This document shows, piece after piece, positions 1 to 49,763 of a stretch of 49,763 bases of DNA. The stretch spans positions 1 through 49,763 of the forward strand of contig CANQIX010000004.1 in the NCBI GenBank assembly GCA_947624105.1, written 5' to 3'. This stretch comes from an uncultured Clostridia bacterium (GTDB lineage: Bacteria; Bacillota; Clostridia; Christensenellales; UBA1242). A model generated the notes under the pieces. The model made no database searches. It saw nothing but the letters and a program-made list of their open reading frames with translations, and had not been told where the DNA came from. Every line of letters begins with the position of its first letter. Positions within the stretch are counted from its first letter, which is position 1. A program made the position numbers and the translations under genes.

Positions 1-901
1 CAACGTTATCAACAAGGTCGTGCACGTGCAAAATGTTCCCGCACGAGAAGAGCCATTCCTTTTCCGTTTGATAATATTCATTTACAAACGCTCCGCTTGT
101 GCGAGGATTGATGCTTACGTCAACCAAATTCATCTCTGGAATAAGCCCAACTGAAAGTATAACTGTGTCGCACTTTTGGAATTTTTTAGTTGAAAGAATA
201 GGCTTCATATTTTCGTCTACTTGCCCATACCACACGCCCTCAACTCTGTCCTTTCCAACAACTTCAAAAATTGTTGTGTTGTAATAGAGTGGAATATTGT
301 AATCTTCAAGGCACTGCATAATGTTTCTTCTAAGTCCACTTGATGTCGAATTTATTTCAAACACTGCGTGCACCTTTGCGCCCTCAAGTGTAAGTCTTCT
401 TGCCATAATAAGTCCAATGTCGCCGCTTCCAAGAATCACCACTTCTTTGCCAACCATCTTTCCGTCAATGTTTGCCATCTTTTGTGCCGTTCCGGCGGTT
501 AAGATTCCCATTGGACGAGTGCCGTTTAGGTTTATGTTTCCAGCCGTTCTTTCTCTGCAGCCCATTGCAATAATAAGCGATTTACATTCGATTTCAAACA
601 CACCATCTTTGCCGATAACCGACGCCTTTCTTTCGCCTATCTCCTTTACAAGTGTGTTTGTGAGAATTGTTATGTTTTTGTCCTTTTCAACCATTCTTCT
701 AAAACGATAAGCAAACTCTGGGCCTGTGAGTTCCTCACCAAAATAGTGAAGTCCAAAGCCGTTGTGTATGCATTGATTTAATATTCCGCCCAAAACTCCA
801 TCGCGCTCTACAAGCACAACTTTGCTTCCGTTTTGTGATGCAGAAAGGGCGGCGCTCATTCCTGCAGGTCCGCCACCAATAATTAAAACATCAGTTTTCA
901 T
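1..901 (-). CDS. FAD/NAD(P)-binding oxidoreductase of the glycerol-3-phosphate dehydrogenase cluster (3' end outside window)
   Basis: Flavin-dependent pyridine-nucleotide oxidoreductase, about 300 residues visible, running off the left edge. The N-terminus carries the dinucleotide motif IIGGGPAG (residues 7-14) with the ribose-binding Glu32; a second nucleotide-binding motif, LGSGDIG, lies near residue 155. The stretch GGILNQCIHNGFG, with Cys44, is characteristic of a Firmicutes family that accompanies a GlpO/GlpA-like protein. The ATG (901-899) lies inside the end of the upstream gene (11-base overlap in another frame), so translation is probably coupled. In related genomes this pair is usually followed by a DUF1667 protein, which would lie left of base 1 (inference). 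It probably passes electrons from the partner dehydrogenase to NAD(P) or another carrier; the acceptor cannot be read from sequence. Confidence 0.8.
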   Translation of the reverse strand, partial: MKTDVLIIGGGPAGMSAALSASQNGSKVVLVERDGVLGGILNQCIHNGFGLHYFGEELTGPEFAYRFRRMVEKDKNITILTNTLVKEIGERKASVIGKDGVFEIECKSLIIAMGCRERTAGNINLNGTRPMGILTAGTAQKMANIDGKMVGKEVVILGSGDIGLIMARRLTLEGAKVHAVFEINSTSSGLRRNIMQCLEDYNIPLYYNTTIFEVVGKDRVEGVWYGQVDENMKPILSTKKFQKCDTVILSVGLIPEMNLVDVSINPRTSGAFVNEYYQTEKEWLFSCGNILHVHDLVDNV

Positions 902-2303
902 CTCTTATATCCCCCACAGCAACTTCGCTTCCACGATTTTCTTTTAAAACATCTTCGTATCTTATCTTTCTTACTTCTCTAATTGCATTTACAACCTTAG
1001 TAAAACAAAATCCGCCCTGGCAAAGTCCCATTCCGGCGTTTGTTCTGCGCTTAACTGCATCAACCGACCTAACTTTAAGTGGTCTGTTCAGCGCGTTTAG
1101 AACATCGCCCTTTGTTATCTTTTCGCACTTGCATACGATTTCGCCATAGTTCTTATCGCGTGCAATCATTTCGTTCTGCACCTTGACTGGATAGTCCTTT
1201 AACATCTTGTATGGCTCTATCTTCTTCAAATTTTCTAGTTCTTTGGTAGGGAATTTCAAAAGTTTGCAGACATAATTTGCAATTGCTGGTGCTGATGTAA
1301 GCCCTGGCGAACATATCCCTGCAATATTTACAACTCCCTCTGCCTTTTTGCTGTTTTCAATGATAAAATCATCGCCCGAAATAACTCTTATTCCAGAAAA
1401 CTCTCTTATTGCGTTTTTAAAGTTTATATCTTTTATGATAAGCCCGGCTTTTGCTCGTATCTCGTTTAACCCATCGGCAGTTGTCTTTGTTACATCATCA
1501 CTATCTTGGCCTGTTGGCCCAACTAAGAAGTTTCCATCGACAGTAGGTGTTATGAGCACGCCCTTTCCTATTGCGGTAGGAAGCGGAAAGATTGTGCAAG
1601 GCACTCTGGTTGTCGATTGCTTTGAAAAGACAAAATACTCTCCTCTCCTAAATTTTATGTCATACGTTTCTGTGCCTAAAATATTTGCAACTTCGTTGTA
1701 TCCTGCTCCGGCGGAGTTAATTATATACTTCGTTTCAAATGTGTTCTTTTTTGTTGTTACAACATAAACACCGCCCTGCTTTTTGCAAGACACCAAATCT
1801 TCTTCGAGGAAGACTTTTCCTCCGTTTATTATTCCCTCTTCGGCAAGTGTAATTGTAAGCAAATATGGACTTACTATGGAAGAGGTTTTTGCGTAAAGCC
1901 CCACCGTGATGTTGTCTTGCAAGTTTGGAACTATTTTTAAAAGTTGCTCTCTGTTTAAAATTTCAAGTCCCTTAACTTTGTTTACCTGCCCCCTGTCATA
2001 CAGCGCTTTAACTTTGTTGTAATCATCTCCAACAACAAGCGCTCCACAGTTTTTAAGTGGAACAGATAGACGCTTGCAAAGTGCTGGAAAAATTCTGCTC
2101 CCCTCTACATTTAACTTTGCCTTTAATGTCCCTGGCTCTGGGTCGTGCCCTGCGTGAACGATTCCACTGTTTGCCTTGCTTGCTCCAGTCGCAACATCGC
2201 TTGCTTTGTCGATAAGTGCAACCCTCTTGCCTATTCTTGTAAGTTTGTTGAATATCGCCGCGCCAACAACTCCACCGCCAATCACCAAACAATCTACCTT
2301 CAT
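891..2303 (-). CDS. Glycerol-3-phosphate dehydrogenase-like FAD oxidoreductase with C-terminal BFD-type [2Fe-2S] domain
   Basis: A 470-residue DAO-fold flavoprotein likely to oxidise glycerol 3-phosphate to dihydroxyacetone phosphate. Residues 5-30 are the FAD-binding Rossmann motif (VIGGGVVGAA, then Asp near 31). The stretch ATGASKANSGIVHAG is typical of the GlpA/GlpO group. The C-terminal 90 residues hold four cysteines as CKC and CQGGFC, the BFD-like [2Fe-2S] pattern. The start was set at 2303 because GGAG lies 6-8 bases upstream; an earlier in-frame ATG at 2384 falls before the -10 element and has no ribosome binding site. Divergent from glpK, which fits the assignment. Substrate is inferred from family and context; other 2-hydroxyacids are possible. 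Confidence 0.8.
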   Translation of the reverse strand: MKVDCLVIGGGVVGAAIFNKLTRIGKRVALIDKASDVATGASKANSGIVHAGHDPEPGTLKAKLNVEGSRIFPALCKRLSVPLKNCGALVVGDDYNKVKALYDRGQVNKVKGLEILNREQLLKIVPNLQDNITVGLYAKTSSIVSPYLLTITLAEEGIINGGKVFLEEDLVSCKKQGGVYVVTTKKNTFETKYIINSAGAGYNEVANILGTETYDIKFRRGEYFVFSKQSTTRVPCTIFPLPTAIGKGVLITPTVDGNFLVGPTGQDSDDVTKTTADGLNEIRAKAGLIIKDINFKNAIREFSGIRVISGDDFIIENSKKAEGVVNIAGICSPGLTSAPAIANYVCKLLKFPTKELENLKKIEPYKMLKDYPVKVQNEMIARDKNYGEIVCKCEKITKGDVLNALNRPLKVRSVDAVKRRTNAGMGLCQGGFCFTKVVNAIREVRKIRYEDVLKENRGSEVAVGDIRDEN

Positions 2304-2346
2304 TGACTCTCCTTTTCTTTCTGCCAACCGCAGTTCGTATAGATAT

Positions 2347-2375
2347 ATTCTAGAAAATAAAAAAAACTTTGTCAA
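2347..2375 (-). promoter_or_regulatory. Promoter of the FAD oxidoreductase operon
   Basis: Leftward TTGACA (2370-2375), 17-base spacer, TAGAAT (2347-2352). It places the transcript start near 2340, about 37 bases before the chosen ATG. An imperfect dyad (AATAT-TTC-AAAAA at 2375-2387 against TTTTTGATATT at 2399-2409) lies between this promoter and the glpK promoter. It could be a shared operator, but the region is so AT-rich that chance is possible. Confidence 0.75.
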
Positions 2376-2401
2376 ATATTTCAAAAAGTTATAAAATGTT
2401 T

Positions 2402-2428
2402 TTGATATTTTTTTAATTATGTTACAAT
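2402..2428 (+). promoter_or_regulatory. Extended -10 promoter of the glpK operon
   Basis: TACAAT at 2423-2428 is preceded by TG one base away (TGtTACAAT), an extended -10. A TTGATA at 2402-2407 lies only 15 bases upstream, so the -35 may be weak. The ribosome binding site AAGGAG follows at 2435-2440. Confidence 0.6.
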
Positions 2429-2445
2429 AATGCTAAGGAGATGAT

Positions 2446-3900
2446 ATGAGAAAATTTGTTATGGGAATTGACGAAGGGACAACAAGCACCCGCGCCGTTC
2501 TATATGATGTAGCAAAAAACAAAATTGTTGATATTGAAAGCAAAAAGTTTAAGCAGTTTTATCCGGCAAGTGGATATGTCGAACAAGACGCCGAAGAAAT
2601 TTTAAAGGCGGTTGAATCCACTGCAAAAACTGTTTTGAAAAGAAATAATATAAAAGAAGGCGAACTTGTTGGCGTTGGCTTAACAAATCAGCGCGAAACG
2701 GTTGTTGGCTGGGATAAGAGAACTCTTAAACCAATCTATCACGCAATTGTTTGGCAGTGCCGCAGAACGACCGAATACATAAAGTCGTTGCCTAAAAATA
2801 TTAAAACGAAAATCCACAAAAAAACCGGCTTAATCCCAGACCCATATTTTAGTGCGTCAAAAATTAAGTGGCTTATGGACAACGTGAAAGAGGCAAGCAA
2901 ACTTGCAGCAGAGGGCAACCTTTGTTTTGGAACAATCGATTCCTACATTGCAACCGCACTCACTGGCAATCACGTAACCGACACAACCAACGCATCAAGA
3001 ACTATGCTTATGAATCTTGACACGCTTGATTGGGACAAAGACTTGCTTACCTATTTCAACATTCCAAAAGAATCCTTGCCAAAGATACTTCCAAGCGATG
3101 CCGAATTTGGTAAGATTGAAAAATTTTTGAATGCCCCACTCTGCGCAATCATCGGCGACCAACAATCGAGTATGATTGGGCAAGGTGCAGTCGATTATGG
3201 CAGCACAAAAGTTACCTATGGAACTGGCTGCTTTATACTGACAAATATCGGTCAAAAGGCGGAGAAGCGTCCTGACAAACTGCTTGTAACTGTTGCAAGC
3301 ACGCTTGGAAATAAAACTGAGTATGCAATAGAGGGAAGTATCTACAGTGCTTGCAGTGGACTTAACTACTTAAAGAACAACCTTTCAATGTATAGCGACG
3401 TTTCAAAAACAAGCGATATGGCAAAATCACTGAAAGACAACGAAGGCGTTTACTTTGTTCCTGCGTTCACCGGACTTGGCTCTCCTTATTGGAATAACGA
3501 TGTAAGAGCGCAACTTTCCGGAATCACCTTTGCCACAACAAAATCGCATATCGTAAGAGCAATGCTTGAAAGTATGGTCTACAACACAAAGGCGGTTGTT
3601 GATGAGATGCGTGCCTGCGGACTGAGATTTTCAAAAATATCGGTTGACGGAGGCGGCAGCAATAACGACTTTATGATGCAATTCTTAGCAGATATGTTAA
3701 ATCACGCAGTTGTAAGAAGTGTAAGTTCTGAAGCAACGGTTATGGGCGCAATATATGTTGCGATGATGTCGCGAAAACTTATCACCGAAGAAAAAGTTAA
3801 AGAACTCACCGCATCACAACAATCTTTTGAACCAAAACTAAACGAAAAACTTAGACAAAAATATTATGATGGCTGGCAAAATGCCATCGCGAAATTATAG
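2446..3900 (+). CDS. glpK: Glycerol kinase
   Basis: ATP-dependent phosphorylation of glycerol to sn-glycerol 3-phosphate. At 484 residues it is slightly shorter than the usual 495-505. Family motifs run in order: GIDEGTTSTRAVLYD at the N-terminus, NQRET and VWQCRRT in the substrate region, GDQQSSMIGQG, YGTGCFILTN, PAFTGLGSPYW, and VDGGGSNNDFMMQF in the ATP-binding half. The loop that in Enterococcus GlpK carries the HPr-phosphorylated histidine (YHFYG context just before the GDQQ motif) is absent here: only IEKFLNAPLC precedes it. Control by PTS phosphorylation is therefore unlikely (inference from alignment by eye). First gene of a rightward operon with a hydrolase and a YhhN protein, and divergent from the G3P dehydrogenase-like genes. 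Confidence 0.95.
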   Translation: MRKFVMGIDEGTTSTRAVLYDVAKNKIVDIESKKFKQFYPASGYVEQDAEEILKAVESTAKTVLKRNNIKEGELVGVGLTNQRETVVGWDKRTLKPIYHAIVWQCRRTTEYIKSLPKNIKTKIHKKTGLIPDPYFSASKIKWLMDNVKEASKLAAEGNLCFGTIDSYIATALTGNHVTDTTNASRTMLMNLDTLDWDKDLLTYFNIPKESLPKILPSDAEFGKIEKFLNAPLCAIIGDQQSSMIGQGAVDYGSTKVTYGTGCFILTNIGQKAEKRPDKLLVTVASTLGNKTEYAIEGSIYSACSGLNYLKNNLSMYSDVSKTSDMAKSLKDNEGVYFVPAFTGLGSPYWNNDVRAQLSGITFATTKSHIVRAMLESMVYNTKAVVDEMRACGLRFSKISVDGGGSNNDFMMQFLADMLNHAVVRSVSSEATVMGAIYVAMMSRKLITEEKVKELTASQQSFEPKLNEKLRQKYYDGWQNAIAKL

Positions 3901-3910
3901 AGGAGGAAAT

Positions 3911-5161
3911 ATGGAAAAGGGAAAGACAAAAAAGGTCGAAGAAGAAAAACAAACGACCAAGCAGCCTGCTAAAAAGGCAGCACCAAAAAGCGCAACAAAA
4001 ACAGAAAGCGCAAAACAGACAAAAACAGCCGCAAAGCCTAAAGAGGTAAAAGAAACAAAAGAGGTTGTAAAGGCGGAAGAAAAATCGGCAGCAAAAACAA
4101 CAAAAAAGGCTGCAACTAAGGCAACTGAGGAAAAGGCTCCAAAGGCTGTGAAAACAGAACAGCCTGCAAAAGCAGAAAAAGTAGAAAAAGTAGAAAAAAC
4201 TACGAAAAAGGCAACAAAAAACACTGAAAAAGCAACAAAAACTGCTGAAACACCAGCAAAAACTAAAAAATCTGCTGCAAAGGCGTATGATGTAATACAA
4301 GTTGAAGGGTATCACAAACTCCCACTTTACACTTATATCTATGACAATGTAAAAGATCCTAAAGCGGTTGTATTGATTGTTCACGGAATGCAAGAACACG
4401 CCGGAAGATATGAAAACTTTGCAAAGTTTTTAAATGCCAACGGATATATCGTTGTTGCAAACGACCTTAGAGGACACGGACACAACTGCCCTACCGAAAA
4501 GCGTGGATTTGGCGAACGCGATATCTATGCAGAAACAGTTAAAGACGAAACAATCTTAATTGAAAAATTGCACGACGCCTACAAACTTCCAATTTACCTC
4601 CTTGGACATTCCTATGGTTCTATGGTTTCACAAGCGCTTGTTCAAAGCAGCGACTTAATCGAAAAGTGCGTTTTAAGTGGAACGGCAAATGGCTCAAGTG
4701 GAATTATGCAACTTGGTGGCACAACTGCCGGATTCTTATCCCTCTTCAAAGGTGCAAACTCTCCTGGCGGTATGATTGAAAATCTCTGTATCAAAAGTTA
4801 TGGCAAGGGCTTTGAAAGAGGCAACTGGCTTACAAGAGATGAGTCTGTGTTTGATGCTTATGTTGCCGACGAAATGTGCGGCGGAAGTTTTCCATTTGGA
4901 TTCTACCACAGTATGCTCCGCAATATGAAACGCATCAACAAAGGCATAAACAAAATCGGCACAAAAAAGATTTTACTCCTATCTGGCGACAAAGACCCTG
5001 TTGGTTCAAACGGCAAGCAAGTTAAATCACTCTGCAAACTTTACCTTGCAAACAACGTGAATGCAAGATATAAATTATATCCAGACGCAAGACACGAAAT
5101 TTTGAATGAAACAAATAAGGAAGAAGTTTATAAAGATATCCTAGACTTCTTCAACGAATAA
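3911..5161 (+). CDS. Alpha/beta hydrolase, lysophospholipase/monoacylglycerol lipase-like, with long Lys/Ala-rich N-terminus
   Basis: A 416-residue serine hydrolase. Residues 1-125 are low-complexity Lys/Ala/Thr/Glu sequence resembling histone-H1-like tails. The catalytic domain follows: oxyanion region VVLIVHGMQEHAGRY, a DLRGHGHN segment, nucleophile elbow GHSYG with Ser234, Asp362 in SGDKDPVG, and His395 in DARHE. This order and the HGMQEHAGRY motif fit the monoacylglycerol lipase/lysophospholipase (Hydrolase_4) group. The start at 3911 follows AGGAGG at 3901-3906; an ATG at 3866 lies inside glpK and lacks a good site. The gene begins 10 bases after the glpK stop, so it is probably co-transcribed and may supply glycerol from lyso- or monoacyl lipids (inference). 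No signal peptide is visible, so it is probably cytoplasmic or bound peripherally through its basic tail. Confidence 0.8.
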   Translation: MEKGKTKKVEEEKQTTKQPAKKAAPKSATKTESAKQTKTAAKPKEVKETKEVVKAEEKSAAKTTKKAATKATEEKAPKAVKTEQPAKAEKVEKVEKTTKKATKNTEKATKTAETPAKTKKSAAKAYDVIQVEGYHKLPLYTYIYDNVKDPKAVVLIVHGMQEHAGRYENFAKFLNANGYIVVANDLRGHGHNCPTEKRGFGERDIYAETVKDETILIEKLHDAYKLPIYLLGHSYGSMVSQALVQSSDLIEKCVLSGTANGSSGIMQLGGTTAGFLSLFKGANSPGGMIENLCIKSYGKGFERGNWLTRDESVFDAYVADEMCGGSFPFGFYHSMLRNMKRINKGINKIGTKKILLLSGDKDPVGSNGKQVKSLCKLYLANNVNARYKLYPDARHEILNETNKEEVYKDILDFFNE

Positions 5162-5175
5162 AAGGTAGGTGTGAT

Positions 5176-5868
5176 ATGATGGTTGCAACATATTTGTTCT
5201 TTGGATTATGTATCCTTTTAACTGTGGTGTTCTGCATCGTTCGAACAAAAAAGCCTGGCGCTGTTTCGCTGACATTAAAGACTCTCGCTTCGCTTTGCTT
5301 TGTTATGATTGCTGTTATTGGACTTTGCTTAAAGGGATTTTCAGTAACAAGATTGCTCTTTCTAATTGGTGGCTTGTTTGGGCTTGCCGGAGATGTCCTT
5401 CTTGACTTAAAAATTATGTATCCGGAAAAGAGTAACCCATACTTTATATCTGGAACATTGTCATTCTTTGCTGGGCACGTTTTCTATATGACAGCAAGCG
5501 TAATCTTGCTTGTTCAAGCAAACAGCATTTGGATGTTCTTCCTTGCACTTTTAATCGGCGTTCTGCTTACAGTTCTTATCACCCTTTCTTCTAAGAAGAT
5601 GAAACTTGACTTTGGCGAACACAAAACACTTGTATATATGTATACTTACATTCTTACATCTATGCTTTGCGTTTCAGTTATGATTGCAATATTATCCCCT
5701 ATTTTCTGGGTTTTCGCTGCCGGTATGTTGTTATTCCTTGTAAGCGATTTGGTGCTTTCAATGCAATATTTTGGCGGAAATACAAAGAAAATTATGGTGT
5801 ATATCAACCACATTCTATACTACCTATCACAATGCTTAATCGCGCTTCTTGTTGTGATTGCACTTTAA
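5176..5868 (+). CDS. YhhN/TMEM86 family membrane protein (lysoplasmalogenase-like)
   Basis: A 230-residue integral membrane protein with about eight hydrophobic helices. The segment GLFGLAGDVLLDLK, followed some 20 residues later by GTLSFFAGHVFYM, matches the GD...L and G..FF..gH..Y signature of the YhhN family. Characterised members (TMEM86 of animals, some bacterial ones) cleave the vinyl-ether bond of lysoplasmalogens. It starts 14 bases after the hydrolase stop, preceded by AGGTAGGTG, and ends the operon. A lyso-lipid hydrolase, a lysoplasmalogenase-type protein and glycerol kinase together suggest ether-lipid or lyso-lipid salvage, plausible because many Clostridia make plasmalogens (inference). 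Confidence 0.65.
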   Translation: MMVATYLFFGLCILLTVVFCIVRTKKPGAVSLTLKTLASLCFVMIAVIGLCLKGFSVTRLLFLIGGLFGLAGDVLLDLKIMYPEKSNPYFISGTLSFFAGHVFYMTASVILLVQANSIWMFFLALLIGVLLTVLITLSSKKMKLDFGEHKTLVYMYTYILTSMLCVSVMIAILSPIFWVFAAGMLLFLVSDLVLSMQYFGGNTKKIMVYINHILYYLSQCLIALLVVIAL

Positions 5869-5884
5869 TTTGAATAAACAAAAA

Positions 5885-5911
5885 AATATCGCAAATCGCG
5901 ATATTTTTTTA
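5885..5911. terminator. Bidirectional intrinsic terminator
   Basis: ATATCGC (5886-5892), a 5-base loop, then GCGATAT (5898-5904), with A-runs on the left and T-runs on the right. It lies between the convergent YhhN and pnuC-like genes and can serve both. Confidence 0.85.
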
Positions 5912-5915
5912 TTTT

Positions 5916-6689
5916 CTAATCCAATGGTGTTCTGCAGATGTTTAGTGCAATATTGACTGAGTTTTCTTGTCCTTTGCGTTTTCGTGCTATGTAAATAATC
6001 CACTTTACAAACCCATAACAAGTGTTCATCATCATTGCAACCGTTGTGATAAGCATAATATAGTGCCCCGAGAAAATCCACAACAAGCCGTCTAAAATTA
6101 AATATGCAAACCACGCATACCACTGCTCATTATAGCGCAGGAGGAGTAAAATTCCGTTTGCCATACCAACCGCACTTACGCAAGCGTCAAGATAGGTGTC
6201 TTCGCAGCCTGGAATCAAACTTAAAATGTATCCAACCACAAATGAAAATACGGCGATTGCAAGCACAACCATCACGTCTTGCCACCAATTTAATTTTTTG
6301 ACCTTAGTTAGTTCCTCTTTCTTTTCGTCCTTGTTCTTTGACCAGTTGACAAAACTTGCAATGTCAATAGGAACCCAAAAGACTAAACTTACAACCGCGC
6401 TTGCATACAACCCAAGCGAACCATAGATAATCATTTCGGTTATCTCGATAAACACAATCGAAACGATAAAGTTGTATCTGCTTTGCTTTGAAATCATAAG
6501 TTCGCAAATTGGATTTGCAACTATCGACAGAACTGAGCAGATAACAATAAGCGGACTTGTGTCTTCAAACATAACATCTGGAAGCCAAATCATTGCCACA
6601 GTGAGTATCACCACAACCGACAAAAGCCAGATAATTTCGTATAAATTAAAAGACTTAATAAAACTTATGAAACTGTTTTTCTTTTGCAT
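5916..6689 (-). CDS. pnuC: PnuC family transporter (nicotinamide riboside or related vitamin)
   Basis: A 257-residue membrane protein with about seven to eight helices. The second half holds the family signature: GMANGILLLLRYNEQWYAW, followed by an isoleucine/leucine-rich helix and MNTCYGFVKW (the N-x-x-x-G-x-x-x-W pattern). Family members import nicotinamide riboside, thiamine or riboflavin by facilitated diffusion coupled to phosphorylation inside the cell. The substrate cannot be decided here; no TPP or FMN riboswitch is seen in the short leader. The ATG at 6689 was preferred because GAGGG ends 5 bases upstream; an alternative GTG at 6701 would lie on that site. Monocistronic. Confidence 0.75.
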   Translation of the reverse strand: MQKKNSFISFIKSFNLYEIIWLLSVVVILTVAMIWLPDVMFEDTSPLIVICSVLSIVANPICELMISKQSRYNFIVSIVFIEITEMIIYGSLGLYASAVVSLVFWVPIDIASFVNWSKNKDEKKEELTKVKKLNWWQDVMVVLAIAVFSFVVGYILSLIPGCEDTYLDACVSAVGMANGILLLLRYNEQWYAWFAYLILDGLLWIFSGHYIMLITTVAMMMNTCYGFVKWIIYIARKRKGQENSVNIALNICRTPLD

Positions 6690-6714
6690 TATTTCCCTCA
6701 CAAAATATAGGTAT

Positions 6715-6744
6715 AGTTTAAGCCAAACACCCCTCTTCTGTCAA
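6715..6744 (-). promoter_or_regulatory. Promoter of the pnuC-like gene
   Basis: TTGACA (6739-6744), 18-base spacer, TAAACT (6715-6720), reading left. The leader to the ATG is only about 20 bases. Confidence 0.75.
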
Positions 6745-6750
6745 GTAAAT

Positions 6751-6774
6751 AAAAAGGCTGTATCGATGATACAG
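6751..6774 (-). terminator. Intrinsic terminator of groES-groEL
   Basis: CTGTATC (6758-6764) and GATACAG (6768-6774) form a 7-bp stem with a 3-base loop, followed in the leftward direction by a T-run (A-run at 6751-6755). Confidence 0.75.
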
Positions 6775-6783
6775 TCCTATATT

Positions 6784-8693
<1,910 letters not shown>

Positions 8694-8731
8694 AAAATAA
8701 CTCCTTTTAATCACGATAAGTATAAAATTTA

Positions 8732-8760
8732 AAATATGAAATGTAAAGTAAATATGTCAA
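8732..8760 (-). promoter_or_regulatory. Probable groESL promoter without CIRCE
   Basis: TTGACA at 8755-8760 with ATATTT 17 bases away (8732-8737), or TATTTT with an 18-base spacer. A second TTGACA-like element lies further upstream. The HrcA operator (TTAGCACTC-N9-GAGTGCTAA) was looked for between 8694 and 8804 and is not present. The region holds no other gene. Confidence 0.5.
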
Positions 8761-8804
8761 AAATTTATGTTTTAAATGCGGTAAAATTGTCAAATTTGCA
8801 CTGC

Positions 8805-9677
8805 TTATAAAAGATCACAAATTTTTATATTCATTTTTTCGTCAACAAGTATACTCTTGTTTTTGTGTCCAAGTTTTATCTCTTTTGCTGCGGCGCTTGC
8901 AAATTTATCCGCCATAAGCAAATCCATTTTTGCCGGTTTTCCGCCACGTTGCGTTCTGCCGACAACTTGATATTTCACTGTGCCTTTTTCAACTCGCTCT
9001 TCAAGTGCTTCAACAAAATAGGTGCGATCTCTCATCTTTTCTTTCAAAACGATGCAAGTCCCTTTGCCGTTATTTACATTTTCTTTAACTTTCTTTGCAA
9101 TCGTGTTGACCTTAAAGTCTTCCATCTTTGCAACAAGCACATCGGCGTTTGCATTTTTATAGGTTTCTTCTGCGATTCTGCCACTATCTCTTCCCATAAC
9201 TTCAAAGAAACAAGTATAGCAGAAGGCGTTTATACTTGGCATACAGTTTTGAATTGTGTAAACGCATTGATCAACCGCCGATTGAAAGCCAAGACTATAG
9301 GAAGAATTGATGACATCGTTATCTATACTCCCTGGAATAAACAACATATTTGCACCTGCTTCCGCAAGTTCTTTTGCTCCTCTTTGCGAGCCGTTTCCAC
9401 CGATAACTATTACATAGTCATAATTTAGTGCATTTTTAAGCCCTTTTTTGAAGTATTTTTCTTCCTTAAACTTTGGATAGCGCGAAGAATAAATCACAGC
9501 CCCTGCTTCGTCTTTGCTTTCTTTAACCGCTTTTAAATCGAGAGGGAAAATATCACCCTCCACAAGCCCCTTATAGCCCGCACGAGCGTAATCTAATTTC
9601 AAATATTTTGACAGAGAATAAACAACTCTGTTCATACCTGGCGCATCACCGCCACTACACAAAACTAAAACTTTCAT
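8805..9677 (-). CDS. pfkA: Phosphofructokinase family protein, divergent
   Basis: Family enzyme that phosphorylates fructose 6-phosphate. Conserved elements are GGDAPGMN (9-16), GYKGL (34-38), SSRYPKF (64-70), PGSIDND (115-121, with catalytic-type Asp119), MGR (161-163) and QRGG (243-246). Deviations by eye from E. coli PfkA: GGDGS is GGNGS here, so Asp103 becomes Asn95, and the histidine of LGHIQRGG is Arg241. At 290 residues it is about 30 shorter than typical PfkA. Position after dnaE, with an ATGA overlap of start and stop, is the classical Firmicutes dnaE-pfkA arrangement. It may be the housekeeping enzyme with altered metal-ATP contacts or a paralogue with another phosphoryl donor or substrate. 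Confidence 0.75.
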   Translation of the reverse strand: MKVLVLCSGGDAPGMNRVVYSLSKYLKLDYARAGYKGLVEGDIFPLDLKAVKESKDEAGAVIYSSRYPKFKEEKYFKKGLKNALNYDYVIVIGGNGSQRGAKELAEAGANMLFIPGSIDNDVINSSYSLGFQSAVDQCVYTIQNCMPSINAFCYTCFFEVMGRDSGRIAEETYKNANADVLVAKMEDFKVNTIAKKVKENVNNGKGTCIVLKEKMRDRTYFVEALEERVEKGTVKYQVVGRTQRGGKPAKMDLLMADKFASAAAKEIKLGHKNKSILVDEKMNIKICDLL

Positions 9678-12600
9678 TTCTTTTCCTGTATAACTAAATT
9701 TTCGTTGCCGATAATTCCGGACAACTCGTTTACTAGATAGTTGTTGATTGCAACCTTGCCGTTATAGTTAAACGCAGAGCCAGAGGAGGAGCATCTTATG
9801 ATAACCTGACAGCTCCCCGGATATGCCATAAGCACTCTTTTAACCTTGCTGTAGACGTCGATATCTTTGGTGTCGAATCTTAAGAAAACTTTTCCATTTT
9901 GCATTTCCTTTTTCTCTTCGTCGTGCCAAACAAACGCATTGTCTGCAACAAGCGATATCGCGCCATCACGCACGTTTATGCGCCCTTTGATTGTAACTAG
10001 ATTTTCTTCGACAAGAGCCTCTTTATATCTTGCATATATTGCTGGGAAGAAGACAACGTCCATCACTCCTGTGAGGTCTTCAAGACGAATATATGCCATA
10101 TCTTTTCCGGATTTTGTTCTGTTCTTTCTAAATTCAACTATAATTCCACCACACACAAATGGTTGCCCATCAAGCGCTTCAACTTCGGCATCTTCTTCGC
10201 CACTTTCGTCGGTTACCATTTCAGCATCTTCGTCTTTCTTTGAAAGTGTGTTGATCGTTTCTGCATTTATGGTGAAATCTTTAAATTTTGAAATATAGTC
10301 TTCAAGTGGGTGCCCAGATAGGTAAACGCCCATAATATCTCTTTCGTTCTTTAAAAGAGTCTTCTTGCTATATTCTTTTATGTCTGGATATTCAACGCTG
10401 TCATCGATAGTGTTGTTATCAAAAAACGAGAATTGTCCATTTTGCTTTGACTTTTTGTCCTTTTGTGCCTTTTGCATTATCTTTTCGTAGATCGCAATGC
10501 AAGAAGAACGCGAGTGTCCAAATTCGTCAAACGCTCCGGTCAAAATCAAGCATTCAAGCATCTTTCTGTTGATGCTGTATTCACTCATTCTGTTGATGAA
10601 GTCTTCCAAACTTCTAAATGGACCATTTAAGTTGTGTTCTTCCTCGATTTTTTCGGTCATCGCAACTCCAACGTGTTTAAGTCCACCCATACCAAATCGA
10701 ATGCCACCGTTTTCAACTTTAAAGTAAGAACCACTCTTGTTTACACTTGGTGGAAGAACCGGAATCCCCTCACTGCGTGCAAAGTTGATGTATTTGGAAA
10801 TGTTGTCGGCGCTTGTGATACGGTTATTTAAAACTGCGGTCAAAAATTCGACTTCGTAGTAGCATTTTAAGTAAGCGGTTTGATAGGAAATAAATCCATA
10901 AGCGGCAGCGTGCGATTTGTTGAAAGCGTATTTAGCAAACTCCTTCATTTCGTCGAATATCTTTTCGGCAATCTCCTTGCTGCAACCAAGTTTGATAGCG
11001 CCCGGAATTGACGCTCTGCCGGTTGGATCTTCCCAACCATTGACAAACTTAACTTTCTCGTGTTCAATCTTGTCGGTCTGCTTTTTACCCATCATACGTC
11101 TAACGTTGTCCGCTTGTCCAAGGCTGTAACCTCCCATAACTTGGAAGATTTTCATAACTTGCTCTTGATAAACGATACAGCCGTAGGTTACGTCAAGTAT
11201 GTTTTCAAGCAGTGGGTGGTCGTAAGTGATGTTTGATGGATCTTGCTTGTTTTTAACAAACATAGGAATAAAATCCATAGGCCCTGGACGATAAAGCGAA
11301 ATTCCTGCGATAATATCGTCCATACAGGTTGGTTTTAAGTCCTTCATAAACTTACGCATACCGGCACTTTCAAGTTGGAAAATAGCCTCTGTTCTTCCTG
11401 CGGCGATAATTTCAAACACCTTAGGATCGTTATATTCCATATTATAGAAGTCGATCTTCACTCCGTGTTGCTCGTAGATGTAATCTAGCGCTTTTTTAAT
11501 ATCGGTAAGGGTGATGAGCCCCAAGAAGTCCATCTTCAAAAGGCCCAAGTGTTCAAGTTCGATCATATCGTATTGCGTTGCAATATCGTCGCCGTTTCTT
11601 GAAAGAGGAACGAAGTTGGAAACTGGTTCTGGCGAAATCAAAACCCCTGCTGCGTGAGTTGAGGTGTTTCTTGGCACGCCTTCAAGTTTAATGGCAATAT
11701 CTGCAACACGCTTCACTTCTGGATTTGTGTCATACATTTCCTTAAGTTCTGGAATGATATACTTTGCATCTTCTTCCTTGCCTGTCGTTCCAAAATAGAA
11801 TTTAAGGACAGGTGGTTTTTTGATGCCGTCTGGCAGTTTTGCCGGTATCAATTTGGTAATTTTGTCCACTTCGCTGTAAGGCATACGCAAAACTCTGCCC
11901 ACGTCGCGAATGGCGTTTTTGGCTTGCATACGACCAAAAGTGGAGATAAGTGCCACGTGATCTTCGCCATATTTTCTTCTTACATATTCGATAACTTCTG
12001 GACGTCTATCCGTGCAGAAATCGACATCGATATCTGGCATAGATACACGCTCTTTGTTGATAAAGCGTTCAAAGAACAAACTATACTTAATTGGGTCAAC
12101 ACGCGTTACCCCAGACGTGTAGCACACAAGACTTCCTGCGCCGCTTCCACGTCCTGGCCCAACTGGAATCCCATTTTCGTTCGCCCAGTTTATGTAGTCC
12201 CAAACGATAAGAATATACTCAACAAAGCCTTGCTCTTTTATTGTGGTAAGTTCCATTTCAAGTCGGTCGATAAGTTCTTGCGTTACTTTTGGATACTTCT
12301 TTTCAAGCCCCTCATAGCATATTCTTCTTAAAAAGGCGTAAGGTTCTTCGCCGGTGCTGGTCTTAAAAACTGGAATGTAGTTTTTACTGCTTGGAAGTTT
12401 GTATTTTGCATCAACTTCGTTCACTTCTCCAAGAGATTTAGTTTTAAGAACAATATCGCACTTGTTTGCTATCTCTGTTGTTACGTCAAGCACCTCTGGC
12501 ATATCTGGGAAAAGTTCTTCCATCTCTTCCCTTGTTTTAAGATAAAACTCGTTGGTGGAGAACTTCATTCTGTCTTGGTCTTCAAGGAATTTTCCCATCT

Positions 12601-13264
12601 GCACGCACATCAAAACGTCTTGTATCTCTGCATCATCTTTGTTGACATAGTGAACGTCGTTGGTGGCAACAAGTTTAACATCGATGCGTTTTGCCAATTC
12701 GATTAAATACGCATTAACCACCTTCTGTTCTTCAATGCCGTGGTCTTGAAGTTCCAAATAAAAGTCGTCTTTAAAAATCGACTTTAATCTTAAAGCAAGT
12801 TTGTCCGCCTCGTCATATCTTCTCTGCATAATAAATTGAGGTATATGCCCTGCAAGGCACGCAGATAGACATATAACACCCTCACTGTGTTTTTCTAGTG
12901 TTTCATAGTCGATTCTTGGCTTATAGTAGAATCCGTCAACATAGGCAATTTCATTTAGTTTGTAAAGATTATGAAGTCCATCGTTATTCTTTGCTAAAAG
13001 AACGATATGCCCAATGTCGTCTTTGCCTTGCTTTCTTTTTAGGTCATTACAGATGTAAAATTCGCAACCAAGGATTGGTTTTATGCCTGCTTTGATGCAC
13101 TCTTCATAGAATTGCAAAGTTCCAAACATATTTCCGTGGTCGGTGATTGCGCACGCGCTGTAGCCACGCGCTTTTGTAAGTTCTACAACCTTTTTTATTC
13201 TCGCTACGCCATCAAGAAGAGAAAACTCTGAATGTAGGTGTAAATGCACAAAATCTTTACTCAT
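9674..13264 (-). CDS. dnaE: DNA polymerase III alpha subunit, DnaE type
   Basis: Replicative C-family polymerase, 1196 residues. Order of parts: an N-terminal PHP domain (HLHLHSEFSLLDG, later AITDHGNMFG), the polymerase core with GPGRGSGAGSLVCY and the catalytic triad segment MPDIDVDF (residues 409-416), the beta-binding/fingers region, a helix-hairpin-helix region, and a C-terminal OB-fold (PFVCGGIIVEFRKNRTK... GVMDVVFFPA). It overlaps whiA upstream and pfkA downstream by four bases each, so the block is translationally coupled. Many Firmicutes also carry PolC; that gene is not in this window. Confidence 0.97.
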   Translation of the reverse strand: MSKDFVHLHLHSEFSLLDGVARIKKVVELTKARGYSACAITDHGNMFGTLQFYEECIKAGIKPILGCEFYICNDLKRKQGKDDIGHIVLLAKNNDGLHNLYKLNEIAYVDGFYYKPRIDYETLEKHSEGVICLSACLAGHIPQFIMQRRYDEADKLALRLKSIFKDDFYLELQDHGIEEQKVVNAYLIELAKRIDVKLVATNDVHYVNKDDAEIQDVLMCVQMGKFLEDQDRMKFSTNEFYLKTREEMEELFPDMPEVLDVTTEIANKCDIVLKTKSLGEVNEVDAKYKLPSSKNYIPVFKTSTGEEPYAFLRRICYEGLEKKYPKVTQELIDRLEMELTTIKEQGFVEYILIVWDYINWANENGIPVGPGRGSGAGSLVCYTSGVTRVDPIKYSLFFERFINKERVSMPDIDVDFCTDRRPEVIEYVRRKYGEDHVALISTFGRMQAKNAIRDVGRVLRMPYSEVDKITKLIPAKLPDGIKKPPVLKFYFGTTGKEEDAKYIIPELKEMYDTNPEVKRVADIAIKLEGVPRNTSTHAAGVLISPEPVSNFVPLSRNGDDIATQYDMIELEHLGLLKMDFLGLITLTDIKKALDYIYEQHGVKIDFYNMEYNDPKVFEIIAAGRTEAIFQLESAGMRKFMKDLKPTCMDDIIAGISLYRPGPMDFIPMFVKNKQDPSNITYDHPLLENILDVTYGCIVYQEQVMKIFQVMGGYSLGQADNVRRMMGKKQTDKIEHEKVKFVNGWEDPTGRASIPGAIKLGCSKEIAEKIFDEMKEFAKYAFNKSHAAAYGFISYQTAYLKCYYEVEFLTAVLNNRITSADNISKYINFARSEGIPVLPPSVNKSGSYFKVENGGIRFGMGGLKHVGVAMTEKIEEEHNLNGPFRSLEDFINRMSEYSINRKMLECLILTGAFDEFGHSRSSCIAIYEKIMQKAQKDKKSKQNGQFSFFDNNTIDDSVEYPDIKEYSKKTLLKNERDIMGVYLSGHPLEDYISKFKDFTINAETINTLSKKDEDAEMVTDESGEEDAEVEALDGQPFVCGGIIVEFRKNRTKSGKDMAYIRLEDLTGVMDVVFFPAIYARYKEALVEENLVTIKGRINVRDGAISLVADNAFVWHDEEKKEMQNGKVFLRFDTKDIDVYSKVKRVLMAYPGSCQVIIRCSSSGSAFNYNGKVAINNYLVNELSGIIGNENLVIQEKK

Positions 13265-14223
13265 TCGCCCAACTCCTTTGCAATCTTAAGTATCTTTCTA
13301 AATCTGTGATTAAGCCCAGATCTAGTCAGTTTGATAGTGGACAATTTCAAAAGTTCGTCCAAACTCTCTTCTGGGTTTGCAAGTCTTAAAAGGGCAACCT
13401 CTTGCAAATCTTCCGGCAAACAGTCGATGCCAATAGTGTCGTTTATCAAATTGATCGCCTCAACTTGACGCATACTTGCTTCAACAGTTTTGTTTATGTT
13501 GGCGTTTATGCAGTTTACTTGGCGATTTATTTTGTTTCTAAGTTCCCTCGTTGCAAGTTCGTTAGACAAACTTAACACGCTCTCATTTGCTCCAACAATC
13601 GCAAGCAAATCGGTGATAGCGTTGACATCTTTTAAATAATAAACATAATCGCCCTTTCTTTCAAAAATCTTTCCAAATATGTTGTAATTTGCAAGAATTG
13701 ATGAAAAATCAAGCAAAAATTCGTGATTTTTTGACACAAATTCAAGGTGATAACCCGTTGTTTCGCTCTTTTGTGCCCCTTCGGAAAACTTTATACTTGA
13801 AGTTGACGAACCGATGTAAACACCTTTGATAAAGGTTCTTCGTGTGTCGTCATCTTGAATAATATTTTTGTCAAGTTCGAAGACAAAAGAAACTCCGTCT
13901 GAAAAATCGATAAGTCCAATATCTAAAAATAATTGTTGAAATTTCTCAAGGTCAAAGCGCAGTTCGTAATAGGTGTTTTTGCTAAGTTCCGACTTTTCGA
14001 TTGCCTCTTCTTCGATTCTTTCGCCATACAATTTTTTTATTATCTGCTTAACAAATGGGAAGAGTTCTTGAATGTCGCTGACGATTGAAACAAACAACTT
14101 CGAACTGCTTTTTCCAATCTCTCCGCAAGAATGAAAAAGCCCAGACAAAAAAGATAGACACTGAGAATCGTCTTCGATCGGTGTTTTTAAAATTTCTATC
14201 TTTGATTGCCTTGAAAAACTCAT
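13261..14223 (-). CDS. whiA: Sporulation/cell-division regulator WhiA
   Basis: A 320-residue DNA-binding protein. The N-terminal two thirds is the LAGLIDADG-derived fold (DDTRRTFIKGVYIGSSTSS corresponds to the conserved R..f..G.fl..Gs segment). The C-terminus is a helix-turn-helix with the family-typical ending (RLANPEESLDELL, then SGLNHRFRKI). In Firmicutes whiA usually sits behind rapZ and yvcK; those two are missing here, and a PHP-domain gene directly precedes it with a 4-base overlap. Likely roles are in chromosome segregation or division timing (family knowledge). Confidence 0.92.
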   Translation of the reverse strand: MSFSRQSKIEILKTPIEDDSQCLSFLSGLFHSCGEIGKSSSKLFVSIVSDIQELFPFVKQIIKKLYGERIEEEAIEKSELSKNTYYELRFDLEKFQQLFLDIGLIDFSDGVSFVFELDKNIIQDDDTRRTFIKGVYIGSSTSSIKFSEGAQKSETTGYHLEFVSKNHEFLLDFSSILANYNIFGKIFERKGDYVYYLKDVNAITDLLAIVGANESVLSLSNELATRELRNKINRQVNCINANINKTVEASMRQVEAINLINDTIGIDCLPEDLQEVALLRLANPEESLDELLKLSTIKLTRSGLNHRFRKILKIAKELGE

Positions 14224-14987
14224 TCACTACCCCTCTTTTTGTTGAATTTAGGAATTTTATCGACATTCGCAACAAGGTTCAAAGGAATGTTCAAGCGGTA
14301 AATCGTGTTCATTCCAAGGTTAACCTCGCCCACTCTGTCGGCACTGTGAGCATCGCTGTTAACAATGAACTTAACGCCCTCTGCTGCCATCGTCATAATT
14401 TCATCGTCAGTAAAGTTGATTCTCTTGCCGTTAAGTTCGATGTAAACGCCCTTCTGCTTTGCCATCTTTGCAACCGCAAGTGTGTCGGTAGGAAATCCGC
14501 CATAGTTAAGATGCGTTATCACATCGATTGGATACTTATCTAGCGCTTTCAAAAAGGCTGTGGTGTTTTTGTCAATTCGCTCCTGTGATGGTTTGAAGAT
14601 ATTAGAAAAGCAAGAGGCCAACGTCAAGTTAAAATACCCCTTAAACTCACTAGGTTTAATAAGTTTGTGATATCCCATCAAAAAGATATCCAAAAAATCA
14701 AGATCCTCTTCACAAATGTCAACCTGTCCATCAAGAGAGATTAGGTTTGCTTCCACTCCCAAAAGTATGTCAACACCCGTTATCTCTTTGGCGTTTAAAA
14801 TATCTTCGTGAAGTTGTGGTATATCCTTTCTTCTTATCCCAAAGCCGTGATTAAAGCCGTGGTCGGTGATTGCAATTTGCTTCAAACCCTTGTTTGCTGC
14901 TGTAGATGCATTATCAAGTACACTATCCTTTCCGTGATTATGACGCGAATATGTTGTATGTGTATGATAGTCGCCATAAAGTAACAT
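14220..14987 (-). CDS. PHP-domain phosphoesterase (histidinol-phosphatase/YcdX-like)
   Basis: A 255-residue metal-dependent phosphoesterase. Metal ligands are visible as DYHTHTTYS (His8, His10), TDHG (Asp42, His43), Glu79 in GVEAN, a later THLNYGG histidine, and NSDAHS near the C-terminus. It starts after GGAGGT five bases upstream and its stop overlaps the whiA start. It heads the PHP-whiA-dnaE-pfkA transcription unit. The substrate is not evident; histidinol phosphate, nucleotides or other phosphoesters are possible. No his genes are nearby. Confidence 0.82.
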   Translation of the reverse strand: MLLYGDYHTHTTYSRHNHGKDSVLDNASTAANKGLKQIAITDHGFNHGFGIRRKDIPQLHEDILNAKEITGVDILLGVEANLISLDGQVDICEEDLDFLDIFLMGYHKLIKPSEFKGYFNLTLASCFSNIFKPSQERIDKNTTAFLKALDKYPIDVITHLNYGGFPTDTLAVAKMAKQKGVYIELNGKRINFTDDEIMTMAAEGVKFIVNSDAHSADRVGEVNLGMNTIYRLNIPLNLVANVDKIPKFNKKRGSE

Positions 14988-15011
14988 TCTGCACCTCCAA
15001 AATATAGATAT

Positions 15012-15040
15012 ATTTTAACATTTTAGAATCTAAAACACAA
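15012..15040 (-). promoter_or_regulatory. Promoter of PHP-whiA-dnaE-pfkA with palindrome in the spacer
   Basis: Leftward TTGTGT (15035-15040), 17-base spacer, TAAAAT (15012-15017). The spacer and the edge of the -35 contain the palindrome TTTTAGA-A-TCTAAAA (15021-15035), a plausible repressor site. The elements are moderate matches in an AT-rich 60-base gap. Confidence 0.5.
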
Positions 15041-15048
15041 CTAAATTA

Positions 15049-15486
15049 TCACGCCTTAAGTTGAATTGTTACCGGCCCTTGATTTTCCTGCAAAATTCTC
15101 ATATCTGCGCCAAACACGCCATATTTAACAGAAATTCCATTATTTTCTATCAATTTTCCCAATTTTTCGTATAAATTTTTCGCTCTTTGTGGTTCTTCTG
15201 CCGTAATAAAACTTGGACGATTTCCGTGTTCGCAGTCTCCGGCAAGGGTAAACTGTGAAACAAGCAGAACTTGTCCGCCAACATCTTTTAACGCCAGATT
15301 CATCTTGCCGTTTTCATCTTCGAAAATTCTCAATCCAGATATCTTCTTAGCAAAGTATTCGATAAGTTTTTCGTCATCTCCCTTTTCAACACAAAAGTAG
15401 ACGACAAAGCCCCTGCCTATCTTAGATATCAATTTCCCTTCCACCGAAAGTTCTGCGCTGTTAACTCGTTGTATCACCGCTTTCAT
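15049..15486 (-). CDS. dtd: D-aminoacyl-tRNA deacylase
   Basis: Hydrolyses D-amino acids mischarged on tRNA (for example D-Tyr-tRNA), recycling tRNA in the cytoplasm. At 145 residues it has the normal length. Both signature motifs are present: SQFTL (77-81) and the cross-subunit Gly-cisPro motif GPVT (137-140). GAGGTG precedes the ATG. The start lies 26 bases inside the end of murB, so the two are co-transcribed and probably coupled. Confidence 0.96.
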   Translation of the reverse strand: MKAVIQRVNSAELSVEGKLISKIGRGFVVYFCVEKGDDEKLIEYFAKKISGLRIFEDENGKMNLALKDVGGQVLLVSQFTLAGDCEHGNRPSFITAEEPQRAKNLYEKLGKLIENNGISVKYGVFGADMRILQENQGPVTIQLKA

Positions 15487-16345
15487 TTTTCACCTCACAA
15501 TCTGTGTAATCGACAATTTCCAACTGAAAATTAAATCCCGTTTTTTGTCGTATCAGTGCAATCAATTCTTTCACATCGCTCGCCTTTGCATTGCCATTGT
15601 TAACAATAAATCCGGCGTGCTTTTTTGATACTTCTGCTCCATTTATTTTAACACCTTTAAGTCCCATATTGTCAATTATTTTTGCCGGTATGATATCGAG
15701 ATTTCTTTTAAACACACTTCCTGCAGAAAATTCTTCGTAAGGTTGTGATGCCAATTTTCTATCAAAATATTTCTGCATATTTTCTGCCACATTTTCTCCA
15801 TACTTTAAATTTAGTGTGCAACCCAAAATTATTCCGTCAATATTTGAATTTCGATAAGAAAATGCGATTTTTTTGCGTTTTTTTGATATAATTTTGCCAT
15901 TTTTTAGTATTTTTACTTTATCAATAAATTCGCATATCTCGTGGCCAAACCCTCCGCCATTCATTTTCACAAAACCGCCCATCGTCCCCGGAATCCCAAA
16001 ACTAAATTCAAGCCCGCTTAGATTCTTTTCGCTTAGCACTTTGTTTAGATAAAACAGATTTACCCCTGCACCGACGTACACCTTATTTTTCTTAATTTCA
16101 ATGGAATTAAATTTGCTTAAACTTATAATTAAACAACTTAGTCTGCCGTCTGGAAATAAAACATTGCTTCCATTACCTAAAATTATGTATTTTATCTTAT
16201 TTTTTTTACATATTTTCACTATCTTTTTTAATTCAAAAATATCTCGCGGATATATGATATCTCCCGTTCCACCTATTCTAAAGGTGCATAATTTTTTGAG
16301 GTTAACATTTTCTCTATAGTCATATAGTTTAAACAATTCTTTCAT
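15461..16345 (-). CDS. murB: UDP-N-acetylenolpyruvoylglucosamine reductase MurB
   Basis: FAD-dependent, NADPH-using reduction of UDP-GlcNAc-enolpyruvate to UDP-MurNAc in peptidoglycan synthesis. At 294 residues it is the short type II form. FAD and active-site motifs are TFRIGG, GNGSNVL (57-63), GIPGTMGG (118-124), SYRNS with Arg165, SAGSVFKR with proton-donor Ser210, and QLEI with Glu276. It is richer in AAA/ATA/ATT codons than the neighbouring ribosomal genes. No strong ribosome binding site precedes the ATG. Only about 35 bases separate it from the preceding terminator, so the promoter is unclear and read-through from the ribosomal operon is possible. Confidence 0.95.
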   Translation of the reverse strand: MKELFKLYDYRENVNLKKLCTFRIGGTGDIIYPRDIFELKKIVKICKKNKIKYIILGNGSNVLFPDGRLSCLIISLSKFNSIEIKKNKVYVGAGVNLFYLNKVLSEKNLSGLEFSFGIPGTMGGFVKMNGGGFGHEICEFIDKVKILKNGKIISKKRKKIAFSYRNSNIDGIILGCTLNLKYGENVAENMQKYFDRKLASQPYEEFSAGSVFKRNLDIIPAKIIDNMGLKGVKINGAEVSKKHAGFIVNNGNAKASDVKELIALIRQKTGFNFQLEIVDYTDCEVKNESGDTTS

Positions 16346-16375
16346 AGTATGAAATATGAAAGGGGTAAGATAAAT

Positions 16376-16405
16376 GATAAAAGCGGATACAAAAATATCC
16401 GCTTT
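16376..16405 (-). terminator. Probable terminator at the end of the S10-spc-alpha operon
   Basis: AAAGCGGATA (16380-16389) pairs with TATCCGCTTT (16396-16405) across a 6-base loop. Leftward it is followed by a short, interrupted T-rich stretch (TTTTATCATTTA), so termination may be partial and let murB be read through. The rest of the gap 16346-16474 holds nothing else recognisable. Confidence 0.65.
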
Positions 16406-16474
16406 AAATATAAAAAGGCATCAGTTTAAAAAGTGATTAAATATAATGTTATGCAAAGATAGAAGCCTGTAAAG

Positions 16475-16984
16475 TTAAACTAACTCTACAACAGCCATCT
16501 CGGTTGCATCACCACGTCTTTTACCTAATTTGGTAATACGTGTGTAGCCACCTGCTTGACCTAAATCTTTTGCTCTTTGAGCATATTTAGGTGCATATAC
16601 GTTAAATATTTTCTCGATAAGTGGGTGATTGATTCCTTCAATACGAGCCTTAAATGTTTCGATGGATTCTTTCTCTTTTCTCTGCTCTTGAAGGTCATAG
16701 ACATAGCCCATAATTCTTCTTCTGGCAGCAAGTTTCTTTGGTCCATCATTAAGAACTTCTGTTTTGACCTTCTTTCCATCAGCGCCCTTAATATCTTTCG
16801 TAACCTTTACTGTATCTTCATAAGAATTTACAGCGAGAGTGATGATTTTTTCAGCGACACGTGCAGAACTCTTTGCTTTTGCAAGAGATGTTGTAAGTTT
16901 GCCGTTCCACAAAAGTGTAGAAACTTGTCCGCGAAGAAGTGCATTTCTCTCTTTGGTAGGTCTACCCAATTTTTCGTTAGCCAT
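16475..16984 (-). CDS. rplQ: 50S ribosomal protein L17, extended
   Basis: Large-subunit protein near the exit tunnel. The N-terminus has the L17 pattern (KLGRPTKERNALLRGQVSTL, then TSLAKAKSSARVAEKIITLA). The protein is 169 residues, roughly 50 more than the common 115-125; the extra sequence follows the first helical region (starting NSYEDTVKVTKDIKGADG). The C-terminus (GGYTRITKLGKRRGDATEMA) is canonical. Last gene of the alpha operon, behind rpoA, as in most bacteria. Confidence 0.95.
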   Translation of the reverse strand: MANEKLGRPTKERNALLRGQVSTLLWNGKLTTSLAKAKSSARVAEKIITLAVNSYEDTVKVTKDIKGADGKKVKTEVLNDGPKKLAARRRIMGYVYDLQEQRKEKESIETFKARIEGINHPLIEKIFNVYAPKYAQRAKDLGQAGGYTRITKLGKRRGDATEMAVVELV

Positions 16985-17003
16985 AATATTCTCCTTTTAC
17001 AAA

Positions 17004-17957
17004 TTATTCTTCGTCTTTACGGAGACTTAAACCGTAACTTTCAAGTTTATTTATAACTTCTTCAACAGACTTAGCACCAAGGTTACGAACTTTAAACATA
17101 TCGCTTCTTGATTTCTTAAGTAAATCTTGAATAGTGTTAATCCCTGCTCTCTTCAAGCAGTTGTAAGACCTAACTGAAAGGTCCATTTCTTCTATAGGAA
17201 GTTCCATAAGTTTTACTTGTTGATCTTCTTCTTTAGAAACAAGAATAGATATATCTCCAATTTGAGCACACAATTCGATGAACAAATTAACGTGCTCGTT
17301 GATAATCTTTCCAGCAAGACTAACTATTTCACGTGCAGAGGTAGTTCCGTTTGTTGTTACTTCGAGAACTAACTTGTCGTAATCGATGCTGTTTCCTACA
17401 CGGGTAGGTTCAACATTGAAATTAACCTTTTTAACTGGAGAGAAAATGCTATCCATTGCAATAAAGTCGATATTTTCAAACTTCTCTTTGTTCTCGTCCG
17501 AAGATACATATCCACGTCCGCCAGCAATCATAAGATCCATATCAAGCACAGCGCCATCGTCGAGTGTGCAGATATGAAGGTTTGGATTCAAAACTTCACA
17601 TTCGTCGTTGTGTTCAAAATCCTTTGCTGTTACTTCTCCTGGAGTATTTTTTCTTAAGTGCAAGTAAGTAACAAAGTTCTTATCGTTGCTTGTGCATTTT
17701 ACTGCAAGTCCTTTAAGATTAAGAATGATATCTACAACATCTTCAGAGATTCCTCTAATAGTTGAAAATTCGTGAGCAACTCCTGCAATTCTTACAGCAA
17801 TTGGAGCAAAACCAGGCAAAGAACTTAAAAGTGTTCTTCTCATTGCGTTTCCAAGTGTAATACCATAGCCCTTTTCAAGTGGCTCTACTACAAATCTAGC
17901 AAAAACACCGCCATCAGTTTCTTCACAAGTAATTCTTGGTTTTTCCATTTCCATCAT
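17004..17957 (-). CDS. rpoA: DNA-directed RNA polymerase alpha subunit
   Basis: Scaffold subunit of RNA polymerase, 317 residues. The N-terminal dimerisation domain has YGITLGNAMRRTLLSSLPG; the C-terminal domain has the helix-hairpin-helix sequence LSVRSYNCLKRAGINTIQDL and ends with LESYGLSL. AGGGGGA precedes the two adjacent ATGs; the first was chosen. It lies between rpsD and rplQ in the alpha operon. Confidence 0.98.
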   Translation of the reverse strand: MMEMEKPRITCEETDGGVFARFVVEPLEKGYGITLGNAMRRTLLSSLPGFAPIAVRIAGVAHEFSTIRGISEDVVDIILNLKGLAVKCTSNDKNFVTYLHLRKNTPGEVTAKDFEHNDECEVLNPNLHICTLDDGAVLDMDLMIAGGRGYVSSDENKEKFENIDFIAMDSIFSPVKKVNFNVEPTRVGNSIDYDKLVLEVTTNGTTSAREIVSLAGKIINEHVNLFIELCAQIGDISILVSKEEDQQVKLMELPIEEMDLSVRSYNCLKRAGINTIQDLLKKSRSDMFKVRNLGAKSVEEVINKLESYGLSLRKDEE

Positions 17958-17977
17958 AAACTTTATCCCCCTAATTA

Positions 17978-18598
17978 TTATCTAGAGTACAACTCGACAA
18001 TAAGTTGTTCTTTGATATCGCTGTCAATATCTTCTCTTGTTGGATTTGCAACAATTTTACCCTTAAGTGTGTCAGAATTAAATTCAACCCACTTTGGCAT
18101 TGTTGTATGAGTTCCTTTAAGAGATTTAAACATTTCAAGTTCTTGTTTGTTATCTTTAACAGCAATCTCATCGCCAACACTTACTCTGTAAGAAGCAATA
18201 TCAACTCTCTTGCCGTTTACAGTGATGTGTCCGTGGTTAACTATTTGACGAGCAGCCGCTCTTGATTCACCAATACCCATTCTGTAAACAACGTTGTCAA
18301 GTCTTCTTTCAATAAGAGAAAGCATTTCTTCACCGGTAACCTTCTTAGATTTTACGGCATCTTCATAGTATTTTCTAAATTGACTCTCTAAAATACCATA
18401 CATTCTCTTAACTTTTTGCTTTTCACGAAGTTGGGTTCCATATTCGGTAACTCTCTTTCTAGAAGCACCATGTTGTCCAGGGATAACAGGACGTCTTTCC
18501 ATAGCGCATTTCTTACTTGTGCATCTTTCGCCTTTCAGAAAGAGTTTACGACCTTCACGGCGACATTGACGACAATCTGGTTCAATTTTTCTAGCCAT
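17978..18598 (-). CDS. rpsD: 30S ribosomal protein S4 (zinc-ligand form)
   Basis: Primary 16S-binding assembly protein; in some Firmicutes it also represses its own synthesis. 206 residues. Cys9, Cys12, Cys26 and Cys31 form the four-cysteine zinc site known from Thermus S4. The S4 RNA-binding domain is seen as RLDNVVYRMGIGESRAAARQ, followed by HGHITVNGKRVDIASYRV. It sits inside the alpha operon, unlike B. subtilis rpsD, which is separate. Confidence 0.98.
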   Translation of the reverse strand: MARKIEPDCRQCRREGRKLFLKGERCTSKKCAMERRPVIPGQHGASRKRVTEYGTQLREKQKVKRMYGILESQFRKYYEDAVKSKKVTGEEMLSLIERRLDNVVYRMGIGESRAAARQIVNHGHITVNGKRVDIASYRVSVGDEIAVKDNKQELEMFKSLKGTHTTMPKWVEFNSDTLKGKIVANPTREDIDSDIKEQLIVELYSR

Positions 18599-18612
18599 TG
18601 ACGTATCTCCTT

Positions 18613-19023
18613 TTAAATTCTTCTTCTCTTAGGAGGTCTGCAACCGTTATGTGCGATTGGAGAAACATCCTTAATTAATGTAACAGTAAGTCCAAGTGTT
18701 GAAAGAGCGCGAATAGCGTTTTCTCTTCCGCTGCCTGGTCCTTTAACGAATACTTCAACGCTTCTAAGTCCAGAGTTAAGAGCAGCCTCTCCTGCTTTTT
18801 CTACACAAGTTTGTGCAGCAAATGGAGTGCTCTTCTTAGACCCTTTAAGTCCAAGTCTGCCAGATGAGCATTGAGAAATTACATTACCCTCAGTATCAGT
18901 AAACGATACGATTGTATTGTTGAAAGATGTAGTTATATGACATTGACCTTTGTCAATTCTTCTAACAACTTTCTTTTTTGTTTTTCCAGTTTTTTTAGAA
19001 ACATTAGTTTTTACGTTTGCCAT
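18613..19023 (-). CDS. rpsK: 30S ribosomal protein S11
   Basis: Platform protein of the small subunit, 136 residues with a short Lys-rich N-terminal extension. Family motifs are [15 protein letters not shown] and the basic C-terminus [14 protein letters not shown]. Normal alpha-operon position between rpsM and rpsD. Confidence 0.98.
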
Positions 19024-19033
19024 ACTCTACCTC

Positions 19034-19411
19034 TTACTTACCTTTCTTCGAACTTCCGCCCACGATCTTCTTAGGGCCCTTTCTTGTGCGAGCGTTGTTC
19101 TTTGTGCTTTGTCCGCGAACTGGAAGCCCTTTACGGTGGCGGATACCACGATAACAACCAATCTCACCAAGTTTTTTGATATTCATACTAACTTTTGATT
19201 TAAGTTCACCTTCAACAATAAGTTGGCTTTCGATGTAGTTTCTTAACTTAGCAACTTGATCTTCGCTTAAGTCTTTTACACGAATATCCATCGAGATACC
19301 GGTTTTTTCGCAGATTTCTCTTGCAGTTTTAACGCCGATACCATAGATGTATGTTAAGCCATATTCAAGTCTTTTGTCGTTTGGAAGGTCAACACCAGCA
19401 ATTCTTGCCAT
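19034..19411 (-). CDS. rpsM: 30S ribosomal protein S13
   Basis: Small-subunit head protein that contacts the P-site tRNA and the large subunit. 125 residues. [19 protein letters not shown] opens the protein; the helix-hairpin-helix region and the [11 protein letters not shown] segment follow, with a basic tail. Normal alpha-operon position. Confidence 0.98.
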
Positions 19412-19427
19412 TATTTAATTCTCCTTT

Positions 19428-19544
19428 TTAACCTTGTGTCTGTTTATGTTTTTTGCTTTTTGAACAAATAACCATAACTTTTCCATCTCTTTTGATAACT
19501 TTGCATTTATCACACATTGGTTTAACCGATGCTCTAACTTTCAT
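19428..19544 (-). CDS. rpmJ: 50S ribosomal protein L36 (zinc-ligand form)
   Basis: A 38-residue protein read directly from the sequence: [14 protein letters not shown] followed by a basic segment and a C-terminal [10 protein letters not shown]. Zinc ligands Cys11, Cys14, Cys27 and His33 are all present (the Cys-plus form). AAGGAG precedes the ATG. It lies between infA and rpsM, the usual place. Confidence 0.96.
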
Positions 19545-19556
19545 AGTTTCTCCTTT

Positions 19557-19778
19557 TTAACCTTTGTCTCTCCAAGTGATTCTGCCTTTGGAAAGGTCAT
19601 ACGGACTCATCTCAATTTTAACCTTATCGCCTTCGATAATCCTGATAAAATTTTGTCTAAGTTTCCCCGAAATGTAAGCGGTGATAACATGCCCGTTTGA
19701 AAGTGTAACCTTAAAAGTCATACTAGGTAAAACTTCAGTAACAACCCCTTCAAATTCAATGACATCTTGTTTCGACAT
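19557..19778 (-). CDS. infA: Translation initiation factor IF-1
   Basis: A 73-residue OB-fold protein that occupies the A site during initiation. Motifs are [31 protein letters not shown] and [18 protein letters not shown]. Its ATG lies 23 bases inside the end of the preceding KOW-domain gene, so translation is probably coupled. Confidence 0.98.
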
Positions 19779-20040
19779 ATAATTTCCTCTCTTTTATAAA
19801 ATCTCGAATTTCCGCATTAAGTTTTTCTTGTCCATTTTGAAGTCTTTCCGCATTTGGAAAAGACTCTTTTGAAGCCTTTTGGACATGTTTAAGACTTTTT
19901 TTCTTCGGTTTGTTAAGTTTTAAGCGCTTTCCGTCAACTAAATAGCAGTATTTTTTGTCGACATCTTTCACTAAAAACAGACTATTTTTTTCTTTTCCAG
20001 CAGTTGCTATTACAAGATCACCTTGAATAATATTCATCAT
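19756..20040 (-). CDS. KOW-domain RNA-binding protein (L14e-like)
   Basis: A 94-residue protein whose first 45 residues form a KOW-type fold ([18 protein letters not shown], then [18 protein letters not shown]). The remainder is basic and helical. Short KOW proteins of this type commonly sit between map and infA in Clostridia and are annotated as ribosomal L14e-like; the function is not established. Two adjacent ATGs (20040 and 20037) follow GGAGAA. The start overlaps the map stop by 23 bases and the end overlaps infA by 23 bases, so it is embedded in the operon. Confidence 0.85.
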
Positions 20041-20788
20041 CTTTCTCCAAGGTCAAGATCTCGATTCCACGGTTTGTAAACAAAACAGTGTTTTCGTAAT
20101 GCGCAGATGGTTTGTTATCTCTTGTGATAACTCCCCACCCATCTGGAAGCAACCATATATCTTTTTTGCCTGCGTTTATCATAGGCTCGATACATATAGT
20201 CATATTTTCCTTGATTACAGCACCATCAGTTTCTTTTCCATAGTTTAGCACTTCTGGAGGCTCGTGCATTTTGCGACCTATTCCGTGCCCTGCGAGTTCT
20301 CGGACAACCGAAAATCCATTCGACTCAGCGTGTTGTTGAACGGCGTGAGAAATTTTTCCAATCCTATCACCAATTCTTACATTTTCAATTCCCTTGAAAA
20401 AGCATTCTTTGGTAACTCGAACAAGTTTTTTCTTCTCTTCGTCAACTTCTCCCACGAAATAAGTTCTTGCTGCATCGCCACAAAAACCTTTATAACTTAC
20501 TACTAAGTCGACAGAAACAATGTCTCCATCTTTAAGTATAATGTCTTTGCTTGGGATACCGTGCACAACCATACTGTTGACAGATATGCACGTAGCCGCT
20601 GGATACCCCATATAGCCGATGCAAGGAGCCTTGCCACCACTATCTATTATAAACTTTTCAATCGATTTGTCAATATCGTAAGTCGATTTTCCTGCAACAC
20701 ATAGTGTTTTTGCATAGACAAGAGCGTCTCTTGTGATTTCACACGCCTTACGCATCAAGACAAGATCTGCAGGAGTCTTTTCTAACAT
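20018..20788 (-). CDS. map: Methionine aminopeptidase, type I
   Basis: Removes the initiator methionine from nascent proteins; a dinuclear metalloenzyme. 256 residues, with all five metal ligands visible: Asp94, Asp105, His168 (GHGIGRKMHEPP), Glu201 (ICIEPM) and Glu232 (HYENTV). His76 in VVHG is the substrate-binding histidine. Its ATG shares one base with the adk stop (TAATG). Confidence 0.98.
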   Translation of the reverse strand: MLEKTPADLVLMRKACEITRDALVYAKTLCVAGKSTYDIDKSIEKFIIDSGGKAPCIGYMGYPAATCISVNSMVVHGIPSKDIILKDGDIVSVDLVVSYKGFCGDAARTYFVGEVDEEKKKLVRVTKECFFKGIENVRIGDRIGKISHAVQQHAESNGFSVVRELAGHGIGRKMHEPPEVLNYGKETDGAVIKENMTICIEPMINAGKKDIWLLPDGWGVITRDNKPSAHYENTVLFTNRGIEILTLEKDDEYYSR

Positions 20789-21405
20789 TAAAGCCTCCTT
20801 AAAAAGTCTTTTGCTTGCTTATAAGTTTCTTCTGGTGTGCCCATACCCTTAACAGCAAACAACTTGTCAGCGTAGAAGTTTATGAGTGGTGCAGTAGTTT
20901 TTTCATAAACTTCCAGACGAGCAGTAATTGTTTCAAGATTATCGTCATCTCTTTGGAACAATGGTGAACCGCACTTTGCGCAAGTGCTTTTATCATAAGT
21001 AGACGTATTGTAAATTTCACCACATTTAGAACACGTTCTTCTACCTACGCAACGACGCTTGATTTCGTCAAGCGGAACGTCCAAAAGAATTACTGCGTCA
21101 ACATCTGTAATAGTTTTCAAAGCCTCCGCTTGAGGTATCGTTCTTGGAAAACCATCTAAGATGAATCCATTTTTGCAGTCTGGTTTTGAAATTCTTTCTT
21201 TTAGCATCGAAACGGTTACCTCATCTGGAACAAGGTTGCCCTTATCCATATAAGACTTTGCCAAAAGACCAATTTCTGTTTGATTTTTAATATTTTCGCG
21301 GAAAAGGTCGCCGGTTGAAATTTGAACGACATCAAAGTCGTTTACAATATTTCTAGCAAGCGTGCCCTTTCCTGAAAATGGAGCGCCGAGTAATATGATT
21401 TTCAT
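20788..21405 (-). CDS. adk: Adenylate kinase (zinc LID type)
   Basis: Interconverts ATP + AMP and 2 ADP. 205 residues. The P-loop is GAPFSGKGT (7-15), the AMP site includes STGDLFR and DGFPRT, and the LID has four cysteines (125, 128, 142, 145) typical of Gram-positive zinc adenylate kinases. It sits between secY and map as in other Firmicutes. Confidence 0.98.
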   Translation of the reverse strand: MKIILLGAPFSGKGTLARNIVNDFDVVQISTGDLFRENIKNQTEIGLLAKSYMDKGNLVPDEVTVSMLKERISKPDCKNGFILDGFPRTIPQAEALKTITDVDAVILLDVPLDEIKRRCVGRRTCSKCGEIYNTSTYDKSTCAKCGSPLFQRDDDNLETITARLEVYEKTTAPLINFYADKLFAVKGMGTPEETYKQAKDFLRRL

Positions 21406-21430
21406 ATATCCCCCTCTTTAAGAATTATCC

Positions 21431-22726
21431 TTAATCTAAGAATCCTTTATAATTTCTCATAAACATTTGCGCTTCAAGATTTTTGTCAAATTCAAGAGCG
21501 ACAGATACCATAATCATAAGACCGGTAGTGCTAAATGCATTGATAAGCATATTTAATGTTGAATAATCACCGATAGCCTTGAACGCTAAACTTGGAATCA
21601 AAGCAATAAATGCTAAGAAAACTGCTCCAAACAGTGTTATTCTGTGAGATATCTTTTTAAGATAATCAGCCGTTTCTCTTCCTGGTCTAATTCCCTTAAC
21701 AAATCCACCTTGTTGTTGTAGTCTTCTCGATATATCCGCTGTGTCGAACGTAATAAGCGAATAGAAGAACGAGAACGCAAAGATGAGAAGTGCAAGCACA
21801 ACAATGTAGAGCCAAGATCCAGAACCAAGATAAGTGTTATACCAGTCTGCTGCGCCAGATTTTGGCCAGAAGATGCTTATAACAAGTTGAGGAAGTGTGA
21901 GAAGTGATGTGGCAAAGATGATTGGCATAACTCCAGAACTGTTAAGTTTTACTGGAATGTATGTGTCTTGCCCACCATACATCTTTCTACCTTTAATTTG
22001 CTTAGCATAACTTACTGGTATTCTTCTTTCAGCCGAATCCATAAATACGATAAGTCCAAAAATTAAGATAATTGCAACAACATAAACAATGATTGACCAA
22101 AGGTTGTTTAAGTCGTTTGCTACTTGAACAACAGAAGAAGAGATTGCGCTGGCACTTGATGCGATGATACCAACAAAGATGAGAATGCTCATACCACTTC
22201 CAACCACGTTAAGTTGTGTGATTTTTTCTCCAAGCCAAACGGTAAACATTGCACCAGCAGTGAGGAGTAAAACGACTCCTGTTCCAATAACCCAAGTTGG
22301 AAGTCCAAGCACTGTTGTGTCTATTGCTTCACGGAAGGAAACAACAATTCCAATTGCTTGAGCAAGAGCAAGAACAAGTGCAGTTATTCTTGTGTAGAAC
22401 TGCATCTTCTTCTTTCCATCTTCACCCTGCTTAGAAAGTTTTTCTAAGGAAGGGATTGCAACAGTCAACAATTGAATAACAATTGATGCTGTGATGTATG
22501 GAGAAACTCCAAGTGCAAGTATCGAGCCGTTGGAAAGAGCATTACCAGACAACATATTCATAAGTCCAAAGAATGTCGTCCCGCCTGTGTCGATATAATT
22601 TTTAAGGTTCAGCCCTGGACATACGATAGCGCAGCCAATTCTGTAAATAATGATAATGCCTAAAACAATCAGCAACTTGTTGCGAATATCTTTAACTTTT
22701 AAAGCATTTGAAAGAGTTTTAAACAT
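21431..22726 (-). CDS. secY: Preprotein translocase subunit SecY
   Basis: Channel subunit of the Sec translocon, 431 residues with about ten membrane helices. Typical segments are MLSGNALSNGSILALGVSPY near helix 2, RIPVSYAKQIKGRKMYGGQ, the central SGVMPIIFA, and GFVKGIRPGRETADYL. Start is 4 bases after the rplO stop; both fall in the spc operon. Confidence 0.98.
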   Translation of the reverse strand: MFKTLSNALKVKDIRNKLLIVLGIIIIYRIGCAIVCPGLNLKNYIDTGGTTFFGLMNMLSGNALSNGSILALGVSPYITASIVIQLLTVAIPSLEKLSKQGEDGKKKMQFYTRITALVLALAQAIGIVVSFREAIDTTVLGLPTWVIGTGVVLLLTAGAMFTVWLGEKITQLNVVGSGMSILIFVGIIASSASAISSSVVQVANDLNNLWSIIVYVVAIILIFGLIVFMDSAERRIPVSYAKQIKGRKMYGGQDTYIPVKLNSSGVMPIIFATSLLTLPQLVISIFWPKSGAADWYNTYLGSGSWLYIVVLALLIFAFSFFYSLITFDTADISRRLQQQGGFVKGIRPGRETADYLKKISHRITLFGAVFLAFIALIPSLAFKAIGDYSTLNMLINAFSTTGLMIMVSVALEFDKNLEAQMFMRNYKGFLD

Positions 22727-22730
22727 AAAA

Positions 22731-23180
22731 TTACTCTCCTATAATTATTTTTCCACCCGCTTTTTCTACTTTTTCTATTGCAGATTTAGTTGCTTTTGCC
22801 GCTTTAATTGTAAGAGGCTTTGTAAGAGTTCCATTTCCAAGAACTTTAAGTCCATAAGGTTGTCTCTTACCTACAACTCTATTTTCGTATAAGAATTCTT
22901 CGTCAATTTCGGTGTTAGCGTCAAAGATTTCTAAGTCGCCAACATTAACTGTTGAATAAACTTTACGATAGTCAGCGTTGTTGAATCCACGAATTGGAAG
23001 TTTTCTAATCATTGGAATGTTTCCGCCTTCAAATCCGGCCTTAACACCGCCGCCACTTCTAGCCCATTGACCTTTTGAGCCACGTCCGCTAGTTTTTCCG
23101 TTTCCGGAACCTATTCCACGGCCAACTCTATATTTTTTTGTAGTTGAACCATCAGCAGGTTTAAGATTTTCTAGTTTCAT
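22731..23180 (-). CDS. rplO: 50S ribosomal protein L15
   Basis: Late-assembly large-subunit protein, 149 residues. N-terminal MKLENLKPADGS and the glycine-rich GRGIGSGNGKTSGRGSKGQ are characteristic. The start at 23180 follows AAGGAG; an in-frame ATG at 23213 lies inside rpmD. Confidence 0.98.
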   Translation of the reverse strand: MKLENLKPADGSTTKKYRVGRGIGSGNGKTSGRGSKGQWARSGGGVKAGFEGGNIPMIRKLPIRGFNNADYRKVYSTVNVGDLEIFDANTEIDEEFLYENRVVGKRQPYGLKVLGNGTLTKPLTIKAAKATKSAIEKVEKAGGKIIIGE

Positions 23181-23190
23181 ACCCAACTCC

Positions 23191-23379
23191 TTATTCTTCA
23201 ACAACTTCAACAAGATGCTTTACGTGGAACAAACTTCCTCTAACAGAAGGATTGTCTGGTAAAACTCTTGTTTGATTTAGTTTAGTAAATCCAAGTGCTT
23301 CAATGATTTTTGCTTGTTTCTTGTCAAAACCAATAGCACTTCTAACATAAGTTACTTTAAGTGTTTTTTGCTTAGCCAT
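23191..23379 (-). CDS. rpmD: 50S ribosomal protein L30
   Basis: A 62-residue protein beginning MAKQKTLKVTYVRS, with the conserved LGFTKLNQTRVLPDNPSVRG and LFHVKHLVEV. The start at 23379 follows GGAGG; a longer reading from 23463 runs into rpsE and is rejected. Confidence 0.97.
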   Translation of the reverse strand: MAKQKTLKVTYVRSAIGFDKKQAKIIEALGFTKLNQTRVLPDNPSVRGSLFHVKHLVEVVEE

Positions 23380-23392
23380 AGCGTTACCTCCA

Positions 23393-23956
23393 TTAAATTT
23401 CTTCTGGCTTCTTGCCACGACGAGCCGCAATTTCTTCTCTTGTTCTAAGAGAGAGAATTCCATTCATAGTTGCCTTAACAACGTTTGTTCTGTTTGTTGA
23501 GCCAAATATCTTTGTAACGATATCCTTAACTCCTGCAACTTCAAGAATCGCTCTGGCAGCACCACCAGCGATAACTCCATGTCCTTCTTCAGCAGGCATC
23601 ATAATAACTTTTGTTGAGCCGAACTTTCCAACAGTTTCGTGTGGGATTGTATTTCCGTCCAAAGAAACTTTTGTCATATTCTTCTTTGCGTCAGCAGTAG
23701 CCTTGTCGATTGCGTTTGGAACTTCAGCCGCTTTTCCAAGACCGATACCAACGTTACCTTTTCCATCACCTACAGCAACAAGAGCAGAGAAGTGCATTCT
23801 TCTTCCACCCTTAACAGTCTTACTTACTCTGCGAACGGCAACAAGTCTTTTATCAAGACCGTCGTCTTCCTTTTTAACAGGGCGTTCTCTGCGAGGTGCT
23901 TTTTGAGGTCTATCAGTTTTTTCTGCTTGTTTGATATTCTTTTCTTCTTCAGCCAT
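23393..23956 (-). CDS. rpsE: 30S ribosomal protein S5
   Basis: Fidelity-related small-subunit protein, 187 residues including a charged N-terminal extension of about 25 residues (NIKQAEKTDRPQKAPRRE). The double-stranded-RNA-binding core has VKGGRRMHFSALVAVGDGKG and VGIGLGKAAEVP; EGHGVIAGGAARAILEVAG follows. Confidence 0.98.
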   Translation of the reverse strand: MAEEEKNIKQAEKTDRPQKAPRRERPVKKEDDGLDKRLVAVRRVSKTVKGGRRMHFSALVAVGDGKGNVGIGLGKAAEVPNAIDKATADAKKNMTKVSLDGNTIPHETVGKFGSTKVIMMPAEEGHGVIAGGAARAILEVAGVKDIVTKIFGSTNRTNVVKATMNGILSLRTREEIAARRGKKPEEI

Positions 23957-23965
23957 ACTTCCCTC

Positions 23966-24334
23966 CTAAAACTTCAGCCCGGCTTCTCTAGCGCCGTCTG
24001 CAACTGCTTGAACGCGACCTGTGTAAAGATATCCACCTCTATCGAAAACAACTTCAGTAATACCCTTTGCAAGTGTTCTAGCAGCAACAACTTCGCCAAC
24101 GACCTTGCTTGCTTCAGTTTTTGTTTTGTTTGCTATTTTTGCTGCAACTTCCTTATCAAGAGTGGAAGCAGAAGCAATTGTAACTCCAAGAACATCGTCA
24201 ATAACTTGAGCAGTGATGTTGTTTAAACTTCTGTGAACACAGAGTCTTGGACGACTTGCAGTTCCAGATACTTTGTTTCTTACTCTGGCATGACGAACTT
24301 TTCTAGTTTTGTTTTTGTCATTTACTGTAAACAT
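23966..24334 (-). CDS. rplR: 50S ribosomal protein L18
   Basis: 5S rRNA-binding protein of the central protuberance, 122 residues. The basic N-terminus [20 protein letters not shown] and the C-terminal [19 protein letters not shown] are diagnostic. Normal place between rplF and rpsE. Confidence 0.98.
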
Positions 24335-24346
24335 TTATCTTTCCTC

Positions 24347-24886
24347 CTACTTCTTACCCTTACCAGCAGCCTTACCTACTTTTCTAACTAGGCGGTCGCC
24401 TTCGGCATGGATTCCATAGCCGTGGTATGGTTCATAAGGTCTTTGTCTCATAATTACAGCACAGAATTGACCAACTTGTTGTCTGTCAGCACCAGAAACA
24501 ACAACTTCAAGCGCTGCTGGACAAGTAACTGTGAGGCCTTCTGGAATATCGAGGTTAACTTGGTGAGATAATCCAAGTCCAAGTTGAAGTTTCTTTCCAG
24601 AAACGCTGGCTTTGTAACCAACTCCGGAAATAATAAGTTTTTTACTCCAACCCTTTGTAACTCCAACAATCATATTGTGGATAAGAGCCCTGTAAAGCCC
24701 TTGTTTTGCGTTGTATTCTGCACCTTCGTATTTTACGTGAACAGCGCCATCAACAACTTCGGTTGCGATATTTCTATCGATTTCTTGAGTGAGAGTTCCT
24801 TTTGGACCTTTTACAGTAACAAGGTTGTTTTCTCTTTCAAAAGTAGCACCTTCAAGTGCGATAGGTTTATTACCAATTCTTGACAT
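24347..24886 (-). CDS. rplF: 50S ribosomal protein L6
   Basis: Large-subunit protein near the factor-binding site, 179 residues. MSRIGNKPIAL opens it; GPKGTLTQ, LIHNMIVGVTKG and the C-terminal RQRPYEPYHGYGIHAEGD are conserved. The start at 24886 follows GGAGG; an earlier ATG at 24931 overlaps rpsH. Confidence 0.98.
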   Translation of the reverse strand: MSRIGNKPIALEGATFERENNLVTVKGPKGTLTQEIDRNIATEVVDGAVHVKYEGAEYNAKQGLYRALIHNMIVGVTKGWSKKLIISGVGYKASVSGKKLQLGLGLSHQVNLDIPEGLTVTCPAALEVVVSGADRQQVGQFCAVIMRQRPYEPYHGYGIHAEGDRLVRKVGKAAGKGKK

Positions 24887-24896
24887 AACAACCTCC

Positions 24897-25295
24897 TTAC
24901 CACACATAAGCGAGCACTTCGCCACCAACATTCAAAGAACGAGCAACTTTGTCAGTTACGATTCCCTTGTTTGTTGAGATGATAGCGATGCCAAGTCCGC
25001 TTATAACTTTTGGAAGATTTTCTTTTGTAGAGTAAACACGAAGTCCTGGTTTAGATATTCTTTTAAGTCCTTGAATAACACTCTGTCCTTCCTCGTCATA
25101 CTTAAGAGTAACGAGAATATCTTTGAAATTGCCATTATCAACAAGTTCATAAGAAACGATATATCCTTCTTCCAACAATATTTTAGCAATTTCTACTTTT
25201 TCTTTCGATGCAGGAACGGTAACAGTCTTATGTTTTGCTTGAATAGCATTACGAAGACGAGTCAACATATCTGCGATTGGATCAGTTAATAACAT
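24897..25295 (-). CDS. rpsH: 30S ribosomal protein S8
   Basis: 16S rRNA central-domain binder, 132 residues; in E. coli its homologue represses the spc operon. It starts [20 protein letters not shown] and ends with the conserved [20 protein letters not shown] segment. Confidence 0.98.
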
Positions 25296-25305
25296 AATTT
25301 CCTCC

Positions 25306-25491
25306 TTACCAACTTGTTTTCTTTACGCCAGGGATTTCCCCACGGTTAGCCATTTCCCTAAAACAAATTCTGCAAATACCATACTTTCTAAGGACTGCGT
25401 GTGGTCTGCCACAAATAGAACAACGAGTGTATTCTCTTGTCTTGTATTTAGGTGTTCTTTTTTGTTTTGCAATCAATGATTTCTTTGCCAT
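25306..25491 (-). CDS. rpsN: 30S ribosomal protein S14, zinc type
   Basis: A 61-residue Cys-plus form with [20 protein letters not shown] supplying two CxxC pairs, and the C-terminal [12 protein letters not shown]. The short zinc-binding paralogue is the standard spc-operon copy in Gram-positive bacteria. Confidence 0.98.
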
Positions 25492-25503
25492 AACAACTCC
25501 TTA

Positions 25504-26052
25504 TTATCTGCTAAAAGGCAAACCAAGTGCCTTTAAGAGAGACTTAGATTCAGCATCAGTTTTTGCAGTAGTGATAAATGAAATATCGAATCCTCTGATC
25601 TTTTCGACTTTATCATAAGCGATTTCTGGGAAAATAAGTTGTTCTTTAATGCCCATAGAATAATTTCCACGTCCATCAAACGACTTATCAGATATTCCAC
25701 GGAAGTCTCTAACTCTTGGAAGAGCAATTGCTACAAGTTTGTCGAAGAATTCATACATTCTCTTTCCACGCAATGTAACTTTTGCACCAATTTTCAAACC
25801 TTCTCTAATTTTGAAGTTTGAAATTGCTTTCTTAGCCTTTACAACGATTGGCTTCTGTCCAGAAATAAGAGCGAGTTCATCAACAGCAGTGTTAAAACTC
25901 TTTGAGTTATCTTTAACATCGCCAAGTCTCATATTAAGAACGATTTTGTCAAGTTTTGGAACTTCGTTCACATTCTTGTAACCAAATTCTTTAATGAGAG
26001 CAGGAACGATTTCTTCTTTATAACGCTTTTGTGTTTGATTTTGTTCTTTCAT
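25504..26052 (-). CDS. rplE: 50S ribosomal protein L5
   Basis: 5S rRNA-binding protein, 182 residues. Conserved sequence includes [39 protein letters not shown], and the C-terminal [16 protein letters not shown]. Normal place in the spc operon. Confidence 0.98.
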
Positions 26053-26063
26053 TCCATACCACC

Positions 26064-26582
26064 TTAGTCTTCTTTAGCCTTTTTTACGGTCGACTTTTGT
26101 GTTTTTGCGGTTGTTGTTCCGCTTGCAGTTTTCTTAGCAGGAGTTTTTGTTGTTGTCTCCTTCTTTTCAGTTGCTTTTGTTGCTTTTTTAGGAGCAGCAG
26201 TAGCAGCCTTTTCTGCATTTTCTTTTACGTTTTTCTTTGCTTCTTTCTTAGTTGCCTTTACGTATTCTTTATCAAGTGAAGCAGAGCACTTTTTGCAAAC
26301 ACGAACCTTTTTGCCATCGATTTCTTTGTGAGCAACTCTTGTTGGTTTTCCGCATACACTGCAAACAACCATAACGTTTGATGCATCGAATGGAGCAGGT
26401 TTCTTAATGATTTCGCTTTGTTCGCCTTGCTTTCTTGCTTTTTTGTGTTTAGACACAATGTTTACACCTTCAACGGTAACCTTGTTTGTCTTAGGAGAAA
26501 CTTCTAAAACTTTTCCAGTTAAACCTTTGTCTTTTCCTGCGATAACGATAACGTTATCACCTTTCTTAACGTTCATACTCAT
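26064..26582 (-). CDS. rplX: 50S ribosomal protein L24 with zinc-ribbon cysteines and a Lys/Ala-rich C-terminal tail
   Basis: Assembly-initiating large-subunit protein. Residues 1-50 form the KOW domain ([20 protein letters not shown]). Residues 75-110 carry two CxxC pairs (CSVCGKPTR and CKKC), a form seen in several Firmicutes. The normal protein is about 100-110 residues; this one is 172, because about 60 residues of Lys/Ala/Thr/Glu low-complexity sequence follow ([18 protein letters not shown]). The tail resembles the N-terminus of the hydrolase at 3911-5161. ATGs at 26582 and 26576 are both possible; the first follows GGAG by nine bases. Confidence 0.96.
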
Positions 26583-26597
26583 TTAGCCGTTCTCCTT

Positions 26598-26966
26598 TTA
26601 AATAACCTCAGAAGCGAGAGAGATGATTTTCATATAGCCTTTATCACGCAATTCTCTAGCAATAGGTCCAAACACACGAGTTCCCTTAGGTTGTTTTTGG
26701 TTATCGATAATAACTGCTGCGTTATCATCAAAACGAACGTGAGAACCATCGTTACGATTTATTCCTTTAGTAGTTCTTACAATAACTGCCTTAACAACAT
26801 CGCCTTTCTTTACGCTTCCACCAGGGTTTGCGCTCTTAACAGACGCAACGATAACATCACCGATATTACCTGTTCTTCTGAAAGATCCGCCAAGGACTCT
26901 GATACACATAATTTCTTTAGCACCTGTGTTGTCGGCAACTTTAAGTCTAGTTTGAGGTTGTACCAT
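26598..26966 (-). CDS. rplN: 50S ribosomal protein L14
   Basis: Intersubunit-bridge protein, 122 residues of the most conserved type: [35 protein letters not shown], and [18 protein letters not shown]. Confidence 0.98.
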
Positions 26967-26977
26967 ATCTCTCCTCC

Positions 26978-27238
26978 TTACTCTGCTTTCTTGATGATCT
27001 TAACAACTCTGTGGTATTTCTCTTTTGAAAGAGGACGAGTTTCCATAATAAGAACGGTGTCGCCAACTCCACATTCATTGTTTTCATCGTGAACTTTAAA
27101 TTTTTTAGATTTCTTTACAATTTTACCAAATCTCTTACTCTTTACTGTGTATGGAACTTTAACAACAACAGTTTTGTCCATACTTGTGCTTACAACTTCG
27201 CCCTGACGAGTAATTCTTGCATTTCTATTTGTTTCCAT
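26978..27238 (-). CDS. rpsQ: 30S ribosomal protein S17
   Basis: An 86-residue OB-fold 16S binder: [37 protein letters not shown] and [15 protein letters not shown]. The ATG at 27238 was chosen because it matches the family N-terminus; it lies 14 bases inside the end of rpmC, suggesting coupling. Confidence 0.97.
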
Positions 27239-27440
27239 CGTTTCCTCCGTTTGCAATTTCTTTTTCTCTAATTGCGGTTTTAACTCTTGCGATTTCACGT
27301 CTTACATTTCTTAGGGCAAGTGGATTTGCAAGATTTCTTGTAGCGTGTGAAAAACGAAGATTAAAGAGTTCGGATTTTAAATCTTTGAGTCTAGCATTCA
27401 ATTGATCGATTGACAATGCCTTAATTTCTTCATTCTTCAT
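27225..27440 (-). CDS. rpmC: 50S ribosomal protein L29
   Basis: A 71-residue two-helix protein near the tunnel exit, with the signature [15 protein letters not shown]. The ATG at 27440 (MKNEEIKAL) was preferred over a GTG at 27452; it overlaps the end of rplP by 11 bases. Confidence 0.97.
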
Positions 27441-27885
27441 TCTTCTCACCACCTTCTACAGCGTCAACTTCTACAGCAACGTCCTTCTTTACAAATTTAA
27501 CTTTGCAAGGAAGTTTACGTCCAGCAAGACGAAGTGCTTCTTTTGCTACCTCTTCAGATACCCCTTCGATTTCAAAGAGGATTCTTCCAGGTTTAACAAC
27601 TGCAACCCAAAATTCTGGATTTCCTTTTCCGGAACCCATACGAGAACCTGCAGCCTTTTTTGTTACTGGCTTGTCTGGGAAGATTTTAATCCAAACTTTA
27701 CCAGTTCTTTTAATGTATCTAGTAAGCGCAACTCTGGCTGCTTCTATTTGGTTAGACTTAATCCAGCAAGGCTCAGTAGCAATAATTCCATAAGTTCCAT
27801 AAGCAAGAGTGTTACCTCTTGTAGCAACACCAGTCATTCTTCCGCGCATTACTCTTCTTCTTTTAACTCTTTTAGGCATTAACAT
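27430..27885 (-). CDS. rplP: 50S ribosomal protein L16
   Basis: Large-subunit protein at the A-site tRNA elbow, 151 residues. [17 protein letters not shown] parallels the Bacillus start MLLPKRV, supporting 27885; the ATG shares one base with the rpsC stop (TAATG). [18 protein letters not shown] and [18 protein letters not shown] are diagnostic. Confidence 0.97.
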
Positions 27886-28544
27886 TATTCTTGTCCTCCT
27901 TTAGGAGATTTTAATATTTCACCCTTATAAATCCAAACTTTGATTCCCAGTTTGCCGTAATTTGTGTAAGCAGCATCAGTAGCGTAATCAATGTCTGCTC
28001 TAAGAGTTTGAAGAGGAATCGAACCTTCCATATATCTTTCGGTTCTTCCAATTGTGTTTGCTCCGTCAATAACACCGCTAAGTTGAACTTTGCACCCCTT
28101 AGCGCCAGCCTTCATAACGCGTTGCATTGCTTGCTTTAAGCATCTTCTCCATTGAACACGTTTTTCAAGTTGTTGTGCGATTGATTTTGCAACAAGTTGA
28201 GCGTCAAGATCAGGCTTTTTAACTTCTTTAACATTGATTACAAGTGCCTTAACTGGTCTTATAACTTTGTTCAAGTCTTTTTTAATTACTTCAATTCCTG
28301 TTCCCTTTGCTCCGATAATCATACCAGGCTTGCCTGTGTAGATATCGATTGTAAGTTTGTTTTCTGTTCTTTTGATTTCGATTTTAGAAATACCAGAAGC
28401 GGCTTGTTTCTTTTCAAAGTATTTTCTAATATCATAGTCTTCTTTTAAATTAGCGGCAAAATCGTTTTTGTTGGCATACCAACTAGAAGACCAATCTTTG
28501 TTGTAGCCTACTCTATATCCAATAGGATTAACTTTCTGTCCCAT
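27885..28544 (-). CDS. rpsC: 30S ribosomal protein S3
   Basis: mRNA-entry-channel protein, 219 residues. The KH domain has the [18 protein letters not shown] loop and the C-terminal domain contains [20 protein letters not shown]. Start and stop share single bases with rplV and rplP. Confidence 0.98.
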
Positions 28545-28939
28545 TATTTTGCCTCCTTTACAGTGTCAAGCACAAATGTGATGTGGCACGTATTTTTTGC
28601 AATTCTATCTGCTCTGCCTCTTGCTCTAAATGATATTCTCTTCATTATTGGGCCTGGAGTTGTGTAGCATTCAGCAACATACAAATCATCGGCAGACATT
28701 CCTTTGTTGTTTTCTGCGTTTGCTATCGCACTCTTGAGAACTTTAAGGCTTTCTGCTGCTCCAGATTGTGGCATATATGTCAAGATTGCAACCGCTTCAT
28801 TCGCTTTCTTTCCTCTTACGTTGTCTAAAACAATTCTAACCTTAGATGAACTCATACGAATATTTTTAGCAACAGCATAAGGACGGTTATCTTTATTTGC
28901 GTTTCTTTTTTCCGCTTTTTGTCTAATTCTTGTAGCCAT
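28544..28939 (-). CDS. rplV: 50S ribosomal protein L22
   Basis: Tunnel-lining protein, 131 residues with a Lys/Arg-rich N-terminal extension of about 20 residues. SSSKVRIVLDNVRGKKANEA and the tunnel-loop/C-terminal MKRISFRARGRADRI are conserved. Confidence 0.98.
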   Translation of the reverse strand: MATRIRQKAEKRNANKDNRPYAVAKNIRMSSSKVRIVLDNVRGKKANEAVAILTYMPQSGAAESLKVLKSAIANAENNKGMSADDLYVAECYTTPGPIMKRISFRARGRADRIAKNTCHITFVLDTVKEAK

Positions 28940-28951
28940 CTTTTACCTCAC

Positions 28952-29233
28952 TTACTTTTTCTTATCCGCAGCAACTTTCTTTCCTGCGTGTCCCTTAAAA
29001 GTTCTAGTTAAAGAGAATTCCCCAAGTTTATGTCCTACCATATCGGCAGTGCAGTAAACAGGAGTATGCTTTTTTCCGTTATGAACTGCGAATGTAAAGC
29101 CAACAAATTCTGGATAGATTGTAGAACTTCTAGACCAAGTTTTGATAGGTTTTTTAACACCGCTTTCTGTCATCTCCTGAACTTTTTTCATAAGTCTTGG
29201 ACTAACATATGGTTGTTTAACTTCTTTTTCCAT
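28952..29233 (-). CDS. rpsS: 30S ribosomal protein S19
   Basis: Head protein near the A-site tRNA, 93 residues. [37 protein letters not shown] and a basic C-terminus identify it. Confidence 0.98.
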
Positions 29234-29243
29234 TGTTCACTCC

Positions 29244-30071
29244 TTAATTGATTCTCTTAACCATTAAACGGTTAGATTTATTTTTCTTCTTTCTTGTCTT
29301 ATAACCAAGTGCTGGTTTGCCCCAAGGTGTAACTGGTGTAGCCATACCAACTGGGCTCTTTCCTTCACCACCGCCGTGTGGGTGATCGTTAGGGTTCATC
29401 GCAACACCACGAACTGATGGACGAACACCCATATGTCTAACTCTTCCAGCCTTTCCTAAAGAAACAAGTTCGTGATCTACATTACCTACAGTTCCAATAG
29501 TTGCTCTGCAAGTAAGAAGAACTTTTCTCATTTCTCCACTTGGAAGTCTAAGAGTTGCATACTTTCCTTCTTTTGCCATAAGTTGAACTTCAGCACCAGC
29601 GGAACGAGCAAGTTGCGCTCCGTGTTTTGGTTCAAGTTCGATGTTGTGAACAGTTGAACCAACTGGAATGTTTGCAAGTGGAAGTGAATTTCCAACTTTG
29701 ATTTCTGCGTTTTCACCGCTCATTACAGTGTCGCCAACTTTAAGTCCTACTGGAGCAAGAATGTATCTCTTTTCTCCGTCAGCGTATGAAAGGAGTGCGA
29801 TATATGCGGTTCTGTTTGGATCGTATTCAATTGCAGTTACCTTTGCTGGAACGCCATCTTTTGTTCTCTTAAAGTCAATGATACGATATTTCTTTCTGTT
29901 TCCGCCACCTTGATTACGAACGGTTACCTTTCCTTGAGCATTTCTGCCTGCGTGTTTTTTCTTAACTGCAAGAAGAGATTTCTCAGGTTCTTTCTTTGTC
30001 AACTCTTCGCCAGAAAGTTTGCTATAGAATCTTCTTCCGGCTGAAGTAGGATTACTTTTTACGATTCCCAT
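29244..30071 (-). CDS. rplB: 50S ribosomal protein L2
   Basis: Core 23S binder needed for peptidyl transfer and subunit joining, 275 residues. The glycine-rich C-terminal motif [15 protein letters not shown] with the functional histidine, [11 protein letters not shown] context and [13 protein letters not shown] end are conserved. Confidence 0.98.
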
Positions 30072-30084
30072 TTTCTCCTCCTAA

Positions 30085-30387
30085 TTAAGACAAACTTTCA
30101 AAGAAGGCAATTGGTTTTGAATCTGCAGTCAATGTAACAACGGCTTTTTTATAATCACTTGTCATACCGGTTGTTCTGCCTTGCTTTGTGTTTTGCGACT
30201 TTTTGTGTCCTCTAACGTTTACTGTGTTAACTTTTGCAACTTTTACGTTGAACATTTTTTCAACTGCTTGAGCAATTTCAACTTTGTTAGAGTTTTTGTT
30301 AACTACAAATGTGTAGGTTTTGTTTTGTATTCCACTATAACTCTTCTCCGTAAGTAGTGGTCTTACGATAACTTCTGTTGCTTCCAT
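30085..30387 (-). CDS. rplW: 50S ribosomal protein L23
   Basis: Tunnel-exit protein that docks trigger factor and SRP, 100 residues. VIVRPLLTEKSY at the N-terminus and NKVEIAQAVEKMFNVKV are diagnostic. The ATG shares one base with the rplD stop. Confidence 0.98.
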   Translation of the reverse strand: MEATEVIVRPLLTEKSYSGIQNKTYTFVVNKNSNKVEIAQAVEKMFNVKVAKVNTVNVRGHKKSQNTKQGRTTGMTSDYKKAVVTLTADSKPIAFFESLS

Positions 30388-31010
30388 TATTCTTCCTCTC
30401 CTTCAAGATATTTGATTGCTGATTCAGTCAAAACGAGATTTTTGTTTGCAACAACATCATATACGTTTAATAACTCTGCACTTACAAGGTTGAGGTCTTT
30501 AATGTTTGCTGCTGCACGGAGTTCGTTTTCAGTTGCATCTCCGTAAACAACAAGCACACTGCCGTTAAACTTGAAAGCATCAACAAAGTTTTGAGCCTCT
30601 TTTGTTTTTGCTGTAGGAGTAACAAACTTATCAAGAACGGTAACATTGTTGTCAGCGAGTTTTGCGCTGAGAGCACTGCAAAGTGCAAGTCTTTTTGCTT
30701 GTTTGTTAACTTTCTTAGAAAAATCTCTTGGCTTTGGAGCAAAAGCAACTCCACCACCTATAAATTGTGGTCCTTTTGTAGAACCTTGTCTAGCACGACC
30801 TGTTCCCTTTTGTCTATAAGGTTTTGCAGCGTGCCCTCTAACTTCACTTCTAGTCAAAGTGCTTTTTGTTCCTTGTCTTTGGTTAGCATTGTAAGCAACT
30901 ACGACTTGATGAATAAGAGGTTCATTGTATTCAACGCCAAAAACTTCGTCGCTTAATTTTTTAGTTCCAACTTGTTTGGCGCTCATATTATAAACTTTAA
31001 CTTCTGCCAT
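30387..31010 (-). CDS. rplD: 50S ribosomal protein L4
   Basis: Tunnel-constriction protein, 207 residues; the E. coli homologue represses the S10 operon. The extended loop has RGHAAKPYRQKGTGRARQG, followed by GGGVAFAPKPRDFSKKVNK. Confidence 0.98.
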   Translation of the reverse strand: MAEVKVYNMSAKQVGTKKLSDEVFGVEYNEPLIHQVVVAYNANQRQGTKSTLTRSEVRGHAAKPYRQKGTGRARQGSTKGPQFIGGGVAFAPKPRDFSKKVNKQAKRLALCSALSAKLADNNVTVLDKFVTPTAKTKEAQNFVDAFKFNGSVLVVYGDATENELRAAANIKDLNLVSAELLNVYDVVANKNLVLTESAIKYLEGEEE

Positions 31011-31021
31011 CTTCTCGCTCC

Positions 31022-31648
31022 TTATTTAGCCTTCACAGATTCTTTGATAACTAGGAGTGCACCCTTAGGACCAGGAACATTACCCTTAATTAAAAGAAGA
31101 TTCTTTTCTGCGTCAACTTTTACTATGTCTAAGTTTTGAATTGTAACTTTTTCAACGCCGTATTGTCCAGGCATATGTTTGTTCTTGAACACTCTAGATG
31201 GAGTTGAATTTGCGCTCATTGAACCAACTTCTCTGTGAACAGGACCAGTTCCGTGAGTCATCTTTAATCTGTGTTGATTCCATCTCTTAATAACGCCTGT
31301 GAAACCATGACCTTTTGTTGTTCCAGAAACGTCAACTCTGTCGCCTTCTGCAAACACATCAGCCTTAACAACAGTTCCAAGTTCAAGTTCGCCGTCGAGG
31401 TTAAGTTCCTTCAAAACTTTGAACGCTTCAGTCTTTGCTTTATCAAAGACACCCTTTTGAGGTTTTGTTACATTTTTTGCTTTCTTTTCGTATGCTACAA
31501 CATAAGTGTCGTAACCATCGTTTTCAACTGTCTTCTTTTGAACGACAGTGATTGGACCAGCCTCTACAACGGTAACTGGAATAACTTTTCCGTCATCGGC
31601 AAAGACTTGTGTCATACCAACTTTCTTTCCTAATATAGCCTTACTCAT
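31022..31648 (-). CDS. rplC: 50S ribosomal protein L3
   Basis: Early assembly protein near the peptidyl transferase centre, 208 residues. [20 protein letters not shown] and [15 protein letters not shown] are the family motifs; GHMPGQYG-type sequence follows. Confidence 0.98.
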
Positions 31649-31662
31649 TGCTTTGCCTCCCG

Positions 31663-31968
31663 TTATAGACTTATCTTAATCTCAACACCGGCAGGGAGTT
31701 CAAGTTTCATTAAAGCGTCGATTGCCTTGTTTGTTGGATTATAAATGTCTATTAATCTTTTGTGGGTTTTACTTTCAAATTGTTCTCTCGAATCTTTGTC
31801 TTTGTGTGGAGAACGGATTACGGTTACCACCTCTTTGTCTGTAGGAAGTGGAATAGGTCCAGAAACTTTTGCACCATTCTTAGCGGCAGTTTCGATGATT
31901 CTCTTGCACGCTTGATCAATGAGTGAATGTTCGTAGGCCTTAAGTTTAATTCTCATTTTGTTTTGCAT
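31663..31968 (-). CDS. rpsJ: 30S ribosomal protein S10
   Basis: Small-subunit head protein, also NusE in transcription antitermination. 101 residues: [39 protein letters not shown] and the C-terminal [20 protein letters not shown] lies 11 bases before the first ATG (31968); the second ATG (31956) is an alternative start. First gene of the superoperon. Confidence 0.97.
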
Positions 31969-31984
31969 TAATTTTATTACCTCC

Positions 31985-32204
31985 TGTTAACGCTTTCCGA
32001 AAAGTCGCATTTTTAATACCAACAAGGTTTTGCTGTTCGTTCCCACAAACTCCCAAACACTACCCCGTGTGTATCGCGCTGTCAAACTTAAAAAAATGTC
32101 ATTTCGGTCACCCGGCATCACGGCCAGGCTTGGTCCATACAAATTTTCTTCCAACTGCTTGTTTAAGTTGAAGTAACCTTGTATTTCACCCCTTAATAAC
32201 AGCG
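31985..32204 (-). ncRNA. Candidate S10 ribosomal protein leader (5' UTR of the S10 operon)
   Basis: About 235 bases separate the predicted transcript start (near 32204) from rpsJ. The leader folds locally: CTTCAACT (32167-32174) with AGTTGGAAG (32149-32157), one bulged G; and CCTGGC (32124-32129) with GCCGGG (32112-32117) over a 6-base loop. A run of seven U follows 14 bases later (32091-32097), too far from the stem for a standard terminator. A putative S10 leader family is known in Clostridia; membership here rests on position and structure only, not on a model match. Confidence 0.5.
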
Positions 32205-32210
32205 AAATTA

Positions 32211-32239
32211 TTATAACAAATATAAATTTATATGTCAAC
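32211..32239 (-). promoter_or_regulatory. Consensus promoter of the S10-spc-alpha superoperon
   Basis: Perfect sigma-A elements reading left: TTGACA (32234-32239), 17-base spacer, TATAAT (32211-32216). It is the best promoter in the window and precedes the longest operon. Confidence 0.92.
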
Positions 32240-32363
32240 GGTTTTTCAAAAGAAAAATAATTATTTCAAAAAAAACTTTTTTAGCGGTATTTACGCACCT
32301 TTAGATAGCCACACACTTAAAGCACTCAGCGCCTAAAAACACAATAATATGTAATGCACACGT

Positions 32364-32383
32364 GCGTGCGCCCTTGCGCGCGT
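32364..32383. repeat. GC-rich hairpin in an AT-rich gap
   Basis: GCGTGCGC (32364-32371) pairs with GCGCGCGT (32376-32383), two G-U pairs included, over a CCTT loop. It lies in the roughly 150-base gap between the Cys-rich mini-gene terminator and the ribosomal promoter, which otherwise shows no gene. Lacks a T-run, so it is not a standard terminator. Confidence 0.55.
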
Positions 32384-32388
32384 GAGAG

Positions 32389-32419
32389 AAAAAAGAGATT
32401 GCCTCTTTTGGCAACCTCT
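32389..32419 (-). terminator. Intrinsic terminator after the Cys-rich mini-gene
   Basis: AGAGATTGCC (32394-32403) and GGCAACCTCT (32410-32419) form a 10-bp stem with one G-U pair and a 6-base loop. Leftward it is followed by a T-run (A-run at 32389-32394). It overlaps the stop codon. Confidence 0.85.
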
Positions 32420-32535
32420 TATTTCTTGTTTTTGCAGCAGCATTTTTTCTTTTCAGTTGTTTTGCCGCAGCAAGTTTTTGATTTTTCTTCTTTGATTATC
32501 TGATCAATTTTCTCAGAACACTCTTTTTTATTCAT
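32419..32535 (-). CDS. Cys-rich mini-protein, 38 residues
   Basis: A 38-residue open frame with a strong ribosome binding site (TAGGAGG, five A, ATG) and a terminator at its end. The product is Lys-rich with six cysteines: MNKKECSEKIDQIIKEEK, then KTCCGKTTEKKKCCCKNKK. The Cys-Cys-Gly and Cys-Cys-Cys clusters suggest metal binding, such as a small metallothionein-like or copper/zinc-buffering peptide; this is inference only. It begins 22 bases after the stop of the upstream gene at 32558-33310 and shares its promoter. I do not recognise the family. Confidence 0.65.
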   Translation of the reverse strand: MNKKECSEKIDQIIKEEKSKTCCGKTTEKKKCCCKNKK

Positions 32536-32557
32536 TTTTTCCTCCTACTTTTAAAGA

Positions 32558-33310
32558 TTACAACTCCATTTTATCATATTTTGAGCCAATAATCAACGAT
32601 TCTTTAACAACATCTTTCATATTTATTGGTTGATAGTTCATTGCTTCGTGAACATAGTTGTTGATCATTTTTGCGTGAGCGCTTGTTGCTTTAACGAGTT
32701 CTTCTCTTTGATAAGTAGCGTTGCAAGGAATGTGTCTGTTGAATTCCTGCATAATATCGCCAAATCTGTCAAGAATCTTTTCGCGGAGATCTGGGTTCTT
32801 TTGGAAAACTGGTGGTTCGATTTCTTTGATAACTTCTGGGTCGTAAGCAATTCTGTTAACGATTGCACTTTCGATGTCGTTTGGAGTTAACATAGATTTC
32901 TTTTTCATTCCAGTTTGAACATCGTAGTCTGTAAGGCTTGCAACAACAACGCCATCTGGAGCGCAAAGGTAATAGTTGTTTCCAACAGTTATAGGAGCAA
33001 GATTTGGATTTTTAACATCAAAAACTTCTCCAATAACAAAGAAGTAATCTCTAAATCCCATATTTCTTACAACATTTGTAAGGATATTGCGTTGCTCGTT
33101 TGTGTCGCTGACAATGTTTGCAGCACCTTTATTTACACGAACGTCTTGCGAAACAACTCCAACAAAATCGATGTATCTGCCTGGAGTCATAACTTCGCCA
33201 GTATAGTTCCAAGTTCCCTTGTTAAAAGGTTGAGCCTCTATGTCTACGATAACTTTGTTTTTTTCATCATAATGATCAAAATAATCTCTTTGAATCTTTG
33301 CGTTTTCCAT
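32558..33310 (-). CDS. Protein of unknown function, 250 residues
   Basis: I do not recognise this soluble-looking protein; it has no signal peptide or membrane helix. It begins MENAKIQRDYFDHYDEKNKV, a central part is rich in beta-type sequence (DYFFVIGEVFDVKN, NNYYLCAPDGVVVASLTDYD), and the C-terminal 80 residues look helical and charged. It follows GGGAGG and has its own good promoter (33342-33370). The Cys-rich mini-gene is next in the operon. It could be a conserved Clostridia housekeeping protein, but no motif supports a function. Confidence 0.7.
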   Translation of the reverse strand: MENAKIQRDYFDHYDEKNKVIVDIEAQPFNKGTWNYTGEVMTPGRYIDFVGVVSQDVRVNKGAANIVSDTNEQRNILTNVVRNMGFRDYFFVIGEVFDVKNPNLAPITVGNNYYLCAPDGVVVASLTDYDVQTGMKKKSMLTPNDIESAIVNRIAYDPEVIKEIEPPVFQKNPDLREKILDRFGDIMQEFNRHIPCNATYQREELVKATSAHAKMINNYVHEAMNYQPINMKDVVKESLIIGSKYDKMEL

Positions 33311-33341
33311 AACTTTTCCTCCCTTAGTTACTTACACTAAT

Positions 33342-33370
33342 ATGATACCACAAAAGCACTTTAAAGTCAA
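33342..33370 (-). promoter_or_regulatory. Promoter of the 250-residue unknown gene
   Basis: TTGACT (33365-33370), 17-base spacer, TATCAT (33342-33347), reading left; the ATG is about 25 bases after the expected start. Confidence 0.8.
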
Positions 33371-33436
33371 TACCCAATCTCTGCTTAGCGCCTAAAATCG
33401 CCCGATTTTTCGATTTTTTCACAAAAATTCGCATTT

Positions 33437-34033
33437 TTATTGATTTTCAGCGGTTTTTTCTGCGTTTTTACTATCTTCCACTCTTTTTTGATGTTGGTAG
33501 AGTGCAAGGAATTTTGGCCTTAAATATCTCTGTGTTGCAAATGGTAAAAAGTTAAACAGAAGATTCATAAACGCCGCCGGAAGCCCTATCGACAGCCAAT
33601 AGCGGATTGGCAAGAAGAAGATGAGCAAACTTGCAAACATTGAGATTATATGCACAAGTTCCGCAAGGCAATTTTCTTGCAAAAATTTATACAAATAATC
33701 GGCATTTAGGTTGTCAATTTTCTTTTTTTCAAATCCGCCAAGTTTTCCAAGTTCTGGAATGAGGTCCTTCCAAGTTTTAACTCCAATTTTAAGATAAAAC
33801 TTGTTTTCCCATTTGTAAGTTCTAAAAAACTTTGAATTTGGATTGTATATCTTTTTTGGCAAAATTCTGCATAAAACAACCGCAAAAACATTTCCGGCAA
33901 AAAGAATCAAAAAGGCAAGTCCGCACCAAAGCAGTGCATTCCAAAAACTAAATCCGGCAGCAACGGCATAGACACCATTTATCTCCAAAATAACCGCCAC
34001 TGCAATCGAAAGCAACAACAAATAAAACTTCAT
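33437..34033 (-). CDS. CrtO-like putative acyltransferase, membrane protein
   Basis: A 198-residue protein with two N-terminal and two C-terminal hydrophobic helices. The middle, FYLKIGVKTWKDLIPELGKL, and later FLQENCLAELVHI, fit the pattern of the glycosyl-4,4'-diaponeurosporenoate acyltransferase (CrtO) family. NLLFNFLPFATQRYLRPKF near the end matches its conserved QRYnRPrl segment. No carotenoid genes are nearby, so the Clostridial members probably acylate something else (inference). It has its own extended promoter and is transcribed away from tRNA-Asn. Confidence 0.6.
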   Translation of the reverse strand: MKFYLLLLSIAVAVILEINGVYAVAAGFSFWNALLWCGLAFLILFAGNVFAVVLCRILPKKIYNPNSKFFRTYKWENKFYLKIGVKTWKDLIPELGKLGGFEKKKIDNLNADYLYKFLQENCLAELVHIISMFASLLIFFLPIRYWLSIGLPAAFMNLLFNFLPFATQRYLRPKFLALYQHQKRVEDSKNAEKTAENQ

Positions 34034-34083
34034 TCAGTCCCCCATCGGTGTGAGTATGTAACACAAATATAAATATAGCATAT

Positions 34084-34112
34084 ATTCTAGCATCAAATAA
34101 TATTCTTGTCAA
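34084..34112 (-). promoter_or_regulatory. Promoter of the CrtO-like gene
   Basis: TTGACA (34107-34112), 17-base spacer, TAGAAT (34084-34089) with an extended TG one base before the -10. Confidence 0.85.
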
Positions 34113-34169
34113 TTAAAGACGAAAACTCGCATAACAATTTAAAATTTTAAAAAAATTTTTCATTTTTTA

Positions 34170-34199
34170 TTGACAAACACTTGTAACATTTGTTAGAAT
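34170..34199 (+). promoter_or_regulatory. Promoter of tRNA-Asn
   Basis: TTGACA (34170-34175) and TAGAAT (34194-34199) with an 18-base spacer; the tRNA begins about 28 bases downstream of the expected start. Confidence 0.75.
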
Positions 34200-34233
34200 T
34201 AGCACGTATCCAATAAATATGGAATCACCGCGA

Positions 34234-34308
34234 TCCTCAGTAGCTCAGCGGTGGAGCAGGCGGCTGTTAACCGCAAGGTCGTAGGTTCAAATCCTACCTG
34301 GGGAGCCA
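34234..34308 (+). tRNA. tRNA-Asn (anticodon GTT)
   Basis: A 75-base cloverleaf with encoded CCA. The acceptor TCCTCAG pairs with CTGGGGA (one G-U), the D-stem is GCTC/GAGC, the anticodon loop CTGTTAA gives GTT, and the T-arm is GTAGG-TTCAAAT-CCTAC. The first anticodon-stem pair is a G-A mismatch. An intrinsic terminator follows immediately. Confidence 0.97.
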
Positions 34309-34309
34309 A

Positions 34310-34340
34310 AAAAGAACACCACTCGGTGTTCTTTTTTTTA
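34310..34340. terminator. Terminator of tRNA-Asn, usable in both directions
   Basis: AAAGAACACC and GGTGTTCTTT flank a 4-base ACTC loop (34321-34324); T-run to the right, A-run to the left. The leftward gene ending at 34382 may use it too. Confidence 0.9.
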
Positions 34341-34381
34341 CAAAATTCACTGACAAATAGTGAAGACTGTGTTGGCAGTTT

Positions 34382-35497
34382 TTACTGTTTTTTATTATTG
34401 ATTGCATTTGCTAAATCTCGTTTATATTTGCGATAAATCAAAATTCCTAAACCAATGGATTCAAAAAATGCTGTTCCTGCAAAAAGAAAAATACATATTG
34501 GAGACATTATAAATGCTAAATTTATCATTATACCAATCGCGCTTGGAATTTTTTGCAAGATACTTGAAACAATATACCAAACTATTTGAAAGCCAAATGT
34601 TATAATTGGGACTATAATCATGGCTTTTGCAAGTTTTGAGAGCCTTGCCCATCGTCCCTTTTTTGTTGCTTGCCCTTCAGCCTTTTTCACTTCATTGCCT
34701 ATACTGTTTTGTTGTGATAATTTTTCCTCTTCAAGTTGCTTTATTTTCTCTTTTGTTGCATTTTGTTGGCTGTTTAAAAGCAGCGTTGATGGGGCTTCTT
34801 GAATTAAAAGGCTTATCGCTTCTTTAACGTTTTCCACTCTCTGATCGATTATGTAATCTAAGATGTCTTGTGCATATGGAAGATATTTGAAAGATAATAT
34901 ATCTAAATCCTCAACCTGTTTTCTTAAGGCATAAACCTGTTTGTTGATTTCATTTGTTTTTATTAAGAATGTTTTTGTATATTCTGCTCTTTTTTCTTCA
35001 TATTCTTGTAAAAGTTTGGGATATACTTCAGCGTTATATTTTTCTATTTCTGCGTCTTTAAATTTTGATCTTTTATTTTTGCTTACATTACTAATTATAA
35101 AGTAAGTAATCACAATGAGCACTATAACTAAAAAAAGAATTTTAAAAACAACACTAACACCATCAGTTCCCATAAAAAATACAATAATGCTTGGAGAAAT
35201 AACTATACACGCAATAATTCCTAAGATAATAAAAAGGATAAGCCTACCGAAATTTATTTTTTTAGGTTGTTCACCATCTAGTATTATACTTTTTTCTTTC
35301 GGTATTTTATCTTTCCATTCCGTATCTATAAAAGAAGCAACGTCTTCCGCAGTAACTTCTTTTCCCCAATCAACAGTTGAATCAAAGACATTGTAAACAC
35401 ATTTTGGTTGGAGAAGTTCAAGTTCTTTCTTTAACTCTATTGCTTTTTTTAATTTTTCTTTTTCTTCTTTTAAATTATTACTTCTTTTTTCGCTCAT
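34382..35497 (-). CDS. Coiled-coil membrane protein of unknown function
   Basis: A 371-residue protein I do not recognise. Residues 3-35 are a Lys/Glu-rich helix. Two membrane helices follow at about 80-105 (GRLILFIILGIIACIVIS) and 113-136 (FKILFLVIVLIVITYFI). Residues 140-285 are a long charged coiled coil with ISLLIQEAPSTLLLNSQQ in its middle. Two more membrane helices lie at the C-terminus (AKAMIIVPIITFGFQIVW and NLAFIMSPICIFLFAG). The start at 35497 was chosen over 35506 because AGGTG lies 10 bases before it but only 1 base before the other. It follows the 60-residue repeat peptide and probably forms an operon with it. Base composition is more AT-rich than the ribosomal region. Confidence 0.65.
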   Translation of the reverse strand: MSEKRSNNLKEEKEKLKKAIELKKELELLQPKCVYNVFDSTVDWGKEVTAEDVASFIDTEWKDKIPKEKSIILDGEQPKKINFGRLILFIILGIIACIVISPSIIVFFMGTDGVSVVFKILFLVIVLIVITYFIISNVSKNKRSKFKDAEIEKYNAEVYPKLLQEYEEKRAEYTKTFLIKTNEINKQVYALRKQVEDLDILSFKYLPYAQDILDYIIDQRVENVKEAISLLIQEAPSTLLLNSQQNATKEKIKQLEEEKLSQQNSIGNEVKKAEGQATKKGRWARLSKLAKAMIIVPIITFGFQIVWYIVSSILQKIPSAIGIMINLAFIMSPICIFLFAGTAFFESIGLGILIYRKYKRDLANAINNKKQ

Positions 35498-35513
35498 ACG
35501 CACCATTCACCTG

Positions 35514-35696
35514 TTAGCAAGAGTGAGTTGAAACCACGCCTCCTCTTTCGTTGTAAACATAAAGAGAATTTCCTTTCTTAACAGAAACAGTCGAGCCCGT
35601 AAATCCCATCAAAGTTCCTGTTGTTGTAAATGCTACTCCGTTTCTTTCGTTGTAGACATAAACACTGCTACCTTTTTGTAATGCTGTTGATATCAT
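35514..35696 (-). CDS. 60-residue protein with a twofold YVYNERxGV repeat
   Basis: Small protein with two near-identical beta-type units: KGSSVYVYNERNGVAFTT (residues 8-25) and KGNSLYVYNERGGVVSTH (41-58). The linker GTLMGFTGSTVSVK looks like a third, diverged strand pair. It ends in Cys. AGGAGG lies six bases before the ATG, and a clear promoter precedes it. Probably a small all-beta protein. Its function is unknown; it is the first gene of the pair with the coiled-coil membrane protein and lies opposite an XRE regulator. Confidence 0.7.
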   Translation of the reverse strand: MISTALQKGSSVYVYNERNGVAFTTTGTLMGFTGSTVSVKKGNSLYVYNERGGVVSTHSC

Positions 35697-35725
35697 ATTT
35701 AACCTCCTATAATGAAATTACCCTC

Positions 35726-35754
35726 AGTTTAACAGAGATGCATAAAAAAGTCAA
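35726..35754 (-). promoter_or_regulatory. Promoter of the repeat peptide / coiled-coil operon
   Basis: TTGACT (35749-35754), 17-base spacer, TAAACT (35726-35731) with TG one base before it, reading left. Confidence 0.8.
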
Positions 35755-35788
35755 ACGATTTTAATAATATGAACAAAAAAGTCTATAT

Positions 35789-35847
35789 TTCGTATACAAA
35801 TATGTCATATTTGACATAAACCGTCCTATTAGCAAACTTCGTATACA
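35789..35847. promoter_or_regulatory. Candidate operators for the XRE regulator at 35879
   Basis: TTCGTATACA occurs twice as a direct repeat, at 35789-35798 and 35838-35847; its GTATAC core is itself a palindrome. Between them lies a perfect inverted repeat, TATGTCA-TATT-TGACATA (35801-35818). The sites lie upstream of the leftward promoter and just before the XRE gene, as expected of an autoregulated divergent control region. Binding itself is inference. A clear promoter for the XRE gene could not be assigned. Confidence 0.6.
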
Positions 35848-35878
35848 TAGTAAACTATTAAGTGAGAGAAGGTGCATT

Positions 35879-36187
35879 ATGGAGTTAAATGAAATTATCA
35901 ACAGAATCAGTTTACTAAGGACCAAGGCTGGATTGTCAGCAAGGGAGTTATCTATGAGAATTGGCAAGAATGAGGCTTACATCAACAGGCTGGAATCTCG
36001 AAAAAACTTTGAGCCTTCCGTCTCTGTCATCAATGATATCGCTGAGGCTTGTGGCTCAAATCTTGAAGAATTTTTCTACTATGATGTAAATCAATATAAA
36101 GCAGACAAAAAAATTATTGAACTTTTAAAAACAGTTCCAGAATCAAAAAAATCCGCCTGGATAGAACTACTTTCCAATCAAAGATAA
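35879..36187 (+). CDS. XRE-family transcriptional regulator, 102 residues
   Basis: The helix-turn-helix covers residues 8-62: ISLLRTKAGLSARELSMRIG (helices 1-2), KNEAYINRLESRKNFEPSV (recognition helix) and the family-typical NDIAEACGSNLEEFF. The C-terminal 35 residues are a charged helical tail. GAGAAGGTG precedes the ATG. It is divergent from the repeat peptide / coiled-coil pair and probably controls it through the repeats at 35789-35847. Confidence 0.88.
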   Translation: MELNEIINRISLLRTKAGLSARELSMRIGKNEAYINRLESRKNFEPSVSVINDIAEACGSNLEEFFYYDVNQYKADKKIIELLKTVPESKKSAWIELLSNQR

Positions 36188-36260
36188 GCAATATATTAAC
36201 TAACTAGCACTTAACTTTTTCCTTTTGGCGTTCCTTTTTACAAAATTCAGTTATAAATAA

Positions 36261-36294
36261 AAAGTTGCAGAATGATTCTTCCGCAACTTTTTTT
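36261..36294. terminator. Intrinsic terminator between convergent genes
   Basis: AAAGTTGC (36261-36268) pairs with GCAACTTT (36283-36290), with a partly pairing 14-base interior and a T-run to the right. It ends the XRE gene and, in reverse, may serve the TM2 gene. Confidence 0.8.
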
Positions 36295-36312
36295 ACTTAG
36301 CATATTATGATT

Positions 36313-36651
36313 TTATAAGCAATCAGCCAGTTTATCAAAGTTCTTTTCTTTTGCTCTTTTGTTGCAATAAAGAATGTCGATAATAGGCCAAATAAACATC
36401 GTAGGCAGTCCTAAAAATAATTTTAAAATACCTATGCGAATATCCCCGATATAAAATCTATCTATACCCGCCCAACCTAAAAAGACAGACAACAAAAAAA
36501 CGGTCAGCGGTTTATACAATCTGCATTCTCGAATGGTTTCGCACGCGCCCTCGTCTGCTTTGGCAAGTGCTGATTTAAAACGTGTAACTTTTCCTCGTGG
36601 AATATACCCTTTATATTCCGTCAACATTTCTTGGACTTTTTCTTTTGTCAT
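36313..36651 (-). CDS. TM2-domain membrane protein
   Basis: A 112-residue protein with a soluble N-terminal helix-rich part (1-45) and a TM2 domain: FLLSVFLGWAGIDRFYIGD, a short loop with GILKLFLGL, and a second helix ending WPIIDILYCNKRAKEKN. The DRFYIG and W-x-x-D motifs are the TM2 signature. TM2 proteins are small membrane proteins of largely unknown function. AAGGAGA precedes the ATG. Its promoter contains an operator palindrome shared with the divergent XRE gene. Confidence 0.88.
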   Translation of the reverse strand: MTKEKVQEMLTEYKGYIPRGKVTRFKSALAKADEGACETIRECRLYKPLTVFLLSVFLGWAGIDRFYIGDIRIGILKLFLGLPTMFIWPIIDILYCNKRAKEKNFDKLADCL

Positions 36652-36693
36652 ATCTCTCTCCTTTCATCGAATAATAATTCTATTCTCAAACAT

Positions 36694-36723
36694 ATTATAT
36701 AGGAACAAAATGTTCCACGTCAA
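36694..36723 (-). promoter_or_regulatory. Promoter of the TM2 gene with operator in the spacer
   Basis: TTGACG (36718-36723), 18-base spacer, TATAAT (36694-36699), reading left. The spacer is almost entirely the palindrome GGAACA-AAA-TGTTCC (36702-36716), so a bound repressor would block RNA polymerase. Confidence 0.85.
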
Positions 36724-36744
36724 GTCTTTTTGAACATTTTGTTC
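36702..36744. promoter_or_regulatory. Pair of palindromic operators in the TM2/XRE divergent promoter
   Basis: Two matching 13-base palindromes: GAACA-AAA-TGTTC within 36702-36716 (extended by one G-C pair on each side) and GAACA-TTT-TGTTC at 36732-36744. Centres are 29 bases apart. The first sits between the -35 and -10 of the TM2 promoter. The second abuts the -10 of the XRE gene (TATAAT at 36745-36750). This is the layout of a small repressor controlling both itself and its neighbour. Confidence 0.8.
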
Positions 36745-36750
36745 TATAAT
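36745..36750 (+). promoter_or_regulatory. -10 element of the second XRE gene; leaderless start likely
   Basis: Perfect TATAAT ends only seven bases before the ATG at 36758, so transcription should begin at or within a base or two of the start codon. No Shine-Dalgarno sequence is present. No good -35 is visible 16-18 bases upstream. Confidence 0.65.
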
Positions 36751-36757
36751 TTTTCTT

Positions 36758-36964
36758 ATGAGTTTATTTGGACAAAGACTTAAAGAACTTCGCGAAGAAA
36801 AGGGAATATCAAGAAAACAACTTGCAGACGCAATGATTGTTAGCGTTAGGCTCGTTTCCTATTGGGAAAATGGTCAGCGCGAGTGCGATTTTGAAACTTT
36901 AATTAAATTATCCAAATATTTTAACGAAAGCATAGATTATTTGCTCGGAAATTCGCCGTTTTAA
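36758..36964 (+). CDS. XRE-family transcriptional regulator, 68 residues
   Basis: A minimal repressor consisting of just the helix-turn-helix: FGQRLKELREEKGISRKQLA (helices 1-2), VSVRLVSYWENGQRECDFET (recognition helix), then KLSKYFNESIDYLLGN. It is typical of phage-type or toxin-antitoxin-type Cro/CI regulators. It is divergent from the TM2 gene, with two palindromic operators between them. Its mRNA appears leaderless. Confidence 0.92.
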   Translation: MSLFGQRLKELREEKGISRKQLADAMIVSVRLVSYWENGQRECDFETLIKLSKYFNESIDYLLGNSPF

Positions 36965-37021
36965 TAGATTTACTTAGAATAAAAGTATACTTTTTGCAAA
37001 AATACTTATGTTCGTTTTTGA

Positions 37022-37064
37022 AAATAAGCCTGTTTGATGATAAATTTGATGGACTTATTTTTTT
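37022..37064 (+). terminator. Intrinsic terminator after the 68-residue XRE gene
   Basis: AAATAAG-CC (37022-37030) pairs with GG-a-CTTATTT (37051-37060) across a 20-base loop, followed by a T-run. Just before it, at 36981-36994, is the perfect 14-base palindrome AAAAGTATACTTTT. No clear promoter for the following gene is visible in this gap. Confidence 0.65.
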
Positions 37065-37096
37065 ATTTGTGTTAAAAATTTGATAAGGAGTTTAAT

Positions 37097-37825
37097 GTGG
37101 CAGGCAGAATTTACGTTGTTGGCGATACGCACGGCATTCTTGACAGCAAAAAGGTTACGACGCTAAAGGAAAGTGAAAATTTAGATTATGAAGACTACGT
37201 CATAATCTGTGGCGATGCCGGAATCGTTTGGGACAAAGACCTATTGGAAGAGTCTATTTTGCATTACGAGAATTTAAAAACGAACATTCTGTTTGTCGAT
37301 GGCAATCACGAAAATTTTGATATGCTTAATGCCTATCCACAGGTGCAGTTTATGGGCGGAAAAGTCCACAAAATTTTTAATCATATCACCCACCTTATGC
37401 GCGGACAAGTTTTTACGATTTTTGGAAAGAAATTTTTGACAATCGGAGGAGCAAGTTCGCACGACAAAAATAGCAGAATTAAAAATGTTTCGTGGTGGGA
37501 AGAGGAAGAAATTTCCTACAGCGATATTCTTGAAGCCTTTTCAAATTTGGAGCGCTGCAACTTTGAAGTTGACTATGTGATTTCTCACGCGCAACCAACA
37601 AGCACACTAAAAGAACTCGTCGAAGTTTTAACTGCCTGTGGAGAGGACATTCCCTACTTTTTAAAACCAAAACTAGAAATCACGTTGTCAAACGAACTGC
37701 TTGAAGAGGTAAAAAACAAAGTCAAATTTAAACACTGGTTCTCTGGACATCTGCACATCGACGAGGAACTTACAGACCACTCGATTTTATATACATCAAC
37801 CCGAAAAATATATGACAATAAATAA
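37097..37825 (+). CDS. Calcineurin-like metallophosphoesterase
   Basis: A 242-residue phosphoesterase with the full metal-binding set: GDTHG (9-13), GDAG (39-42), GNHEN (69-73), a SHAQPT histidine in the middle, and GHLH near the C-terminus. It starts with GTG at 37097, six bases after AAGGAG; an ATG two bases earlier is in the wrong frame. The substrate is unknown: it could be a phosphoprotein, nucleotide or cyclic nucleotide. Monocistronic, with a terminator right after the stop. Confidence 0.88.
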   Translation: MAGRIYVVGDTHGILDSKKVTTLKESENLDYEDYVIICGDAGIVWDKDLLEESILHYENLKTNILFVDGNHENFDMLNAYPQVQFMGGKVHKIFNHITHLMRGQVFTIFGKKFLTIGGASSHDKNSRIKNVSWWEEEEISYSDILEAFSNLERCNFEVDYVISHAQPTSTLKELVEVLTACGEDIPYFLKPKLEITLSNELLEEVKNKVKFKHWFSGHLHIDEELTDHSILYTSTRKIYDNK

Positions 37826-37863
37826 CGCAAAATTATTAAAAACGATAAATTTTTGCGTTTTTT
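37824..37863 (+). terminator. Intrinsic terminator of the metallophosphoesterase gene
   Basis: AACGCAAAA (37824-37832) and TTTTGCGTT (37851-37859) with an 18-base AT-rich loop, followed by T residues. It faces the end of the leftward gene at 37877. Confidence 0.7.
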
Positions 37864-37876
37864 GACGAAAAACTGC

Positions 37877-38758
37877 TCACAAAACTAAATTTTCGCTGTT
37901 TTTTACAAATTTTTGCCCATATTCAAAACTTGTTCTTATCGATTTAGCGCTTATTTTTTCACAGTCTATACCATCTGCAATCACCTCGTTTGCCTTAATT
38001 TTTTCGCAACACAAATGGTGGCAAAACACCTCTTCTGTCGCGGTCAAATTTTTCAATCGTAGATTTCTTCCTTTTAGCCGTGTCGCCTTAATTGAAAGTG
38101 TTGGATCATCGATGTCGAAGTCTAAAATTGTGTCATCTTTGAATCTCAATGTGTTTGTCGCGACATCAAGTTTATCTTTGCACTCTTCAAGTGAATAATA
38201 GGTGGTTGTTTTCCAACAATCTGGGTAGCGCTTGTTATATTCTTCGTCCGCTCTATTTCTAAACACCATCGCTTTAGCATAAAAACTCGAGTATCCCATT
38301 ATGCCTGCCCATTTTATAAATCTCCCCAAAAGCACCTTATCTTCGTTTAAGTCTATTATCTTTTTGAAGTCCCTTAGCGTGCCAAATTCACGCATTGATG
38401 CCGGCGTTACTCTGTAAATTACATCGCCTTCAAAGTTGCAAGCATAAAAGCCATCTATATTGAATCGGTTGCAGAGGATTCTTAGCCCATCAAAAAATCC
38501 ATAAGGCGAAATTTGGCAACAGTTAATTAGCATTTTGTAGGTGTGCAGAACCTCCTTGGCCTTGTCAAAAACATACAAATTGAAGGTCATTGTGTTTGTA
38601 AATGCGCTGTTTCCTTTTTTAATAAATGTTTGCAAATTCAAAAAATTGGTGCTATTTGTATATTTTTCGTCAAAAATTGCGCAACCGTGCTCACTAAAAT
38701 TGTCGATGTAATAATTTTTGTATTCAAGTGGAACAAACGTTTTTCCTTCTATATTCAT
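37877..38758 (-). CDS. Unrecognised protein under SAM-I riboswitch control
   Basis: A 293-residue protein I cannot assign to a family. It shows no signal peptide and no membrane helix. The N-terminal 100 residues are mixed (FVPLEYKNYYIDNFSEHG; YKMLINCCQISPYGFFDGL). The middle has LGRFIKWAGIMGYSSFYAK. The C-terminal part, from about residue 205, reads like short stacked beta turns (DPTLSIKATRLKGRNLRLKN, then CEKIKANEVIADGIDCEKI). Nine to ten cysteines include HHLCCEK. The start at 38758 follows AAGGAG by nine bases; an ATG at 38794 is inside the terminator. The riboswitch predicts expression when SAM is low, so a role in methionine, cysteine or SAM supply is expected but not visible in the sequence. 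Confidence 0.75.
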   Translation of the reverse strand: MNIEGKTFVPLEYKNYYIDNFSEHGCAIFDEKYTNSTNFLNLQTFIKKGNSAFTNTMTFNLYVFDKAKEVLHTYKMLINCCQISPYGFFDGLRILCNRFNIDGFYACNFEGDVIYRVTPASMREFGTLRDFKKIIDLNEDKVLLGRFIKWAGIMGYSSFYAKAMVFRNRADEEYNKRYPDCWKTTTYYSLEECKDKLDVATNTLRFKDDTILDFDIDDPTLSIKATRLKGRNLRLKNLTATEEVFCHHLCCEKIKANEVIADGIDCEKISAKSIRTSFEYGQKFVKNSENLVL

Positions 38759-38777
38759 ACCCTTAATCTCCTTACAA

Positions 38778-38812
38778 CAAAAAAATAACTCCACAATTTC
38801 TATGCGGAGTTA
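38778..38812 (-). terminator. Riboswitch-controlled terminator
   Basis: TAACTCC (38786-38792) and GGAGTTA (38806-38812) form the base of a stem, extended by two pairs past one mismatch; the T-run lies at 38778-38785. It ends a few bases before the ribosome binding site. Its 5' arm (38800-38808) can instead pair with the 3' side of riboswitch helix P1 (38830-38838): CTATGTGGA against TCCGCATAG, nine pairs including one G-U. That is an antiterminator. Confidence 0.85.
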
Positions 38813-38831
38813 AATTTTCTATATTTTCGTC

Positions 38832-38932
38832 CACATAGTCTTGGCATTTTGCCAATCCCTCGTTACCACCTTACCCCTAAGGCAGGTTGGTCGAACTTCA
38901 TAGAGAGGGTCTCTCAGTTCCGTCTTTATGTG
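38832..38932 (-). ncRNA. SAM-I (S-box) riboswitch aptamer
   Basis: Reading left, four helices are ordered as in SAM-I. P1 is CACATA/TATGTG (38927-38932 with 38832-38837). P2 is GAACT/AGTTC (38916-38920 with 38893-38897) with a kink-turn-like CTGA...TATGA and an inner GAGAG/CTCTC hairpin. P3 is closed by ACC...GGT with CCTTA-GGGG-TAAGG. P4 is TTGGC/GCCAA (38841-38855). The core has CAACC...AAGGTGGTAA, close to the canonical CAACC...GGTGCTAA. The P2 loop CCCT (38906-38909) can pair with AGGG in J3/4 (38857-38860), replacing the usual CTGG/CCAG pseudoknot. Terminator and antiterminator follow, predicting an OFF switch. Confidence 0.83.
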
Positions 38933-38950
38933 TTATTTAATTGTGTTTCC

Positions 38951-38979
38951 ATTATACAAAAATTGTTATTGCAAGTCAA
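38951..38979 (-). promoter_or_regulatory. Promoter of the SAM-riboswitch gene
   Basis: TTGACT (38974-38979), 17-base spacer, TATAAT (38951-38956), reading left; transcription should begin near 38944, about 185 bases before the ATG. Confidence 0.88.
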
Positions 38980-39035
38980 TCCGTTTTACTTTAAAATTTG
39001 AAATTTGCAGTAAATTTACCAAAAATTTGCGATTT

Positions 39036-39521
39036 TTATAGTGTTTTTCGATAAAAAAGAACCAAATTGCCTTCGTCTTCCACACTTGAAAGAAAGGCCG
39101 TGTATCCAAAGTGCAGATAGATTGCAAGATTTCTGCTTTCCCTTGCCTCACTGCCAATTGTCAAATATGAAAAGCCATTTTGTTTTGCATACTCCTCTGT
39201 AAGTTTAACAACCTTTGAAATATGCCCTTGCCCCTCATACTTCTTTTCGATTCTCAGTGTCGAAACGTATGCAACATTTTTTCCATCGCACAGCAAATCT
39301 CTGCAATCGACTTTGATGTTGTTTTTGTTTACCACAAGTGAGCATTGCCCAATTGGATCGTCGTCGTTTAAAACAACAAATGTGATGATGTTGCCCTTGC
39401 GGTTTGCATCGATAAATTCCTCTTTCCACCTTATATACCTGTTGTCGTTTGGATTGTCTTTGATATCTTTATCCCAAATTTTGTCTAAATCTTCAAGCGT
39501 CGCTTTTCTATATATAAACAT
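39036..39521 (-). CDS. GNAT-family N-acetyltransferase
   Basis: A 161-residue acetyl-CoA-dependent acetyltransferase. Motif A is visible as VSTLRIEKKYEGQGHISKVV (YEGQGH being the pyrophosphate-binding R/Q-x-x-G-x-G/A-type turn). FSYLTIGSEARESRNLAIYL and HFGYTAFLSS are the following strand and helix region. The substrate is unknown. It has its own promoter and a good ribosome binding site (AAGGAG), and is divergent from the antiporter gene. The gap to the next leftward promoter (38980-39035) holds nothing recognised. Confidence 0.85.
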   Translation of the reverse strand: MFIYRKATLEDLDKIWDKDIKDNPNDNRYIRWKEEFIDANRKGNIITFVVLNDDDPIGQCSLVVNKNNIKVDCRDLLCDGKNVAYVSTLRIEKKYEGQGHISKVVKLTEEYAKQNGFSYLTIGSEARESRNLAIYLHFGYTAFLSSVEDEGNLVLFYRKTL

Positions 39522-39539
39522 TTCGTTCTCCTTACAATT

Positions 39540-39568
39540 AGGATATCGTTTTTGCGAAAATTTGTCAA
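39540..39568 (-). promoter_or_regulatory. Promoter of the GNAT gene
   Basis: TTGACA (39563-39568), 17-base spacer, TATCCT (39540-39545), reading left. Confidence 0.75.
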
Positions 39569-39643
39569 CTTTGGTTGTATTTTTCTTTTATTTTTTCGCG
39601 ATTTATTGTATACTAACTCAGAAACACTTAAAATGAGGATTTT

Positions 39644-40729
39644 GTGGAGATATTTTTAAACATACTTTTTTTAATAGTCGGCTTTATACTGCTTATAAAA
39701 GGAGCAGATTTTTTTGTAAGCGGTGCTAGTTCGGTTGCCAAAAAGATGCGAATCTCCTCCTTGATTATCGGGCTTACTATCGTTGCGATTGGAACAAGTT
39801 TGCCGGAATTTACCGTCAGTGTTATCGGCGCAATCAAGGGTGTGCCAGAGATGTCGCTTGGAAACATCGTTGGCTCGAATATGTTTAACACCTTTATGTG
39901 CTTGGGCGTGGTTGCACTTATCTCTCCGCTGTATCTTAAAAAATCGACACGCCAAATTGACCTCCCATATATGTTGCTAGTTACCTTTCTGCTCCTGTTC
40001 TTCAGTTTGGACATCTACATAAACGGCGAGGCAGACAACATTATCTCGCGCACGGAAGGAATCTTGTTCCTTGGTTCACTTGTGGTGTATATGTGGATAA
40101 CGATTGCAAATGTAAAACGAAAGCCTATGACTCCTACGCCAGAGAGATTATCGATAAACGAAGCGCCTGCCGAAGAAAACTCCAAAGCAGCAGAAACAAC
40201 AGCGGAAAATTTGAAGAGCGAAAGCAGCGAAAATACTCAAACAGAGCCAAAGAAAGAAAAAAATGAGGAAATGAAACTCTGGAAAACGATACTATTCTTA
40301 ATTTTAGGATTTATTGGCATAATCTTTGGCGGCGAATGTGTTTCATCAACTTCACAATTTTTGGCACTTAAAATTGGAATGAGCGAATCGCTGGTTGGAC
40401 TTACAATTGTTGCAATCGGCACAAGCCTGCCAGAACTTGTAACCTCAATCGTTGCAGTAAAGAAAGGCGAAAAAGAATTGGCGCTTGGTAACGTTATCGG
40501 TTCAAACATCATAAACATTTCGCTGATACTTGGTATGGTTGCAAGCATAAACCCAATCTACATATCTCTGTATACCCTCATCGATTTTGCAATCCTTTTT
40601 GTAACCTCTCTCATCTTCCTTTTTATGTGTTTGCACAAGGGCAGATTAAAGATGGTTCACGGGTTGATTTTTGTTGGAATTTATTTTGCATATATGGCGT
40701 TTGAAATTATTAGAAATTATTTCTTTTAA
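39644..40729 (+). CDS. Calcium/sodium antiporter (CaCA family, YrbG-like)
   Basis: A 361-residue antiporter with about ten membrane helices in two inverted halves. Each half carries an alpha-repeat: GTSLPEFTVSVIGA with LGNIVGSNMFN in the first, GTSLPELVTSIVAV with LGNVIGSNIIN in the second. An acidic, Glu/Ala-rich cytoplasmic loop of about 50 residues lies between them, longer than in E. coli YrbG. The start is GTG at 39644 after GAGG; TATACT at 39609-39614 may be its -10. Likely role is Ca2+ extrusion in exchange for Na+ or H+. Ends in a strong terminator. Confidence 0.92.
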   Translation: MEIFLNILFLIVGFILLIKGADFFVSGASSVAKKMRISSLIIGLTIVAIGTSLPEFTVSVIGAIKGVPEMSLGNIVGSNMFNTFMCLGVVALISPLYLKKSTRQIDLPYMLLVTFLLLFFSLDIYINGEADNIISRTEGILFLGSLVVYMWITIANVKRKPMTPTPERLSINEAPAEENSKAAETTAENLKSESSENTQTEPKKEKNEEMKLWKTILFLILGFIGIIFGGECVSSTSQFLALKIGMSESLVGLTIVAIGTSLPELVTSIVAVKKGEKELALGNVIGSNIINISLILGMVASINPIYISLYTLIDFAILFVTSLIFLFMCLHKGRLKMVHGLIFVGIYFAYMAFEIIRNYFF

Positions 40730-40750
40730 ATTTATTTAAAAAATAAATAA

Positions 40751-40775
40751 AAATGGGGCAAAACCCCATTTTTTC
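40751..40775. terminator. Bidirectional intrinsic terminator
   Basis: AAATGGGG (40751-40758) and CCCCATTT (40764-40771) with a 5-base loop, T-run to the right and A-run to the left. It lies between the convergent antiporter and SPFH genes. Confidence 0.92.
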
Positions 40776-40798
40776 GTATTTTAAAATATTTTTTTAAA

Positions 40799-41761
40799 TT
40801 ATTTTTTATTTTCAATATTTTTATTTTTTTCTGTATTTTTTGCTCCTTTTTCTGCAGGAGTATTTTTACTATCTTTCACAACTTCGGAAAGGCTTGCAAG
40901 AAGGCCTGTTACATTTTGAATCTCGCTAGGAACGATAAGTTTTGTTGCATTGCCATCTGCAAGCGCTTTAAGTGCTTCAAATCCTTGAAGAGTTACATAC
41001 GATGGCGATGGATTTGCCTTATTTATAAGATCAATCGCCTTGCTCTCTGCCTCCGCTCTTGCAATGGTTGCCGCTTTCTCTGCCTCCGCGCTTAATATCT
41101 TTGTTTCTTTTTCTGCTTCTGCGCGAAGTATCTGTGCTTGCTTTTCGCCCTCTGCAACAAGAATGTTTGAATGCTTCTCCCCTTCTGCCTTTAAAATCTG
41201 TTCACGACGCTCTCTTTCTGCACGCATCTGCTTTTCCATCGCGTCTTGAATATCTTTTGGAGGAAGAATGTTCTTAAGTTCCACACGGTTTATCTTAATT
41301 CCCCAAGGGTCGGTTGCTTCGTCGATGATGTTTCTCATTTTGGTGTTTACGATATCTCTCGATGTAAGCGTTTCATCGAGTTCAAGTTCACCAACGATGT
41401 TACGCAAAGTTGTTGCAGTTAGGTTTTCGATAGCGCGAATTGGGCTGTCTACACCGTAACTAAACAACTTTGGATCTGTTACTTGAAAATATACAACTGT
41501 GTCAATCTGCATTGTTACGTTATCTTTTGTGATAACTGGCTGTGGCTTAAAGTCTGCCACAATCTCTTTCAGCGAGATTGGTCGACTGCATTTATCGAAT
41601 ATAGGTATAACAAAGTGCAGCCCGGTTTCAAGAGTTCTGTGATATTTTCCAAGCCTTTCAACAACAACCGCTGTCGCCTGCCTTACCACTCTTATCGAGC
41701 AAATTAAAAGTGCAACTACCAATAATCCTACAACTAAAATAACTATACCAAAGGCTTCCAT
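40799..41761 (-). CDS. SPFH/band-7 membrane protein (stomatin-like)
   Basis: A 320-residue slipin/QmcA-type protein. An N-terminal membrane helix (5-27) is followed by the PHB domain (RQATAVVVERLGKYHRTLE, GLHFVIPIFDK, VDSPIRAIENLTATTLRNIV). A long Glu/Ala/Lys coiled coil (AEGEKQAQILRAEAEKETK) precedes a Gly-free hydrophobic stretch and a Lys/Asn-rich C-terminal tail. It forms large oligomers at membrane microdomains in related bacteria. The ATG shares a base with the stop of the NfeD gene, the classic NfeD-SPFH operon. Confidence 0.92.
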   Translation of the reverse strand: MEAFGIVILVVGLLVVALLICSIRVVRQATAVVVERLGKYHRTLETGLHFVIPIFDKCSRPISLKEIVADFKPQPVITKDNVTMQIDTVVYFQVTDPKLFSYGVDSPIRAIENLTATTLRNIVGELELDETLTSRDIVNTKMRNIIDEATDPWGIKINRVELKNILPPKDIQDAMEKQMRAERERREQILKAEGEKHSNILVAEGEKQAQILRAEAEKETKILSAEAEKAATIARAEAESKAIDLINKANPSPSYVTLQGFEALKALADGNATKLIVPSEIQNVTGLLASLSEVVKDSKNTPAEKGAKNTEKNKNIENKK

Positions 41762-42264
41762 TATTTCTTCTCCTCTTTTGATTTGGATTTCTTTGCTGGT
41801 TCTTCCGTTTCTTGCATAGGAACGACAACCTCATCAACCTTTTTCACAACCATCTTGTTGCCACTTACATTGACGATTTCAACGATGTCGTCCTTTTCAA
41901 TTGTCTGGCGGTCAAGCCCTACTGCCGCCCAAACAACTCCGTTGATTTTGATGCTTCCAATCGTTTCAAAATCCGTTCGTTCAAGCATTCTAAACTTTTG
42001 CCCAATAAGTGCATTTAGGTTCGTTTTTTCGGTTGCGTTTTTCAACAAAAACTTCTTTGTAACCTTTCTTAACGAAACAATCAAAACTGTTGACACAACA
42101 AAGAACACAACAAGTTGTATCAACCAATTAACCTTTCCGGTTGCAGCCAAGATAAGCGGAATAATTGCGCCGAAAGTGAGCCAAATCGAAACAATTTCCA
42201 TTGTGAACACTTCGATTATTATCGACAAAACAATGACTGCCACCCAAATCCATAACATAAGCAT
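41761..42264 (-). CDS. NfeD-like membrane protein
   Basis: A 167-residue protein with three to four N-terminal membrane helices (WIWVAVIVLSIIIEVFTMEI, WLTFGAIIPLILAA, IQLVVFFVVSTVLIV) and a C-terminal OB-fold (ALIGQKFRMLER, IKINGVVWAAVGLDRQTIEK, VEIVNVSGNKMVVKK). It is the short, protease-less NfeD1b type that partners an SPFH protein. GAGGT precedes the first ATG; a second ATG lies two codons later. Confidence 0.9.
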   Translation of the reverse strand: MLMLWIWVAVIVLSIIIEVFTMEIVSIWLTFGAIIPLILAATGKVNWLIQLVVFFVVSTVLIVSLRKVTKKFLLKNATEKTNLNALIGQKFRMLERTDFETIGSIKINGVVWAAVGLDRQTIEKDDIVEIVNVSGNKMVVKKVDEVVVPMQETEEPAKKSKSKEEKK

Positions 42265-42287
42265 TGTTTTTTACCTCTCTCTGTTTA

Positions 42288-42317
42288 AGTTTATCATAAC
42301 GCAGTTTTTTATGTCAA
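42288..42317 (-). promoter_or_regulatory. Promoter of the NfeD-SPFH operon
   Basis: TTGACA (42312-42317), 18-base spacer, TAAACT (42288-42293), reading left. Confidence 0.75.
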
Positions 42318-42383
42318 ATTTTTGCAATATTTTGCATCAAACGACAACACTATATTGCTTTATAATCATTATTAAGAAAAAAG

Positions 42384-42412
42384 TTGACAGAAAGAAGAAA
42401 ATATGCTATTAT
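42384..42412 (+). promoter_or_regulatory. Promoter of tRNA-Thr
   Basis: TTGACA (42384-42389), 17-base spacer, TATTAT (42407-42412); the tRNA begins 45 bases after the -10. Confidence 0.85.
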
Positions 42413-42457
42413 TCTAGCGTGATTTTAAGATAAAGTCGCACATAGAAAACGGCCTAT

Positions 42458-42532
42458 GCTGATGTGGCTCAGGGGTAGAGCACCACCTTGGTAAGGTGGT
42501 GGTCGCGGGTCCGATTCCCGCCATCAGCTCCA
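42458..42532 (+). tRNA. tRNA-Thr (anticodon GGT)
   Basis: A 75-base cloverleaf with encoded CCA. Acceptor GCTGATG pairs with CATCAGC, the anticodon arm is CCACC-TTGGTAA-GGTGG giving GGT, and the T-arm is GCGGG-TCCGATT-CCCGC. A terminator follows. Confidence 0.97.
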
Positions 42533-42539
42533 ACAAAAA

Positions 42540-42565
42540 GACTTGCAGTTTTGCAAGTCCTTTTT
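42540..42565. terminator. Terminator after tRNA-Thr, bidirectional
   Basis: GACTTGCA (42540-42547) and TGCAAGTC (42552-42559) with a GTTT loop; T-run right, A-run left. The leftward gene ending at 42578 probably shares it. Confidence 0.9.
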
Positions 42566-42577
42566 GTTTTTGTTGTT

Positions 42578-43306
42578 TTATATTTTTTCGTAATGTTCTT
42601 CGCCTTGAAAATAACTTGGTCTTGGTGGTTCAACTTTGTATAGATCAAACGCTCTGTTTGACGGCTTTACTATATTGCTGATAGCAACAAATAAATCTTT
42701 TAAACAATCAGTGTCTAATTCTTTAAATTTAAACACTTTTTCAATTATATTTGCATCTAAGCAAAATTTTCCCCAACTTCCATTGTTTTTCATAATCAAT
42801 GTGGATATGTCTAACTCTTTAGGCAATTTCTCAACATCACTTTTAGTTATATTATGTATCAGCAAAATTCTTTCATCAAGCCTTAACTTGTTGTCTTTTC
42901 CACATACAAGTTCGGTATATCCATATTTAAGCATTTTAATTTTATTTCTTGCTGTTAAATAGTTTGAAGATACCGATATAATTGCGCAAGTTTGATCTTC
43001 GCTCAATATTTTACATAACTCATTACTTTTTGCGTTTGCACTAAAATTTTTCCAACTTGGAAATGAAACTATGTTTTCAAATTTCTTATGTTCAAGTTTG
43101 ATATATTCGGCTTCAGCAGTTTCAAGTTGGTCAAGCATATTTTGCAATTCTCCTTTAACAAATAAAAAAGTTAAAACCGCCCTTTGGAAGTTTTTGTTTA
43201 CTCCACTCTCATCTAGTTTAAAAGCAAGCATTTCTTCGATGCTTGCTATCCCATCTCTTATAAACTTTTCGACTTGCAAAAGTTTTTCTTTTAATTCATC
43301 TTTCAT
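42578..43306 (-). CDS. Unrecognised protein, 242 residues
   Basis: I do not recognise this protein. Residues 1-85 are helical and charged (LKEKLLQVEKFIRDGIASIE; LQNMLDQLETAEAEYIKLEH), likely coiled coil. The rest is a mixed, probably globular domain (CAIISVSSNYLTARNKIKML, then RILLIHNITKSDVEKL). No membrane helix or signal peptide. The ATG has only a weak upstream GAGAC. It begins 23 bases after the stop of the DNA glycosylase gene at 43330 and probably shares its promoter, so the two may act together. Very AT-rich codon use. Confidence 0.6.
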   Translation of the reverse strand: MKDELKEKLLQVEKFIRDGIASIEEMLAFKLDESGVNKNFQRAVLTFLFVKGELQNMLDQLETAEAEYIKLEHKKFENIVSFPSWKNFSANAKSNELCKILSEDQTCAIISVSSNYLTARNKIKMLKYGYTELVCGKDNKLRLDERILLIHNITKSDVEKLPKELDISTLIMKNNGSWGKFCLDANIIEKVFKFKELDTDCLKDLFVAISNIVKPSNRAFDLYKVEPPRPSYFQGEEHYEKI

Positions 43307-43329
43307 AACAGTCTCGATTTAACAAAAAA

Positions 43330-43995
43330 TCAAAGTTTTTCGATTTTAATATGCCTAATAATAGCCTTTTCTAATAATCGATTTTGTTGAACTGTTATAC
43401 CACAGTCAACACATGCTCGTGGGAAAGCATATTCTTTATCAAGAACAATATTGTTTCCATTAAGTTTGTAAATAGTGTTGTTGCCACACAATTGTATGTA
43501 GCGATGAACAGCCTTTACATAAGGCACAAATGGAGAATCAAAGGATATTTTCCATAAATCAATATCGAAAGAACCATTCACAGAACTTGTGTTTGGGGCT
43601 ACAAAATAATTTATATTTAACTCCTTGAAATGTTTTTTGTAGAGTTCAAACGCTTTTTGTCCGTTAAAGACGATTAAATCAATTTTGGTTTTTTCTAAAA
43701 ATTTAGCCAATGCATTGAATTGAGGATTTTTGATAGAACTATCCTTCGAACCTTGAATTTCACAAGACTCTATCAAATCCCAAAGAGCAATGCAATTTTG
43801 GTTTAATAATTTTACTTTATCCTCATATTTTTGTGGAATAGAAACATTGTTACAATCACAAAAAACTTTCCAAAATCTATTACGATTATCAGCGTAATAC
43901 TCCTGTTTTTCTCTACTTTTTGCAGAAGGAATCGTTCCAAGTATTAATACCTTACTTTTTTCGTTATAGATAGGCAACAATCCTTTTACTCGCAT
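43330..43995 (-). CDS. Uracil/hypoxanthine-DNA glycosylase superfamily protein (family 6-like), with C-terminal extension
   Basis: A 221-residue member of the uracil-DNA glycosylase superfamily, closest by eye to DNA-deoxyinosine glycosylases. Active-site motif LILGTIPSAKS (17-27) and YYADNRNRFWK (33-43), with Asn39 in the position of the catalytic Asn of family 6; the second motif, PNTSSVNGSF, lies near residue 150. About 55 extra C-terminal residues (KLNGNNIVLDKEYAFPRACV onwards, with a C-x-x-C-like CVDC) are absent from the paralogue at 44136. It would remove deaminated bases from DNA. A clear promoter and AAAGGAG precede it. Confidence 0.82.
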   Translation of the reverse strand: MRVKGLLPIYNEKSKVLILGTIPSAKSREKQEYYADNRNRFWKVFCDCNNVSIPQKYEDKVKLLNQNCIALWDLIESCEIQGSKDSSIKNPQFNALAKFLEKTKIDLIVFNGQKAFELYKKHFKELNINYFVAPNTSSVNGSFDIDLWKISFDSPFVPYVKAVHRYIQLCGNNTIYKLNGNNIVLDKEYAFPRACVDCGITVQQNRLLEKAIIRHIKIEKL

Positions 43996-44040
43996 ATTAT
44001 TCTCCTTTAAGCATTGATATTCCTTATCAAATACATGCCT

Positions 44041-44069
44041 AGTGTAACATGCAATGTGATTTTAGTCAA
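44041..44069 (-). promoter_or_regulatory. Promoter of the first DNA glycosylase gene
   Basis: TTGACT (44064-44069), 17-base spacer, TACACT (44041-44046) with an extended TG one base upstream. This separates the 43330-43995 unit from the paralogue at 44136. No other feature is seen in 43996-44135. Confidence 0.8.
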
Positions 44070-44135
44070 ATAAAAATTCTGCTATCAAATCAAAATACCA
44101 TTTGGTTTAGAAAAAGCGGGCTGCGATTATGTCCT

Positions 44136-44648
44136 CTAAAGCCTATCTGTGGTGATGGCGGAATTGCGTGCGGAAAGTAGGGTATCTTTCCAGACGTCGG
44201 CATCAAAATGTCCGTTTGCACTGCTGGTGCTTTGCAAAACGACGTAGTTTATGTTTAGCCCTCTAAAGTTGTCGCCATACTTTTCAAAAATCGTCTTGCC
44301 GTTGAAGACTATTAGTTCGATTTGCGAATTTTCTAGCACGCGTTTTAAGTCGTTGAACTTTGGATCTCTTATCGATTTATCGCTTGAGCCGTTTATCACG
44401 CACGAAGAAATCATATCCCAAAGGGCAACATCATTATCGCGCAAAATTTTAAGGCGGTCGGCATAGGTATCTAAGGGCTTTTGCGCATTAAAAACGCTTC
44501 CAATCACCTTCCAAAATCTGTTCGTTTTGTTTGCGTAATATTCTTTTTTCTGGCGGCTTATCTCAGACGGAAACGTTCCTAAAATTAAAACTTTGCTCGT
44601 GTTTGAGTAAATCGGCTCTAGTCCGTAAACTCTGTCTGTTTTTTGCAT
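44136..44648 (-). CDS. Uracil/hypoxanthine-DNA glycosylase superfamily protein (family 6-like)
   Basis: A 170-residue paralogue of the protein at 43330, with normal family length. LILGTFPSEIS (21-31) and YYANKTNRFWK (37-47) hold the conserved Asn43; LQSTSSANGHF near residue 147 is the second active-site motif. The start at 44648 was chosen because GAGGAG ends six bases upstream, whereas an ATG at 44654 abuts that site. It follows the ADP-ribosylglycohydrolase-GNAT gene by 19 bases and is probably co-transcribed with it. Confidence 0.85.
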   Translation of the reverse strand: MQKTDRVYGLEPIYSNTSKVLILGTFPSEISRQKKEYYANKTNRFWKVIGSVFNAQKPLDTYADRLKILRDNDVALWDMISSCVINGSSDKSIRDPKFNDLKRVLENSQIELIVFNGKTIFEKYGDNFRGLNINYVVLQSTSSANGHFDADVWKDTLLSARNSAITTDRL

Positions 44649-44667
44649 AAACATCTCCTCTGCATTG

Positions 44668-45894
44668 TCAGTTGCTGTGCTTTTTGCTATACTCTGGGTC
44701 GTATTTCATACCCGCACCGATGCCATCATAAGGGCGCGCAACAAAGCCGAATTTTTCGTAAACTCCCTCTCTCCCTTTCGATGCGCCAAGATACATATAT
44801 GTGTCGTTGTCTTCTATGGTTTTATACCACTTAACAACCTCTTCCATAAGCAATCTGCCAACACCCTTGCCTTGATAATCCTTTGCAACCACAACGTCAT
44901 AGACGGTGTAATAAGAGCCATCTCCAACAACGCGCACCATTCCAACAATCCTGTCGCCGTCATAGATTGAAACGGCAAAAACATTGCTTTGTCTGTGCAT
45001 ATTTATTTTATCTTCATCGCGCCCGCCCCAACCGACAGATTCAAACAACTCGTTAAACTCCGCATTGCTTGGGAACTTTTTTTCTATTCTAAAATTCATA
45101 GTTTTCCTCTGTTTTTGTATATCTTTAAATTCGTTAACTGCGCTAAGTAAATCCGCGTCCAGAAAAGCAAGCGCCTGCTTTTCAACTTGCTCTGGCACGC
45201 CATAATACGCCCCTGCAATTGCCCCACAAATAGCGCCTGTGGTGTCGCAATCTCCACCGATAGAAACGGCATTTCGAATCGCGTCCTCGAAATCGGTTGA
45301 AATCAAAAAGCAGAAAATCGCCTGCGGAACGGTGTCTTGGCATTTAAGAGTGTATTTGTAAGTCTGCTGCAAGGTTTTGAAGTCGAAGTCTAAGGAGTAA
45401 TAGTTCTTTTCGATATACTCCTTAATCTCCTCTTTTTTCTTCCCGTTTAGCGCAAGCCAAACAGCAACCGCAGTCGCCTCTGCACCCTTTAACCCTTCCT
45501 CGTGATTATGCGTAACCTCAGTAACCTTTTTTGAAAGCGACTTCACTTCGTCTAAACTGTTTGCAAAATACGCAACCGAAGAAACGCGCATCGCCGCACC
45601 ATTGCCAAGAGAGTTATATGGCTTTGGATTTTTACTTTCAATCCACAAGAAGAAGTTTTTTCCATATCCTGCGTTTAGGTATCTTTCGCCATACTCTCGC
45701 ATACACCTAACCGCGCAATTTGACAAATCGGCATAGTTTCCATTGCAGTCGGCAAGTGCCTTAAACAAAGCAATCGTCATCACAGTGTCGTCTGTAAATC
45801 TGCACCCCTCACTAAAAAGTGGAAAGTCTTTTGTTTTTATGTTGTGAAATTCATATTTCGAGCCGACAATATCTCCAACAATCGCACCTATCAT
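44668..45894 (-). CDS. ADP-ribosylglycohydrolase fused to a GNAT acetyltransferase
   Basis: A 408-residue two-domain protein. Residues 1-255 are a DraG-type ADP-ribosylglycohydrolase: GDIVGSKYEF (7-16), the metal site TDDTVMT (34-40), NGAAMRV (98-104) and GGDCDTT (213-219). It would remove ADP-ribose from a protein, nucleic acid or small molecule. Residues 266-408 are a complete GNAT domain: MNFRIEKKFPSNAEFNELFE, then VVVAKDYQGKGVGRLLMEEV (335-354) with the acetyl-CoA loop. The linker is only about ten residues (DIQKQRKT). An internal ribosome binding site precedes Met266. First gene of an operon with a DNA glycosylase. Confidence 0.88.
   Translation of the reverse strand: MIGAIVGDIVGSKYEFHNIKTKDFPLFSEGCRFTDDTVMTIALFKALADCNGNYADLSNCAVRCMREYGERYLNAGYGKNFFLWIESKNPKPYNSLGNGAAMRVSSVAYFANSLDEVKSLSKKVTEVTHNHEEGLKGAEATAVAVWLALNGKKKEEIKEYIEKNYYSLDFDFKTLQQTYKYTLKCQDTVPQAIFCFLISTDFEDAIRNAVSIGGDCDTTGAICGAIAGAYYGVPEQVEKQALAFLDADLLSAVNEFKDIQKQRKTMNFRIEKKFPSNAEFNELFESVGWGGRDEDKINMHRQSNVFAVSIYDGDRIVGMVRVVGDGSYYTVYDVVVAKDYQGKGVGRLLMEEVVKWYKTIEDNDTYMYLGASKGREGVYEKFGFVARPYDGIGAGMKYDPEYSKKHSN
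45097..45111 (-). promoter_or_regulatory. Internal ribosome binding site before the GNAT domain
   Basis: AGAGG (45106-45110) lies six bases before the in-frame ATG at 45099-45097, which begins what looks like an ordinary stand-alone GNAT N-terminus. It could yield a free GNAT protein in addition to the fusion, or be the fossil of two formerly separate genes. Confidence 0.5.
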
Positions 45895-45918
45895 TGCACT
45901 TCTCCTTTACACAAAGTT

Positions 45919-45946
45919 ATTTTAGCATACTGCAAAATTAAATCAA
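45919..45946 (-). promoter_or_regulatory. Promoter of the ADP-ribosylglycohydrolase-GNAT operon
   Basis: TTGATT (45941-45946), 16-base spacer, TAAAAT (45919-45924) with an extended TG one base upstream, reading left; AAAGGAG follows before the ATG. Confidence 0.7.
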
Positions 45947-46024
45947 ATTTATTTTAAGAGAATTTTTGCTTGCCGGCAATTTGACAAAAATCGATATTAT
46001 TTTTTCTTAATTTTTGTGAATTTA

Positions 46025-46053
46025 TTGACAAATGAAAAATATAGTAGTAATAT
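46025..46053 (+). promoter_or_regulatory. Promoter of the marR-ABC exporter operon
   Basis: TTGACA (46025-46030), 17-base spacer, TAATAT (46048-46053); transcription should begin near 46060. Confidence 0.85.
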
Positions 46054-46061
46054 ATCGATTA

Positions 46062-46075
46062 GTTCAAAAATGAAC
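46062..46075. promoter_or_regulatory. Candidate MarR operator at the transcription start
   Basis: GTTCA-AAAA-TGAAC, a perfect inverted repeat immediately after the expected transcript start, suited to autorepression of the operon by the MarR protein it encodes. Confidence 0.65.
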
Positions 46076-46103
46076 AATTCAATTTAGGACAAACAGAGGA
46101 ATT

Positions 46104-46538
46104 ATGAAAGACGAAAATTCACTTATTGGTTTTGCTAGAAATGCCTTTTTGCTTAAACACAAAATCGATGAAAAAGTTGGAAAAGAGTTTGGTATTCACC
46201 CAATCGAAGTGAATATCATAACTTTTGTGTATAAGTTTGGCGACAACGCTACCGCAACACACATCGAAAAGGAACACAACTTTAAGAAAAACACGATATC
46301 CGTGCATATCGACAACCTCGTAAAGCAAGGATATTTAAAACGCGAGGAAAGAGAGAACGATAGGCGCGCAATAAATCTTTCTCTCACCGAAAAGTCAACC
46401 ATTATCGCTCGCCGATGCATAAAAGAAAATAATGCTTTAAAGAGTAAACTTTTTGAAGGGCTAAGCGAGGACGAACTTGAAGAGATTTTTCGTTTCTTTG
46501 CAATCATCAACAACAACGCGCAAAAATTGCTTAACTAG
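46104..46538 (+). CDS. MarR-family transcriptional regulator
   Basis: A 144-residue winged-helix protein. The DNA-binding part spans about 35-95: ATATHIEKEHNFKKNTISVH (helix-turn-helix), then LVKQGYLKREERENDRRAIN, which contains the wing with the typical D-R-R. Flanking helices form the dimer interface. CAGAGGAAT precedes the ATG. It is followed by two ABC exporter genes, a common arrangement for drug- or metabolite-responsive efflux, with the regulator released by the exported compound (family knowledge). Confidence 0.92.
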   Translation: MKDENSLIGFARNAFLLKHKIDEKVGKEFGIHPIEVNIITFVYKFGDNATATHIEKEHNFKKNTISVHIDNLVKQGYLKREERENDRRAINLSLTEKSTIIARRCIKENNALKSKLFEGLSEDELEEIFRFFAIINNNAQKLLN

Positions 46539-46546
46539 GAGTGGAT

Positions 46547-48322
46547 ATGTTTAAGATATTTAGATATTTAAAAAAGAAAGATTGGTTTTATATTTTGATT
46601 GGAGTCGCCCTTATCGTCTTCCAAGTTTGGCTGGAAATTACAATGACAAGGCAAAACGGAAAATTAACCGGTGCGATTTCGATTGACCCAGTGGATATGT
46701 CAAGTGTGTGGATTCACGGCGGAATTATGCTTGCGTGCGCTGCCGGAAGTTTGATAGGCTCGATTATCTGCGGCTATTTTATCTCTACCGTTGCGGCAAA
46801 CTTTGCAAAGAATCTTCGCCTTGCGCTGTTTGACAAAGTGGCAAGTTTTGGAAACAGAGAAATCAACTCCTTTTCAACTCCAAGTCTTATCACAAGAACG
46901 ACAAACGACGTTGTGCAGATGCAAATGATGATTGCTATGGGGCTTCAAGTTGCCATCAAAGCGCCTGTAACTGCCATTTGGGCAATCTGCGACATCTCCG
47001 GCACAAACCTAGAGTGGACGACGGCAGTTGTGCTGACAATTATCACTATTGTTGTGATGTTTGCGATAATAATTGGCCTATGCTATCCAAGATTTAAAAA
47101 GATACAAAAACTCACCGACGACCTCAACGAAATCACTCGTGAAAATATAAGCGGTGTAAGAGTTATCCGTGCATACAACGCTGACGAATATCAAGCAAAG
47201 AAGTTTGAAAAAGTCAACGACGCCGTAACAAAAAATCACCTTTTCACTGCACGCGTTATGGGACTTATGATGCCGGTTATCAACCTCTGTATGAACGGAC
47301 TAAGACTTGCGATATATTGGATTTCCGCTCTGCTTATGAACGGAATAGTTGCCGAATCTCCACAAGATATAAGTTTTATAGCGGAGAGATTAGCACTTAT
47401 CGAACAAATGACGCAATTTTTGCAACAAGCATCGCTTGTGGTTGGTGCTTTTATGATGCTTATTATGATTTTTGTTATGCTGCCAAGAACACTTGTATCA
47501 GCAAAGCGTATCAACGAAGTTCTAGACACCGTTCCATCGATAACCTACCCAGATGCAGACCCAACAACCGACAAACGAGGCGAAATTGAATTTAAAGACG
47601 TTTCGTTTGCCTATCCAGACGGAAAAGAGGCGTGCATCGAAAATATCAACTTTAAGATTAAGCAAGGCGAAACGTTTGCCATTATCGGCGCAACTGGTTC
47701 TGGTAAATCGACGATTATCAACCTTATCCCTCGTTTCTTTGATGCCACACAAGGCGAGATTTTACTTGACGGCGTGAACATTAAAAACTATAAAAAAGAC
47801 ACCCTTCAAAAGATGGTTTCAATCGCCCCTCAAAAAGCGGCTTTGTTTAAGGGCAGCATAAAGTCGAATGTAACCTATGGTGCAGACGGCGATGCTGCAA
47901 ACAACGAGGAGAGAATTATGCGCGCTTTGAAGATTGCAAAAGCGGACTTTGTGGACGATTTGAAAGACGGCGTAGATTCTGCCGTTGCGCAAGGCGGAAC
48001 AAACTTTTCTGGCGGGCAGAAACAGAGATTGTCGATTGCGCGTGCCGTTTTTAAAGATGCAGAGATAATGATTTTTGATGACACCTTTTCGGCGCTAGAT
48101 TACAAAACAGATATGCTTGTAAGAAAAGCCGTAAAAGAAAATTTGCAAGGCACAACCGTCATAATCGTTGCACAACGAATTGGAACAATCAAAAATGCCG
48201 ACCAAATTCTCGTGCTAGACAAAGGGCAAGTTGTTGGACTTGGAAAGCACGAAGATTTGCTTAAAAATTGTCCAACTTACAATCAAATTGCGCTGTCGCA
48301 ACTAAGCAAGGAGGAATTGTAA
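46547..48322 (+). CDS. ABC exporter half-transporter with degenerate ATP site
   Basis: A 591-residue type IV (B-family) ABC exporter half: six membrane helices in residues 1-320, then the nucleotide-binding domain with Walker A GATGSGKST (about 381-389), signature FSGGQKQR (about 487) and Walker B IMIFDDTFSALD. The catalytic Glu after Walker B is Asp, and the switch histidine is Gln (VAQRIGT). Both substitutions mark the degenerate subunit of heterodimeric exporters such as TM287/288 and BmrCD. The ATG at 46547 was chosen because AGGAG ends five bases before it; a GTG at 46541 overlaps that site. Confidence 0.93.
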   Translation: MFKIFRYLKKKDWFYILIGVALIVFQVWLEITMTRQNGKLTGAISIDPVDMSSVWIHGGIMLACAAGSLIGSIICGYFISTVAANFAKNLRLALFDKVASFGNREINSFSTPSLITRTTNDVVQMQMMIAMGLQVAIKAPVTAIWAICDISGTNLEWTTAVVLTIITIVVMFAIIIGLCYPRFKKIQKLTDDLNEITRENISGVRVIRAYNADEYQAKKFEKVNDAVTKNHLFTARVMGLMMPVINLCMNGLRLAIYWISALLMNGIVAESPQDISFIAERLALIEQMTQFLQQASLVVGAFMMLIMIFVMLPRTLVSAKRINEVLDTVPSITYPDADPTTDKRGEIEFKDVSFAYPDGKEACIENINFKIKQGETFAIIGATGSGKSTIINLIPRFFDATQGEILLDGVNIKNYKKDTLQKMVSIAPQKAALFKGSIKSNVTYGADGDAANNEERIMRALKIAKADFVDDLKDGVDSAVAQGGTNFSGGQKQRLSIARAVFKDAEIMIFDDTFSALDYKTDMLVRKAVKENLQGTTVIIVAQRIGTIKNADQILVLDKGQVVGLGKHEDLLKNCPTYNQIALSQLSKEEL

Positions 48323-48323
48323 T

Positions 48324-49763
48324 ATGCCAGGGCCAATGAGAAGAATGGCAAATATGCCAAAAGAAAAAACAGATTTTAAATCACTCAAAAAACTTGCCGT
48401 CTTTTGCAAAAAATACCTTCCTTTTATCATTATTTCGGTTGTTTTAGCAATCGGCGGAGCAATTTGCTCGATAATAGGGCCAGAAAAACTTGGTTCTTTA
48501 AGTGAGGAATTAAAAAGCGGAATAATGAATCCTGAGGGAATAAATGTGTCTACCTTTGGCAACATCTGCATCTCCCTTATCGTGATATATGGAATCGGCT
48601 TGGTTGTTGGATATGTCAGTCAGTTTATTATGGCAACAGTTACACAACGCATTTCAAAACGACTTCGCACTTCTATCAACGAAAAGATAAGCAAAGTTCC
48701 ATTAAACTATTTTGACACAACCACCAAAGGCGACCTTTTGTCGAGAGTTACAAACGACGTCGACATCATAAGTCAAACGCTTGGGCAAAGTGTTGCAAAC
48801 TTTGTAAGTGCATTCACGCTTGTTATTGGAGTGCTTGTCAAGATGTTTTCAAAGAACTGGATTTTCGCTCTGCTTGCCATTGCAACTTCCCTTTTAGGAT
48901 TTTTGTTTATGGGAATCATCTTGCGCAAATCACAAAAACACTTTAACAAAAAACAAGTTGACCTTGGCATTATGGACGGACAAATTGAAGAAGTCTTCAC
49001 AAATCACAATATCGTGCTTTCGTTTGGCGCACAAAACTATGAACTTGAAAAGTTTAGCAAGGTAAACGACGACCTATATGTCGACAACAAAAAATCACAA
49101 TTTTTATCTGGAATGATGATGCCAATTGTGAATTTTGTAGGAAATCTATCTAATATCATTATGTTTGTTGTCGGCGCTCTGTTTATCTCGATGGGCAATC
49201 CAATGTTTTCGTATGGAAACATCATTGAATTTGCCATCTACGCAAGTTTGTTCTCTCAATCGCTGTCAACTTTAGCGCAATCGCTCACCTCCTTCCAACA
49301 AGCATCTGCCGCATCGCGAAGAGTGTTTGAATTTTTGGAAGTTAAGGAGATGGAAAGCGAAGAAAACAAAACAATCAAACTTGAAAGGGTTGCCGGAAAC
49401 ATCGAATTTAAGGATGTAAATTTTGGCTATCTCCCTGACAAGACAATCATTCACGATTTCTCTGTCAACCTCCACGCCGGACAAAAAGTGGCAATTGTTG
49501 GTCCAACCGGAGCAGGAAAAACCACCATCGTCAACCTTTTGATGCGTTTCTATGAATGCAACGGCGACATCACTATTGACGGCGTATCGACAAAAGATAT
49601 GAAGAGAGATGATGTGCAAGCGCTGTTTGATATGATTTTGCAAGATACGTGGCTGTTTAACGGAACGATAAGAGAAAACCTTATCTTCAATCAAAAAGAT
49701 GTTCCAGATTCAAAACTTGACGAGGTGTGCGAGGCTGTGGGGCTTAAACACTTTATAAGCACA
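48324..49763 (+). CDS. ABC exporter half-transporter, second subunit (3' end outside window)
   Basis: 480 residues visible; starts after AAGGAGG and one base after the previous stop. A cytoplasmic N-terminus of about 30 residues (PGPMRRMANMPKEKTDFKS) precedes six membrane helices. The nucleotide-binding domain has Walker A GPTGAGKTT (about 393-401) and the Q-loop MILQDTWLFNGTIREN. The signature, Walker B and switch motifs lie beyond the right edge, so whether this is the catalytically complete partner cannot be seen, though pairing with a degenerate first subunit predicts it. Confidence 0.93.
   Translation, partial: MPGPMRRMANMPKEKTDFKSLKKLAVFCKKYLPFIIISVVLAIGGAICSIIGPEKLGSLSEELKSGIMNPEGINVSTFGNICISLIVIYGIGLVVGYVSQFIMATVTQRISKRLRTSINEKISKVPLNYFDTTTKGDLLSRVTNDVDIISQTLGQSVANFVSAFTLVIGVLVKMFSKNWIFALLAIATSLLGFLFMGIILRKSQKHFNKKQVDLGIMDGQIEEVFTNHNIVLSFGAQNYELEKFSKVNDDLYVDNKKSQFLSGMMMPIVNFVGNLSNIIMFVVGALFISMGNPMFSYGNIIEFAIYASLFSQSLSTLAQSLTSFQQASAASRRVFEFLEVKEMESEENKTIKLERVAGNIEFKDVNFGYLPDKTIIHDFSVNLHAGQKVAIVGPTGAGKTTIVNLLMRFYECNGDITIDGVSTKDMKRDDVQALFDMILQDTWLFNGTIRENLIFNQKDVPDSKLDEVCEAVGLKHFIST

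Follow-up and report, generated by a model that had tools for sequence, protein, structure and literature searches.

The window, that is, the whole stretch of 49,763 nucleotides that was analysed, holds a SAM-I (S-box) riboswitch with a complete transcription attenuator upstream of an orphan gene, OrfA. Sequence comparison indicates that this leader is a member of a tightly conserved SAM-I subtype, a point that goes beyond the initial annotation, and that the OrfA family is a new and conserved SAM riboswitch target. A SAM-I riboswitch is usually taken to signal housekeeping of methionine, cysteine or SAM; the subtype described here is conserved and heads a fast-diverging orphan family, and one of the operons opens with a SAM-lyase-like gene. 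Our joint reading, to which we assign a probability of about one half, combines a conserved SAM-I transcription-off switch, an accessory low-SAM module and proteins that would derive from a SAM-lyase/PII-like fold. If confirmed, the subtype would give access to a novel SAM-dependent response and perhaps also to a novel branch of SAM-lyase-like proteins, and the leader is a ready test of the signal to which these genes respond.

Anatomy of the OrfA leader

OrfA encodes 293 residues on the minus strand (37877..38758), and its leader lies on the same strand. Searches of this strand with SAM-clan covariance models returned Rfam SAM (RF00162) at 38934-38830 with 50.8 bits (E = 7.7e-9, model positions 1-108), above the gathering score of 44.4 bits; this bears out the four-helix SAM-I-type aptamer (38830..38934) that the initial annotation had proposed. 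Comparison with the Rfam consensus also revealed a kink-turn motif. R1, a covariance model built from six OrfA leaders, covers 38830-38945 (the window leader is part of its training set). Both strands of the proposed pseudoknot, CCCT in the P2 loop (38909-38906) and AGGG in J3/4 (38860-38857), are read directly in the sequence.

The remaining elements claimed for the leader are also in place. A sigma-70-type promoter, TTGACT-17-TATAAT (38951..38979, minus strand), agrees with the consensus at 11 of 12 positions and was the top of 6 sites in a promoter scan; at its lower threshold, 5.2 sites would be expected. Exactly at the coordinates given previously, the P1 3' strand CTATGTGGA (38838-38830), which is also the antiterminator 5' strand, can form 9 pairs with TCCGCATAG (38808-38800), which overlaps the terminator 5' arm. 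The intrinsic terminator itself (stem-loop at 38786..38812, followed by seven T) precedes the ribosome binding site AAGGAG (38768..38773), which lies 9 nt before the ATG (38758). The terminator scan found one terminator against 1.1 expected from shuffles, so its position weighs more than the count. The 186-nt leader has a folding energy of -52.2 kcal/mol (z = -3.93), and none of 200 shuffles was as low. As in RF00162 expression platforms, P1 and the antiterminator are mutually exclusive and the terminator lies downstream.

In S-boxes, SAM stabilises P1, the terminator forms and the gene is off. We infer that the OrfA leader binds SAM, and, because of this established behaviour and the attenuator anatomy, control is expected to run in the same direction, the leader most likely being a SAM-off attenuator. 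With SAM bound, P1 would keep its 3' strand, the terminator would form and no OrfA would be made; when SAM is scarce, the P1 3' strand would pair with the terminator 5' arm, and OrfA (elsewhere OrfB-OrfA) would be made.

Ordinary SAM boxes and the OrfA leader subtype

In the genome that contains the window (50 contigs, 958,864 bases), two SAM matches were found, namely the OrfA leader and one upstream of a gene that we take, by eye, to be metK. Across 112 genomes of the genus, a SAM search with strict filters, under which weak matches are lost, gave matches in 63 genomes (58 above the cut-off) at 67 places. We examined 64 of these, leaving aside both places in the window's genome and a G087 place at the end of a contig. 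The SAM box stood directly before metK in 58 cases and before metK with one or two ORFs between in four; the remaining two were a box cut by a contig end and one that heads another gene (in G020). Together with the metK box of the window's genome, these neighbourhoods make metK essentially the usual target of SAM-I in the genus.

Several side observations concern the metK boxes and one other leader. At four loci (L014, L020, L031 and L034) an ORF intervenes between SAM box and metK; by eye it is presumably an N-formylglutamate amidohydrolase, and two genomes carry an extra small ORF before it. In the window's genome, a Cas2 gene (PF09827, 62 bits; L001 380-700) precedes the SAM box of metK, and the stretch between the two looks repeat-like by eye and may be a CRISPR array. 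Another locus (L004 3693-3861) has a T-box-like leader of 53.5 bits (cut-off 93; the match is cut by the locus end) ahead of an ORF that by eye we assume to encode seryl-tRNA synthetase.

The box that heads another gene in G020 (L112, contig C5; 38.4 bits) lies at a contig end, ahead of a gene of 313 residues; G084, G087 and G104 carry copies with 99-100% identity. Beyond this gene, G020 has an HTH-like ORF (below cut-off) and an integrase-like ORF (PF13102, above cut-off). The same SAM box occurs in G087 (C6:78087-78177, 53.7 bits) after an OrfA-like gene. Where the 313-residue gene lies at contig ends in G020, G084, G087 and G104, exactly 127, 77, 77 and 55 bases, respectively, are shared with the end on the OrfA side in G087, and the shared stretches all stop at the same base, as at an assembly branch. 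An assignment of the G087 box to metK was rejected, since the same box precedes the integrase-associated gene in other genomes. There are thus hints that SAM boxes may travel with mobile DNA in the genus.

The subtype stands well apart from these boxes. In the 112 genus genomes, R1 found eight places with at least 121.6 bits in seven genomes (G000, G023, G081, G087, G112, G115 and, twice, G121), and the next best place scored 47.1 bits. Six of the seven genomes had contributed to R1; G121 (128.2 bits) lies outside the training set, as does a further subtype leader in the Lapin-005 bin72 MAG (138.7 bits), which brings the subtype to eight genomes, the window's included, and nine leader copies. 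A DNA pattern scan of genome contigs gave nine loci, eight of them the subtype; the ninth, in Flavobacteriales (L076), lies inside a long ORF, scores 16.8 bits with R1 and was dismissed as chance. Among 297 genomes of the order, the leader pattern was present in the window's genome only.

Five other subtype leaders score below the Rfam cut-offs, two against SAM (44.1 and 43.7 bits) and three against SAM-I/IV (37.4, 33.5 and 32.5 bits). Such scores, and the departure of the subtype from the consensus, are what one might see if the aptamer were a decayed copy of a metK leader, blind to SAM, with only the terminator dampening a stray gene. We consider this very improbable in view of how well the structure is kept: in eight distinct leaders the aptamer pairs checked are formed in 207 of 208 cells and a common 8-column antiterminator helix in 63 of 63, and identity among the leaders (83-97%) is no lower than among the metK aptamers of six of the subtype-carrying genomes (76-93%). 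The P2 loop-J3/4 pseudoknot typical of RF00162 is paired in 31 of 32 cells of the eight leaders, its outer pair being C-G in the window and U-A in six leaders; in G121 the two outer positions do not pair.

Covariation in the aptamer is almost silent (77 of 500 shuffles attain the observed score in the eight leaders) because the aptamer pairs hardly vary. The expression platform is more telling for conservation. In all eight leaders the P1 3' strand can form 8 to 11 antiterminator pairs with the terminator 5' arm, and all eight have a terminator-like hairpin with a T-rich tail. One antiterminator pair shows a compensatory change from U-A to G-C, in two leaders, with a score attained by 20 of 500 shuffles; in a control with the partner slid by +2 columns, 61% of cells were paired and one such change was still seen.

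Genes and neighbourhoods of the subtype operons

Searches of Pfam and NCBIfam with OrfA gave weak unrelated rows only and matched no family, in keeping with the initial impression that the protein is none of the usual SAM-I targets; a clear match to an unrelated family, which would have spoken against a role in the regulon, was likewise looked for in these searches and not found. Neither OrfA nor its frequent operon partner OrfB gave a credible match in Pfam, NCBIfam or PADLOC, and no known Met, Cys or SAM gene family was matched by either. Relatives of OrfA occur in eight of the 112 genus genomes, the window's included, and in Lapin-005. None was found in a sample of 296 other genomes of the order, and among 321 sampled genomes of the class OrfA was found in the window's genome only; one further match (G455, 21.4 bits) involves the C-terminal repeats only and was not counted. 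Scans of genome contigs and of viral contigs with single proteins found no relatives; the genome contigs nevertheless contain relatives, which the pattern scan brought to light, so such protein scans are insensitive here.

The subtype leader precedes OrfA or its operon in seven of the eight copies with readable upstream DNA; the copy in G119 has its start cut by a contig end. The exception is in G114, where an N-terminal OrfA fragment, matched over 58 residues, lies at a contig end and has no SAM match in its upstream DNA. Its leader (L042 1501-1730) contains a promoter-like sequence by eye, and the fragment continues at the contig end into what we take to be a DNA-methylase-like motif. The aptamer thus accompanies all but one of the readable homologues, a check that the initial annotation had asked for, and the proposal that the gene is a new member of the SAM regulon is well supported as far as regulation is concerned; what the protein does we infer in the next section.

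Six OrfA copies that were compared are 35-60% identical, with changes concentrated at third codon positions. The subtype genes therefore look protein-coding, and they appear to diverge faster than the leader (83-97%). Cysteine is abundant in OrfA, at 3.1-4.3% in six counted copies against 1.6% in window ORFs longer than 150 residues. Conserved Cys-containing repeats, recognised from the alignment and the cysteine content, occupy residues about 214-285 (37904..38119, minus strand) and look beta-solenoid-like by eye.

Subtype operons often hold OrfB as a second gene, which the initial annotation had not included. It has about 155 residues and was found in four of the 112 genus genomes (five copies) and in Lapin-005, every copy behind the leader. 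It was found neither in the window's genome nor in the 321 class genomes, a sample that contained no known carrier. The layout is leader-OrfA in the window, leader-OrfB-OrfA in G023, G112, G115 and Lapin-005, and leader-small ORF-OrfA in G081. G087 has the leader followed by the OrfA-like gene, whose N-terminus is FtsK-gamma-like (E = 0.001, below cut-off). G121 has leader-Orf0-OrfB-OrfC, and OrfA was not found there; two of its contigs, C25 and C31 (L069, L070), encode identical proteins over several kb together with the leader and operon, which would reflect a duplication or an assembly effect.

The flanks of the operons mostly differ between genomes. Exceptions are an HTH gene near three loci and one gene common to the window and G023: window positions 34382-35506, about 2.4 kb beyond OrfA, are 41% identical to L062 3908-5275, directly upstream of the G023 leader. 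In G081 and G087 (L066, L065), two large related repeat lipoprotein-like genes, InlB-like by eye and 38-68% identical, adjoin the leader.

Sporadic and diverging genes (six OrfA copies, at the identities given above) behind a better-conserved leader would also be expected of a mobile defence or counter-defence unit, in which SAM-lyase-like proteins released at low SAM would starve restriction or answer SAM-degrading phages. Phage SAM lyases do counter restriction-modification, according to one study (PMC7877911), and OrfC of G121 is a 31% identical relative of the 313-residue gene that lies beside an integrase-like ORF in G020. Searches of defence and mobile-element collections, however, speak against this interpretation, which we hold to be improbable: seven operon proteins scanned with PADLOC gave no credible match (one Cas12b row, E = 0.03, was taken as chance), and searches turned up no relatives for Orf0 or OrfB in phage records, for OrfA or OrfB in plasmid records, or for OrfA, Orf0 or the leader pattern in viral contigs. 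A viral-contig match to OrfB (L071) is weak, with an E-value relative to candidate stretches only, and was set aside; no single listed ORF spans it, and the SAM leader was not found there. Around the window gene, no integrase was noticed among the listed ORFs.

SAM-lyase likeness, proposed function and known systems

The G121 gene that comes first after the leader, Orf0, scores 22.0 bits (E = 1.7e-4) with the S-AdoMet lyase family PF23780, below the family cut-off of 28; the positive control, T3 SAMase, scored 143 bits. In the PF23780 search of the 112 genus genomes Orf0 was the best match (E = 2.8e-5 per genome), the sole other match had E = 0.03, and there was none in the window's genome. 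The Orf0 match was found on the two G121 contigs with the same DNA and runs a few residues beyond the stop codon. The same residues also match a PHROG named SAM-dependent methyltransferase (E = 0.004). That the only plausible SAM-lyase relative in the genus would sit behind a SAM riboswitch seems hard to put down to chance, weak as the score alone is. The family model gave no row up to E = 10 with ten OrfA and OrfB proteins, and none up to E = 1 with the G121 OrfB and the G087 OrfA-like protein. When solved structures were searched by sequence, no SAM lyase came up for Orf0, OrfB or OrfA, and the T3 SAMase control found itself.

We also compared the three protein families with one another at the profile level. 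The hhalign probabilities for pairs of OrfA, OrfB and Orf0 are individually poor (0.2-1.2), and the scores were attained by 31 of 100 shuffles for OrfA-OrfB, 1 of 100 for OrfB-Orf0 and 11 of 100 for OrfA-Orf0. The three alignments agree in register, which only 1 of 100 column-shuffled triples does within three positions, in a test designed with the alignments already in view. A T3-family profile falls in the same register on Orf0 (2 of 100 shuffles as high) and on OrfA (6 of 100); on OrfB it falls in a different place (23 of 100). We discarded a MAFFT alignment of Orf0 and OrfB, which conflicts with the register of the profiles. Taken together, the profile alignments, each of them weak, hint that OrfA and OrfB share the SAM-lyase fold.

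In the common register, which has weak scores and takes in OrfA residues 78-116 (38411..38527, minus strand), a glutamine of T3 SAMase is matched by Q in Orf0 and in three of five OrfB proteins and is missing from OrfA; the profile alignments behind this are weak. Two papers describe the roles of B-loop Q104 and T-loop E69 in the Svi3-3 SAM lyase (PMC7877911, PMC12255297). We assume that the aligned T3 glutamine is the B-loop residue equivalent to Q104, and we would guess that a G-L-x-x-x-E motif of OrfB is the counterpart of E69. OrfA residues 78-116 may tentatively be regarded as a SAM-lyase/PII-like part that lacks the B-loop glutamine, and OrfA would therefore be at most a non-catalytic member.

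Direct SAM-lyase evidence being confined to Orf0, one may ask whether the riboswitch is truly SAM-responsive and OrfA and OrfB are accessories of sulfur metabolism, handling cysteine or methionine and unrelated to SAM lyases, a role presumed for S-box targets elsewhere that lack an assignment. We find this somewhat unlikely. The cysteine content of OrfA agrees with it, and a regulon survey (PMC3766115) placed the novel genes under SAM riboswitches in the metabolism or transport of Cys/Met; here, however, no family of either kind was credibly matched, and sporadic occurrence (eight of 112 genomes) with mostly different flanks is unlike core metabolism. The best SAM-lyase match of the genus, moreover, sits behind a leader of the subtype.

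Under the reading that we prefer, an accessory low-SAM module behind a SAM-off switch, the operon family is, so far, sporadic in one genus of small-genome bacteria and one further MAG. Its proteins would probably derive from a SAM-lyase/PII-like fold and bind or act on SAM-related ligands or SAM synthetase. OrfB and Orf0 are possibly lyase-type enzymes, and OrfA would be a partner devoid of catalysis whose tail consists of Cys-containing repeats. In our view, OrfA and OrfB most likely have SAM-derived ligands that they handle or sense, or else they have SAM synthetase as their target; the latter is, in one report, what T3 SAMase acts on (PMC8406200).

If a lyase were made only when SAM is low, it would deplete SAM further, which is self-reinforcing and odd for simple homeostasis; such a switch would suit conflict or dormancy better than housekeeping. 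It is conceivable, if doubtful, that an accessory and possibly mobile module has its SAM-lyase-like genes under a SAM-off riboswitch in just this way: a drop in SAM, through starvation or a phage SAMase, would turn the operon on, and SAM would be held low or its use rewired. If true, a SAM-sensing RNA would be serving genetic conflict instead of methionine housekeeping.

Precedents in the literature concern other targets. In C. difficile, SAM-I precedes methionine and SAM genes only, according to a review (PMC11477304), and another paper (PMC8190616) names SAM-I in its reference list only. Titles and abstract beginnings in the open-licence literature contained, among the matches listed, no SAM riboswitch controlling a SAM lyase, and those on SAM riboswitches together with mobile elements, restriction or defence, or phage-encoded or integrative genes contained, among the matches listed, nothing comparable.

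With the phage SAM lyases (PF23780; T3 SAMase, Svi3-3) and the CRISPR-associated SAM-AMP lyases, the operon proteins have in common the weak family match of Orf0 and an alignable alpha2/B-loop segment, in which Orf0 and three of five OrfB proteins have the presumed B-loop glutamine in register; they differ in that Orf0 is below the cut-off and OrfA lacks the glutamine. With SAM-I (RF00162), the leader shares the P1-P4 layout, the P2 loop-J3/4 pseudoknot, the conserved core and the terminator/antiterminator platform, whereas it belongs to a tight subtype, five other members of which are below the Rfam cut-off, and heads an orphan protein family instead of Met, Cys or SAM genes. The metK S-boxes of the genus have the same aptamer class and reside in the same genomes, but R1 separates the two clearly, with at most 47.1 bits for places outside the subtype and at least 121.6 bits for those within it.
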